From Spinacia oleracea (taxonomy: Eukaryota > Streptophyta > Magnoliopsida > Caryophyllales > Amaranthaceae), in assembly GCF_020520425.1 (NCBI RefSeq), contig NC_079487.1, positions 130,904,385 to 130,968,384 on the forward strand: a stretch of DNA of 64,000 nt, read 5' to 3'. Made by a program: the position numbers and the translations under genes. Position 1 is the first letter of the stretch. Each line of letters begins with the position of its first letter. The notes under the pieces are model-generated. The model searched no databases, was not told the DNA's origin, and saw nothing but the letters and a program-made list of their open reading frames with translations. Below are positions 1 through 64,000 of the stretch, one piece after another.

Positions 1-211
1 TTAGCTTCGCATTTACTATTAACCTATAATTAGGCTATGTGTATTATCACCAAATTTTAATTTTTGGGCCTCAAAAATTTAGGGCCCTGTGCTGGAGGTC
101 CATTCATTATAGCCGGGCCTGCTTTTTTTTTATCAATAACACAGTTAAACAATTATGTCAAAAAAAATAAAAATAAATAACACACAGTTAAACAATACTC
201 GTACTATCGTA
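1..211. other. AT-rich intergenic sequence
   Basis: I see no gene or complete repeat here. The short ORFs around 155-507 lie across a MITE and show no domain or codon pattern of a real gene. Confidence 0.5.
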
Positions 212-460
212 CTACCTCCAGAAAGTTCTCTACGCTTTGGAAAATGTGTCAAAAGTATGAAAACTTTGACCAAAAATTCTCACTATTATATACATCAATA
301 TGTTACATGCATGATCTTGTTAGATTGGTCTCGTTATTCATTTTCAGAATATCAACTTTTTATAATTTTTTAACATATAAATTGAATATATTATTAGTTA
401 AATATTGCATTGGAGTCCGTGCAAATAATAACTGTAAAAAACTTTATGAAACGGAGGTAG
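212..460. mobile_element. Stowaway-like MITE (TIR CTACCTCC)
   Basis: The ends are inverted (CTACCTCC at the left, GGAGGTAG at the right) and a TA lies directly outside both ends (210-211 and 461-462), the TSD expected of Tc1/mariner-derived Stowaway MITEs. The interior resembles the elements at 2504, 12904 and 13275 (the same phrases resembling AAGTTGATATTTTGAAAAT). Confidence 0.6.
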
Positions 461-787
461 TACATCATACAACTATACACCCTGCATGCATGTATGTACT
501 ATCATGAGTGACGGTCACAGACTCACAACTCTATAGGCGCGCAAGATGTTTTACAAGAAATAGATACTTGATTATTAAATGAATTCAACTCTTATTTCAG
601 ATATTTAATTAATTTTTATAATACAAATTGTGACATTGCTATAACCAGATTAATTATAAAGGTTACAATACAAAACAGAAATCAATTAGAAATTAATTGC
701 CTTTTACGTAGACACGTAGTAGTATTTGACTATATATCGAAACATATACTTGTATATAGTACAATACATTAATACAGGACGTATACC
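461..787. other. Intergenic, nothing recognised
   Basis: AT-rich sequence without an ORF or repeat end that I can support. Confidence 0.4.
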
Positions 788-910
788 ATAAGTTGGTGGA
801 GTTGGGCGGGAACTCGCCTTATAATTTGGAGGTCATATGGTCGAGCTCTATCAACTGTGAAATAGTTATGAGTCTCTTAAGCGAAGAGGTGACTAATTTG
901 TGATACTGTG
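788..910 (+). mobile_element. Diverged SINE fragment (same family as 56414-56600)
   Basis: It shares the head TAAGTTGGTGGAGTTGG and the following layout (GGAGGTCA..., a degraded box B TCGAGCTC, ATCAACTG.GAAAT) with the full SINE at 56414-56600. There is no poly(A) tail and no visible TSD, so it is an old truncated copy. Confidence 0.5.
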
Positions 911-1642
911 ATAGACTGATAGATATTAATTAAGTAGGATGGTAAGATTATTTATTTTTACATAATACGGAGTATCTAGTAAAAAAATACGTATTGTAGT
1001 TTGTCTTCCGAATATCCTAAAATAATGCAAATTCAAATATTATTAAAGCAGGTACAGTACTTTAAAACAATTTGGTTGAATAAACGAGTTAAGGAAAAAG
1101 TGAGGGGAGAGGGAGAGTGGAGACGCTGTTAATTGAAGTCCACCCCCTTACGTACGGAGGGGCGAAGACATTAGACAGTAATAGCGGCTGTCGGGTTTGC
1201 ATGGCTCATTAGTTCACAAATATCAATCCTAAGTTGGTGAGATTTTGAATTTTTAACCCACGTTAATCTCATTTTTATTTTATTTTATTCTCTTAATTAC
1301 TCAAAACATCTTTTCTATTTCACAAACAAATAAAAAAAAGTTAGGATAATCTCTTTACTTGATTTGGCCTGATTTTTCTACCTTCTGATTTAATTAATAG
1401 GTTTTGATTCTTCCCAATCTAATATGGTCTAAATGTTTTATGTGAGTGTTTTTTTACCTTTTTTGATCTAATCTGATCTAATAAATGAAAAAGGTGACAG
1501 AACATAACCTCACGGAACAAGTGATACATTATTTCTTTTGAGTTTGATTAAATAGATTTGCCGCTGACATTTAAAGGCCAATCAACATACAAATATATGT
1601 GATCAGGCCATGGATTCCATGAGAACTGAAAGTTGTCTTTTT
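911..1642. other. Intergenic, nothing recognised
   Basis: No gene, RNA or bounded repeat that I can support. Confidence 0.4.
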
Positions 1643-2369
1643 GGGGTGTTTAGTTAGGAGAGGTTTAAGGGAAAAAGTGTTTTTTGGGGTGAATTAGAGG
1701 TGTTTGGTTAGGAGAGGATTGAAAAAGTTAATTGGGAGTGTTTGGTTAGGAAAGGATTGAAAGAGAGTTTTGGGGTGAAAAAGCTAATTTTGAAAGAGCT
1801 CAATATAAGATCCTTTTGCAATTAGAGGTTTGAGAAAGTGGATGAAAATGACTATTTTGTCTTACTATTGTCTATAATTACAACTACTATCAACCATGGT
1901 ACCCTACATATTTTTCTCCTAAAAACATTACTCATACTTTCTTTTTCATTTCGCCTTATTTACTAGATTCGTTTTTTGTTGTAATAAATTTTATATTAGT
2001 ACTTTGAAGAAATTGAAGTATATTGCAATCATGCTTGAAATATCATTAGTAATATTTCTCTATTTGAAAAATATGTATTATAAAAAAAATTAAATTACGA
2101 TTTTTTTTTTTTTAAAATAAATTTATTTTATTTAGTCAATGTTTACTAGAAAAAAAATCAACACAATAAACTATTTGTCTAATATTAATAAGAAACAAAA
2201 TATGGCAATGTCCTTAATAGTATTTTACGTATTAAATAGCTAACAACTATCAGTTAATTTATCAAACACTTTTACTCAAACAGCTAATGCAACCAGCTAG
2301 TCAAATCAACTAATCGCCAACAGCTAATTAAACCAGCTATCAGCTAACAGCTCCTAACCAAACAGGGTC
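1643..2369. repeat. Inverted-repeat element with GTTTGGTTAGGAG ends
   Basis: The left end GGGGTGTTTAGTTAGGAG (1643-1660) is inverted at the right as CTCCTAACCAAACAGGGTC (2351-2369). The left phrase is repeated nearby at about 1687-1705 and 1738-1750. Ends of this type are typical of non-autonomous DNA transposons in plants. I found no clear TSD, so the superfamily stays open. Confidence 0.5.
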
Positions 2370-2503
2370 AAATGTGTTGGCTTGAATATATATGGTTGAA
2401 TTGTGAGAGGTTTCTTTTGTTTAGGGGGGGGGAAGAAACAATATATATATTAATACTCCGTAATAAGTCGTTATTATCGATCTACAATGATTATCACGAT
2501 CTA

Positions 2504-2760
2504 CTTCCTCTGTTCTTTTTTAAATGACACAATTATTTAGGCACGTTTGCCAATGCACATTTCAAACATTAATATCTTCAATTATGGATAACAAAAAATT
2601 ATAAAAAGTTGATATTTGAAAAATATTTATTGAGACGATTCTAATAAGACCCCATATGACTATGTTTTTTCTTAAGTATAAATCACAAAAGGAAGTCAAA
2701 TGAGCTTGTGTGAATAGTGTCGAAAATCCAATTGTGTCATGTAAATAAGAACGGAGGAAG
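2504..2760. mobile_element. Stowaway-like MITE
   Basis: CTTCCTCTGTTC at the left and GAACGGAGGAAG at the right form the terminal inverted repeats, with TA on both outer sides (2502-2503, 2761-2762). The interior matches the MITEs at 12904-13159 and 13275-13537, including a CACGTTTGCCAATGCACAT-like stretch after the left end. Confidence 0.75.
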
Positions 2761-2820
2761 TATAATTTAACCGCTTCAATCTGGATGTGAACAATATTTT
2801 CCAGTGTTTGCACGTATTTT

Positions 2821-2990
2821 TTTTTGGTGTTAGCACCCGGTTCACCCTTAGGGCTAAACCGGATTCGGGGCGAGTTTTGGGTGGTTAGGTTCCAGTCCCC
2901 TACAATTATTGTTGCGGGGGATCGAACACGAGTTCTCCCTACCATTCTACCAAGTTCAGCCCCAATCACCACTGAACCAACAATCAATTG
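2821..2990 (-). mobile_element. SINE (tRNA-type), full copy, minus strand
   Basis: A perfect 17-bp direct repeat GTGTTTGCACGTATTTT flanks it (2804-2820 and 2991-3007). Read on the minus strand it has a Pol III box A-like TGGTTCAGTGG, a box B-like TGTTCGATCCC, and ends in a poly(A) run (T run at 2821-2826 on the plus strand). The two ORFs over this region arise from the SINE and are not genes. A related copy is at 47937-48119. Confidence 0.85.
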
Positions 2991-3278
2991 GTGTTTGCAC
3001 GTATTTTCAAGAGAATGTTTTCACTATTTGATTTCGTGTTATAATTATATTGTTTGGATCGAAGAAGAATTGATGAAAAACCTGATTGACATGTGCCCTT
3101 TTGGATGCATATCACTTTCCCAATTATTATCAACCTGCAAATAAAAAACTCATATCACATATGAGAAATGAAAATCCAAAAATCGGGTAAAAATGCTCTT
3201 ACACATGAAGAAAACAAGACGAAGAATAAAACATTAAAAAAGGAAAGAACTAATAAATAAGAAAAAGGGTCGAAAATA

Positions 3279-3708
3279 TCTATATACTAAAAGAGACACC
3301 AGGAATGACACATGTTAATTCCTAGTGCGCTTTTTTCCCGTCAAAAACCACTTTCCCAAAAAAGTGTATTTGTTTTATTTTAATTTTATTCTCTACGTTT
3401 TTTATAAACTATTTATGTATGGAAACAAAATTTAGTTTACAAATCATGGCAATAATAGATACGACATAATAATAATTATTCTAAATTGGTAATATTTTAG
3501 TGAAATCGCTATATTAATAATGGAAAATATATCACTCCATATTTTGGTCAAATTACCATATTAGAATTTTAAATATGCATTATTAGATGAATAAATTTAA
3601 ACGAGTATGTTAAAAATGTTATAACTATGCAGTAGTTTGAGAGATATTCAATTAAATATTTTGTGAAAAAAATTATCAAAATTCGTGTATACACGGGATT
3701 TAATCTAG
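3279..3708 (+). mobile_element. Non-autonomous Helitron, copy A
   Basis: It starts TCTATATACTAAAAGAGAC and ends with a small palindrome (CGTGTATACACG, 3684-3695) about ten bases before the terminal CTAG. The flanking bases are A and T with no target duplication. These are the standard Helitron signs. The 5' sequence is shared with copies at 32637, 52322 and 16803. Confidence 0.8.
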
Positions 3709-4484
3709 TTCTAATTTAAAACAATGTAGATTGTTGGTGCCTAAATGACGACAAAGGAAAACAAAACACTAGTATGATCTTAAAAAAAATTAACCATGTA
3801 AGATAATTATGGAGAGAGAGTAGATGAGTGACGCTATGTTGCAAAATTAAAGTTGATGGAATGATGGTTGTGAAAGATGTCGATAGTGATATAATTTACG
3901 TGATATTGTGTGCTTGAAAAATCAGATAACACATATTAAACATGTTTTTACCACAGAGTACTTTAAAATTATACTTTTAAGGTGAACTAAATATAATTTT
4001 ACCAGAACCATCAAATTCAGATATTTCTTTTTTTAAATGAAATTAGGATTTCCTAAATGAATTGCTCACTTCCAAATTAAATGAAACCACCTCTTAAATT
4101 AATATAAGAAAAAGAAAGCTATGGAAAAAACTATTGGAAAGACCCTTAAGTGAAGATAAAATTGAAAAGATATAAACATCTACTTCAAAGGAAAATATCA
4201 TTATATTAGAAAAATGTATGGGTATGGGACCCTAAGTAGTAGACTAGTTAAAGATATTGGAGTAATTCACAATTACATCAAAGTTCATGTAAAGTGAAGG
4301 TCTAGGTCGTTCTTGAAGTAAACCATGATTTTGATGTGAGTCGAAGCTGAGGTCAACCCTCAATTATCATCATCTTTGCAAAATGCAATTATTCATGGAA
4401 AGTGTGTCCTCTAACTTTATCAGGGAAAGCACCCACTCCATTCGTCTCGAATTACTCGAACTGGCTTTCTTGTAAAGGCCTTGT
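3709..4484. other. Intergenic, nothing recognised
   Basis: AT-rich sequence between a Helitron and a low-complexity region; no supportable gene. Confidence 0.4.
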
Positions 4485-4990
4485 TGCTTTGGACTTAATT
4501 TCAGTACCATTCACTTCAGTTTAGTTCAGCCCTACTCAGCTCAGTTCAGTTCAGTACAGTTCAACTCCATTAGGTTCCTTTCAATTCAGTTCAAAAGAAC
4601 GACATTGTGTTCATCTTCTTCTTTAATGATCTTATTTTATTTATTATTATAATGTTAAATATTACTATTAATTATATTGTAATGTTCATCTTTATTTTAT
4701 ATTGTATTTTATATTTTTATATTTTTATCATCATTATTATTATTACTATTACTATTGTAATTATTAATTTATTATTTATTATTTATTATTTATTATTTAT
4801 TATTCTTTATTTATTATTTAGAGTTTGCTTATAGAAAGAAGATAGGCCGGTAAAAAAGGGCGTTATTATTTATTATTTATTATTTATTATTTATTATTTA
4901 TTACTCATTATTCATTATTTATTTATTCATTATGTTCCATTCAGTTAGTTCAGTTCATTTCAATTCAGTTCAGCCAAAAAAATCTTAGAA
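4485..4990. repeat. Low-complexity region: TTCAG runs around a (TTTATTA)n microsatellite
   Basis: Imperfect TTCAGTTCAG runs occur at about 4510-4595 and again at 4930-4975. Between them lie 7-bp TTTATTA repeats at about 4770-4812 and 4862-4905. The 75-aa ORF at 4607-4834 is a low-complexity (Ile/Leu/Tyr/Phe) translation of this repeat, not a gene. Similar TTCAGTT-rich words recur at about 43440 and 49880-50010. Confidence 0.6.
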
Positions 4991-5156
4991 GAACTGGCTA
5001 AAGTCATCTCAATTTACTTTTCCCATTTTTATAAATGACATGAATTACTAATTTTATATAATTTCTCTCACTTAAATAACCCAATTGTATTTCTACTTTC
5101 TAAAAAAGTTAAGCACATTTTCCACTAACTATATTAAAAAACTACCACACTATCAA

Positions 5157-5786
5157 GGATGATTGTACAATGGCTACACTAATTTTGTAGCCATTGCTAT
5201 TTCTTTTTACCAGAACCTTTGAATTTACAATATTCAATTAGGACCATTGATGAGATTGACTTTATATTTAAAATATTTTAACAAAAAATATTTTATAAAA
5301 AAATTAACAGTAACAAAAAAATTCAGTATGTTCGTTCTTTTTGTTAGTGTATTGAGTTCTTCTTCCCCGTATTTTCCTTGCTTCCATTCGATCTTATTCA
5401 TGTGATTCAAATTCCTTATTTTTAAAAATTTTAGATTAAAACATTACTCCGATTTCACAAATAGCATGAGAGAAATTGGATTTTACAAATCGGATAGAAT
5501 GAGGAAGAGAAAAGATAAATAGTGGTAGAAATATTGAAGAAGGTGTAGAGTATTAACGGAGATATTTAGGAAATGCATTAATGGAGATGCAAGATTTTGG
5601 AGGTATAAAGGCGCTTTCTTCAACGTAAAAATATAAATGCAGTTTTTATTTTTATTTTTTTATTGTGATTTTAAAAAAAGGAAAGTTCTCTTTTTGAAAA
5701 AAAATTTAAGTCAAACAATCGGATGGATATGAATTACAATAAATACAATGGCTCCCCTTTTATTGTAGCCATTGAAAAGCCTTCCC
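5157..5786. mobile_element. Mutator-like MITE with CAATGGCTAC hairpins at both ends
   Basis: A perfect 9-bp TSD CACTATCAA lies at 5148-5156 and 5787-5795, as expected for Mutator-like elements. Both ends carry a subterminal hairpin made of CAATGGCTAC and its complement GTAGCCATTG (5173-5209 and about 5747-5775). A second member is at 30618-31754. There is no coding capacity. Confidence 0.75.
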
Positions 5787-5879
5787 CACTATCAATTTCC
5801 ACATAATTAAATATGAACTCAATTATATTGCCTAAAACCCTGTGCCAAATAAAGCGAGACGAGTAATTCGGGATGGAGG

Positions 5880-6148
5880 CACTACAAAAATTTGTATCTT
5901 TAACGACAACCTAATTACGACGGGCCAAAAATCTCATCGCAAAAGTCTTTTGCAACTGGCTAACAACAAAACAAAGACAACCATCGCAAATGTATTTTAA
6001 GACGGGTTAACGACGAGATTTTTTTATTAACGACGACCCCCTTTCATGACGGGTTCGCGACAGGAAATCTCGTCATTAATCAACGATTATTGACTTTTAG
6101 CGACGGAATTTCCCGTCGTTAAATTAATGGTATAATTTTTTTGTAATG
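5880..6148 (+). mobile_element. CACTA-type MITE, copy 1
   Basis: The left end CACTACAAAAATTTGTATC and right end TTTTTTGTAATG are the CACTA-superfamily termini (the right end has one change from CACTA). A 3-bp TSD AGG lies on both sides (5877-5879, 6149-6151). The interior repeats short GACGGG/CCCGTC words, including AACGACG and the dyad around TTTCCCGTCGTTAA. Confidence 0.85.
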
Positions 6149-7689
6149 AGGGAACATTTCTATATTGGCCTTAAAGGTATGATAGTGATCGCTCGGTGTA
6201 TGGTTCACCTGAAATTAACTTATCAGACTTATTTGGTTGAAAATACTTATTTTTAATAATTTAGAAAAAAATAAATTATTGTCACTGAACTTATTTTAGA
6301 AATAAGTCAAATAATTTAAAATAAGTTTGAAACCAAAAAACTTGCAAGTATCTAACCTATAAATCTTCTACAAGCATGAATATAGAGATAATTAAGTTCT
6401 TATTGGATGAATGAAGATAAGTATGACCACTTACAAAACCTAATTGAAGTCTATCATAAAACTAATTGCAATTGGGTTCAAAGAACCCCCTCTCACTTAC
6501 ACCCCATTATTATTATTTTCTTTATTAATGAAGTTCGTCCAATATAGTTAACATGTTAGCGATAAATTGATCAAAAAATATTAAGTAACTAATTTCTAAT
6601 ATTCACATCATTTTACATAGAAACCCAACAAAACCAAAATGTTCGCCTGAATGTTTTAACATAGAACTATAAAATGGGTCATGTCGCGGGCGGGGCAGGC
6701 CCAAACTTAATGAAGTTGGCCTGTTCGGGTCATAAACTAGTCATATTTAGTCAGTTCAAGTGACCCATTTAACATAACCCAACCCGTCCCGACCCATTTT
6801 TTTAAAAAAGAAAATTAGTATACGAGTCACAACTTAAAATACTTCGTACTTTAGTGAAGCAGTAAAGAAAACGAAAGAAAGCGTATCAATCTATCATACT
6901 TCCACTGCATGTCACCCCTTTAAAAAACATCTTCATCCGAAACAATGGCCGAATGTCATTTTACTCTCAAACAATTTAGAAACCATGCAAAAAGTTCGCT
7001 CTTCTTATGTGATTAAGGTATAAAATCACAAAGTGAACATTAAAAAAAAGAAAAAAAAATCAAACAACCATAACAAATCGATCAAAATCAACACAAAAAC
7101 AATAAAATTTAGCAGCATTAATATCATTCAAAATCACAAAATTAACCAATTTCAATCATTAATCTCACAAAAAATCACAATTTTTTAGGAGAACTTAAAA
7201 TCACAAAATTAACAAGTACCAATGAACTCAAATCTAAAGACGAACAAAATAAATCCAATAAAACCCTTAAAAAATTGGCAAATAATACTACTTATTAACT
7301 CATAACTCTTATAATTTATTTTTGATTTATTTTATTAGTTTGAATAGTCAACTTTGAGTTAAAGGTGAGTTAAACTACCACAAATCTAACCTTAGGTCCC
7401 AATTATTAACCAAAAAAAAGTGAGGTCCCATTTGGTGATTTTTTGCAAAACTTAGACCCCAATCATAGGCTTAATTAACTCCGATAAAGGTGATAAAGTG
7501 CAACTATTTGATTCTAAAATGTAATTATTTACTGATTATAATATGTCGAACATAACTATTTAATCACAGCATGTAATTTTTTGATTAAAAATAAATTATT
7601 TGTTAAGAAGTTGTTCCTTTGCATAAGATCGTCATACTGTATATAACTTTTTTGTGGTGGTTCTCATTTATTACTTTTTTGTGTGCGGC
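6149..7689. other. Intergenic; one GC-rich low-complexity patch
   Basis: No gene is seen. Bases 6668-6800 are rich in GGGTC/GACCC words (for example CGGGCGGGGCAGGCCC), like the interiors of repeats at 40232-40559, 49475-49670 and 56160-56300. The rest is AT-rich. Confidence 0.4.
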
Positions 7690-7969
7690 CACTACAAGAA
7701 TTTGTATCTTTAACGACAACCTAATTACGACGGGTTAAAAATTCCGTCGCAAAAGCCTTTTGCGACGGGGCTAACAACCAAACAATGTCGGGAATAACCG
7801 TCGCAAATGTCTTTTACGACGGGTTTACGATGGATTTACGACGGGATTTTCTATTAACGACGGTCCCCTTTTATGACGGGTTCACGACAGGAAATCCCGT
7901 CGTTAATAAATGATTAATGGCCTTTCGCGACGGGATTTCCCGTCGTTAATAATACAATTTCTTGTAGTG
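7690..7969 (+). mobile_element. CACTA-type MITE, copy 2
   Basis: Termini CACTACAAGAA and TTTCTTGTAGTG, with a perfect 3-bp TSD GGC at 7687-7689 and 7970-7972. It is 280 bp and collinear with the copy at 5880. The interior contains the self-complementary CGACGGGATTTCCCGTCG near 7928-7945. Confidence 0.9.
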
Positions 7970-7977
7970 GGCAAATT

Positions 7978-8137
7978 AAATAACCCTTTATTTTTTTTAA
8001 TCAACAAAAATTTCCTTTATAAGAAAAAAAAACTATTGAGAGAAGTTATCAAAAAGGACAACCCATTATTATATTTAATCAACAAAATTTTCTTTTGTAA
8101 TTAAGAACAAAAACCTTTTGAGAGAAATTATCAAATA
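7978..8137 (+). repeat. Two-copy tandem duplication, unit about 80 bp
   Basis: The phrases TTTAATCAACAAAA, a TTTCYTTT stretch and TTGAGAGAARTTATCAAA occur twice in the same order, at about 7997-8054 and 8074-8135. The ORF at 7910-8104 runs over this duplication and is not considered real. Confidence 0.55.
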
Positions 8138-9101
8138 TGAGAATCGCTAACATTTCCGATAACTCGTCTAACGGGTGGAACATTTTTATTTTTTCATAAC
8201 TCATTCAACGGGGGCTCATGTTTAGCAACACACTCTCTCAGTTTGAACCCGTAATTGATAGATTTTGAGGGGTTAGATTTAACATTAATTCATTTAATTT
8301 GGTCTTTTCTCACTTATCCAAATTAGAAAATTACTAAACACTACCGAGTACTTTAAGAAAAATATCTAATACTACATGGCTCACTAGTCCAAGGTGTCTG
8401 TGGAAAATATACCTGATTTAGAAATCTTGGATATGTAGTCAAGTTTAATTGTTGTTATTCCAATAGACTGATTTTTCAGAATTATTATATGCGTGAAATA
8501 ATTCACCATATGTTAAGTTGGATTATTAACTAAATATTAGACGGGATCCTTTCCATTTTCTAAAAGAAATTGATGGTCCATATCTTATACCCATGCTAGC
8601 TTGTCAATGCATGAAACTACTATGAAAGAGGACAATTGGAGAATTCGTTATGATAATTTATAATAGCACTCATTTGGTATCCGCCGTTTTTTGTTTTCAA
8701 TTTTTTGGTGTCGATCAGAAAACATACTAAAAATAAAAATATGAAAACCATAAATGTTATCTTCTAGTTTTGTTGTTGTTAGTTTACAAAATCAATTCTC
8801 CGTATGACTATTTATAGAAATAACAGCCTTTTAATTCATCTAAATTATACGGAGTATGAGTTTGAAAATTTTAAAACTAAAAATTGAAAAGTGATAAAAG
8901 AACCAAATGCGCCCTCTTTAAGATGTCAATGTCATCCTCTTAAAATAGAAAATGATGAAAAAATGGGGTGGAGTGGCCCTAGAAGTGGGGTTTTAGGCCA
9001 TTGCTCCTCATTCTTGTTGGTTCATTTTCTAACTAATTTTGTTCTACTTTTTCTATATTAGAAGTTAGAAATACAGGACATTAGAGGTTTGAATAAAAAA
9101 G
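8138..9101. other. Intergenic, nothing recognised
   Basis: No gene. Contains ATACGGAGTAT at 8847-8857, one of the dispersed words discussed in the findings. Confidence 0.4.
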
Positions 9102-9427
9102 AGCTTTTTAGGTGCATTAGAGGCTTGACTATTAAAGTTAAGGAAAATGTTTCGTTATTAGAGGTTTGTAAGAGAATTTTGGGATAACAAAACCTAATTT
9201 GAAAAACACAATAATATAAGAGCTTTTTCAATTAGAGATTTGAAAAAGTGGGTGTTAAATGACAATTTTATTCTATTATTGAATAAAAATACAACACTTA
9301 CCTACCTACGTGATTTTATGTCAATGTCTTCAATATCCATTTACACATTAAGCAGTTAAAAACTACTCCAATAACTAATTTACCAAACCCTTTATATTAA
9401 CTAAGCAACTAATTCACCTAAACAGGC
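9102..9427. repeat. Inverted-repeat element (GCYTKTTTAGGTG ends)
   Basis: The left end (AGCTTTTTAGGTGCATTAG, 9102-9120) is inverted at the right (TAATTCACCTAAACAGGC up to 9427), giving roughly 35 bp of imperfect TIR. No clear TSD was found. It looks like a non-autonomous DNA transposon similar in style to 1643-2369. Confidence 0.45.
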
Positions 9428-10100
9428 AAACATCAACGGAGTAACATCTTAAAGTTTATAGATCAACCAGCTAAACGCTAATTACCAAACATAGTCATAA
9501 GAAAATGTTCGGAACGTAACAATACCACTTGTTGAAGTAATTATTACATAAGATTTGTTCATATATACTTTGAACTAATTCAAACATATTCATCAAGTCT
9601 AAGCCACAACAAGAAATAGAGTAATAACGGAGTTCATACATATACATACATACATGTGAATGCTTATGGTTTATGAACATTATTATCTATGACCATAATA
9701 CCATTCCACTATGGAAAAAGAAATACAATCCGTAAAATTGCATCACGCTTTTTTTAAGAAAAGATTAATAATGGTGGGTTCTTCAATTCTTAATTAAGAT
9801 CAGATATTTTTCTTTGTTTGAGAACACAAGACTTGAGAGTTGAGACCACACAAGCAGAAGCAGTCTACCACCGTACTACGATCGAGTACTAAGTCTTGGT
9901 CTTATATGAACATCATCTTAAATCATATTGGGTGTGGTTGGTGCGTGTAGAAAAACCTGTAAATTTTCTGTATGATTTCTTTGATTTCCATTTTTGTGAC
10001 CTACTTCTTTTATACTCCACAATAGCAACTAATGTACATAATTCTTAATTATCGTTCCACAATTTATGTACTACTTTAATTACCTTACCTATTGATCTAT
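9428..10100. other. Intergenic, nothing recognised
   Basis: No gene or bounded repeat that I can support; the 61-aa minus-strand ORF here has no recognisable features. Confidence 0.4.
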
Positions 10101-10472
10101 GACCTTGTTCGGCAAAAGTAGCGGTAGCGGGTATCGGTTGAGTAGTGGGTAGCGGTTGGCATAGCGGGTAGAGTTCAATAGTAGCGGGTAACGGTTAGCT
10201 GTCAAAGTAGCGGGTAACTGCTATGAGTGTTCGTTAAAAGTAACGGTTGATATTATAAAATAAAATAAAAGCTGAAATATTATATAAAACTTTAATATAA
10301 ATTTGTCAAACGCTACCCGCTAATGTTTGATAAAAGCTATTCAACCGCTACCTCTACCACTAACCGCTACCTAAACCGCAAACTCGCCAAACACTTACAA
10401 ATTTCACAAGTAGTGTATTGACTCGGTCAAAACGATACCCGCTACCTCAAACGCTACCGCGAAACACGCCCT
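10101..10472. repeat. Inverted-repeat element rich in TAGCGGGTA
   Basis: The left half has many GTAGCGGGTA/TAGCGGTTG words and the right half their complements (ACCCGCTAC, CAACCGCTACC), with related outer ends (GACCTTGTTCGGCAAAAG against CGCGAAACACGCCC). This is a foldback-type MITE of uncertain superfamily; no convincing TSD was seen. Confidence 0.5.
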
Positions 10473-10779
10473 ATATCAACAAAAGAAATTAAATACGTGC
10501 TACGTAGTACATAAACTGTGAGACAGAAAATTTAAATTTGTTTCTACTACGGTTCAAGTACGCAATTAGGGCGAACCACCTGGCAAAGTTATATTCTTAC
10601 ATACGGGGTAACATCCATTTGTTTGGTGACCAATTTTCTCTCGTCCATATACACCTCCTTTTAAAAGCAAGTCTACACACCTTTAAGGACTTGGTAGAAT
10701 CCACAAAAAGGCTTTTTAAGGTTAATTAGTCTTGGACTTCCTTTTTACATTTTGATACTACTATTTACCAAAAGTAGTT

Positions 10780-10882
10780 CTGATTTACCAAAGGTTGCTC
10801 CTAGCGTCGTGGCTAATGGCTATGACGAGTAATCCCGTCGTTATCGATTGTTTACTTATACGTGGTACCCTTTTTTGTAGTG
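10780..10882 (+). mobile_element. Degenerate 3' part of a CACTA-type MITE
   Basis: The right terminus TTTTTTGTAGTG and the internal words GACGAGTAATCCCGTCGTTA match the 3' part of the CACTA MITEs at 5880 and 7690. A matching left end is not clear, so this is a fragment or heavily decayed copy. Confidence 0.5.
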
Positions 10883-12448
10883 GGAAAAAAGGAAAAAAAA
10901 TTCTCATTTTGGTTAGTTTCCGTTAGTGGTGCATAGCGGTACGTGACAGTGACACTCGTTACATTAATTCGAAATAGCTTTTATGTATTGTAATTCATCT
11001 GTTTCAATATTATTGCCATTTGTCTTTTAAGAAACTACCACATACATTGCACTATTTCCATTTAGGAAACAAAATATTTGCTTTAACACTCTAAATATTC
11101 GATATACCCTTGCATATTAACTGTTGTTGATTTATTTAATGTTAATTCACATCGATTAATTTGTATTTTTGCATTTCTCTCTCTTACTTCTTCTTCACTC
11201 CACATACCAAAAATCTAGTGTCAAATCCCGAGAACTATATTTTTCCTCTCCTCCTATTTGGACCCCCCAAAAAAAAAAGCATTCAAAATTATAATTATGA
11301 TATACACCAAATTTCTCATTCAACAATCAAAAGCAAATGGTTGCTAGAATTTGAAAATCTTAGACATTAGTAAACAAAATTTCTAAAATAGATCTTCTTG
11401 CGTAATTTAGCCGGAATGAGCAAGTTGTACTCCGTAATACAATTTAATTTAACTTCCATTAAAAAAAGGTGCCAACCTCAAGAAAAAAAAGCTCAATTAT
11501 TTCACACAGATGAAAGGTTTTAGTCATTATTATTAGCTTTTAGAAAAACAAATCTATTAAAATAAATTAAATGGGATATTTATCAATAGAACCACTGACC
11601 AGAAATCTTTGTTGTTATTGTTTAAGAATGTTTCGTTTACACACGTTCGTATTTGTTGGACATATACATGCATAATTGTCTTATGTTATGTTATATTATT
11701 GTCTTAAATACAATGTATTAGCTTATTCTTAATCTTGGTTTACTAGACATTATTGGTTGGTTAGTAGTTGATTAGTTAATCAATTTAATTGTGTTTGGTA
11801 TGAACTATTATTTATACTATAGTGTTGCTTGCAAATATGAAATTAAGCTTGTGAAACCTTTAGTCCCAAGCAATACATATATTGGTCTTCTTGCGTAATA
11901 CAATATGATCAATTTTCTCTTTGGTTTACATGAGATGATAAGAGGGTGTTTGGTATGTCTGCGGTATGGGGTTGAAATTAGGAATAATATCAAGGTGATA
12001 TGAGTTTGAAACTTAATTCTTAATTTCACGTGTTTGGTTCAAATTTGTGGATGAGTCTTTTTCTTTTATATAGTACCCGGAATAGAGGCACGGTATGAGT
12101 AAATCCACCCCTCTTGGTTTTCTAAACTCCATACTTTAGGCGTTTGAGGAATGAGTTTAAAGATCTTAAAGTTTTTTCAACCAAAATACATGGTATGGGT
12201 CTATATCTCATGCCTAGTACTCGCGAACAAAACCCTCACAAGAAGGTATATTTGAACAATCTCTTGTGATTATGTACCTTGAACAAAAACGGACAAATAA
12301 ATTAAAAATTCCCAAACCCTATGTGTATTGCATATCTCTAAGAATACAACAAATAAAGGCTTTGTCAATACACAAAAACCCAAATACAAATGGTGTCAAT
12401 CTGAAGGTTCAAACAATCTGCCTGGATCTTGCTCTGAGAGAAAGTCTT
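10883..12448. other. Intergenic, nothing recognised
   Basis: AT-rich; the small ORFs at 11161-11370, 11817-12029 and 12266-12472 show no domain or family resemblance. TACTCCGTAATAC occurs at 11428. Confidence 0.4.
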
Positions 12449-12449
12449 A

Positions 12450-12766
12450 ATCTATACTGGGTATACCATTGAAATGGTATACTAATATTCTGCATTTTTA
12501 TTTAGTACCAAATCACGTAGTTGAGTATAAGGAAAGTAGTTGTATTTTCTCATGTAATACCAAACAACATAGTTTGGTAACATGGTTTCATTTTTATTTG
12601 GTTCCAAACAAAATAGTTTGGTACTCACAAGTCAAAGATAAATGTCATTTATCGTTGACCAGACTCAATTTATTACATGAACTTACCATATAACCCTTAA
12701 TATACCAACCGAAGTTACTATTTTGTCCTTAATATACCATTTTAATGGTATATCTAGTATAGATTC
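12450..12766. repeat. Inverted-repeat MITE (TCTATACT..TATACCATT ends)
   Basis: The left end TCTATACTGGGTATACCATT is inverted at the right as AATGGTATATCTAGTATAGA, a roughly 32-bp TIR with few mismatches. Within each TIR, TATACCATT..AATGGTATA makes a smaller palindrome. No certain TSD was seen. Confidence 0.55.
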
Positions 12767-12903
12767 AGAAAACTTCCTTACCCCGATACCAATTTATTGT
12801 AACAAATGAAAGAGACAAAAATCCATTAACATCAATCAAGTGATGTTCTATTTGAAAATTAACCGACAATAAGAATAATAATCCGCAAATATGCTACGAA
12901 GTA

Positions 12904-13159
12904 CTTCCTCCGATTCTTTTTAGTTGCAACACTTTGTTTTTCACGCTTGCCAATGCATATCTTGAACAATTAATATATTTAATTATCGATAAGTAAAAAT
13001 TATAAAAATTTATTTTCGCAAAATATACATTAAGACGAATCTAACATGATCTCACATGAATATGTGTTTTCCTACAGTGTATATCATAAAAAATAAACAA
13101 AGTAGATATGTAAATAGTACAAAAAATAAAGTATTCCAACTATTTTAAAGCGGAGAAAG
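12904..13159. mobile_element. Stowaway-like MITE
   Basis: Ends CTTCCTCCGATTC and AAAGCGGAGAAAG with TA on both outer sides (12902-12903, 13160-13161). Interior related to 2504-2760 and 13275-13537 (CACGCTTGCCAATGCATAT, then TTATAAAAATTTATTTTCG, and later a GACGAATCTAACATGATC stretch). Confidence 0.7.
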
Positions 13160-13274
13160 TATTAAGGTGGAGTCTTTGCTTTTATCTTTTACTGGTGAGG
13201 AACCCAAATACTCATATTAATTTGCATACTGAACATTTTTGTTGAAGGAATGAAGGGGATAATCTTATGTAATA

Positions 13275-13537
13275 CTTCCTCTGTCTTTTAATATATACTC
13301 GCAACGTTTGTTAGTTTCACGCATGCTAATGCACAACTTTGATTATTTATATCTTAAATTCTTTTTATGCAAAAATTATAAAAAGTTGATATTTTGAAAA
13401 TACACATTGAGACGAATCTAACAAGATCCCACATGACTATGTTTTATCTTATACAAAAAACACTACGAATAGTCAAAGTAGATTATATGAATAGTGGCAA
13501 AAGTCCAAACATTGCGAGTTTTAAAAGACGGAGGAAG
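13275..13537. mobile_element. Stowaway-like MITE
   Basis: Ends CTTCCTCTGTCTTTTA and TAAAAGACGGAGGAAG, a clean TIR, with TA on both sides (13273-13274, 13538-13539). Same subfamily as the element about 115 bp upstream, in the same orientation. Confidence 0.8.
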
Positions 13538-13850
13538 TAATATTTTGTAGGATAAATTCAATACAAATATACAATTACTCATGGATGATGTCAAGAACAT
13601 CCTACGCATGTTTGATTCATTTGCCTCTTGTCATATATTCAGGAAAGCAAATAGAGTTGCAGATTACTGAGCTTCCACTTGGACATTTGATGGATAGCCA
13701 CCAAGACATAGATCCTTTTGCAAATAGTAAAATTTATTATTTTCTCCTATTTGATGAATTAGGTCATAGTCTTGAGAGAAAGCGAACCTAATCTTTATGT
13801 GTAATTTTCTTTTTTAAGAATATCAAAAGTAAAATTCATATCATCAGGAA

Positions 13851-14134
13851 TCCCCCCTTCCTTTAATACTCGAACCGCTTTCCTTTTCGTATCGTCTCAT
13901 AATATTTGCACCGATTCTATCAATGAATTTTTTTTACCAATATTATATTATTTCAAAATATCATTTAAAAATTTACACCCCCACTAGTCCACTACCACTT
14001 ATACATTTTTCACTAACTATATTAAAAAAAAAAAACCCTACTATCAACTACCACCCATTAAATTAATAAGTCAATTCAAGTGTCTTAAACTCTGCACCAG
14101 TCAAACCGGTGCGAGTATTAAAGGATGAAGGGAG
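13851..14134. mobile_element. Stowaway-like MITE, degraded left end
   Basis: CCCCTTCCTTTAATACTCG at the left pairs with CGAGTATTAAAGGATGAAGG at the right, and TA follows the right end (14135-14136). The interior resembles the element at 22190-22522, including GTCAAACCGGT before the right TIR. The left TA has been lost or changed. Confidence 0.65.
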
Positions 14135-15593
14135 TATTGTACTTCGTAAAAGAAATTACTTGAATTTTAGGGACTAGCTAATACTAAAGTATAAAAATTG
14201 TCATAAAGATATTATTCCAATAGAGAATGATATATACTTATAAATGTAAATATAATCGTATAACAAGTTAACAACCAACATTCACTATTTCACATACATG
14301 TACTACTACTAATCTCTATTTTGGACGGTTGATTTGACATTATATATACGCTGTATAATGTATTACAGATATATTATCATCACACAATTATAACTCTTAT
14401 TACTTATAAGCCACAAGAGAGAAAAATTAAAGCTCTTTTATTGCAATAAAATGACAATTAAAGCAAATAATCTCTATAGGAATCGCATTGAAGTCCAAAT
14501 TATTTCTTCTTCGGGACTCTTTATTCTAATTATTGTTTAATAAATCATAGAGTTGTGGATTTACTTTATTAATTTATTTGTACTTGTTTTAAATTTCAAA
14601 TGGCCTGCACCTTGTTAACTTGTAAGTAGTTGTTTAATTTCTTTGTCTGCGGGAAATTGGACAAACAAGATGAGGAACCAAATACCGAAATACGAGTTCT
14701 TCATCTTATGAATGTTTAATTAGTGATAACAAATATTCTTTCGGCCTTTCGGGTGCTTATTATTTAACTACGTATACTTAAGCGCAATTAATTTGTCCTT
14801 TTTTTTTTGTCTGACCTAGTCCGGAGGTTCTAATTAAAACCTGTAATTGGGCCACTTAATATCGCTTAAAGAGGTTTTTTTTTTTTTGATAGGACTACTC
14901 TATTATCTGAATTTATTACGGTTAAACTTAATCATCTATTAAGAACTTATCTTACCTAAACTTACAGAATATGGACTTGTCTGACTATTCGCTACACTTG
15001 AAAATAGGTAAAAAAAAAGCGAGGGAAATAGAGCTAGTATGTACGAATTAGCCTTGCGTTTGATGTACAATAAATTTATTACACACATACATAGTGAGTG
15101 CAAGATCTTTTGCAACAATTTTTGATTGACATTTATTTAAATTTGTTACAACTAAATTAAGTGAAAACAAAACGACAAGAACAAGCCTTACAGATTGTTT
15201 GAGAATGAGAATATGGAGAGAAACAGAAAGGGAGGAGAACAATCTACCCTGTTTGGATAAATGGTTGGGGAAATGAAGGAGATGGGGAGGAAGAGATTCA
15301 TTTTCCTCTTAATAAATCCCATCCCTTCAAATTTGGAAAGAAGATGGATCTCACATTCCTCCCTCCCTATTTTAATTTTCACCTCAAATTCCTCTTGTTT
15401 TCCTTCTATCTTGCTATCCAAACAAGCTATTAATACTTCGATATCATTATAACTTTGGAATGTTTTAAAAGCAACACCAATATTCCGTATTTTATTTGAA
15501 CTATTAAGCGTCAAATTCAAACTTTTTATTTTTAATTTTAGAGTGAATGAGTTCAAAGGGCACTAAAAGCTATTTGAAGGAGATATTTGAACT
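14135..15593. other. Intergenic, nothing recognised
   Basis: No gene I can support. The 122-aa and 64-aa minus-strand ORFs at 15048-15556 overlap each other and have no recognisable domain. Confidence 0.4.
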
Positions 15594-15769
15594 CAGTGGT
15601 GGACCTTGAACGGTTTTATGAGGGGGGCCGGAAGAAAAAAATTAAGCAATATACTATGTAATTATACAATTATACACAAATTTTAGGGGGCCGTAACTAA
15701 AATTACACTATAAAATTTTTCGGTCAGGGAGGCCAGGCCCACCCCAGCCATACCTAAGATCCGCCATTG
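15594..15769. mobile_element. hAT-type MITE with 8-bp TSD
   Basis: The ends CAGTGGTGGACCTTG and TAAGATCCGCCATTG are inverted repeats, and the 8-bp TSD TTTGAACT is perfect (15586-15593 and 15770-15777). An 8-bp TSD and CAGTGG-type ends indicate the hAT superfamily. At 176 bp it cannot encode a transposase. Confidence 0.85.
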
Positions 15770-15811
15770 TTTGAACTTAAGACCTATTATACACAACTAC
15801 ACAAACCCTTA

Positions 15812-16137
15812 CTCCCTTCGTATTTATTTAAGCACTTACCTTTTTCCGGCCGAATTTATTTAAGGGATACTCTTGCCATTTTTAGTAACTTATCAACCCC
15901 ATCATCTAATTAAATAATACATCTAATTTAACCTATGACCCACCATCTTATTAAACAAATAATATAATAAACGCATCCCACCTCCCACCCCACCAAACCA
16001 AAATGACACGATCTCCACTTGTTTACTTATTAAAATATCTACACAACCCCATTTACTTTATTATTTTATTTCATTCAATTCTCCTTCTTAATATTCGTAC
16101 CCAACCAAATGTATCGCTTAAATAAAAACGGAGAGAG
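15812..16137. mobile_element. Stowaway-like MITE
   Basis: Ends CTCCCTTCGTATTTATTTAAG and CTTAAATAAAAACGGAGAGAG, TA on both outer sides (15810-15811, 16138-16139), 326 bp, no coding potential. Confidence 0.8.
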
Positions 16138-16802
16138 TACTATACATCAATAGTCGAATGCATCATTGATAAATTGGAACTTTTGTTGAGCAACTAGCTA
16201 TTACGTACTCCGTTCTCCGTATATGGTATATCCAAGTGCCACATGGCCGCAAAAGTGTGCACTATTTTTACACGGAGTTGAGAATATTTTATATTTTTAG
16301 CAACAACGTTTAGACTTAAAACCCATTTTCATAAAAATTAAATTCAATATTTCTGGATAATTAGCCGGTCTAAGTCAACTCTCATTTTTTGCCAAAATAG
16401 TAGGGGGCTATTGCTTATTATTAGAACCTTCTATTTAACTTACGAGCTTAATTAATATCTTCATTATTTATTTATGAAACTTATTCCCCAAGTTTTTTGG
16501 CATCATCATCCGCGTACAAAATCTTGATTTTGTCTTGTTTGTAAGGGTACGTATTTCTTCGTAAATTTCCTAAAATAAGTAATAATAATAAGACTATCCT
16601 CATCATATTTTTGTTTGTCTTGTTTTGTAAGCGTATTTCATCCCGAGTAGTAATAATGATGCATCCAAGTGTATAATAGAATCCTGCCTATATTGTCTTA
16701 CGAAGAATATTAGAAATAGATAAGACTATCCTCATCATATACCATCCAGATCACTGCGTAAAAAGATACGAGAGATCCTAGTATCTTTATTCTATAAGGG
16801 AA
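16138..16802. other. Intergenic with a short direct duplication
   Basis: The phrase AAGACTATCCTCATCATAT occurs twice (about 16590 and 16722), as does TTGTAAG.GTA..TATTTC nearby, so part of the region is an imperfect duplication of about 130 bp. No gene is seen. Confidence 0.4.
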
Positions 16803-17588
16803 CTAGATTAGAGCAACTCCAATGGTTACAAAAGGGACCTGCTCACAAAAAAATGAACATGTACGTGAGCAGGTAGCCCGCCATTGGTACAACAATGACA
16901 TAAGCAGCTGTTAAAACCTTTTAGCTATTTTGCGCTACGTAGCTCACAAAAAATATAGCTCAAAAAAATAAATTATTTAAATTAAATATTATAGGGAGCT
17001 ATAAAGTATTGTAGCCCACCAATGTGATAATTTGTAGTTTTAATCAATTAAGGTTAGAAATTTGATGTGGCAAACTTAGCCACAACATCCCATTGGAGTT
17101 GCTCTTAGGTCCCTTATATGCACGGATAATTGCAATTATTATTTGACCATCTTTTTTATAAAATATTTAACTGAAATATTTATCACTTAAAATTAATGCA
17201 TAATTAATAAATCTTAAACGTAATAATTTAATCATCTAATATGTAATTTTTTACATACTACGTATTATATATTTTATATGTTTAATATAATAATTTGACC
17301 AAAATATTCGATATGCTTAATATGTTAATTTGTCCAAAATATTGAGTAAATATAATTTATATTATTGATATGATGATTTGATTATAATATTATAAAAATT
17401 GTATATTACCGTCATGTTTTATAATCCAATATTTTTTTCATTCATAAACATTTATACAAAAGGAAAGAAAATAAAAAATATAAAGTAGATATGTTGTTTT
17501 AGAAAAGGGGTTTTTGGATGAAATTTTTTACACTAGGAAGTGACATGCGTCATTCCTGATGTCTGTTACTTATAGTAAATGTAATAGA
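16803..17588 (-). mobile_element. Non-autonomous Helitron, copy D, interrupted by a Tourist-like MITE
   Basis: On the minus strand it begins near 17588 with the same 5' sequence as other copies (TCTATTACATT..., ATGACACATGTC-like) and ends with the palindrome region near 17117-17126. The terminal block CTAGATTAGG (as seen intact at 52322) is split: CTAGATTA lies at 16803-16810 and TTAGG resumes at 17105. A MITE therefore sits about 5-8 bp inside the Helitron 3' terminus. The flanking base before CTAG is A, as expected. Confidence 0.7.
16811..17104. mobile_element. Tourist-like (PIF/Harbinger) MITE nested in a Helitron
   Basis: The ends GAGCAACTCCAATGG and CCATTGGAGTTGCTC are perfect inverted repeats and TTA flanks both sides (16808-16810, 17105-17107), the Harbinger-type 3-bp TSD. 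Its relatives are at 50289-50591 and, more distantly, 18637-18952. Confidence 0.9.
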
Positions 17589-18165
17589 CACTTGACTACT
17601 TGAGCTTAATTTTTTCGTGTCCCCCTATACTACCATTGTTAATGTTAACAAAGTTTATAAATAAAAATATTATTTTAAATTAATACTTAATACTTAATAG
17701 TTTAATATACAATATTTATATAAAATGGTGCGCACACATCACTTACATAAATACCAATATTTCGATACAAAGATGATTATAAAATGATAACTTTGGTGAC
17801 AAAAAATATCCTTGGTAATCATGAAACAAAATAAAGTTTGTTTTTGTTTATAGAAGGAAACATAAATAAAAAAGGTACATATTGTTGGCTAGACTTTTGG
17901 CTCATTGTTAATTTAATGGCCCAATGGTTAGTCGAGCAAATTTTGAGTAAAATCGTCTTATACTCATGACAAACACAAAATTAATTATAATCCGTAACTA
18001 TTAAGCTAAAACTATGTACTAAATAGTAAATATAACTATTAAAAGGAGAACATTATGTTAACATAATTTTTTCTATTAATTAGAAAAGATAACTAACAAA
18101 GCATAATTATTTTTAAAAACTAAGCATTATTGTTTGACAAGGAGAGGGTAACTTTGACAAATTTG
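17589..18165. other. Intergenic, nothing recognised
   Basis: AT-rich, no gene or bounded repeat that I can support. Confidence 0.4.
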
Positions 18166-18580
18166 GCAAATCAAACCTAACAAAGTTTTCTATTTGTTAT
18201 TTACAACCTCAAACTTCTAATTTGCCAATTACAACCTTGAAGCTATCCATTTATTTTGAATTACAACCGAAATCATTCTTCGGCAAAAATCATCGGAAGA
18301 TGATGCCATAATACATAATATCTATATAATAAAAAGTTATTTTCTTTTTAATTTTTATTTTTCTATTTATTCCACATTTTTTAATTTAATTTTTTTCTAT
18401 AGAAATTATGTAATTGTTTTTTTTAATAACATTTATGGCATCATCTTCTGGTGATTTTTGCCGGAAAATGACTCTGGGTTGTAATTTTAAATGGAGGCAT
18501 AAATTTAAGGTAGTAACTGATAAAAATAGAAGTTTGAGGTTGTAATTGACAAATATGAAAATTTATTAGGTTGTATTTGC
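18166..18580. mobile_element. Long-TIR foldback element (probably Mutator-like)
   Basis: The arms (about 18166-18330 and 18430-18580) are inverted copies of each other: TTACAACCTCAAACTTCTA on the left faces TAGAAGTTTGAGGTTGTAA on the right, and TTCGGCAAAAATCATCGG faces TGGTGATTTTTGCCGGAA. Long arms suggest a Mutator-like foldback element. I could not confirm a 9-bp TSD. Confidence 0.6.
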
Positions 18581-18636
18581 TCAATTTTTTGATAACTGTC
18601 TAATTATGAAGTATAGCTATACTCTTATAATCCTAA

Positions 18637-18952
18637 GAGCAAGATTAGCGCTAGTATAAGCCAAGACTTCCACATCATCTTTTTATTAATCAGATTCTTG
18701 TCAAGACCCTTTCAGATTTACTTAATTTTTCCACTTTACCCCTCGTACTCATTCAAGACTCCTAAAATTTATGAAAATAAAAAAATAAAAAATAAAAAAT
18801 AATAATAATTGAGATTGAATTTACAATTTAAACGTCTTAAATACTCTTGCTCAGACTTTTGTCATACTCTTACACTTAAATGGGAGGTCTTAAGTTAATA
18901 CTCAATAAAACTATTGCTCAAACTATTGCTCAGACCAACGTTAATCTTGCTC
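18637..18952. mobile_element. Tourist-like (PIF/Harbinger) MITE
   Basis: GAGCAAGATTAGCG at the left and the near-complement GTTAATCTTGCTC at the right, with TAA on both sides (18634-18636, 18953-18955). It ends about 395 bp upstream of the kinase start codon and about 220 bp upstream of the likely TATA box. Confidence 0.8.
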
Positions 18953-19176
18953 TAAGACAGTCTCTATTTAAAGTTTGCCTAATCTCGATCGATCTTACTT
19001 TTTATACCTACCTTAGCTTAATTGTAACCAATAGTTTTAGTTTCTTGGTTGAATAATTAAAACACTTAAGCCAGCTTGATCAACAAGAAATTTCAAGGGA
19101 GTGGGGGAAAGGAAGGGAGGCAAAAGTCAAACCTATAGACGAAGACGGCACAAAGTTCCTCATTTCACAACTTGTC

Positions 19177-19184
19177 TATAAATA
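19177..19184 (+). promoter_or_regulatory. Likely TATA box of the kinase gene
   Basis: TATAAATA, 164 bp before the ATG at 19348. The stretch between is AC-rich without intron signs, consistent with a 5' UTR of about 135 nt. This is based on motif and position only. Confidence 0.55.
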
Positions 19185-19347
19185 TTAGTTTTAGTTGGTG
19201 CATTTTCCCAACAACCAAACAACTCTACAAACAAACAACAACCATCACAAATCCAAATCCCACTTCAAAATTAGCAATTACTCTTCATCAATTCAATACA
19301 TTTCCCCTTAATTTGGAAATAAGCAACAAAAAACAAAAACAAAAACA

Positions 19348-21371
19348 ATGGCTTCAAAAAAGATTACATGGGAATCCATTTTCCCAAGTTGCTTCAAGCC
19401 AAAGGGATCACAATCCAAACCTAAACTCATTACTAAATCCAAAACCAAAACCAAAACCAAAACAACAACCAAAACTAAAACAACAACCAAAACCAAGACT
19501 AAGACTGTACCACAAAGAGTAGTACCAAGTTCTCCTCAAAGGATATCCATCTCAGACATTAGCAACCCGAATTTCGAGTTCTCGTTCAACGATCTTTCGA
19601 CCTCTTTTGTCGGGTCAAACCTTCAAGTTTTTACAGTGGATGAACTAAGGATCATCTCAAACAACTTCTCTTACACTAGCAATTTCATTGGCGAAGGCGG
19701 GTTCGGGGCTGTTTATAAAGGGTTCATTGATGAAAAGCTTAGACCCGGTTTAAAAGCTCAAAGTGTGGCTATTAAGGTCTTGGATTTGGAAGGATCACAA
19801 GGCCATAATGAGTGGCTGGTAAATACTACTTGCATTCACATTATTACCCCAAATATATCACATTTTTATTATCAACTTTTGACTAACATATTATCATATG
19901 ATTCTTAAATTTTTCAGGCTGAACTTATATTTCTGGGACAATTGAGGCATACTCATTTGGTAAAATTGATCGGATATTGCTGTGAGAATGAACAAAGGGT
20001 TCTTGTTTATGAATATATGTCCAGAGGCAACTTGGACAACCAATTATTCAGAAGTATGTTCTTATTTTTATTTTTTGGTTATATAATGAATTTATTTTAA
20101 TATAAGATCAAGTATTAACATGAATATATTGTATGAATGCAGGATGCTCTGTTGCCTTACCATGGTTGACTAGAATGAAAATCGCGCTCGGAGCTGCCAA
20201 AGGCCTCGCATTCCTTCATGGTGCCAATAAGCCTGTCATTTTAAGGGATTTCAAGGCTGCAAATATACTCTTAGATTCTGTAAGTTCGATCTTCATTTTG
20301 TTTATAGCCATCTGTTACTCGGACTTTTCATTTTACCCTACTCGTGCATGGAGAAATGAATCAAAAACATGAAACTTTTGTTGTAAAATACTACGTACTA
20401 ACCAAGTTTAACACTTGAGTACATCTTAAACCCCGAGTGCTTGGGTGAGTATCTGAGTCCGAGTAACATAGATTACGTTAAAATTTAACACAGTGACTTT
20501 TTCCGGACTTTTGGGTTAGTGTTACTTATATTATAAGTTTTTGGTGTGCAGAATTTCAAAGCAAAGCTTTCAGATTTCGGGTTTGCAAGAGATGGACCAG
20601 ATGGAGATAAAAGTCATGTAACTACAGAACACATCCTAGGCACTAAAGGCTACGTTGCTCCAGAATATGTCATGACAGGTAATTTAATACATTAATTTGA
20701 ATTAGTATTCTTAATTAACATTTTCGGTATGTTTAACGTTGACGATTAGTATTTAGTAACAACATAAAGTCACGTACAATACGTATAAACTTACGGTATT
20801 TAAATTCGTATATATCAATCAAGAAATACTTATTCCAACCACTAAAATAAAATTGTCAAATATTCTAACAAACTAAATTATAAACAACAAATATGCAGGT
20901 CATTTGACAACTATGAGTGACGTATACAGTTTCGGAGTAGTTCTTCTAGAGTTATTGACCGGGAAAAGATGCATGGACAAAATTCGTCCAAGAAGAGAAC
21001 ATTGCCTAGTCGAATGGGCTAGGCCACTTCTTAAGGATCCTCGAAAAATGGATACAATCATGGATTCGAGGCTAGAGGGTCAATACTCGGTTCAAGGGGC
21101 TAAAATAACCACCATGTTGGCTTATCAATGCCTTAGCCATAATCCGAAATCGCGACCTACAATGAGTTCAGTGGTTAAGACCTTGGAGCCGTTAATGGAG
21201 ATGAACGATATTCCGAGCCATTTCGTGTATGTTGTACCAAAAGGAGAAAAGAAAGAATATGCAAACCAAGTTAAAGAAAGGAAAATGAACAAAGATAATA
21301 ATAGGGTTAGACACAATGCTTTACATAGTAGGCTTAGCAATGGTGTTGATTCCCCTGGATTCGGTAGATAA
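19348..21371 (+). CDS. Receptor-like cytoplasmic kinase, RLCK-VII (PBL/RIPK-like)
   Basis: Protein Ser/Thr kinase; family members act at the plasma membrane below immune and growth receptors. Exons by GT/AG and frame: 19348-19818, 19918-20053, 20143-20279, 20552-20678, 20899-21371, giving 447 aa. Residues 1-90 are basic with a Lys-Thr tract (about 31-52) and a Cys near residue 15 that could be acylated; there is no Gly2. Kinase domain about 105-385: Gly loop [11 protein letters not shown] from 115, ATP-binding Lys143, catalytic Asp238, Asn243, DFG at 256-258, [10 protein letters not shown] in the activation segment. The five-exon layout and the VILRDFK site fit RLCK-VII. Odd points: Leu236 stands where the family usually has Tyr before Arg-Asp, and the activation loop ([10 protein letters not shown]) looks one residue longer than the usual HVSTRVMGT. 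Family assignment is firm; the exact orthologue is not known. Confidence 0.88.
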
Positions 21372-22189
21372 TATATTAAAGACATAGTAAAATATAAAAA
21401 AATTAATGATCTTCTTTTGGAGAAGGAAATGTACATACAAATTAAAAGGGTTTTTTAATTTATTTTTTGGTGTTTTGACTAGTAACTTAAAGAATATACA
21501 TACACTTAAAAAAAGGTATTAAGGAATGTAAAATGTGAATACTATATGGTCAACGAACGGCTTAATTAAGTTTGTACGTACTATAATTCTTTCATCAATA
21601 ATCAAAGAATACGGAGATGATGTACAAGTATTAATACCAAGTATAATTTGTCGTAGTACATTGATTTCTAGATGTTTTGTACTCCACGTTGTTTTTGCCC
21701 TTGTTGGGAACTTTGAGAAGAATACACTCTTTTGGCAAATACTACTCCCTTCATTTCAATTGTCACTTCGTTAACTAGCTTTCTCTGTTTTGTTTTAATT
21801 GTCGTTTGTAGATTATTAGTGTAACTTTTCATTGACAGTTTAAGTTATTGCAATAAAATATTTGTCGTTATTATAAAAATGGAGTGAAAATTATAAAACT
21901 ATGCTTAGTAATACCGGGAAATTAGAGTACTAGCTCTAAAGAGATATAATAGGAATATTATTTCCAAGAGAATTTCAACAATGTTAATGTTTGGATTTGA
22001 TATTGTTAATAATTTTTGTTAGTCACTCCGTATAATACGAATAAAACATCTAGTTTCATCCCCTAAATTACTGTATAAATGGTAAATCGACAATTAAAAA
22101 GGATAATGTAATGAGTAGTCCATAGGCCATACTTTGTATATCTAAATTATATGTAATTTCAAGTTCAATATTGATATTTTAAATACATA
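21372..22189. other. Kinase 3' flank and intergenic
   Basis: This probably holds the kinase 3' UTR and polyadenylation region; no single signal is decisive. The 79-aa ORF at 21535-21774 has no recognisable features. CACTCCGTATAATACG occurs near 22025. Confidence 0.35.
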
Positions 22190-22522
22190 CTCCCTCCGTC
22201 CCGGAATACTTGACCTGTTTTCCTTATCGAGCCGTCCCTTAATACTTGACCTGTTTCTAAAAATGGAAATATTCTACCAATATTATATTATTTCTCACTC
22301 CACCCCTATTAACCCACCTACCCCCTACTCCATACAAAAAATAATTAAAAATTCAACCCCTACTCTCCCCCAACCCCACCTCTTAACCCACCCCCCACTA
22401 ACTACATTAAAATAATACCCCACTATCAACTACAGTACTACCTATTAAATTAAATAAGTCAATTCAAGTCCCTTAAACTCTGTGCCGGTCAAACCGGGTC
22501 GAGTATTCCGGGACGGAGGGAG
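22190..22522. mobile_element. Stowaway MITE
   Basis: Clean TIRs CTCCCTCCGTCCCGGAATAC and GTATTCCGGGACGGAGGGAG, with TA on both sides (22188-22189, 22523-22524). 333 bp with no coding potential. The near-perfect TIRs suggest a fairly young insertion. Confidence 0.92.
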
Positions 22523-23554
22523 TAGTCTCATATCCAAAAATATGTATTTACGTACACCGTAATTTAGATTGATTTGTAGTATCTTGGTAATTAGACGATC
22601 AAATTACTGGTTTAATTGTGGAACAAATGAGGTCGATCTTGACCTATCGTTTAAGATTAAAAGCTCATATGTGACTGTGTACGACATGTTACAGGTTCGA
22701 ATACAGTTTAAATTGTGAAAGTTGGTGGCCCTTATTGTGATACATATTTTTAAAACCCGTCGTCTCTTTCAATTCAGTAACGGGTGAGACTTTTCTCCCA
22801 ATTACTAGCTAGAGTCAAGTAAGTGACACTAGCTAGTTTTTCTTCCACCATTTAGCAATTGAGATATACCTTAAATTAAGTTAGTTTATATCACATAGAT
22901 TTTCACCAAACTCACTTAACCTATACTTACAAACCCAAATTGAAGTACATTTCTTCAATAATATCATAATCATCTTTTAGTTGTAGTCAAACTACCTTAG
23001 TACCTTCTAATTAGGTGCACTAATCCATAGAATTTAGTCATAATCCAAATCATCCCCTACATGCATATATTCAGTGGCTGATCCAAATTAACATAATAAT
23101 GGGTGCGAAATAATTCCTATTTTCTATGAAACTTATGACATAGAAAAAAGTTTTTGGTTAGTTAATTCATAAGACTAAAGTGAGATTCATATAATTAAGA
23201 ACCGGCCAAATACAGTTTATGAAATAATTAAGGAAGAAGTACATAATATGATTAATTAGTTAGATGTCATGAGTGAAGGAATTGATATACCAACTAACAT
23301 ATCCCTTAATTGTCTGACTTTGTGCCCTTTTAATGGGGTTTATTCAAATGTGGGCGTGCCTAATTCTTAGACAATAAAACATACTCCTACTGTCACCTTT
23401 CTAGAACCTTCTTACCTCATCTTTGATTTTTTGCCCAATCAAAAACGGCTTAATTTATTTATAATACTTCATATACTATAATATTTTTAATATGGCAGAT
23501 AGTACAATGGAAAGTGTATAATAATATAAATTCCATTGTACCATCTATCATTTT
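22523..23554. other. Intergenic with a small palindrome
   Basis: No gene. At 23492-23551 ATGGCAGATAGTACAATGGAA and TTCCATTGTACCATCTATCAT form an imperfect inverted repeat of about 20 bp around a short AT spacer, possibly a tiny MITE relic. Confidence 0.4.
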
Positions 23555-23983
23555 AATTGGATGAGACTAAATTAAATAATCAAATTGCATTTTCTTTGTA
23601 GTAATAACTTAATTATAACTAACATTTTTAACAAAATTGAAGATTTTAGTTACTAGGGGCATGCTACATGCACTCTTCAAATTTGTACAAGATATGTTAT
23701 ACAATGTACGTTGTTAAAAACTTAAAATCACGGTGTTAATATTTTTAAAAACACAATCTTATGAATCTATGATTCTTTAAAAAACAACTGACTTGTTTAT
23801 GAAATAAAGATACGAGTAAAAGAGCCAGAGTTAAGTAAGGTAGCCAACTTAAGTCTGTACTCAGCTGGTAAATTTTACCGCTCCAACCGTAGTTAATTAC
23901 TCTGCATAAACTAACAACACTTTAATTAATTACCGTTTTTTACTTTTATTTCATCTCTAGTTTCTTAGTGTAGTTACAAACTA

Positions 23984-24336
23984 CTCCCTCCGTCTCTTTT
24001 TGTTCTTTACGTTTTCCTTTTTGGGTATTTCAAAATGTTCTTTACATTTCCTTTTATATTATCACATAAATGACTTAGTATTCTATCAAAATTTGTGTCA
24101 AATTACTATTTTAACCAATTAAATTCATTTGGTAATTTAATCTATCACATTTTTCCATTAGGACATTAAATTTTTCTCATTTCCCAATATCAGAATTTTG
24201 GTAAAAGTTAAAACATTATGAATAAACGTAATTTATCTTGTTTGAATAAAAAATTGAGGAATCTCGATGCAAATTAATTAATCGTTAAAACGCGTGAAAA
24301 ATATCAAACGTAAAGAACAAAAAGAGACGGAGGGAA
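23984..24336. mobile_element. Stowaway MITE inside duplication copy 1
   Basis: Ends CTCCCTCCGTCTCTTTTTGT and ACAAAAAGAGACGGAGGGAA, TA on both sides (23982-23983, 24337-24338). The matching position in copy 2 (near 25318) lacks the element. Related elements lie at 38715-39067 and 57341-57665 in the opposite orientation. Confidence 0.85.
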
Positions 24337-24475
24337 TACTTTTCAATACTCAAAGGAGAGTCACATAATGTACTCCGTATATTTTTACCTTAATTATTTA
24401 TCAACTAAAAGAACCAAAAAAAAACACTTATAATTTGCAATCCGTACAATAGGTCATCATAGATTCTTATTTACA

Positions 24476-24768
24476 TGGGGTGTACGATAAATATTGTACA
24501 CCGAAATTAAAGTTGACGTAAAATGCTTTAAAGTTATCCTTATATATGTAAAAGTTATCTACTTTTTAATAATAAAAAAATTTCATTTTTAATAAAAAAA
24601 AATCTCCAAAATAACTAATAATGTAGAAAATTAATCATTTAACACTTTAAAATGTTTATCTATTAATATTTTTTTAATAATATAAATGTTAGAAAAAATT
24701 GAGTAAAAGTTAAAGAAAACTAGGTAAAAGTTATGTTGGTGCACAATAAATTTATTGTACATCTTGTG
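24476..24768. repeat. Possible MITE with GGTGTAC..TATTGTACACC ends
   Basis: GGGTGTACGATAAATATTGTACACC-like sequence near 24478-24502 and GGTGCACAATAAATTTATTGTACATC-like sequence near 24739-24765 are each palindromic and resemble each other; a similar word lies near 53110. They bracket an AT-rich insert missing from duplication copy 2. The ends are approximate. Confidence 0.4.
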
Positions 24769-24917
24769 CATACAAGACCTTTCGATAGATCATACTTTGT
24801 GATACTATCATTTTAGGCCCATATGATTGCCCGTAATTTGAAATAGTTATTATATTATGTCATCAAACATTCCTTTTCATCACTTTGAAAGCTGCATTAA
24901 ATTTAAAAATTAATCCA

Positions 24918-25590
24918 AATTGAACTAAATTAAATAATCCGATTTCATTTTCTTTGTAGTAATACCGATAACTAACAATTTTAACAAAATAGAAGATTTT
25001 AGTTACTAGGGGCATGCTACATGCACTCTTCAATTTGTGCAAGATATGTTATACAATGTTGTAAAAATCATTATCAATCTTAATTATGACCTTATGATTC
25101 TTTAAAGATTAAAAGTTCCGACTGGTTTATGAAATTAAACAAAGTACAAAGAAAAAAAACTCAGATGTGACATTAAATAAACTAGCCAACCAGATACTGA
25201 ATTACGTATCCAACTGACAAATCCTACCTATCTTAGTGAGTTACAAACTAACAACTCTTTCATTACCATTTTTGATTTTTGATTTCATCTCTCATTTCTT
25301 AGTGTAGTTACAAGCTACTCGGAATTGATAACTCGTCAACACTTGTAATAGCTCGTAACTCCTCAACTCTTGTACCCTCTAGAGAAGGGTCTCATAATTT
25401 GTACGAAGTATTTCCTAACGTATAAATAAAATATAAATAAAGTATTTTGCAATTCGTACAGTATATAAAACTGTGTGAGTGTGTGACACTATCATACTAG
25501 GTCCAATCGTTGCAATTTGCAATACTTATTAAATTATGTCATCATACATTCGTTTTCATCACTATGAAAGCTGCATTAAAGTGAAAACTA
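24918..25590 (+). repeat. Local tandem duplication, copy 2
   Basis: Collinear with 23555-24915 but without the two insertions. At the Stowaway site it reads GTAGTTACAAGCTACTCGG, close to the expected empty site. No gene is contained. Confidence 0.6.
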
Positions 25591-26789
25591 AAATGTAAGC
25601 TTTGAGAGTAACAAACTAACAACAAAAATGATGGCTATCCAAAGGAAGAACAATAGAATATTACCCAATGGATGATTGAAAAAGAGCGATTTTGGTCAAT
25701 TTGGTGACGTTTATGTGTCACAATCTACTTGTTACATTGTTCGGATTGGACGATGAAAGTTTATTTTTGTTGATTGTTACAATTAAGTGCCAAAAAGTGT
25801 CATAATGGCCTCATTAATAGATTGTACAAAGTACGGAGTACAAAATAGTCCATAAGCAAGCGATATTATTTTATCTGTTGTCGACGGTATACACCTTGAT
25901 AATTCACCAAAATATATTATTTAATTTGATTGAATTTTAATAAATTCAGTCTAGTGTAGTTAAATTGAGATATTTAGCCCCACTCAATTAGTAATGGAAA
26001 TTTCATGTCACGAGAACCTAGCTCGTGCGTTATTTTTCAGTTGGCACGTCACTTTTACTAAAAATCTTAAAATATTTATTGATATAACTAATATAAGTCT
26101 AACAAGATCTCCACGTGAAAGGATATAATTGATGTATCACTATTTGACAACAAAACAGTCAAACATAAACTTCATTTGGGACAATTAGGACAACACTAGA
26201 CTAATTAGGGAAAATTATGACAATTACAATCCAATGGGCTTAAATATGTAAGAAATGGCCCTCTCAAATGGGCATAATCCAATCTTGTGCTGCTGTTGTT
26301 GGATACGATAACCCAATCAAAATTAAATGATTATGGGTCTAGGCCCAATTAAAAGGCCACCTTTTTAGAGGACTAATACTAGACTGAATTCTTAAAGCGA
26401 AAATGAAATGGGCATAACCATTAACCCGAACTCCTAAAAAGTTTCAACTAATCACCATATCTCTATTAAAAGATCTATTAAGAATTTTGGTGTCAACGTA
26501 AATAAAATATCTACAATGTCCGTTATTAAGATTTATATTGTTAAAACCCTTTGAAGTTTTGGGACATTTATCGCATATAAATTTGAGTTTTGAAAATGTT
26601 ACAAACAGACATTATATATATTTTTTTTGGTGAGACAAACAGACAATATATAAGATATCTAACGAAATTTCTTTATTTATTGATAGGTAGTCTCTTACAA
26701 TAAGGAACACAAAGCATGTAATTAGACATAATTAAGTCAACAAGAACATCATAATCCTAGTTTAACTACCTCCAATATAATCATAATGA
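25591..26789. other. Intergenic and P450 3' flank
   Basis: No further gene. The last part before 26790 is the 3' flank of the minus-strand P450 gene. A TACGGAGTA word occurs at 25832. Confidence 0.4.
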
Positions 26790-29632
26790 TCACATATTGT
26801 ACAAATGTTTAGGAAGTCTAGGCACAGCACAAGCAATAAGAGGATTCTTCTTAGGGTTGGAGAGACCAAAAATCTCGTCCATATCCAAATCTTCAACCTT
26901 CATATTATCAGGCAATTTCCATTCAAACCCATGAAGAAGATTAGCCAAACTTGACTCAATAACTTTAAGACCAAGACTATACCCAGGACACATCCTTCTA
27001 CCCGACCCGAATGGTAACAATTCAAAATCATGACCTTTCACATCAATAAAATTCTTCTCAATAAACCTCTCAGGACAAAACTCCTCTGACTTTTCATACA
27101 CATTAGGGTCTCTTTGTATAGTGAATGTATTCACAAGTACTAAAGTACCCTTTGGGATATCATATCCATCGATATTGACGTGTTCCCTCGACATTCGAGG
27201 TACGAGCATTGGTGCAACTGGGTGTAACCTCATTGTTTCTTTTGCTATTGCTCGAATGTAAGGTAGGTTTCGTATGTCGTTTTCTTGTACCCATCGATCT
27301 TTTCCTATTACACGGTCTAGCTCTTCGGTTGCCTTTGTAATGATTTCTGGCTTTTTTACGAGTTCTGATATTGCCCATTCTACTGTTACTGCTGAACTCT
27401 CTGTACCTCCAGCAATCAAATCCTGTAATTCATTTACAATTGCCTCATTAATTAGTAATTACTATAAAAACACCCTAATTAAGGGTCGAGTCACCCTTTT
27501 AGAGTCGCCTAAAATAAATAGGAGACACCAGACACGTACTTTAAAATTTTTATCATTTTTCGTACATTAGTAACATCAAAGAATACCACCAATTCTTATC
27601 ATTTTGTGGATCATGCCTTAAAAATAAAGTCAACAAGTTGTTCCTAATTTATTTGGAAAATTTGTTAATATTAATCCAACCTTTGGCCGATTTTCTTTTA
27701 TTAATTAACCCCGCCTACGACATATTTTTTAATAATCCCATCTTTACTACCCAACGACTTTTATTGGGCCCAACAGGTAATAAACTTGTTGTAGGCGGTA
27801 ATATATCCCTACGTGTTAGTACTCTCTCTCGATATATTCAGTCATCATCATCAATTCATAACCATCTTGTTGACTTTTTCACTGGTTAACGGTCATTTAA
27901 GCCCAATAAAATTCGTTGGGTAGTAAAGGTGGGATTATTAAAAAATATGTCGTATGTGGGATTAATAAAAGAAAATCGGCCAAAGGTTGGATTAATATTA
28001 CCAAATTTTCCAATTTATTTTGGCATTTTATTAGGAATATTATGAAAAAACAAAAATCAAACTAGTATCGTTGATATATGTTGTACCTTAATAATGTGAT
28101 TTTAAGTCACAATTCGCTTTTAAAAATATAGGATTGCTATGTTTCAAAAAATGGTTAGATGTTTAATTTATTATAGTTACTATAAGAGCGATAAAGGTCA
28201 CTATGAGTATAAAAAGGTATTAGATAAAACTATTGATTTTGGGTCTACACTAATATTATTATGGACCAGGTCCACACAAGAATAATCCGAATGAATATAG
28301 TTTCTGCACACCAAAAACCATTTCTATAGAAAGCCTAATCTTTAACACGCCTTACATTTTCTTTCAAATATCCTAATCACCATATTCTTAATCAAGTAAT
28401 TTTTTTTTGGAAAAGTTAAGTAGGATTATTATCGCAAATTCATGCCCCTTGAAGTGAAGATATTTTGAAGGCTAGGAAAGAGTTGATACAAATTAATTGC
28501 GAACTATTGTGAGTATCTCATCCATGCTCCTTTAACATATGAAACCATAAAAATTAAGTAATCTATCTTATCTCAAAGGAGAAATGATTAAAATAAGTAG
28601 ACTAATAATACAAATTAGACGTTTGGTAATGTGTTTAATTAATGAAGTCTAGTCATTAAACAATAAAAAAAGAAAGTAAGATTAGGACATACTACGTACC
28701 TGACTAAATGCCTTGACTCCAATTCTCTCAAGTTTAACTTCAAGATTAGGATCATCAGCAAGTTGTAATAACACATCCACCATATCTTTAGCCACCCAAT
28801 CTCCTTTCTCCTTTTCCCTTCTAGCATTATGTTCATCCAAAACATGCTCCATAAACCTATCAAACTTCTTAGCCAAAACCTTCATTCGCTTCACGTAACC
28901 ATGAACATCAATGTACTTTAAACAAGGGATCCAATCCCCGAGATTAAACACCCCATTAAGCAAGAACAATTCGTCGAGCATAAGCTTGAACTCATCCGGT
29001 GTAATTATCGATTTCTCTTCATTTTTGTCTAAGTACCTTTTCCCTAACACCATCCTACTAATCACATTTAGGCTCAATGTTGAGAGGTGATCTTTTAACA
29101 TAATGGGTTCACCATTAGTGTTAAATAAGCCTTTTAATACAGAATTAAGCTCTTCTATACGTATGTACTCGTATGATTCGAGCCTCTTTACGCTAAAAAG
29201 CTCCATTAAACACATTTTTCGCGCTTGGCGCCAATATGGACCGTACTGAGACCATGTAATATCAGAGTAGTTATATGTTGTGTACTTTCCTGCGGAGGTT
29301 TTAGGCCTCCCGGCAAAGACTACATCGTGAGTTTTAAGGAAGAGTTTTGCCATTTTCACTGATGAGCCCACTAATACAGGGACTGACCCGAATTTGAGCA
29401 TCATTAGAGGCCCATATTTCTTAGAGAGTTCATGGAGAGAGCGGTGGGGGAGCGACCCAATAAGATTGAAGTTCCCAATGATGGGCCATGGTTTTGGCCC
29501 TGGTGGTAGGTTGAGTTTACGGCGGCAGAGGTGGTTGGTAAGGAGTAGTAAGGCTATTGCCGCTAGCCATGCAGCCGCGTAGGCGGCCCAAGTTGGTGGC
29601 TCCATTGGTGAATTTTGGTGGTGATGGAACAA
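26790..29632 (-). CDS. Cytochrome P450, CYP92A-like (copy 1)
   Basis: Haem-thiolate monooxygenase of the ER membrane. Two exons on the minus strand: 29632-28700 and 27422-26790, with GT (28699-28698) and AG (27424-27423) at phase 0; 521 aa, full length for the family. N-terminal membrane segment (about residues 15-35), proline hinge LPPGPKPWPIIGN, I-helix AGGTES at 315-320, ExxR (E373..R376), haem loop FGSGRRMCPG with Cys456. The stretches AGKYTTYNYSDITWSQYGPYWRQ and RLESYEYIR are typical of the CYP92 family (some members make TMTT/DMNT homoterpenes or modify other small molecules); the substrate here is unknown. Met10 (ATG at 29605) aligns with the start of copy 2 and may be the real start (512 aa). 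The 1,277-bp intron contains a Mutator-like foldback element. Confidence 0.87.
27655..28011. mobile_element. Mutator-like foldback MITE in the P450 copy 1 intron
   Basis: Arms of about 110-120 bp (27655-27775 and 27905-28011) are inverted copies, for example CCAACCTTTGGCCGATTTTC facing GAAAATCGGCCAAAGGTTGG. The ends are GGAAAATTTG and CAAATTTTCC, and the 9-bp TSD AATTTATTT is perfect (27646-27654 and 28012-28020). The 83-aa ORF inside is not a gene. Confidence 0.88.
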
Positions 29633-29724
29633 CTTTTTTTTTTTTTTTGTTTTGGTTTGTGTTTTGGGAAGTAGAAGTGGAAGTTGGAAGTGGCTTGGGT
29701 TAACTATAAAATTGTAAGGGGGTG

Positions 29725-29730
29725 TATATA
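29725..29730 (-). promoter_or_regulatory. Likely TATA box of P450 copy 1
   Basis: TATATA, about 93 bp upstream of the ATG at 29632 on the minus strand. The nearby GGTTAACT on the plus strand recurs upstream of copy 2 (38226), so the two promoters are related. Confidence 0.45.
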
Positions 29731-29745
29731 ATAATAATAAGGAGA

Positions 29746-30617
29746 AATAATGGAAGAAAGAAGAAAGAAAAAGAATTAGTAATGCTTAAAGTTGAGTTTG
29801 GTATGTGGACTTGTTGACTCTTTTGGTATTTGCAATTGATATTGCAATGTAATTTCTAGACAATTTCAATAATGTAAGTCAGTTTGGAATTGTCAATGGT
29901 CCTTTTCCACGTTATTCCACTCCATATATGAAAATTATTCAGTTTCAGAAATTTCAATGTTATTTTGGTTATCAATGGGGTGAAGTGGTCCATCCTCCTT
30001 GCAGGAAATTAGACTCGGTTCTATTGAAAATTCTTAGATGTGCTTAATATATTAATTGAACATTATGAGGAACTTTTCTACCTTTGTAACCCTTTTTATT
30101 CACAATTTTCAACGTGGTTTCTTTTTCAAGTATAAGTCATGTTTTTTAACTCTCATGTACTGTCTCCACTGAACTACCGTCCAACCCCTATACATTTGAT
30201 ACGAAGTATGAAAGTTGAGTAAAAGAAAATTATTATGGAGTACGTAGTATAATTTATAATTAAAGCCGACATAAATATTTTTCTACAGTGAAAAAGTTAG
30301 GTATGGAAAAATGTAAATTTTTTTGCTGGAGAAACTTTGTCGTAAGTTCAATTTATAATGTTAAGAGTGTGTTTATTGGGAGTCTCGGAGAGAATCTCAT
30401 GCAAGAAATCTTTGGGTATTTGATAAAGAAAGTCATGTATAAGTCTGTAAGTGCATGAGTTTTAGATTTAGAAACTCTAGACAGAACTTTGTTGGAGTAA
30501 CATTTCACGTATGCCAAGATACGTATCTCCCATCCAATAAAGTCATGCCACATAATATATATTAAGAAGTTTAAGTGTATAAGTATATAAAGTTTTGTAC
30601 GAGTCTTAAAAATTAAT
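29746..30617. other. Intergenic, nothing recognised
   Basis: Upstream region of P450 copy 1; no ORF or bounded repeat that I can support. Confidence 0.4.
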
Positions 30618-31754
30618 GGATGATTTTACAATGGCTACACTAATTCTGTAAATATTGTAATATTTTGATCTGAACTATTTATTTTTTGTTTTAAATCTTC
30701 ACCCTCTATTTTATTGACTAAGACTTTATTTTAAAGGAAAATACTATACTACCCTCTGCTTTTCTTTTCTCTAATTCTCTGTTGTGCGCTGTTACTTTAA
30801 AGAAATCCATTGATGATCTGTCCAATCTCTCTCTAATTTTTGTGGGAAAAGGAGTTTGTGGCACATTACAGAGAACCATATCCACACATGACTAGACCAA
30901 TGGAGGTGTTTTTTTTTTCTTTTTTTTTTCCCATTTATGCTACTTCTTTTATACTCTATATTGGATAACTTCTAGTTCTATATACCATGAGCCCATGGCT
31001 TATGAATACTTCATGGATTTAAAAAGAAGAATGGTTAATTCAACCTTAAAAATGAAAGTTGATTGTCACACAATTCATTTTCTTCCACTGAATGATGCCA
31101 TAATTGGATTTCACTTAGCAGTTTTTTTTTTAAAGGGAAATCAAAATAATCGAATTTGATAGAAATTTGAGGACGCACGCGAAAATTTTGATAGACCTGA
31201 ATAATATAACAAAATTGCATTTTCATCATTGATTATATTAATAAGAATTGTACAATAATATTTGCGAGAGCTCATGTCTCTCACTTATCTCTTTGGTAGA
31301 ATCTCTGGTTCTACCTTTTACCTCTCATATTTTGTGTGGGAGCTCTCTCTTGATTGGATCACCTCTAAACTTATGCAAATACAACATATTTATAGCGTTT
31401 GTATTCTGATTTCTAGATTCTTCTACTCCCCTCATTTATCAAGATTTTTCTTAGGATAATTCTAGACATTTTAATTACTAGAATTTTCTAGGCTAGCTCC
31501 TAAATATTTTCTAAGATTATTCTACATTATAATGTACAATCATATTTCTGAATTGTTTTACATAATATACATTTCACTACTAGATTTTTACAAGTGTATT
31601 ATCTAGAATTTTCTAGATTAATATTTTAACATAATTAACTTAAATTTTTGGTCAAAAAATCTAAGGGACAAGATTAAGTCTACAAAATTCTAGGGTCTTG
31701 ATTTTTAACAATTACAATGGCTACCAATTTTGTGTAGCCATTAAAAAACCTTCC
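30618..31754. mobile_element. Mutator-like element, second member of the CAATGGCTAC-hairpin family
   Basis: It starts GGATGATTTTACAATGGCTA and ends TGTAGCCATTAAAAAACCTTCC-like, matching the ends of 5157-5786. Flanks AAAATTAAT (30609-30617) and GTAATTAAT (31755-31763) agree at 7 of 9 positions, a probable aged TSD. It is about 500 bp longer than the first member. The interior around 31190-31710 looks like LTR sequence (GAGAGCTCATGTCTCTCACT, then TTTATAGCG), so it may carry a nested solo LTR. Confidence 0.6.
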
Positions 31755-32636
31755 GTAATTAATTAGGTAGTAATCATTCAATATATAATTAGTGAAAACT
31801 TAATGTGACAGAGTCTGTACTAGTGTACGGAGTACTAAATATAGTGTTAAATAAAAATGCCATGGATGATGGATACCATATTCTTTTACTTTACAAAATA
31901 TTTCAAGTGTAAGTTTCTTTGTATTGTCTTTACCAACTTATAATTTGACTCGAGTTTCGTTCTTGACTGTTGTAATTAACTTAGAAATTTCAAAATTATA
32001 ATTTGGTGAAAATTTCCCCAAACCTTGAATATACAAATGGGCTTTTAAACTAGTATGAGTTGATTGACCAAGACTAGATTTCCTTTAACAAATAACCTCA
32101 CGGCAAAAAAAAAAAAATTCTCATAGAGGACTCGAGTCCTCCTTTTCAACAGGTCCATTACCCTCTGGAAAACAAATTAATGGTCTAAATCTTAGATCAC
32201 GATATTCAATATATATATGTGTTAGACGGTAATACTTCCAAAATCTAATCAACTAAGTAGCTAGCTAATACATTCAATTAGTTGACTTAACCTATATAGT
32301 CGTTTTTAAGATTCATTAGAACACCTTAATTAACTTAACTAGTACCATAGCGTTAAGATATACGAAGTCCTACATCTATTTCAAAAAGATCTTTACATTT
32401 TCCTTTTTAGTGCGTTTCATAATGTTTTTTACGCTTTGCTTTATTCTATTTTTGGACATTAAATTTACTATCTTACCCTTATTAGCCCACAATATTTATC
32501 ATTTCCTACTCATTTTATCTTATTTTATTCAATTTTTTTTCTTACACTCACCCACCTTTTTACACATTTCTCTTACTTTATCCATATTTTATTATATTCA
32601 ACCAACTTTTTAATTTTGTCTTAATATTTGTGCAAA
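31755..32636. other. Intergenic, nothing recognised
   Basis: No gene. The hydrophobic 67-aa ORF at 32410-32613 is a T-rich low-complexity translation. TACGGAGTAC occurs at 31826. Confidence 0.4.
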
Positions 32637-33111
32637 TCTATTACTATATATTAAAAGAGATACCAGGAATGACACGTGTCACTTACTGGTGGAAAATTTT
32701 CCCGCCAAAAACTCTTTCCTAAAAAGATATATTTATTTTATTCTTTTTTTATTTTCTCTCCTTTTGTATAAATGTTTGAATGGAAAAAAAATATAGGATT
32801 ATAGAATATGCCATTATTAAAATTTTGGTAAAATTTTAGTCAAACTGTCATATCAATAATAGAAAATATTCTTACTTGATAATTTGGTCAAATTAGCATA
32901 TTAAATATATCAAATATTTTAGTCAGATCATCATATTAAACATATAAAATATATAATACGTAGTAAGTTAAAATATGATAAAATGATTACATTCGAGATT
33001 ATTAATTTACGCAATAGATTTAAGGGATAAATAATTCAATTAAAAAATTTATAAAAAAGATGGTCAAATAATAATTTTTAAATATCCGTGCGTGCACGGG
33101 ACCTAATCTAG
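32637..33111 (+). mobile_element. Non-autonomous Helitron, copy B
   Basis: Begins TCTATTACTATATATTAAAAG, ends with the palindrome CCGTGCGTGCACGG (about 33087-33100) and terminal CTAG (33108-33111). It is flanked by A (32636) and T (33112). The ATGACACGTGTCA-type 5' motif is shared with the other three copies. Confidence 0.85.
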
Positions 33112-33279
33112 TAGTAAATATAAAGATCTTTATGAAACAGAGGTAATAAGTATATATAACCCTCAAGTGAGTTGAAAGACTTTGAACTAGTTCCATGTTG
33201 ATGGAAAATGGGGAGGATGATTAACTTATTAGCCCAGTAGACTACTTTTCCTGTTACCAATTGATATGAAAATGATAAT
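33112..33279. other. Short intergenic spacer
   Basis: Nothing recognised between the Helitron and the Mutator-like element. Confidence 0.35.
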
Positions 33280-34399
33280 CGGTTTTTTCATGAAATGCCC
33301 CCGAGGTTTAAAGAAATTCACCAAATACCCCTGCACTTTTCATAATACACCAAATACCCCTAATTCAAAACTTAATACACCAAATACCCTTGATGACGTC
33401 ATCAACTCCTAATTAACCCAATTAACATATAATTAACCCGTTAAGCTCCAATTAGCACATGTCTTTTTCCTTTTTCTCTTCCTATTCTCTTTTCTTTCTT
33501 TCCTACTTGCTTCTTCCACCTCTGTATCTTCTCTCTCCTTCCCACATTACCACCAATCCACCATAGAAACCACCCGACACCATTGCTCGCCTACTGCTGC
33601 CCGCCGACCTCGCTCCAACCACCATCCCATCTCCATCTCGTTTCTCATCTCACCCATTCCCTTCTATTTCTCTCCCCACTGCCATGGAATCACCATTGGA
33701 GTTAGTTCAAGCTTTCTCTCTCCTCCATGTTGAACCTTCAAAATTCCCCAATCAAAATTCACAATTCTCCAATTGGATTCCTCAATTCTCCAATTAAATT
33801 CCCTAATTTCTATAAGAATTAAATAAACTCAATTCTAGAAAAAAAAAAATTGGTAGATAAACAAAAGTAAAAATCGGTGAGCGGGATTTCAAATTACCCA
33901 TTTGTCTTGTGTCGACCCAATTTGAAGCTAACAGCAATCTCAACATCATCCCTTGTTGCACCAACTTCTCGGTGAGCGGTGGTGCAGTAAACGGTGGAAT
34001 ACAGAGGAGAAAAAAAGGGGAGGAGAGAGGAAGAGGGATGACCGGGTTTTTCTTCGATTGAGCTGAGCTGCGAGACAAGGAAGGAAGCAGAAGGAGGGAG
34101 CTGACAATGAAGGCGGTGGTGGTTAATGGCAGAAGGGAGGGAAGAGAGAAAATAAATGGGTGGGTTATTGGGTTATTGGATAGGTTAATTAGGTTTGTTA
34201 ATGGGTGGGTTGAGTATAGGAGTTAATTAGGGATTAATTGAGTTAATTATATGTTAATTGGGTTGATTAAGAGTTGATGACGTCATCAAGGGTATTTGGT
34301 GTATTAAGTTTTGAATTAGGGGTATTTGGTGTATTATGAAAAGTGCAGGGGTATTTGGTGAATTTCTTCAAACCTCGAGGGCATTTCATGAAAAAACCG
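33280..34399. mobile_element. Long-TIR Mutator-like element downstream of P450 copy 2
   Basis: The ends CGGTTTTTTCATGAAATGCC and GGCATTTCATGAAAAAACCG are perfect inverted repeats. The arms run for about 170 bp (to about 33450 and from about 34225) and include GATGACGTCATCAA on each side. The TSD AATGATAAT is perfect (33271-33279 and 34400-34408). The middle (33480-34120) is C/T-rich on the left and G/A-rich on the right and could be a captured host fragment; no transposase is visible. Confidence 0.9.
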
Positions 34400-34563
34400 A
34401 ATGATAATTCATACCATGACACGATCAAAGATTAATGTTCAAAGTATTACACAGTATTATTCTTCTTTCTTATCAGGGACAAGAAAACAACAACATTTTT
34501 TTTACAAATCCGAGCAACGCACAAGCTTAATTAACACAAACTCAAAATGATCCCATATTCGAA

Positions 34564-37500
34564 TCACATATGATATATATGACGAGGAAGTCGAGGCTGA
34601 GCACAAGCAGTAAGAGGAATCTTCTTTGGGTTAGAAAGACCACATATCTCGTCCATATTTAAATCTTCAACCTTCATATTACCAGGCAATTTCCATTCAA
34701 ACCCATGAAGAATATTAGCCAAACTTGACTCAATAATTTTAAGTCCAAGACTATAACCCGGGCACATCCTTCTACCCGACCCGAAAGGCAACAACTCAAA
34801 GTTATGACCTTTGACATCAATATCATTTCCAACAAATCTCTCAGGCCAAAACTCTTCAGGATTTTGATACACATTAGGGTCTCTTTGTATGGTAAAAGTA
34901 TTGACAAGTACAATACTACCCTTTGGGATATCATAACCTTTAATTTGAACTTGCTCACGTGCCAGACGAGGTGAGAGCATAGGTGCAACAGGGTGTAATC
35001 TCATTGTTTCTTTCACAATTGCGCGGATATAAGGTAAGTTTTTTATGTCTTTCTCTTCAACCCATCTATTTTTACCTATTACGCGGTCAAGCTCTTCGGT
35101 TGCCTTTGCAAAGATTTCTGGTTTTCTTAGGAGTTCTGAAATTGCCCACTCTACGATTATTATTGAACTCTCCGTACCACCAGCAACCAAATCCTGATGA
35201 AACACATGCATTTTTGGGGTAAAATATCGTTAATAATTAGATAGTTTGTATAATAATCAATTATATTACACATTGACATTTGAAACAAAAATGATAATGA
35301 TCGCAACATGCAACCTTTAAGCTGTGTCACAATAAAAATATTGCATTGATAGTAAATATATTTTAATGATGCATAGCCTACGTGGCGTCTATATGTACCA
35401 ATTAAGCTCCGACACATAAGATTGCGACAATTAAATGTTGTCGCAACTTGCGACATTTATCATCCATCCTATTTTGAAATACTCTATCTATGATGAAGTG
35501 GTTGGAAACTTCAATCAATTAGTTTTTTTTTTTGGTAAGAGTTCAATAAATTAGTTACCTTAATAATTAAAGTATCTTATTTTTTAAACTAAAATTTAAC
35601 CATGATATCATGAATTTTGGAGTATGCAATTTATAAGCTCTTATTTATGCATGTCACAAATTTAATTAATAGCATAAGATGTCTACATAGCGAACTAACA
35701 CAGCTACATAGGTAAGCATGTTGCATGTAACGTTATGCATGTCCACAAACCGGTCCTACGTAATTCTAATTAAATTACTTTTTAACAAAAATGTTTTGTT
35801 CATATCTTAATAAGTTACGTAGTACTTAATTCCTTGAATTGAGGGAGTAGTTGAAGTAATTAAGTAGACATACTAACCATCGATAATATTATAATATATT
35901 AACTATTAAGCTCGTACATACTCCATCCGTCCCTCAAATATTGTATCCCTTAAAGATTATACGTCAGGTCGAGAAAGTACGTTAGAAACATAAAAATTAG
36001 AATAAAAAAATAGGATTTTTTATCAAAATGACTACTTTTACAATTTTATTTACCAAAATAGCTACTTTTGAATTCTATTTCCCAAACTAGCTATTATTTA
36101 TTTACCAAAACGACTATTTTGACTTTGAGACAAAAAATAAATAAATAATGAAACGGTTTGAGTTTTTTTTAGTAGTGAACCGGTTTGGATTTTTTTAATA
36201 GTGAACCGGTTTGATTTGGTTTGGTTTTTTTTTTTTTTAATTATTATTTTAGACTAAAAAACAAGTACTTTTTGCTACTAAAATCAAACCAAAGCATTTA
36301 ACAAAGATCCATTCTATTTTCCCTCTTTTTGCCATTTATTTTATATACCAAAATAGCTACTTTTAGACAAAGTATACTCAAATAAAATCAACCCAAAACA
36401 TAAATTACAAACTAAAGAATAATTACTTTATTTTAAAGAAAAAATAACTCGTATTATACTTAGAATAAAGTACCGTGAAAACATAAACATTGATCCAATC
36501 GCACACATATCATAATAAGGCCTATTAGTTTTAGGCAAAATAAACAAATACTACGGTCTGTAACTAAGTTTTATTGTCTTACACAATAAACCAACCCAAA
36601 GTTTAGAAAATAAAGAAAAAAATACATATCTAAGGGCTTACAACCTCATAAGCTAAAATCTCTCTTATGATAGACGTTAACTTTCAATCAAAGTATACAA
36701 TTCTCAAATTTTCTCAACCCAAAGAAATTTTTGATTTCTTATTAGAATGAAACCAAAGTTCCATAAAATTGAATATAATTAAATATAATATGCATTAATA
36801 ATAAGCTTTAAATGTTCAAAGAGAAAGAAAATTACATACTTTTATCAATTTTTCTATTGGAATCTTCAATCGAAAAACATTAGGGTTTATGAATGTCGAT
36901 GGTTAATTGGAAAAAATTGAACTTGATCGACTTAGGTATAGAAAAATAAAAGGAACCCAAGAAAATATACGGACGAGAGTCCCTAAAAAACAAAATCATT
37001 TCACTATTCTAAAAAAAAAAACTCAAACCAAACCGGCTCACTATTAAAAAAAACCAAACCGGTTCACTACTAAAAAAACTCAAATCGGTTCATTGTTTTT
37101 TTTTTTGCCCCAAAGTCAAAATAGTCGTTTTGGTAAATAAATAGTAGCTAGTTTGGGAAATAGAATTCAAAAGTAGCTATTTTGGTAAATAAAATTGTAA
37201 AAGTAGTCAATTTGGTAAAAGATCCAAAAAAATACCTGGCAGAAAGCCTTGACTCCAATTCTCTCAAGCTTAACTTCAAGATTAGGATCATCAGCAAGTT
37301 GTAATAACACATCCACCATATCTTTAGCCACCCAATCATCCTTCTCCTTTTCCCTTCTAGCATTATGTTCATCCAAAACATGTTCCAAAAACTTATCAAA
37401 CTTCTTAGCCAAAATCTTCATCCTCTTTACATAACCTTGAACATCAAGGTACTTAATACAAGGGATCCAATCTCCAAGATTCAACACCCCATTCAACAAG

Positions 37501-38147
37501 AACAACTCATCAAGCATTACCTTGAATTCCTCTATTGTTACAACCGACTTTTCGTCGTCGTTTTTTTCCAAGTACTTTTTCCCTAACACCATCCTACTAA
37601 TCACATTTAGGTTCAAAGTAAATAAGTGATCTTTTAACCGTGTGGATTCTCCGTTTATGTTATATAAACCTTTTAAGACGGAATTAAGTTCTTCTACACG
37701 TATGTACTCGTATGATTCGAGTCTTTTAACGTTAAAGAGCTCCATTAAGCATATTTTTCTCGCTTGGCGCCAATATGGACCGTATTGGCACCATGTAATA
37801 TCGGAGTAGTTATATGTTGTGTACTTTCCGGCAGCATTTTGAGGCCTGCCGGCAAAGATTACATCATTTGTTTTAAGGAAACATTTTGCCATTTCCACCG
37901 ATGAGCCCACTAACACGGGTACTGACCCATATTTGAGCATCATTATAGGCCCATATTTCTTAGAGAGCTTGTCGATTGAGTGGTGAGGAAGGGGCCCAAT
38001 AAGATTGAAGTTCCCTATAATGGGCCATGGTTTTGGGCCCGGTGGTAGGTTAAGTTTACGGCGAAGCAAGAGGTGGTTAGTAAGTTGTACTAGTGTTATC
38101 GCCGCTAGCAATGCAACTGCGTAGGCGGCCCAAGTTGGTGCCTCCAT
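34564..38147 (-). CDS. Cytochrome P450, CYP92A-like (copy 2)
   Basis: Paralogue of the gene at 26790-29632, with the same strand, intron position and phase. Exons 38147-37236 and 35193-34564, joined at phase 0 (…GVKAFCQ then DLVAGGTESS), give 513 aa. Features: N-terminal membrane segment (about 5-28), LPPGPKPWPIIGN hinge, AGGTES at 308-313, ExxR (E366..R369), haem loop FGSGRRMCPG with Cys448. No stop or frameshift is seen, so it should be functional if spliced. The 2,042-bp intron holds a Mutator-like element (36013-37225) whose TSD covers intron positions 2 to 10, so the transposon begins 10 bases after the exon. Substrate unknown. Copy-specific differences such as AQPRLPRHIYHM at the C terminus show it is not a recent identical duplicate. 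Confidence 0.86.
36013..37225. mobile_element. Mutator-like element at the splice donor of P450 copy 2
   Basis: The 9-bp TSD AAAAAAATA is perfect (36004-36012 and 37226-37234). TIRs begin GGATTTTTTATCAAAATGAC and GGATCTTTTACCAAATTGAC (the latter on the minus strand) and extend over about 215 bp (36013-36235 and 37000-37225). The inner arms carry repeats of GTGAACCGGTTTG and its complement. No transposase is visible. The interior is AT-rich and unassigned. Confidence 0.92.
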
Positions 38148-38247
38148 TAATTAGTGAATGGTTTAGTGGAGCTTATGAAATAAATTTGTGGTTTATGGAT
38201 TTCAAGTAAGAGAAGGAAGTGGTTTGGTTAACTCTATGAGTGTTGGG

Positions 38248-38257
38248 GGTTTTATAA
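38248..38257 (-). promoter_or_regulatory. Likely TATA box of P450 copy 2
   Basis: On the minus strand TTATAAAACC lies about 105 bp upstream of the ATG at 38147. Position and motif fit; no experimental support. Confidence 0.45.
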
Positions 38258-38309
38258 TAACTTAATAAGTGAATCAACAAGCAACTAAATAAATTAATAA
38301 TGTGAGAGT

Positions 38310-38385
38310 GATGAATAGCTCAGTTGGTTAGAGCTTCCATTCCGATTCCAGATGATCCTGCATATCCCCGCCCTTGTGACTCATT
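38310..38385 (+). ncRNA. tRNA-like relic (box A TAGCTCAGTTGG)
   Basis: ATGAATAGCTCAGTTGGTTAGAGC matches the D-arm half of a tRNA closely, including a perfect internal promoter box A. The following bases do not give a proper anticodon arm, T arm (no clear GTTCRA box B) or matching acceptor end. It is probably a tRNA 5' fragment, a pseudo-tRNA or a SINE head, about 165 bp upstream of P450 copy 2. Confidence 0.5.
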
Positions 38386-38714
38386 TGCACCAAAAAATAA
38401 ATAATGTCATGGCAAAGTGTCTATCAATACATAAGCAGAGACGCGCGTCTTCTTATAATACGATTAATCAGTTACTAAACTTCCGTTTTTAGTATAATTG
38501 AATAGTAAATTAGTAGTGCATAAAACCAAAGTAACAGAGTTAATGTAATGTTTTTATTTGTAGACCTCAATTTTGTTTTTGGAATAGATGCTTTGCCCAT
38601 ATTATTTTAAAGTATGGTTAGAAGATCATGCTTACATATGGAGAATGACGATCGCGCGAGTTCTTTCGAAATGATGATTGATCTCAATTAGTGCCACCAC
38701 ACACTTAATTACTA

Positions 38715-39067
38715 CTCCATTTGTCTCTTTTTGTTCCTTATGTTTTGGTATTTTACACGCGTTTAAACGATTAATTAATGTACATTGAGATTCCTCTATT
38801 TTTTTATTTAAATAAGAAAAATTACGTTTATTTATAATGTTTTCACTTTTATCAAAATTCTGATATTGGAAAAATATGAATTATTTAATGTCCCATTGGG
38901 AAAGTGTGAGAGATTAAATGACCCAATAAATTTAATTGGTTAAAATAATTATTTGACACAAATTTTGATAGAATATTAAAGCATTTATGTGATAATATAA
39001 AAGGAAATGTAAAGAACATTTTAGGACTCCCAATAAAAACGTAAAGAACAAAAAGATACGAAAAAAG
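38715..39067. mobile_element. Stowaway-like MITE, diverged ends
   Basis: CTCCATTTGTCTCTTTTTGT at the left and ACAAAAAGATACGAAAAAAG at the right, TA on both sides (38713-38714, 39068-39069). The interior is the same family as 57341-57665 and the inverse of 23984-24336. Confidence 0.7.
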
Positions 39068-39069
39068 TA

Positions 39070-40090
39070 GTACAAGTTACGGTGAATAAGAATAATTATT
39101 AGTAACCTACGTAGTATATTGAAAGGTAAAGAAACCCTAAAAATTGATAAAGCTTCACCTAGCTCCATATTCCAGCTTTACATAATTGCATGGATGGTTG
39201 CACTTGCACATGCTCACGGATGGACAAAAGTAGTTTTGGAAGGTGATGTCCAATGGCGAATTTAGAAATTGATAAATGAGGCACGAAACAACTTCCAATG
39301 GACTATATATCATTTTATATCCTCATTTTGCAATTTTCCTTCCATCATTTATTAGTATATATGATCAATATTTAGTACTTCGATATATATTATGGATATT
39401 ACTGATTAAAGTTTTGTGTTGATCGGGATGAAAGTCAAACAGTATATAGTATAAAGGAAAATAGAGGTATTATTAGCAAAATCAACAAATGATAGAACTC
39501 AAAATTGTCAAAAGGTAGAAGGAAAAAAATCAGATCAGACCAAACTAGTAAAAATCAAAACACTACGTTAAACGTTTAGGCTAAAAAAAATTCAAACCTC
39601 CAACCCAAACAAGGAAAAATTAGAACATACAACCATAACATAAACTAGAAAAGTCGGAAAAATCAAGTGAAGGGAACACAACCTTAAATTATATTTTGTT
39701 GACACCTTAGTCTTTATATATGTATATACGGAGTATTTTGCTGGAAAACATTAACTTAGACCATTAGAGGTTTTTGACTGACCTGTGGAGAATGACGAGT
39801 TCTGTAATAAAATGATGACAGATTGACCTCAATTGAAGCCAAATGCGTACAAAACTAGCTTCAAGTAGAAAAGGCAAGTAGCCATTTTAAAGTTGCTAGC
39901 TAATTTATTATGACTTAAAAGTCGGCTTAGTCTAAGTTTTCAATTAGATTATGGAAAGATTTTAGGTAAGTTTATACATAGTTAATTAAATTGGTATTTT
40001 TTATAGCAAATATAGAAATTGTTAGGTGGCGGAATATAACCAACTAGCATTACACTTAAACAGTAGCTTGATCTAACAATGTACGTATTA
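39070..40090. other. Intergenic, nothing recognised
   Basis: No gene; ATACGGAGTAT occurs at 39726. A fragment CAATGGCGAATTTAG near 39250 resembles the ends of the hAT MITE at 15594 but has no partner that I can place. Confidence 0.35.
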
Positions 40091-40710
40091 CTCCCTCCGT
40101 ACGGAGTATTTTTTAAAGAGATACATTTGGTTGGGCACGGGTCTTAAAAAGAATAAAAGAAGTGGAGTTAGGGTAGATATTTTAATAAGTAAGTACTGTA
40201 GGGACCATGTCCTTTTGAACAAGTTGGGGTGAAGATGGCTGTGGGCCGGGCCGGGTCGGGCTTCGTGCCGAGCCCACGCCAGGCCCACATAGTTCTGTGT
40301 CGGGTCGTGACGGGCCGAAAATTTTAAAATAAGGCTCGGGCCCGGCCCAAGCCCACGTGCTTTCGTGCCCGGCCGGGCCAGCCCGTCGTGCCTAAGGCTA
40401 ATTTGACTAAATTTAACGTGCTTTTTCCAAAAAATTAAGGCCCAGGCCCGGCCCACGGCCCACGACTTCGTGCCCGTGTCGGGCCGTGCTTTTTGCGTGC
40501 TCGTGCCGGGCCGTGCTTTTTTCGTGGCGGGTCGGGCCGGGCCGGCCCACAGCCATCTTTAGGTGGGGGTGGGGTGGGTGTAGTTGTAAAATTAATTTTT
40601 TAATTGGATGGTGGGCCATAAGGTGTAGTAGATATATTATTTAATTAGGTGGTGGGGTTGATAAGTTACCAAAAATGGCAAGTGTATCTCTTAAAAAAAT
40701 ACGGAGGGAG
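40091..40710. mobile_element. Stowaway MITE carrying a nested GC-rich element
   Basis: The outer ends CTCCCTCCGTACGGAGTATT and AAAAAAATACGGAGGGAG have TA on both sides (40089-40090, 40711-40712). At 620 bp it is about 330 bp longer than its relatives, which is explained by the insert at 40232-40559. The two ORFs on the minus strand here are translations of the GC-rich insert, not genes. Confidence 0.75.
40232..40559. repeat. GC-rich TIR element nested in a Stowaway
   Basis: The ends AAGATGGCTGTGGGCCGG and CCGGCCCACAGCCATCTT are perfect inverted repeats of 18 bp. The interior is built of GGGCC/GGCCC, CGTGCC and GGGTCG words. It is far more GC-rich than anything around it. I could not settle a TSD, so the superfamily is open. 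Confidence 0.65.
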
Positions 40711-41774
40711 TACTAGTTTTTATGCTTAATTGCAATGTGTGCGTAATCTTTTATACTTCGTATAAATATTGTAGCTTCAAAAATAAAGGTCATATAGTGG
40801 TATAGAAAAAAAAAAATTATGTACTCTAATATATGTTGACTCATTGGGTGTGAACGATGATTTTGAAAGAAAACTCATGACACAAATCTTATGAAATTAG
40901 CAAAGCGAAATAAAATAATATCTAAATTACAAGAAGTCAAAAACCATTCAACAAAGGGGTTTTTACGTGTTACTGTAAAAAATAACTTACTACAAAAATA
41001 AATATTAGCCATGAACTTTAACTTGAGTCAAATAGTCCAGTTTGTGCAATATGTGCTACCGTCTACCGACACTTCCCATCAAAAACTGACCAAATTATGG
41101 TATCATGAATCATGATTATAGACAGAAAACACTAAGCTAGCAATCCACACGAAATAATAAAAAGAAGAAAAAAACGTTACATACTTTCTGATCCTCTTTG
41201 TTGACCCAACTACGATCGCAATTTATAACCACTTATTCCATCTTTGGGACACAATAATACCACGTTTTGATCTATTGGAATTAGATATTTTTATAACTCA
41301 GCCCCTTCCATTTCTTTTTATGCGGCTCACCTCCGAATTTTCCAATTTTCCCAATTCTATAGTATATGCAGCAGCGAATCTTGATTAGTTTTACTGTGTG
41401 GAAAAGTGGAATAGCAGAACAATTAAACAATGTAATATTTAAATTTTAATAGGATTAAAACTAAAGTACACTATAAAATTTTCCGTCCAGAGGACCGGGC
41501 TCACCAAGCCTATAAAGAAGAATCGTCGTTACGTATATGCAAAGAGCATTGTAAACGTATACTTTCATTCCTTGAATATGTGATAGAAGTTGATAAGAAT
41601 TAAGAAGATCACACAAACTAATTGACTTACCAAGTAGAAGACAACCACTTCTAGGCCGAGCTAATTCGAGTTAAAATTGTTATAGACCTTTTAACATTTA
41701 ATCATCCTTTTATTATACGTGATGAATAACTTGTCCTACTTTAAAAGGACAATGGTGTAGCGAAGAGCTAGGAG
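40711..41774. other. Intergenic, nothing recognised
   Basis: No gene. A weak hAT-like relic may lie at about 41372-41530 (CAGCGAATCTTGATTAG and GACCGGGCTCACCAAGCC, compare 15594-15769). Confidence 0.35.
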
Positions 41775-42322
41775 TAGGGGTGGAGACAAACCTTATATAT
41801 AGTTCGTGAATAGTTCGGAATCGATCCGATAAAAGTCTGGCTCGAGCTCGATTTGTTTGAAAGTGAACCAAGTTTGAACTTAAATTTATGGTTCGATAAC
41901 TAAACGAACCAAACTCAAACTCAACGGTGTTCAGCTCTAAAGCTTGCAAGTTCGTTAATTTAAGAATAATACTGTATATTTATGAGAATTTTAATACCAT
42001 TGTCTAAATTATCAATTGAATGACAAATAGGGAAAAATATTTTACATAACTTGTCCAAGAAAAATACTATTATAATGTTAGATTAAGAAAATTATTAATA
42101 TATTATTGTATCTGTTGGTAGAATATGGTTTATTAGTTTATTGAGTCAAGGCTCGAGAAAGCTCGAAACTCGGTTCGAACTCGAAAAATTCTTATCAAGC
42201 CTGACTCGATAAGGATTTTTAAGCTCGAGGTAAGTTCGAGCTCAAGTTCGAACTCGGAAAATTTAACCAAACAAAGCTGAGCCATATAGAGTTCGGTTCG
42301 GCTCGGCTCGTGTCCACCCCTA
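41775..42322. mobile_element. hAT-type non-autonomous element
   Basis: The ends TAGGGGTGGAGAC and GTGTCCACCCCTA are inverted repeats, typical of hAT elements. The 8-bp flanks GCTAGGAG (41767-41774) and GCTAGGGG (42323-42330) match at 7 of 8 positions. The interior is rich in TTCGAACTCG/CGAGCTCGAA words. The 78-aa ORF inside is not a gene. Confidence 0.8.
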
Positions 42323-42621
42323 GCTAGGGGTGCCTTTATATTGTAAACCGGATTAACATATGCAAAAGAAAAATACAGAAACTAGTTTTCATATACAAGA
42401 GAAGGTGATTAAATTCTAGTTATTTTAGTTTATACAAAATCATATATTCATACTCATCTAAACCTTGTCTAACCCCATTAGCATATTACATTATAGACGA
42501 TACAGTCGACTGACTCTCTAAATAGTAAATACACTTAGCATTACTTAACCAGATTTCAACCACTAAATTCGGGTTGAAGTCCTAATAATAAAAGAAAATC
42601 ATGATTTTATTTATTTAGTCC
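42323..42621. other. Lipoxygenase 3' flank
   Basis: Short stretch between the hAT element and the lipoxygenase stop codon; it probably contains the 3' UTR. Confidence 0.4.
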
Positions 42622-45600
42622 TTAAATAGTTATACTATTAGGCACTCCTCTACAAGTAACACCAGGCTCAGAGCTGGGTGCCATTAGCTCATAAGGTATA
42701 ACCCCAGCACCACACCTATTCCGAAGACTAGGATCAGAGTTCCTCCGATCAATCTCTTTCTCTATCCTTCTCATTTCCGATGAGAACTCGAAGAACTTCT
42801 CGACTATTACAGGGTCCCCAGTCCACGTGGAGGGTTGAGCTCGCTCCCCAAGGTACTCCTCATCAGGAGAGTGGGTAGACAGGGTGTCAATCACAGCGAT
42901 AAACTTACTCGTCTGTAAAACACTAGGGATGGCAGACAGGTAGAACCTCTGAGGGTCTGACATGAAGTTTGCATACTCGGGATCATTCTCGTCAGGGATT
43001 AAACGCCGCATTAAAACAGGCCGGTTTGGAATGTACCCTCCATAAGGGTACTGGCCGAAATTTAGAGAGGCATGTTGGGCAGACCCTAACCATACTAGTG
43101 TAGTGAGGATTCTGACGAGGTCATCTGTGTTGTTCAGTTCTGGCCACCAGCTTGCATCGCGTATATCAGCATGACCCACGTTCACAGCCTCGTAGTACCA
43201 GGCTTGAAGTTCCCTGTCATCGGCTACTAGGTTGGGGTCCTTGTAGTAATGGGTAACGTAACCTCGAATCCAATTCTCAATGGCTTCCCAAAGTAGTAAA
43301 CCATCAGCTGCATATGGATAGTCCTCCAGCAAAAGTCGTATTCCTTGTGGTTGTGTGCTATCTGGTACTGCCATTCCTCTGAAAATTACCATTGTAAGAG
43401 AAAAAGAATTAGATTCTTACGCCCTGTTCTTTAGAGTTGAACTGAAATTAACTGAACTGAACTCATATCCAATATTTTAACTGGGAAATAACAGGTAAAT
43501 TTATTGCATATTTTTCTACCTTCGGACAAGATCAAAAGGGAGGCCTTCCAAATCAAAGCGCCAATTCTTGTAGGCAGCCGCACTCATATCCATGCTATAG
43601 CGTCCAGGGACGAAACAAGCCTCAATAACACCATCCCCGTTAATCAAGTTTTGGCGAGCTAGAGCATTAATATGCAAAGTGTATCTCATATGTGGCTCCA
43701 ACAGCTTGTAAATAGGATGCATATAACTCAACTGTCTGTGGGCTGCCAGGATGAATGGCTCCAGTGCTGCATGTGTCCTCAGCCTAAATATTCATTATAA
43801 GTCAAATTTAATCAATATAAAATCTTCAAACATATATATAGGGATTTCCAATTTCCAATTTCAATTCAAAAGTAAATGATGTTTTGATAAGTTCACATTA
43901 GTTCAGATAAGCATTTTTCAAATGAAGAAAACAAAACAGTCATTAGGAGTAAGGTCTTTCTTAAAGATTAGCGTACCAGTGATGAACGAGTTGGTGAACA
44001 CCTGCATCATTGGCACAAACATGAGCCTTAGCGAGCTGCCAAATCCAGTTAGTAGTGGCATCAACCGGAGGACTCACAACCCTTTTTGACATTGAGTTAG
44101 GACCAGATGGTGGCAAACTTAGCTCAATGGCGATAGGCTTAAGGGTGCCAAGTGCGGTTAAGAAGAACACAGTTCTAGTTGCATAACATTTTCGGCCATC
44201 CAGAGCATTCAGTCGCTCCAGGAAGGGCAGGAATGTGTCATGGTAGTCCACAATGAATAGCCTGTTTGCATCCAAAGCCTGAGAAATAAAACATGACCAA
44301 GTTTTCACTTTCGTAAGCAACAGAACAGGAAAATATTAGCAAAACATGATGAAAATTAATAATACTTTATCAGTTTATCTACCTGTTGAACTGACATTCC
44401 ATCTAAGTATCCGATAATATGCTCTTCTTTAAGGGCAGATTCTACCGGACCATAAGTTTCTGTGTCGAGGTTGCTTATTGGGGGAAACGACTGCATCCTC
44501 TCAATGCTAGCAGGGTTAACACCGGCTAAAAATTGTCGAGCAAATTCATCATCTCGCATCCACGCCAACTTATCCTCTGCAAATTTACCAAGCATTACAT
44601 TAGAAAAATGGTATGACTATAATTAAGAATGAGCAGATACAAAAGCCTAAGTAGGTGTTGTGACTTACTAGAAATAATGACTGGAGTGTCGAATTTGAGT
44701 AAGCCTTGACTCGTGGATTGAATTTTGTGAACAACTTGTGGCAGCTTTTTAACAAGTTCGTCATGCAAACCAAGGTTAAGAAGCAAGCCCTCACTGAAAA
44801 GGCTATCAAGGTGCTTGAACCCGGTGAAATCATGCTTAGAGGAGATGTTGGTTGTTAAAGATGGTAGCAAGTTGTGAAGAACTGCTTTTAGCCTGCAGAA
44901 AGAGAATGTTCCTGCCTTTGACTCCTCGAATTGTTCGTCCCTAGGAACATATATTGGTAACGGCTTCTCCACACGGCTCTCAAAGTTGATATCTAGCCAC
45001 AATTAGAGAAATCACATAAATAAATGTGACCATTAAATCAAGATAAATTTGTGTGACCATTAAATCCAGACTGAGGTAGTGGTTTTTAACTAACCAGTTT
45101 CCATAGGAGGTCTGCCAGTACGACAGCGTCTAGGATATGGAATATTTTCACCACCAAGAATAGGGCGGGCATATTCGGGTCCTTTATCAGGATTTCCCAA
45201 ATCATTATATATGTCATAGTCATAAACTCTGTCTGACATTTTTCTCTCATCTTTGCCATTACCCCTTAATTCTTTCAGCTCCTTCTCCCTTAGTGCTCTC
45301 AGTCCTGCAGGTGTCTCGTGTGGTAGATAAGGCTGCACCATACCAACAATCAAATGGAATATTGTTAGTGATCTTGGGACTTACATGTCCATATGTAAAA
45401 AAAAACACTAGGCACTTTCTTTTTTCATATGGTGACAATCACATGAAATGTAATTTGCAACTCTGTTAATATCGTCTTGAAAGTTGATATCGGAAGAGAG
45501 TCTGACCACATATAAGCTTGATATGGTTCTATTCTAACACCAACTGGTGATAAGTGGAGTAGACTATCAATTTTATTTGTTCAGTGTCTCTCTATTTCTT

Positions 45601-46979
45601 CAATATGGGATTACTAGTCTAATACTCACATGTGAATTATACTTTTAACAAAATTTCATTGCCTTTTTGTTATTGATTTATGTTTATTCTAACACACAAT
45701 ACTTTCTACTAAAGGGATATGAAACACATGGATATGAACCATTTAAAAAAAAAAAAAAAGAACTACTCCGTATATGAAATTTTGTGTGTTATGATGGATA
45801 AAAAAAAGTGAAAGTGACTCCATTAAGGTTGTGAAAGCAATCAAGAAGAAGCAAGTTGGCAGAGCCCCAATGGACTTTTGTGGTGGAGATACTTCCTCCG
45901 TATTTTTAAAAAAAGCACACACTTTCCTTTTTGGACATGTTAGTCCCCACTTCCAATCTTATTAATATTTCTCTTTCATGTAGTCCTTACAATTACTCAC
46001 ATCATCTTTTTACTACTTCGTATAATAAATAATTCATCCACTACCCCACTTTCATTTTATTTTAATAAATTCAACTGATTCTCCTAAAATTACGTGCCGG
46101 TCAAATTATATTTATTTTTAAAATACGGAGGGAGTATCTAGCTTTGAGTTAGCGGCACCGTTAGAGGTTTTCTTTATTTCTCATGTGAAAAGAATCGGCA
46201 ATGTTGTGGCACATTTTGCATTTGAGCAAGTGTATGTCAACTCTTTCCCATAAGGTATATTAGCCTTGGCGGACATTGATGACGTACATAAAAGTGAATT
46301 CCCCCCCTCAACGAGTGAAGCCCATTGATGTGATTTGTGAAGCTTGACATTTAGCAAAACAATTGAAAGTGGAGCTTATGATGGCTAAAGATAATTGTTG
46401 CAAAATTATTATTACAAAGCTGAAATTATTTTCACCCCCAGAAAAGGAAACAGTAGTGGAAAATAATATTATGGTGCCCACAAAAACCAATAATAAAAAC
46501 CATCAAAGATGTTTCTTGAGAAAAACCAATAATAAAAACGTGCCAAAAAATGATGAAATGCATTATATTACTAGCATGAAAAGCGCCACAAAGCAAGATC
46601 ATATCACATAAAGTAAAGATTTTAAAGTCTTCCAAACTTTTGAACCCTTTGTCGAATATTGCGGTTTGAGAGTGATGGTAATCTAAGTACCATCTTCAAT
46701 TATTATTTCTTCGGGTTGTCAAAGTAAAAAAGTCCAGTCTTTTATTTTTTTAAGCAAAAGGAAATCAACCCTAAAATACAATAAAAAAATCAGCCTATAC
46801 TAAAAAGTTGAAAAATGATTTTGACAAGAATGAAGAAAAATCAAAGGATGCAATTCAATTATATCGAGTTATCAATGCTAGTATGCTACCACTCACCCGT
46901 TACCCGTATTGTTGGTTGCATGTCACTTTTCTGTTTTCAAGAGGCTATTCAATAATAATAATAAAAAAAAAAAAAAAAA

Positions 46980-47013
<34 letters not shown>

Positions 47014-48932
47014 CGAACGTAACATCGTATGAAAATCATTCGATTTATTTGTATAACCATATAATATGATATATGTATCGAAAAACTTGTTAATCGACCT
47101 TGTTTCTCTCATTTCTTATCATTTAGTATGCTCTATATTTATTTGAAATTATTCATGGCAAAATAAGTTCATATAATTTCATATTAGTTCACATAAATTC
47201 ACACAAGTTCATACGTAGTACTGTGTATAAGTTCAGTTAATAGTACTTTCACATACAAATAAGTTTATTATAAAGTTATTTCATATAAGATAAGAGAAAA
47301 TGAGTTTAGACAAAATAATTTGAATGGAACTAAGCAATTTTTCCATCATTCTTACACCCTTCATTTCATATTATCCGGGCAGTTTACCGACACTATTCCC
47401 ATAACATATAGTACGTACTTCTATTTATCATTCATCTTAAAATTTTCACAAGAGGAGAGGGTAAATGTAAAATTACCAATAAATAATAAGGTGCACCCTT
47501 TTGGCCTTTTAAGTAGAGAAACTTGCATGGTCACGTGAGCAAGAAAATATAAAAGAGTGCATGTAGAGGTGTTACTAGGGCAAAAGTAAAAAGATAAATT
47601 ACCTTATTATGGAAAAAGATCCTCTTGGCTTGAAGATCTTTGAAAGATTGAACCCAAGAGTTACAAGGAAAGTGAACAGGGCCACATGCAAAACCTTCAA
47701 TAGTAATACTCTCTAAGAAAAACTCTTGTTGGTGGTTGTTGGTGATTAAGATTGCTCCTGGCACACCAAAGTTGGAGTCCACCACAAATTCAGTCAAGTA
47801 ATTTACTCTTTCAGCCTTCAATTTTGATTTCTTTGACCAATCTTTCAACACCGCTTCTCTACTTTTCTTTGGTCCTCTTGCCCCTATTATGCCAAAATAA
47901 ACACCATATGTTTAATCAATAATTCGGACGATGAACCAATTGCTTGTTGGAATTGGTTCAGTCGTGATTGGGACTGAACTTGGTAGGGAGAACTCGTATC
48001 CGATCCCCGTGATAATAATTAGGAGGGGACTGAAACCTATCCACCCAAAATTCGCCCCAAATCCGTATAAGCCCTAAAGGTGAACCGGGTGCTAACACAA
48101 AAAAAAAAAAAAAAAAAAATCTGACGATGACGGACAAATAACAATGCGGAGTAATTATAATTAATTACGTACAAGAACATATGATCTATGTTCGTCTAAT
48201 ACACGCCAAATTATTCTATTTGCATGCTTATCCCATAAAATAATAGTCAATTTGCAAAATCTACCTATAACTATAGGATCTATATAAAAAATTAATTTTA
48301 TGAGTAACCTTTTATGTAAAAGTACCTGTCGTTAATAATGTTACTTAATGTAGCATAATATCGACATACGTACGTTCAATAATGTAATGCCATAAAATAA
48401 ACAACCATTTCTTTTTACCGTCACCATATGTGATATGTGTCATATGATAATGAGGGGCGAAAAAGGACAATGATGTAGATGAAAATCCGCAAAATTAGAG
48501 GAACAAAATAGAATTAAAATAATGCTTACTTGGATCAATATCAGTGCTAACAAGTTGAAGAACAACATTTCTGCCAATCTTATCAGAGAAATTATCAAAA
48601 TGTTTAGCAAGAGCTTCCTTTAAATCTTCCTTAATCTTGTTCCTCACAGTAATTACGGCTCTAACCTTGATCTTAGCATCACCAGAATCATTATCAGGTT
48701 TATTGTTGTAACCCAGATCAGACGGTTGAGATTTCTTGATCAAGTAATAATCTTCGCTAATTGCAGCAACGGGTGTCACAGACAATAATCTTCTCCCTCT
48801 GAAATTATTTTTGGAAGAAACAGGGCAATTTCTTTTGTTGCTATTGTGGAATGTTTTGATTAATTTTGTGGAAGAAATTAATGAAGATTTTTCAAGAATT
48901 GATGTGCCCATTATTTGTTTTGATCCTGCCAT
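42622..48932 (-). CDS. LOX: Chloroplast 13-lipoxygenase (type 2, LOX2-like)
   Basis: Non-haem iron dioxygenase that oxidises linoleic/linolenic acid, probably at C13, feeding jasmonate and leaf-volatile synthesis. Eight exons (minus): 48932-48530, 47883-47603, 45332-45095, 44992-44669, 44576-44383, 44278-43977, 43783-43520, 43378-42622. All junctions are GT/AG, the summed length keeps one frame and gives 920 aa, as expected for plastid LOX. Residues 1-60 are Ser/Lys/Arg-rich, a transit peptide; PLAT/LH2 domain about 87-225; lipoxygenase domain about 230-920. All five iron ligands are present: His575, His580 (in HQLVHHW), His771, Asn775 (in HASLN) and the C-terminal Ile920. The plastid peptide and the long N terminus argue for type-2 13-LOX rather than 9-LOX; regiospecificity is inferred. 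Introns 1 and 2 carry a SINE, a Stowaway and a microsatellite. Confidence 0.92.
45892..46134. mobile_element. Stowaway MITE in lipoxygenase intron 2
   Basis: Ends CTTCCTCCGTATTTTTAAAA and TTTTTAAAATACGGAGGGAG, TA on both sides (45890-45891, 46135-46136), 243 bp. Intron 2 runs from 47602 to 45333. Confidence 0.85.
46947..47012. repeat. (AAT)n / poly(A) microsatellite in lipoxygenase intron 2
   Basis: AATAATAATAATA, an A run of about 20, then (ATA)n up to about 47011. Useful as a polymorphic marker; no function inferred. Confidence 0.9.
47937..48119 (+). mobile_element. SINE in lipoxygenase intron 1
   Basis: Same family as 2821-2990: TTGGTTCAGTCGTGATTGGG head, box B region near TCGTATCCGATCCCC, and a tail GTGAACCGGGTGCTAACAC followed by about 20 A. 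Flanks TCGGACGATGA (47924-47934) and TCTGACGATGA (48120-48130) agree at 10 of 11 positions. It is inserted antisense to the lipoxygenase gene. Confidence 0.8.
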
Positions 48933-49027
48933 TTTTATTTTATTTTTGGAGGATTTTGGAGGAAGGAGGAGGTTTTATTGATGGGGGCGATGTTAGCAAT
49001 GGGGGGGAGAAGTGGGAGAAGGGAGTG

Positions 49028-49034
49028 TTTATAT
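49028..49034 (-). promoter_or_regulatory. Likely TATA box of the lipoxygenase gene
   Basis: On the minus strand TATAAAC lies about 98 bp upstream of the ATG at 48932, followed by a C/T-rich leader. Position and motif only. Confidence 0.5.
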
Positions 49035-49069
49035 TGGGAAATGGGAACGATGGTCAATGAGGAGAAAGG

Positions 49070-50288
49070 TCCAGTCAACACGGTTGATTTTTCCGACTGA
49101 TAGTACTCCGTATGAAAAATTGAAAATTTTAATTTTTGGAAATAAAAGTTGGTAATTTGATGTGATCCTATTATAAGTTGTGGAAACCCCACTTTTTATT
49201 ACTCCGTATTTTCCATCCTATTGTAAATTTGTAACTTAGACTTTATTTTTATTTTTTTAATAGAATTGTAACTTGACTATATTAATTACCGGCTACAATT
49301 TTTAAAATATGGTCAAAGTTCAATTACAAGGTTATATTATCAAAAAAACAAAAAAAAAATCCAGGGTTATATTTCGTACGAAAAATACACGGTCCAACAC
49401 CAACACAAAGTCGTAGGATGTGGTTAAGATACGTCTAGGCTGTATTTTTTGAAGAAAAAAAAAAGCACAATTAGGCTCAACATGACACGAATATGCTCGT
49501 TAAATTAAGTAATAATAGGCTTAGGCATGATGATCTTGCCCGACATGAGGGCACATGGCCATGGGCCATGCCTGGGCTGCATTTTTAAATTTGTGTCTTG
49601 CCTGACACGTTATAAGCGGTCTTGACTGGGTTGGGCCCGATCAGGCACATGACCCGACCTATAACCATCTTCACTTGTTTGTACTTTTTACTACTTTTAC
49701 CATTTTTTTTGGAATTCCTAAACGTTCTTTCCGGAATTTCTAAATACTTTTCCCATTAGTACCTAACCAAGTTTCTAAAATGTGGATAAATAAAATTTTA
49801 AACCCCCTAGGATATAATTCTTTATTTCTATTTTCTTCAACATGCAAATGATATTGTTATAAAATTAGGGTGTGTTCAATTTACCTAATTTTCAGTTATA
49901 TTCTCTGAACTCATCTTATTTGAATTTATATGAACTTAATTGGACTTATTAATTGAATTTACCTGATTTTCACTTATTAACTGAACTTATTTTAGTTATA
50001 AATTGTAGTTGGGTAGCTTTTATATTTCCTGAACTTTAGCGCATACGTCACTACATGGAACTCTATAATCGTTTGATTGTTATCCTATATCACGATTCAC
50101 TCTTAAAATCTTTGATTTCCCAAAACTTTCACTTAAGCCACTTCATAAATGTTCTGCTTGTACACAAGAAGTCGAATATGGTTGATTTCAATGAGGAAAT
50201 TCTCAAGATCATTCCCCGACCTTTAATATAAATCTGCCCCGGCCCGTTGACAACTGAGCATCCTAACAAACCCACATACTTGAACTAA
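49070..50288. other. Intergenic with a GC-richer repeat patch
   Basis: No gene. Bases 49475-49672 contain GGCCCGATCAGGCAC, CATGGCCATGGGCCATGCC and CCCGACCT words, like the nested element at 40232; the ends are unclear. TACTCCGTAT occurs near 49105 and 49200. TTCAGTT/GAACTTA words occur at 49880-50030. Confidence 0.4.
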
Positions 50289-50591
50289 GAGCATCTCCAA
50301 TGGTAAGCTAATTTGACAATTAGTTTGTTATTCCACATAAGATTTCAAGCTATTTTATTGTCTAGCTAATTTGTGCTCCAATGGCTAGCAACCAGCTTGT
50401 TAATTAAATTTGTCCCACTTGTCAATTAATTATTTGACAATTTTGAGAGCTAGTTATCAAGCAAATTAGCTTAAACAAGCTAATTTGCTTGGCCAAGCTA
50501 ATTTATTATTTCTACTCTAATGGTCTAGCTATTAGCTCGAAACTTTTATAAATTTCAAGCTAGTCCCTACCTATAACCATTGGAGGTGATC
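50289..50591. mobile_element. Tourist-like (PIF/Harbinger) MITE
   Basis: Ends GAGCATCTCCAATGGTAAG and CTATAACCATTGGAGGTGATC, with TAA on both sides (50286-50288, 50592-50594). Same family of ends as 16811-17104. Confidence 0.85.
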
Positions 50592-52321
50592 TAAACTAGA
50601 CCTGTTTTTCTAAAAATAAGTAAAAACAAGGTGAACATAGTTATCATTTTCTACTTTCTTATAGAAATATTTAAAATTTCTCCGCCCACTTTTCCTTTTG
50701 TTTCTTTCACATATGCTCCGTAATAATAACAATACTAATAAAACATAAAAAATAAAAACTCAAACTCAAAATCATGCTCAAATTAAAGGACGTGAAGGAA
50801 AGTGAAAAGGCATTAATGCATTATTGATTGATTTGATTCACTTGATGAGCTCCTCTTAATTTCTTGGTTCATCAACTTCTACGAAACCACTGATAATTCT
50901 GAAAATTATTCATGTAGTGGAATAGTCAAATAGTGTAGTATGTACTAAAACAAATACGAAACCAGAGAAATTAAACCTAACTTAAGACTTTAACCACCCA
51001 TATAATACCTCATTTTCATATAATTCCTTTTAAGATAAAAATAGCAATAATTACGTTCATCCTCCCATGAAAGTACGAAACTTCTTCATGAATTGGAATT
51101 ATCAGGGTCGGTCGTCTTAAACTACAAGCATATAGGATAGAAATGTGTACAAGGCCACCCCAAATCACGATATGGTTTTTCTCTCCTAGCTAAGCTTTTG
51201 AGTAATAAACGTTTCATCCTTTTATATCATAATTCGGATGTACATGTATTATTTTATTTTTCTAATAAGGAAATAAAAACAGGTTAGCCCCTAACATAAA
51301 ACTAACCTAATTCATCATTTTAAATGATATAGGAGCTAGAACAAATAATAGTACATGAAATCCGCCGCCTGATTTACTTCTCGAAAAATAGTGGTGAAAG
51401 CTAGAATTGTACCTTATGTAGTGCCAATATATTAATTGAAGATCACTAGTCACCGTTTTACTCTTAATTAAAGCACACAGGTAAAAGGATTAGTCAACAA
51501 CTCACTTTAATCTTAATTAAAAGGTAATTAAAACATGTAAGGTATGATTAATTATTGTACGTTATCGATGCTGGATATCTTAATAATTAAAAAAAAAAAA
51601 TTGAAATTCATTTCTTTACCCTTATCTATATCTTGCTTAAATATGTGTAATTATAAGCCATTTGTGCGACTCGAATTTGGTGTAAACTTATAGGCAATGT
51701 GATGATGCATAATTTCAAAGTTTGAGTACTTATCTATTGGCAGTAAAAATAGGTGGAGCGATTCCTTGTTGGGAACAAGGAAGCAACAAGTAAGCAATCA
51801 GAAGAAGAGAGAGAAATGAAATTACTGAATAAAACGTAAATAATTGTCGGGGTTTGAAAAGTCAATGCATGTGTTACATGTGTAATAATAATTGACTGTT
51901 ATGAAAGTATTACACTATTTCCATAAATTGCTGTCACCGGCCACAACAACGAGAGGATGTCTCAAAACCACGAAAAACGGCCGAGTCCGTGCATCTCGCC
52001 TTTTCTTGTATGTACACAAACTAACCGGCCTCTTCGTCTAGGAATTGTTCATTATTTTCTATGTACAATCGATTGTATTATAAATATAGTATAATTATTA
52101 TCTTTTTTTATGGTATATCTGGTTGTACAATGAAGATTATCGAAAAGATATTAACAGTCCTTTTACTAAGAAAATAAAAAATCAACCGACTTTTCACCGA
52201 GAAAAAAATAACCAAGCGGCATCTTATTTCCTTTAATTATTGTCTATCAGTTTTCACAATGTTATGTGCATAATCTTAAAAGATATGGAGTACTTAAATA
52301 CTACTCTGTAATACTCATAAG
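50592..52321. other. Intergenic, nothing recognised
   Basis: About 1.7 kb of AT-rich sequence without a supportable gene, RNA or bounded repeat. Confidence 0.4.
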
Positions 52322-52809
52322 CTAGATTAGGTCTCGTGCACGCACGGATATCCGAAAACTATTACTTGATCATTTATAAAATATTTAACTGAAATATTTA
52401 TCCCTTAAAAAGCCCATGCGTAATTAATAAATCTAGAACGTACCAATTAATCATCTAATATGAAATTTTCTCCCTACTACGTATTATATATCTTATATGT
52501 TGAACATGATAATTTGACCATAATATTTGATACGCTTAATGTGTTAATTTGACCAAAATATTGAATAAATATGTTTTCTGTAATTAATATACCGATTTGA
52601 CTAAAACATTGTCAAAATCGTCTAATAATATTCTATGATCTTATACGAAATATATATTTTTCATACGTAGCAATTTATACAAAAGGAAAGAAAATAAAAT
52701 AATAAATAAAGTAGATATCTTTTTTAGGAAAGAGTTTTTGGCGGGGAAATTTTGCACTAGAAAATGACATGTGTCATTCCTGGTGTCTTTTTTAGTATAA
52801 TGTAATAGA
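52322..52809 (-). mobile_element. Non-autonomous Helitron, copy C
   Basis: On the minus strand it starts TCTATTACATTATACTAAAA, shares the ATGACACATGTCATT 5' motif, and ends with the palindrome CCGTGCGTGCACG and CCTAATCTAG. The 5' flank base is A; the 3' flank base is C rather than T, perhaps a later change. The 84-aa ORF over its right end is not a gene. Confidence 0.75.
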
Positions 52810-53473
52810 TTATGAAGGCAATGATAAACTCGATAGACTACTCGATGTGTCTCATTTCCACCCTCTAGTCCTCTTTTACCTAGTTTTTTTGTCACTTTTA
52901 ATATGTTTTCACTAAGTTTAATTATATTATAAACAAAAGTTGATAATTAACATTTTAAAGGGTTAAGTGATTAATTGTATACACTATTACTGATATTGAA
53001 GAAATGATTTTTATAAAAATGAAAAAATTATCATTAAAAAATAGATAATTTTAACATATACTACGTATAAGTGTAACTTTTATGCATTTTGAGTTAAATT
53101 TTACTCTGTTGTACATTAAATATTGTACACCACTTATAAATAAGATTTTATGTTCACCTAATATTAAAGGCAGGGTAGTTGAATTGACATTGGATTTAAC
53201 ATATATACAAGATTACGGCCTATAAATAAAGTAACAATACCGGCCACTACTCTCTCCGTTCTTGAATGTAAGTCCTTTTTCTATATTGAGTTGTTTTATT
53301 TTATTAGTCAATTTTGGAATCTTTCTTATTTATCCAGCATTTATCCCTATTATATCTTCATATAAGTACTCTATCCAAGTAGCCAACTTGTTTACTCTCG
53401 GGTAAACCTTTTATCCCCATTAAACCCCTTAATTATTTCTCTCTCCTATCCACATGGGTTAGATTCATGTGAC
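52810..53473. other. Intergenic, repeat relics
   Basis: A TTGTACATTAAATATTGTACACC palindrome near 53110-53133 resembles those at 24478 and 24739. CTCTCTCCGTTCTTGAATG near 53251 looks like a lone left Stowaway end. Confidence 0.35.
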
Positions 53474-54426
53474 TAGGGGCGGACCTACATAGCTTGGACC
53501 CCATTATTTTTGTAAAAAAACTGTAAAATTGATATTGAGGGTAATTAATTACACTTGAAATAGTTAAGTTATGTATAATTAACTTACATTAATGACAATG
53601 AAATGTACTTCTAGCATAATGGTTGCTTAAGTACTATGTTACCCAAGTGACCAAGCTTCATCCTTTTAAGCGAAGTTAAAGAGGATTATTTTCATTTTTT
53701 TGTGTGTCTTTTACTTGTTCCCTTCGTTGATCATCTAAATTCTTTATGTTATTTTTTTTTTCTTCATCGCTTTTTTTTTCTATAATGGTTCATGATTTTT
53801 CTTTTACAAAAACACAAAAAAATAGTAATGTTATTTTTTCTTCAAAAATATTTTGTGTTTTCATAAGATATGCTTCTAGTGGTAATTATTGTAATAAAGT
53901 AAATAAGAGTTTTTCATTTTCAATTGAAATTGCCCAAGTCATTGTTTGTAATTTTGACTAGGTGTTGAGTTTTATTGCTATGAAAATCCAAAATTAAAGT
54001 TCATAAATCCTCCACATATTTTATTATAGCGTTTTGAATATTTCGAGTACTTACCTCTCACCTTTAACCCTCTATAAAGAGCAAATATGATCAATTAAAA
54101 AGCAAATCATAAATTTTTTTGGACCCCCACACTGCAAGAAATTGTACTATTAACGACGGGAAATCCCGTCGCTAAAGGTCAATAATTGTTGATTAACGAC
54201 GGGATTTTCCGTCGCGAACGCGTCATAAAAGGGGGTCGTCGTTAATGGAAAATCTCGTCGTTAACCCGCCGTAAATGACATTTGCGACGGTTGTTCCCGT
54301 CTTTGTTGGGTTGTTATCCCCGTCGCAAAAGCCCTTTTACGACATGATTTTTACCCATCGTTATTAGGTTGTTACAAAAGATACAAATTTTTGTAGTGCC
54401 ATTTATAAATTTCTGGGTCCGCCCTA
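53474..54426. mobile_element. Probable hAT-type element containing a CACTA MITE
   Basis: TAGGGGCGGACCTACAT at the left pairs with GGGTCCGCCCTA at the right, and both are followed inward by related AT-rich sequence. The flanks (CATGTGAC and CATATGTA) agree only partly. The 71-aa ORF at 53746-53961 inside has no recognisable domain. Confidence 0.5.
54130..54398 (-). mobile_element. CACTA-type MITE, copy 3 (inverted)
   Basis: Ends CACTGCAAGAAATTGTAC and ACAAATTTTTGTAGTG, with a perfect 3-bp TSD CCA (54127-54129 and 54399-54401). The inverse orientation of copies 1 and 2; same GACGGG/CCCGTC interior. It sits about 28 bp inside the right end of the putative hAT element. Confidence 0.9.
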
Positions 54427-55297
54427 CATATGTAACAAATCTACTTATTATAATGATTTGTCTTAGATTCCAAAATGTATTAACATTCTATGGAGAGACT
54501 AGAGTACATGCATTGAGGTTTAGTAGCTCTTATATTGTTATACACCAAAAACTATAAGGGCTGAGTTTGCATTAAAAAATTTACTAAACAAGGGCAAAGT
54601 CGTTGAATTTCGAAGTAAGTAAATTAGACAAAATTAACCAAAAAGAGTTTAATTTCCTTGAAAGTTCTAATCCTATTTAAGGAGCATATATATATTGATA
54701 CATTTTTTTTTTTTTTTTTTTGGTGAGAAGGGCCAAAGGTGTAAGGGTGATAATTAGTGTAGACGTGATTCAATCTCAGGTTTTAAATATTATCCATTTA
54801 TCCCTTCAATACTTTATCAACTAAGCTTAGTTGATACTTCGTATATACTAGTATAGAAATAATCATCGTTATCATCATTGTGTAGAGGAGACTTTTCCCA
54901 TAAATGAGTAGTAGCATGATTCACCTTTTTTTTCTTCTAATTTGAGCATCATCAGACTTGCTAAAATAATTACTCCGTTAATTATCTATTTATCCGTACT
55001 ATTTTGAAATATATAAAAAGGAAATCACATGAATATGATATGGCTATTAATCCGATTGAATATGGATTTAATTAGTTAATATTTGTGGTTAAACTATTGT
55101 GGCTTGTATTATTAAATGACGATGGCACATGCCCATACATCTTTTGACTCCAGCAACTATGAAGAATACTTTGATAAGAAGTCGTAAAACCAAAATGAGA
55201 TTCAATTAATTAATTAACCACGAGTCCAATAATACCAAATTAAATCCACCATCTATACTAATCCGCAGTATTATTAAAAATGGTTTCTAAAAACGTA
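54427..55297. other. Intergenic, nothing recognised
   Basis: No supportable gene; a T run of about 19 near 54703 may be a poly(A) relic of a minus-strand retroposon, without other signs. Confidence 0.35.
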
Positions 55298-55573
55298 CTT
55301 CCTTCGTTCTATATTGATATTTCAGTTTTACTTTTTACATTTATTAATGCACATTTTATAGTTTACACTATCAATTTTTTTCTTCTTCTAATTATACATT
55401 CGTAAAATTTTTAAAAATTGATATTAAATTGTTACGGTACTAATTGATATAAATCAAACAAGACCCGGCATTAATATGTTTTTTTTTATTTGTTAGAAAG
55501 AACTTTAAAATATTCTTTTTATTGTGAATAAAGTCAAATTTTAAATGGAAACATCATTACAGAACATAGGGAG
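55298..55573. mobile_element. Stowaway-like MITE
   Basis: Ends CTTCCTTCGTTCTATATTG and AGAACATAGGGAG, TA on both sides (55296-55297, 55574-55575). Interior related to the 2504/12904/13275 group. Confidence 0.6.
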
Positions 55574-55916
55574 TATGATGCACAGATTATAACAAAAAGT
55601 TCTTATATCAGGATTCAAACATGAGACCAACATGTAAAGTTGACGGTTTACTACTCTGTATCGGATAGACCACCATTAAGTTATGTTCTTTACTGGATAT
55701 GAATCCTTGGAACATCTAAATGTATACATGGTATTATATGATATTTAAAATAGTGACATGGATGCCGCCCGAGCTAAACACAAGTTTAAAATAAACCGAC
55801 TAAGGAACATATTGATACTTGATAATATTTATTGATTTATCATTTTTTTCATAATAAGACTTTGCTAATTTCCACTAAGGGAGGATATGAGATCATTTCA
55901 TGGATTTTGTTAGCAT

Positions 55917-56308
55917 TAGACCTGGTTATTGGACAGGGTAGTCCAATGGATATAGGGTTAGGGTCAAGTTAATAGGGCTTTTATTGGACAGGGCTCTTAT
56001 TGGACAGGGCCTTTATTGGATAGGGTCATTATAGGGTCAAACTTATACTACAATTATTTTGAAAATTAAAATAGTAATGATACAAAAAATTACGTGTATA
56101 GCTTCGTATTTACTTGTACTTGCACATGGCTCTTTTGTTTTTCATTTTTCATTGCTCGTTTATTGACCCGCCCACTAATGACCCGCTAATGACCCGCGGC
56201 CCGCTTTTGACCCGCCCATTATCGACCCGCTAAAAATGATCCTTTCAATACCCGACCCTCTTTTAACCCGCACCGACCCTGACCCGCCCCGCCCGATAAC
56301 CAGGTCTA
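55917..56308. mobile_element. hAT-type non-autonomous element, perfect TSD
   Basis: Ends TAGACCTGGTTAT and ATAACCAGGTCTA are perfect inverted repeats. The 8-bp TSD GTTAGCAT is perfect (55909-55916 and 56309-56316). The left interior repeats TTATTGGACAGGGC and the right interior repeats ATGACCCGC-type words. Confidence 0.9.
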
Positions 56309-56413
56309 GTTAGCATTGAAGAAAATCCAGCAATATACGAGTTGCAGACTAGTACAGTACTCCATAACTTCCCAATCTCCTTCTGGTGTACCGTGTACAT
56401 ATTGGAGTAATAC

Positions 56414-56600
56414 AACCAACATAAGTTGGTGGAGTTGGTGGGGAATTCATCTTGTGACTTGGAGGTCACAAGTTCGAGCCCCATCAACTGCGAAATGCTT
56501 GGGAGTGGCTCAAGCGATGACCTGCGGAGCTGGGCTGGTTAATCTGTGCTAGGTGTTGGTTCAGTTAGGGTCCCTTCTTCTTACCTATTAAAAAAAAAAA
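56414..56600 (+). mobile_element. SINE, second family, full copy
   Basis: Perfect 14-bp TSD TATTGGAGTAATAC (56400-56413 and 56601-56614) and a poly(A) tail of about 11. Pol III-like box B AAGTTCGAGCCCC and a box A-like TGGTGGAGTTGGTGG are present. The ORFs across it are not genes. Confidence 0.85.
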
Positions 56601-56614
56601 TATTGGAGTAATAC

Positions 56615-57340
56615 GTAGAATGGATTTGGGCCAGTACATGGTTAGTGCCCTTAGTGGGCCAATAAGGCCTTAGGCTCCGTGTAGAACTACAACTTTGTCA
56701 TCGACAAATCGTTTGGCCAACCAAATTATCTATCGGGTCTTAGATCTTTTAACTCTTTTTCAACATTAAACAAGCAAAAGGTAACCTATTTTTTTAATAC
56801 TAAAAGATTTTTTTTAATACAGAGAAATTTTCATTTTAAGAATTTTTAAAAATCACACAGGCATGTTAGGTGATTGGATATTTTTATGGGAAATAGTAAT
56901 CCGTAAATCCAACAAAATAGATTTTGGGATGTCATAGGAAATAAAATTTCAACATTATAGAGAATATCACACAAACGATTATGTCATCATACTCGAAGTT
57001 TTTTTTTTTTTACAATAAAAGACATGAATTTTGATGTTTTAAAAGACTGACAAACTGCACGGGTTTCAGTACTAGTACTAATCTAAAAATAAAATAAATA
57101 AAATTCATTTTAAAATCAAACATTAATCAAATATTAGAGCGCCACGTGGGAAATCTAATGGTTTCGGCCAATGAAAAATAAGATTTTAAACTTAATTAGA
57201 TAAATAATTGAGTGCTACGTATATATTTTTATTAAATTAATTATTAATATTACGCATATACAATTTCATCCAAAAAAACACTCTCATAATTTTTTTTAAA
57301 TAATCTAAAATGAAATTCAATGCAAAATAAAAAACTAATA
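56615..57340. other. Intergenic, nothing recognised
   Basis: No gene. AACTGCACGGGTTTCAGTACTAG near 57053 resembles a Helitron 3' end (compare 3685-3708), but no full element can be drawn. Confidence 0.35.
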
Positions 57341-57665
57341 CTCCCTCTCTCTCTTTTTGTTTTTTACGTTTGATGTTTTTCAAACGATTTAACGACTATT
57401 TAATGTGCATTGAGATTCCCCTACTTTTTTTTATTTAAACAAGAAAAATTACGTTTATTTACAATGTTTTCACTTTTATCAAAAATCTGACATTGGGAAA
57501 ATGAGAAATATTTAATGGCCAATGAATTTAATTGGTTAAAATAATATTTGGGCACAAATTTTGGTAGAATATTAATACATCATGTGATAATATAAAAGAA
57601 AATTTAAAGAACAAAATGAAACACCCAAAATGGAATACGTAAAAAACAAAAAGAGACGGAGGGAG
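57341..57665. mobile_element. Stowaway MITE
   Basis: Ends CTCCCTCTCTCTCTTTTTGT and ACAAAAAGAGACGGAGGGAG, TA on both sides (57339-57340, 57666-57667), 325 bp. Confidence 0.85.
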
Positions 57666-57670
57666 TATAA

Positions 57671-57758
57671 TCTAATATATAAAAGTGGTATATACATAGC
57701 ATTTTATGTAAACGTAACAATTTAATAGAATCCGTGCATCACATGGACTAAAATCTAG
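57671..57758 (+). mobile_element. Very short Helitron-like fragment
   Basis: Starts TCTAATATATAAAAG after A, and ends AAAATCTAG before T, with GAATCCGTGCATCACATGGA in between as an imperfect hairpin. At 88 bp this would be an internal-deletion derivative, or chance similarity to a Helitron tail. Confidence 0.4.
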
Positions 57759-57990
57759 TATCACATAATTTCAACATTATAGATAATATCACATAAACGC
57801 GTCGATTATGTCATCAGACTCCAATTAATTCCAAATTTCAAGAAGTAAATTAAAAAAGACAAGAAGTTTGATGTTTGAAAAGGTTAACAAACTGGAGGCA
57901 CAAGCAATATGTCAATATTACCCATCTTTTAGGAAGTTGTATTAGTTTAGGAAATAGGTAAGTGTATTCTAATCGCATTGACTTACGGTA

Positions 57991-58000
57991 TATATAAATA
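57991..58000 (+). promoter_or_regulatory. Likely TATA box of the F-box gene
   Basis: TATATAAATA, about 70 bp before the ATG at 58062. Confidence 0.5.
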
Positions 58001-58061
58001 ATTTGGTATGATTAATAATAATCTCAAACCAATGCCCTAATATTTACATACACACATAAAC

Positions 58062-58652
58062 ATGGTCGTGGAGGCGAAGATCATCAAAGGTGGAAGACGG
58101 AATTTTGCAGCAAATTATGATGATATTGATGGTGGATGCTTACCCAAGGACCTAACAATTGATATCTTGCTTCGACTACCGGCAGAATCATTGTTGAAAT
58201 TCAAATTAGTAAGTAAAACATGGAATTCTCTAATCTCAAACCCTAATTTCATAAAATCCTATACACAAAATTCAAACAACCCTACAACCTTACTATATGA
58301 ATATTCACCTTATATCATGCGAGTACATAATTCTGTATCCCTTGGTAAAAACTGCAACCAAAACAACCCTATGGTGTCAAAATTAAACCTTTCTTTCCTA
58401 AAAGAAAATATTTGTAACGTTATTGGATCATGTGATGGTCTTATATGCAAATATTCGCAACGCAAACATTGTATCTTCATCAGTAACCCTCTCACCAAAG
58501 AAACCAAGAAAATCTCAGTCCCGTTTCCTATAACAGTCGGTTTCGTCGAAATCAACGACGTTTCGTGGTTCGGGTTCGTTCCCTCTATCAATGACTACAT
58601 AATCTGGGTAGTAATAGGCAAACCAGTAGTAAACAAACAATTTCATGGTTAA
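58062..58652 (+). CDS. F-box protein, C-terminally truncated (probable pseudogene)
   Basis: F-box proteins are the substrate-binding parts of SCF ubiquitin ligases. The 196-aa ORF has an F-box at about residues 26-68 (LPKDLTIDILLRLPAESLLK, then FKLVSKTWNSLISNPNFIKSY-like) and the start of an FBA-type associated domain (SCDGLICKY, FISNPLTKETKKI, WFGFVPSINDY). Plant relatives are usually about 350-420 aa, so half is missing. The stop comes just where sequence related to a Copia integrase begins, so the gene was probably cut by a retrotransposon insertion or rearrangement. A TATA-like box and the clean N terminus mean it may still be transcribed. No intron is evident. Confidence 0.65.
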   Translation: MVVEAKIIKGGRRNFAANYDDIDGGCLPKDLTIDILLRLPAESLLKFKLVSKTWNSLISNPNFIKSYTQNSNNPTTLLYEYSPYIMRVHNSVSLGKNCNQNNPMVSKLNLSFLKENICNVIGSCDGLICKYSQRKHCIFISNPLTKETKKISVPFPITVGFVEINDVSWFGFVPSINDYIIWVVIGKPVVNKQFHG

Positions 58653-58654
58653 AT

Positions 58655-59553
58655 ATGATATAGTCCAAGGTACTTTGGGACCTGTACGGATTAGTTTGGT
58701 TGATAATCAAGGTATCTTGAGTAATAAACCATCTATTGGTATCCTTCAAGATTCAAGTATCTGCATTCTAAGATTCTTTTGGGAAAAATACCTACCTATG
58801 ATGACATGAGGGTGTAAATGTGTTGTTTACAAAGTCTATGACCTTGAATCTCAATATCTCATAGAACAATAGATTCCAAGAGCTGCATCCACTAAGTGGT
58901 TCCTCTCCACTACACTGTTGTGTCCTCTGCTGTTTCTGCTTCCTGGCTGTCTTTTTCCTCTTTCTTCTGTATGTCTGTAAAATAGGGCGGTTAGGTGGAT
59001 TTATAGCAACTTACTATGAAGTATGTAACTAGACATGTTATTTTTCATGAAATTACCTTCGCTTCTCAAAATTATGAAAAATCATCTTTCAACTTAGAAC
59101 CGACTGTGATGCATATTATTGATAATCTTATTCTAGAATCGACCTCCAATGAATATTCCTACAACGCAGAACGTTCCTGTGGTGCAAACTACAGAACAAA
59201 ATTCAACAAAGAACATCCCACAAAATGTCACAGTTGGTGTTACTGATCACAATGTTGACAATAACCTTTATTCTTCTAACTAGAATTCCAGAAATACCCC
59301 TGCACCTCCAGTTAGAAAATCTAGCAGATTGTCTAAAATTCCAGAAATCCCCCCTGCACCTCCAGTTAGACCATCTAGCAGATTGTCTAAGATGCCAGAT
59401 AAGTTTAAAGACTATGTTCGAGTTCCTGTTAAAAAGGCTTGTTTTGTCAAGTCGGAATCTGAAGTACCATTTTCAGTATTCATTGGAAACGTGATGAACA
59501 GAAAGGAACCAGATACTTGTGCTCAAGCTATAAGGCATATATTTTTAAAATAG
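58655..59553 (+). mobile_element. Decayed Ty1/Copia polyprotein fragment (integrase C-terminal part)
   Basis: Read across frames it gives LGKIPTYDDMRV, VYKVYDLESQYL, SRHVIFHE-like TRHVIFHEITFASQ, and then PVRKSSRLSK..PDKFKDYVRVPV. These are the landmarks of the Copia integrase C-terminal region and the linker before reverse transcriptase. It is broken by several frameshifts and stops; no LTRs, reverse transcriptase or RNase H follow. The linker contains a 53/54-bp tandem duplication (59288-59340 and 59341-59394), encoding PEIPPAPPVR..SSRLSK twice, whose one-base length difference shifts the frame. Confidence 0.75.
59288..59394 (+). repeat. 53/54-bp tandem duplication inside the Copia fragment
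   Basis: Both copies begin CCAGAAAT and contain CTGCACCTCCAGTTAGA and TCTAGCAGATTGTCTAA. The second copy has one extra C. Confidence 0.85.
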
Positions 59554-61248
59554 GAAAAGTTTACAGAAAAAAATAAGCGCCAAAATTATACTTCGTAAGT
59601 TCTACTCTCTGACTCTCTCCTCCAAGTCTCCAACCTTCAACTCTCTCCTCACAGTATGTCACTTTCTCTCTTCTTTCGTTCTAAAAATTCTGCTTTTATT
59701 TGGATAAACAATAATTGATAAAAAATATGTTTATTAAGTGTCGTATCATATTGAATTAAGCGTCGGTTTAAATAACTGTAAAGAATAACTGCTAAATAAA
59801 CATTTTAAAAATTTGCCTATAAAAGGATACATGCACTAACAATTATTCTTACTCCGTATGTGACTTAGAAGAAGTTACTTAATTATTCGAGTTCAATTCA
59901 GAATAAAGTAAATTAATTTCACTTCCCATACTTTCCATCCTATTTTGTAAATTTCAATTTCAGATGTTAGTTCTAACAAAAGACAAAAGACTTTGAAGGA
60001 CTATTTTAAGTCGTCAAATTAAGTAAATTCAGTTTACTTTCCCGTAAAGTACTTTTCAAATCTAACATAATTGCCATTTTTTTCTTTACATGATATTAAT
60101 TGTTGTTGAACGGATCAAAGTACAATTCAAACAGTTTCTAATTCTATTTAGGTAAGGATTTTACTCAGTTTATTTCGAATCAATATTGAGTTGTTTATTT
60201 GGATAACCATTCCAAAATTTGAAAATTGTCTTGCTAAAACGCTTAGATGCATGTGGGATTGTGGGGGATGGGGGTAGGTATAATTTACTGAGTTATCTAT
60301 TTCCTCTTTAATGGTTAGATTTTCTTATTATTTTGGGCTGATTTACAACTTTTGGTTTTTTTTTATATGTATAGAAATGTATAATTATGGCTGAAGGACA
60401 CTAATTGCTCCAATAATTTGATTCAATTTGTGATAAATTTGTGGTCAGCAATATGGGTTAAAGTATTATTGTTTGTGTTCTTTATATGATTCAACTATTG
60501 TACAATATTACCCAAATTCATATGGTTTGGATGATTGATTTTAACTGCATTCCTAGGTTGTAAATGGTTATTTTGTTGTTCTTGAGATCCTTAATTAGAA
60601 ATATGTTTTTACATCCCAAGTAATCTAGATCCTATATGAAGTAATACCTGATAATTTAGATCCGTTGTCAATTTATTTAAGAATTGATGAAGGTATTGTG
60701 TTAGATCTGCAGGTTCATCATGGCCTCACGAGTAATGATATTGTTGAAAGTTGATGCTTTAATTCTATAATGGTTTGATAGGAATATTTTATTTCCTCTA
60801 CCATTTGGGAATGCAAAATAATGAATCATAAGTATACTTTTGCAAGTGCTAAAACATTCTTGATGAACAGATGGAGTATAATTTATTTTTCATTATTTCT
60901 GATGCATTTTTTATCTTAAATATTTTGTTATCTTTGCTTATTACTATGTATTTAAGTAACTATGGTTCTTTCCCTTAAAAAAAAGTAACTATCGTTTCAT
61001 CTAGATTCAGTTGAGAGAGAAAGATGCATAAAAGTTGGAGGGGAAGGCGGGAAATGTGGACAGATGAAAAGGATGGTTGATATCTAATGGAAATAGGAGA
61101 TAGTTGGAGAATGACAACTGAAAGTGGAGCATTAGGTAATTGCTTGAGATTTGAGAATAAGAAGCAGCAAGCATGGATGTCGGCAACCATTTGTATATAT
61201 TCGGATAGAGAATTCTGGATCGAGAGCAGTTAAGAAATTAAACAGAAG
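59554..61248. other. Unassigned sequence, possibly transcribed
   Basis: No ORF worth calling. Bases 59600-59690 are C/T-rich (CTCTCTCCTCCAAGTCTCC, CTCTCTCCTCACAG), as in many plant 5' UTRs. Lower AT content and T-rich stretches up to the LINE would fit introns of an RNA, but there is no proof from sequence alone. Confidence 0.3.
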
Positions 61249-62860
61249 GTTTTTTTTTTTGGTAAAAGTAGGGCAAATTATATAAAAGCAGCAAAAATAA
61301 CAAGAGTTCCCAGCATTAGGGGGCGTTTGTTAGTTAGCATTACGTTACAGAACCAACATTAAAAGAACAGCTATGAAACTCCTTGTAGTACAAAGTCCTA
61401 ACGCAAAGGGGGGGGTTCTGCCAGTTTTGAATTACATTGTGCTCCAGATTTTCCCTTCTTGCATCCTTTGCCAGGCAGTCCGCCAGTTTGTTCATTTGCC
61501 TACCCTCGAACACTAGCCGCATCCCGAAAAAGTGAGTCTTCAGTTCCCTACAATCCATGACAATGTTAACAAGTTCATCAGTAATAATGTTGTTGCTGTT
61601 TATCATGTCCACACCCGTTGTACAATCCGAAGAAATGTGGATCCTCTCCCAATCCTCTCTCTTAGCTACTGTTAGAGCAAGTCGAATTGCCAGAATTTCA
61701 GCAACTAGAGCAGAGGGGGATAAGACTTTCATCTGTGCTCCCATGACCCATTGTCCTGTATGATCCCGCGCTACCATTGCAATTCCTGTTATCCAAGAAA
61801 GTGTATCCCACGAAGCATCCACATTGATTTTTATGAAACCAGGGGTTGGGGGGAGCCACACATGTATAGTAGTTAACAACTGAGTTTGATTTATGTGGGT
61901 ACAGGGTGTGGGTTGGTTAGATAACCACTCCCACGCGGCAAAGGTACTGGACTTTAAACAAGCCACCACCGTTATATTATCACGATTGAAGATCCACGCG
62001 TTTCTCCTCTTCCACAACTGCCACACGGTAAAGGGGAATAAAACACTCCATGGCATAGAGTTTGTCTCAGTAGTATGGCCAAGGTTCAAGGTTAGACAAT
62101 CTTTGATATTTTGGTTCGGGTTTGCAGGGGCTTGGAGAAGCTTATTCCACACCTCTCGGGCTCTAACACAAGAGAAAAGGATGTGGTAAGCATTTTCAGG
62201 AAACTGTGGACAGAATGGACACGAGTTAGAATTGATGATGAGCCTATTTGCAAGGGTCTGATTTGAGGGGAGGCGATCATGCCAACAAAGCCAAAGAAAG
62301 AACCTGATTTTTGGAAGAGTGGAGGCACCCCACACAGCCCCAATCTCTGGTTGATCCACAAGGTTAGGATGGCCTAGAGCAAGATAGGCTAGCTTGAATT
62401 GAAACCTATTGTTTTTGGCAAGGGTCGAGACTACAACATCCTGCTGGTGTAAGTTTGGGATGGGGGTTGTCATAATCTGTCTTTTGATCGTGGATGGGAG
62501 ATCAATGGAGAGGGGGGGGACCTCCCACTTAAAATCTAAGATGCAATCCTTCACTGTGAGGGAGTCTTCCTGGTAGGGTAAAGGGCCGTAAACACAATGT
62601 CTCAAGGGTTTATCCCCTACCCAAATGTCATCCCAAAAGGAGATAGAGGACCCATTCCCCGGGATCCACTTTGAAGTTGTCTTAAACCAATCCCAAATGT
62701 TACCCAACCCTTTCCACATGTAAGAGCCTTTCTTGAAAGAGGTGGGCATAGCTCTCCTAACAATGTACTTATGTCTCATAATTTGGGAAGCAATGTTATC
62801 CGGGTAAGTAATCAACTTCCAACACATTTTCAAAAACATAACCTTGTTAGTCATTTCTAT
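61249..62860 (-). mobile_element. 5'-truncated LINE with zf-RVT and RNase H ORF
   Basis: A poly(A) tail (T run at 61249-61260 on the plus strand) marks the 3' end. The 504-aa ORF (62854-61340) begins inside the region after the reverse transcriptase, has the zf-RVT zinc-binding module (CPFCPQFPENAYHILFSC, about residues 218-235) and an RNase H fold near the C terminus with acidic residues in NVDASWD, AEILAIRLAL, SSDC and NKLADCLAKD. Endonuclease and reverse transcriptase are absent, the usual result of incomplete reverse transcription. No TSD could be fixed. The ORF is intact from the truncation point to its stop, which suggests a young insertion or domestication; gene predictors often call such ORFs RNase H-like proteins. 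Confidence 0.8.
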
Positions 62861-64000
62861 TTGTATAGTGTATACATTTGGATAATGAATTGAAGATCCA
62901 GGAACTTACAACTGCTATGAGCAATCAAGCAAAATGTTTATAGATCATGATTTCAACTGTCACACTGGTGATCTGAGTTGGTTAAGGAATTTATTGGCTT
63001 ATCATGAGCGAAAAAGAAAATGGCTTGTGCGCTTCTCATCTTCAATTCAAGTGTTGGTGTCTTTTTGCTAGCTGATTGTTGTGATTTGGTGGGGGTTCTG
63101 GTTTTTCATTGCAGAAGTCTGAATATTGACGTGGTTCTCCTAAGTTTTGAATGTGATTAGTTGCTACTGGAAGACAACAAATCGTTTAATTACTCCAGGA
63201 TTGCAGTTTAGAGGATTAGCACACCCCTTCAACTCTTTTGCTAAAAGCTAATGCTCTAACCAGGCTGCTGGTCTCACACTCTCACCTAGATTGCACATAT
63301 CTGATACAGTAGCCAGTGTATTTTCTTGGTTGCAGCTGGATAATTTGAATTTGCCCTCCAAATCAACTTGATATTGCTATTTATTAGAAGGTGTTTGTTC
63401 TAACCCTTGCCTTGCGTTAAGGGGAGAAAAGGAAACATCATCTTATGGTTTTAAAACTAGCAGATTTTAAGGGTGTTCACCCAAAATTTATGTTAACCAA
63501 CCTTACTCTTTAGTGTATTTACCACTACATTAGGTACGATGGATTGGATGTCATGTGCCAAATTGGCCCACATATAGCACCAACAAAGAATGTACAGAGT
63601 AGTGGGGTTGTACTGATAAAGTTAGTCATCTAAAATTAAAGACTGAGAGGGGGGTTATGTGAGTTTAATTCTAGCCTTCTAGGCTGTCCAACTCTTAATA
63701 TCTAGGACAGTTTTAATCTCTTAAAAACCTTTTCAATTTAACTTTCATAATTAAATTGCATATCCAAGAACATTGTTAGATAGAACAAAATTTGATTTCG
63801 AGCCTTTGACAACGGAACTCCTTTCAAGTTAGGAGAATGTACTTGAGTACAAGTTTTCGCCTTTCATATGGTAGTTGACTATTCTATCATTTTAGAGGTA
63901 ACTGTGAGATGAATGCAGGGTTGCTGCTCATATCTCCAAAAGTTATTCTGAATGTTTGAATAGGAATGCTATTGTACCTTTTCTTAATCCTTCGAAGCAA
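62861..64000. other. Unassigned sequence at the window end
   Basis: No ORF, RNA or bounded repeat that I can support. It may be intron or 3' sequence of a gene continuing beyond the window. Confidence 0.3.

Follow-up and report, generated by a model that had tools for sequence, protein, structure and literature searches.

Just inside the first intron of a P450 gene (copy 2) whose tandem paralogue (copy 1) is uninserted, the window, i.e., the whole 64-kb stretch of DNA analysed here, carries a Mutator-like element (MULE). The account that we favour, with a probability of roughly 0.78, is that a young deletion-derivative MULE inserted in trans at TATTTTTTT, that the splice donor was rebuilt unchanged, and that the same junctions are most likely still used. 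The element is an apparently young derivative with both terminal inverted repeats (TIRs) and transposase-flanking sequences and without detectable transposase code. Transposase supplied from elsewhere would have inserted it at TATTTTTTT, which spans bases 2-10 of P450 intron 1, and the 9-bp duplication rebuilt the donor side as it was. Splicing would most likely still join exon 1 to exon 2 at the original donor and acceptor, the element being removed in an intron of 2042 nt instead of 820 nt. The first-pass annotation of this DNA had suggested changed splicing or intron retention as consequences, which we consider overstated: this appears to be an ordinary intron insertion, and the element most likely leaves the transcript together with the longer intron. 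Its third suggestion, an intact gene under regulation by the element, may still apply.

The insertion site and the P450 genes

On the minus strand, exon 1 of copy 2 (38147-37236) ends in CAG and is followed by GTATTTTTTT (37235-37226) and the start of the element, GGATCTTTTACC (from 37225), and at the far end the element terminates with GATAAAAAATCC (to 36013), beyond which lie TATTTTTTT (36012-36004) and then intron sequence. The two copies of the target-site duplication (TSD) are identical, and the insertion point lies between intron bases 10 and 11, with the outermost base of the element now serving as intron base 11 (Table 1). The first-pass annotation had placed the exon end at 37236 and the intron GT at 37235-37234, right to the base, and among 20 homologous P450 loci inspected by motif search, out of at least 126 exon 1 matches, 19 show a GT at the corresponding codon position (the exception, with no GT found, is the short stretch L057). 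Its 9-bp TSD over intron bases 2-10, with GT retained and transposon sequence from intron base 11 onward, is likewise borne out by the second TSD copy and by the element running from 37225 to 36013. Only its phrase "exactly at the splice donor" needs correction: the element does sit immediately inside the intron, but the wording is too strong for a site between intron bases 10 and 11.

Table 1. Features of the inserted P450 gene, its paralogue and the element (window coordinates; a slash marks an exon-intron boundary)
Feature	Position	Strand	Remarks
P450 copy 2 exon 1	37236..38147	-	304 codons, ends ...KAFCQ; open frame
P450 copy 2 intron 1	35194..37235	-	2042 nt; 820 nt minus element and one TSD; GT...AG ends, frame
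P450 copy 2 exon 2	34564..35193	-	contains FGSGRRMCPG
Native splice donor GT of copy 2	37234..37235	-	CAG/GTATTTTTT
TSD AAAAAAATA, exon-1-side copy	37226..37234	.	covers intron bases 2-10
TSD AAAAAAATA, far copy	36004..36012	.	
Predicted empty site			CAGGTATTTTTTTATTCTAAT, single TSD
Non-autonomous Mutator-like element	36013..37225	-	1213 bp; TIRs, TSD, relatives, deletion structure
TIR adjoining exon 1	37011..37225	-	215 bp
Second TIR	36013..36232	+	220 bp
Part from upstream side of transposase gene (TIR, leader, start of presumed first intron)	36667..37225	-	matches L032 9735-9126, 77%
Part from downstream side of transposase gene, with second TIR	36013..36668	-	pieces match L060 4703-5409, 83-93%
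Presumed splice donor GT of MULE leader	36838..36839	-	AAA/GTATGT, P450 sense; same place as AAAG/GTATGT in L032
P450 copy 1 exon 1	28700..29605	-	uninserted paralogue, donor CAG/GTACGT
P450 copy 1 intron 1	27423..28699	-	1277 nt, no element
P450 copy 1 exon 2	27422-26790	-	

The two exons of copy 2 join in frame and encode a 513-aa product whose match to PF00067 extends from profile position 1 to 453 of 462 (E 3.6e-91), and the coding sequence is intact. This match and an intron position common to its homologues mark the gene as a plant P450, and its exon 2 includes FGSGRRMCPG, which we take to be the haem-binding motif. Copy 1 encodes 512 residues, 82.6% identical to copy 2 (422/511), and the two genes differ by dN 0.096 and dS 0.57 (Nei-Gojobori), a comparison that averages over the time since duplication and is silent on the time after the insertion. 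Beyond these genes, the window contains a lipoxygenase C-terminal exon (42622-43392, minus strand; PF00305, E 2.2e-104), a protein-kinase exon (19348-21371, plus strand) of which 20904-21371 matches kinase models and 19348-19908 has no Pfam match, an F-box frame (58062-58652, plus strand), and a retrotransposon-like remnant, probably non-LTR, with zf-RVT and the RNase H-like RVT_3 (61340-62854, minus strand).

No match to the element was found in the intron of copy 1. When the element and one TSD are removed, the intron start of copy 2, GTATTTTTTTATTCTAATTTTTA, aligns with GTACGTAGTATGTCCTAATCTTA of copy 1; after some 25 bases the introns have diverged too far to align well, so the argument for an empty site rests on the junction and the TSD rather than on the whole intron. 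Among the at least 126 exon 1 matches (130 of 148 candidates scored), there was no closer proxy for the empty site: among those listed, copy 1 alone is close (84%), and the others have 54% identity or below.

Age of the insertion

The nearest relatives of the window copy, L014 and L013, each differ from it by 7 substitutions in 1212 aligned sites, and in a three-copy comparison that leaves out gapped sites, the window copy has 3 private substitutions and L014 and L013 have 4 each. Because only these 3 changes are private to the window copy, the element probably moved recently, and the three copies look like the product of one short burst. Assuming about 7e-9 substitutions per site per year, 3/1212 would correspond to about 0.35 million years since the split from the sister copies, a figure that does not strictly date the insertion, since the window copy may have served as a source itself. 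All 3 private changes of the window copy are G to A on the gene's strand.

Possible effects on P450 expression

An alternative that we hold to be doubtful, yet worth keeping in view, is that the element lowers P450 expression with the junction unchanged, i.e., that its long inverted repeat and a spread of transposon methylation over the 5' part of the gene would reduce its output. There is a precedent in cucumber, where CsMULE, inserted with a 9-bp TSD in intron 2 of CsMYB60, is associated with much reduced expression and a more heavily methylated promoter, as described in excerpts of the report (PMC6305189). Yet that element is 7 kb long and has a transposase, compared with 1.2 kb here, and the same excerpts mention two black-spined cucumber lines that also carry the CsMULE insertion, plus a second one (PMC6305189). 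The private G to A changes are what deaminated methylcytosines on the opposite strand would leave, but three are too few to tell.

In addition, the TIRs are predicted to form a long hairpin in the transcript, which would be in keeping with lowered expression. In a thermodynamic folding model of 2242 nt that treats naked RNA only, they pair with each other from intron base 11 inward with a mean probability of 0.93. In the same model, the donor from -2 to +6 stays largely unpaired with the element in place (0.78-0.98) and likewise without it, except for +1 (0.35), and pairing predominates at base -3 and at the acceptor AG with or without the element.

Donor strength and splicing of copy 2

The insertion between intron bases 10 and 11 duplicated bases 2-10, and all donor bases are therefore as before. 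Damage to the donor by the insertion is thus not supported, since bases -3 to +10 all belong to the duplicated 9 bases or precede them and, with both TSD copies identical, equal the pre-insertion sequence. A splice-site mutation by the transposon would entail a changed donor sequence, and from -3 to +10 there is none; damage to the donor sequence itself is ruled out by the alignment of the intron start with uninserted copy 1.

The donor of copy 2 nevertheless appears weak by its own bases, and already so before the insertion. It reads CAG/GTATTT and lacks the +5 G that is present in 16 of 19 homologous donors and in copy 1, and this base was missing before the insertion because the other TSD copy reads the same. 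Its absence may in itself affect splicing efficiency. The donors of the tandem genes thus differ (window 37226-37235 vs 28691-28699), with GTATTT in copy 2 and GTACGT in copy 1.

How weak the donor is remains uncertain because two scoring matrices disagree. A matrix derived from copy 1 together with the 19 homologous donors gives the native donor 4.7 and every one of the 19 homologues more (7.6-12.3), and at least seven other GTs in the scanned stretch, three of them in the element, outscore it, a ranking drawn from the best 14 of 121 GTs by the generic matrix. That generic plant donor matrix puts the native donor first of the 121, narrowly (8.7 vs 8.5). Leaky splicing of copy 2 is possible, given that its donor falls below all 19 homologues and at least seven other GTs by the homologue matrix.

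That the insertion itself disturbs splicing, either because exon 1 reads into the element (retention) or because another donor in the element or intron is used, we judge to be unlikely. The weak donor without its +5 G, the stronger GTs by the homologue matrix, and the presumed donor of the MULE leader in sense orientation at 36839 would all favour such a disturbance. Against it, no donor base was altered, the weak sequence was already there before the element came in, and the generic matrix still ranks this donor first, if narrowly; the MULE leader donor stays below the native one by both matrices (6.2 vs 8.7 by the generic and 4.4 vs 4.7 by the homologue matrix). With the intron retained, the reading frame would end after 326 codons if the element is present and after 322 if it is absent, so retention would have been equally harmful before the insertion.

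The element as an internal deletion derivative

A search with the interior of the element (40 of 106 candidates scored) gave at least 49 matches, and among 10 of the weaker matching places that were fetched we found a whole transposase frame in one (L032), a fragment in another (L031), and none in the remaining 8. In L032, the first 559 bases of the window element are matched at 77% identity over 620 aligned columns and end about 75 bases before a 486-codon open frame in which a MULE transposase domain (PF10551, E 1.4e-17) is accompanied by a SWIM zinc finger (E 7.2e-11); no second TIR was found for L032 within the 9.9 kb inspected. A further locus, L060, was found through a search with the transposase and carries both TIRs around the transposase C-terminus (4002-4313; 88% to L032, residues 377-480), downstream of which come stretches similar to element bases 558-1003 and, after them, the other TIR. 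Related elements with transposase are thus at hand, L032 sharing the TIR and leader and L060 holding the C-terminus between both TIRs. L031 (about 4561-5840) has two TIRs around a piece of the transposase N-terminus (residues 1-73, 86%), a form between a full MULE and the type in the window.

The two halves of the window element, bases 1-559 and 558-1213, abut at element base 558/559 (window about 36667), which is where the coding region is missing. The L032 transposase had no tblastn match (E up to 1) in any of 14 elements, the window copy included, and no transposase frame of its own is detectable in the latter. Because no transposase is detectable and the halves match both sides of a MULE transposase elsewhere, the window element is, by its sequence, an internally deleted, non-autonomous MULE. 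By the same kind of comparison, the leader-like stretch is the transposase gene's own and not a captured host gene. No closely alike autonomous element was found among the 88 of 1541 candidates scored, and transposase-bearing L032 is only 77% identical in the shared part.

The remnant transposase leader has the same orientation as the P450. Excerpts of PMC3310237 state that MULE TIRs can carry promoters, and since the leader and its donor at 36839 share the orientation of the P450, chimeric transcripts are imaginable. The element could then act as a portable 5' module in which a TIR promoter and the leader donor give leader-to-exon-2 transcripts that compete with P450 mRNA, and in which the TIR hairpin loops out the element and keeps the weak donor in use. 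We give this idea very little credence; if it were true, P450 dose would depend on MULE activity.

Even less probable is that the element is a Pack-MULE carrying a piece of a captured host gene. A leader-like stretch followed by GTATGT in its interior and a 5' part that matches many places might suggest as much, but this stretch precedes the MULE transposase in L032, and the remainder matches the downstream side of the L060 transposase fragment. Moreover, all 10 fetched weaker interior matches also match the element's terminal repeat and are therefore relatives of the element rather than a host gene. We have rejected a Pack-MULE with a captured host gene on these grounds, the interior deriving from transposase-flanking sequence (L032 upstream, L060 downstream), and the internally deleted MULE stands as the preferred reading.

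The element family in the genome

The genome searched comprises 894,210,420 bases in 242 sequences. A DNA query with the exon-side end of the element, including some of exon 1, gave at least 42 matches (40 of 451 candidates scored), among them the window itself and P450 copy 1. From these we assembled a family set of 14, i.e., the window copy and 13 hand-picked relatives that are apparently whole or nearly whole elements. Perfect 9-bp direct repeats stand exactly at both ends in 10 of the 14 (9 of 13 relatives and the window copy), all of them different. These 10 include L018 and L020, for which longer repeats are also a possible reading, and L024, which is only 449 bp long and starts with A instead of G. 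In another relative, L016, the perfect repeat measures 10 bp, or 9 bp after a one-base shift of the element end, the repeats of L019 match in 8 of 9 bases, and L015 and L025 were the two of the 14 family members checked that have no TSD at their ends. In L015 (1490-3154), the right TIR is in two parts ~450 bp apart and the left end lacks its first bases, perhaps through a nested insertion.

Members such as L013 and L014 thus lie at different sites with different TSDs, as expected of a mobile MULE. The TIRs of the window element are 91% identical to each other, and their lengths of 215/220 bp and the 9-bp TSD fall within the ranges given for plant MULEs in excerpts of PMC3310237 (TSD 9-11 bp, TIRs typically 100-500 bp). 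Its first assignment as a Mutator-like element is upheld by these features and by the relatives, one of which has a MULE transposase. Coincidence, with an inverted repeat and a 9-bp match arising at random in T-rich DNA, is practically out of the question, and so is an artefact of assembly. The target is T-rich and the window holds 26 occurrences of AAAAAAATA or its complement (15 + 11), but identical 9-mers at the spacing of the TSD occur at only 10 of 62769 window positions (1.6e-4), and the 13 relatives elsewhere, 9 with a perfect TSD of their own, refute either reading.

Comparison with known systems

The insertion is in itself ordinary for MULEs and adds another case of a known type. Its interest is as a natural experiment: the insertion looks young, sits at the start of a P450 intron 1 and has an uninserted tandem paralogue adjoining it, so it would show cleanly whether splicing responds to an insert that can form a hairpin 10 bases downstream of a weak donor. 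In maize Adh1, Mu1 insertions in intron 1 reportedly had measured effects; as there, a Mutator element is found in the first intron of an enzyme gene, whereas the insertion in the window is read from sequence. No description of this particular insertion was found in the literature searched, mostly outside subscription journals and partly in excerpts.

In crops, recent intronic MULE insertions are known to make alleles differ, e.g., at CsMYB60 according to the excerpted report (PMC6305189). The cucumber CsMULE shares with our case a MULE with a 9-bp TSD in the intron of a plant gene and differs, as far as those excerpts go (PMC6305189), in its size of about 7 kb, its own transposase and a measured expression effect, whereas the window element lies close to the donor and is known from sequence. 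Pack-MULEs, as outlined in excerpts of PMC8903248, are likewise non-autonomous with MULE TIRs and TSD, but they contain a captured host gene, and none was found inside the window element. Closest are the non-autonomous deletion derivatives of plant TIR-class MULEs, with which it shares the 9-bp TSD, TIRs of 215/220 bp and a relative with a MULE transposase; we found no feature that distinguishes it from them, and its TIRs hold tandem repeats of about 29 bp and 26 bp.
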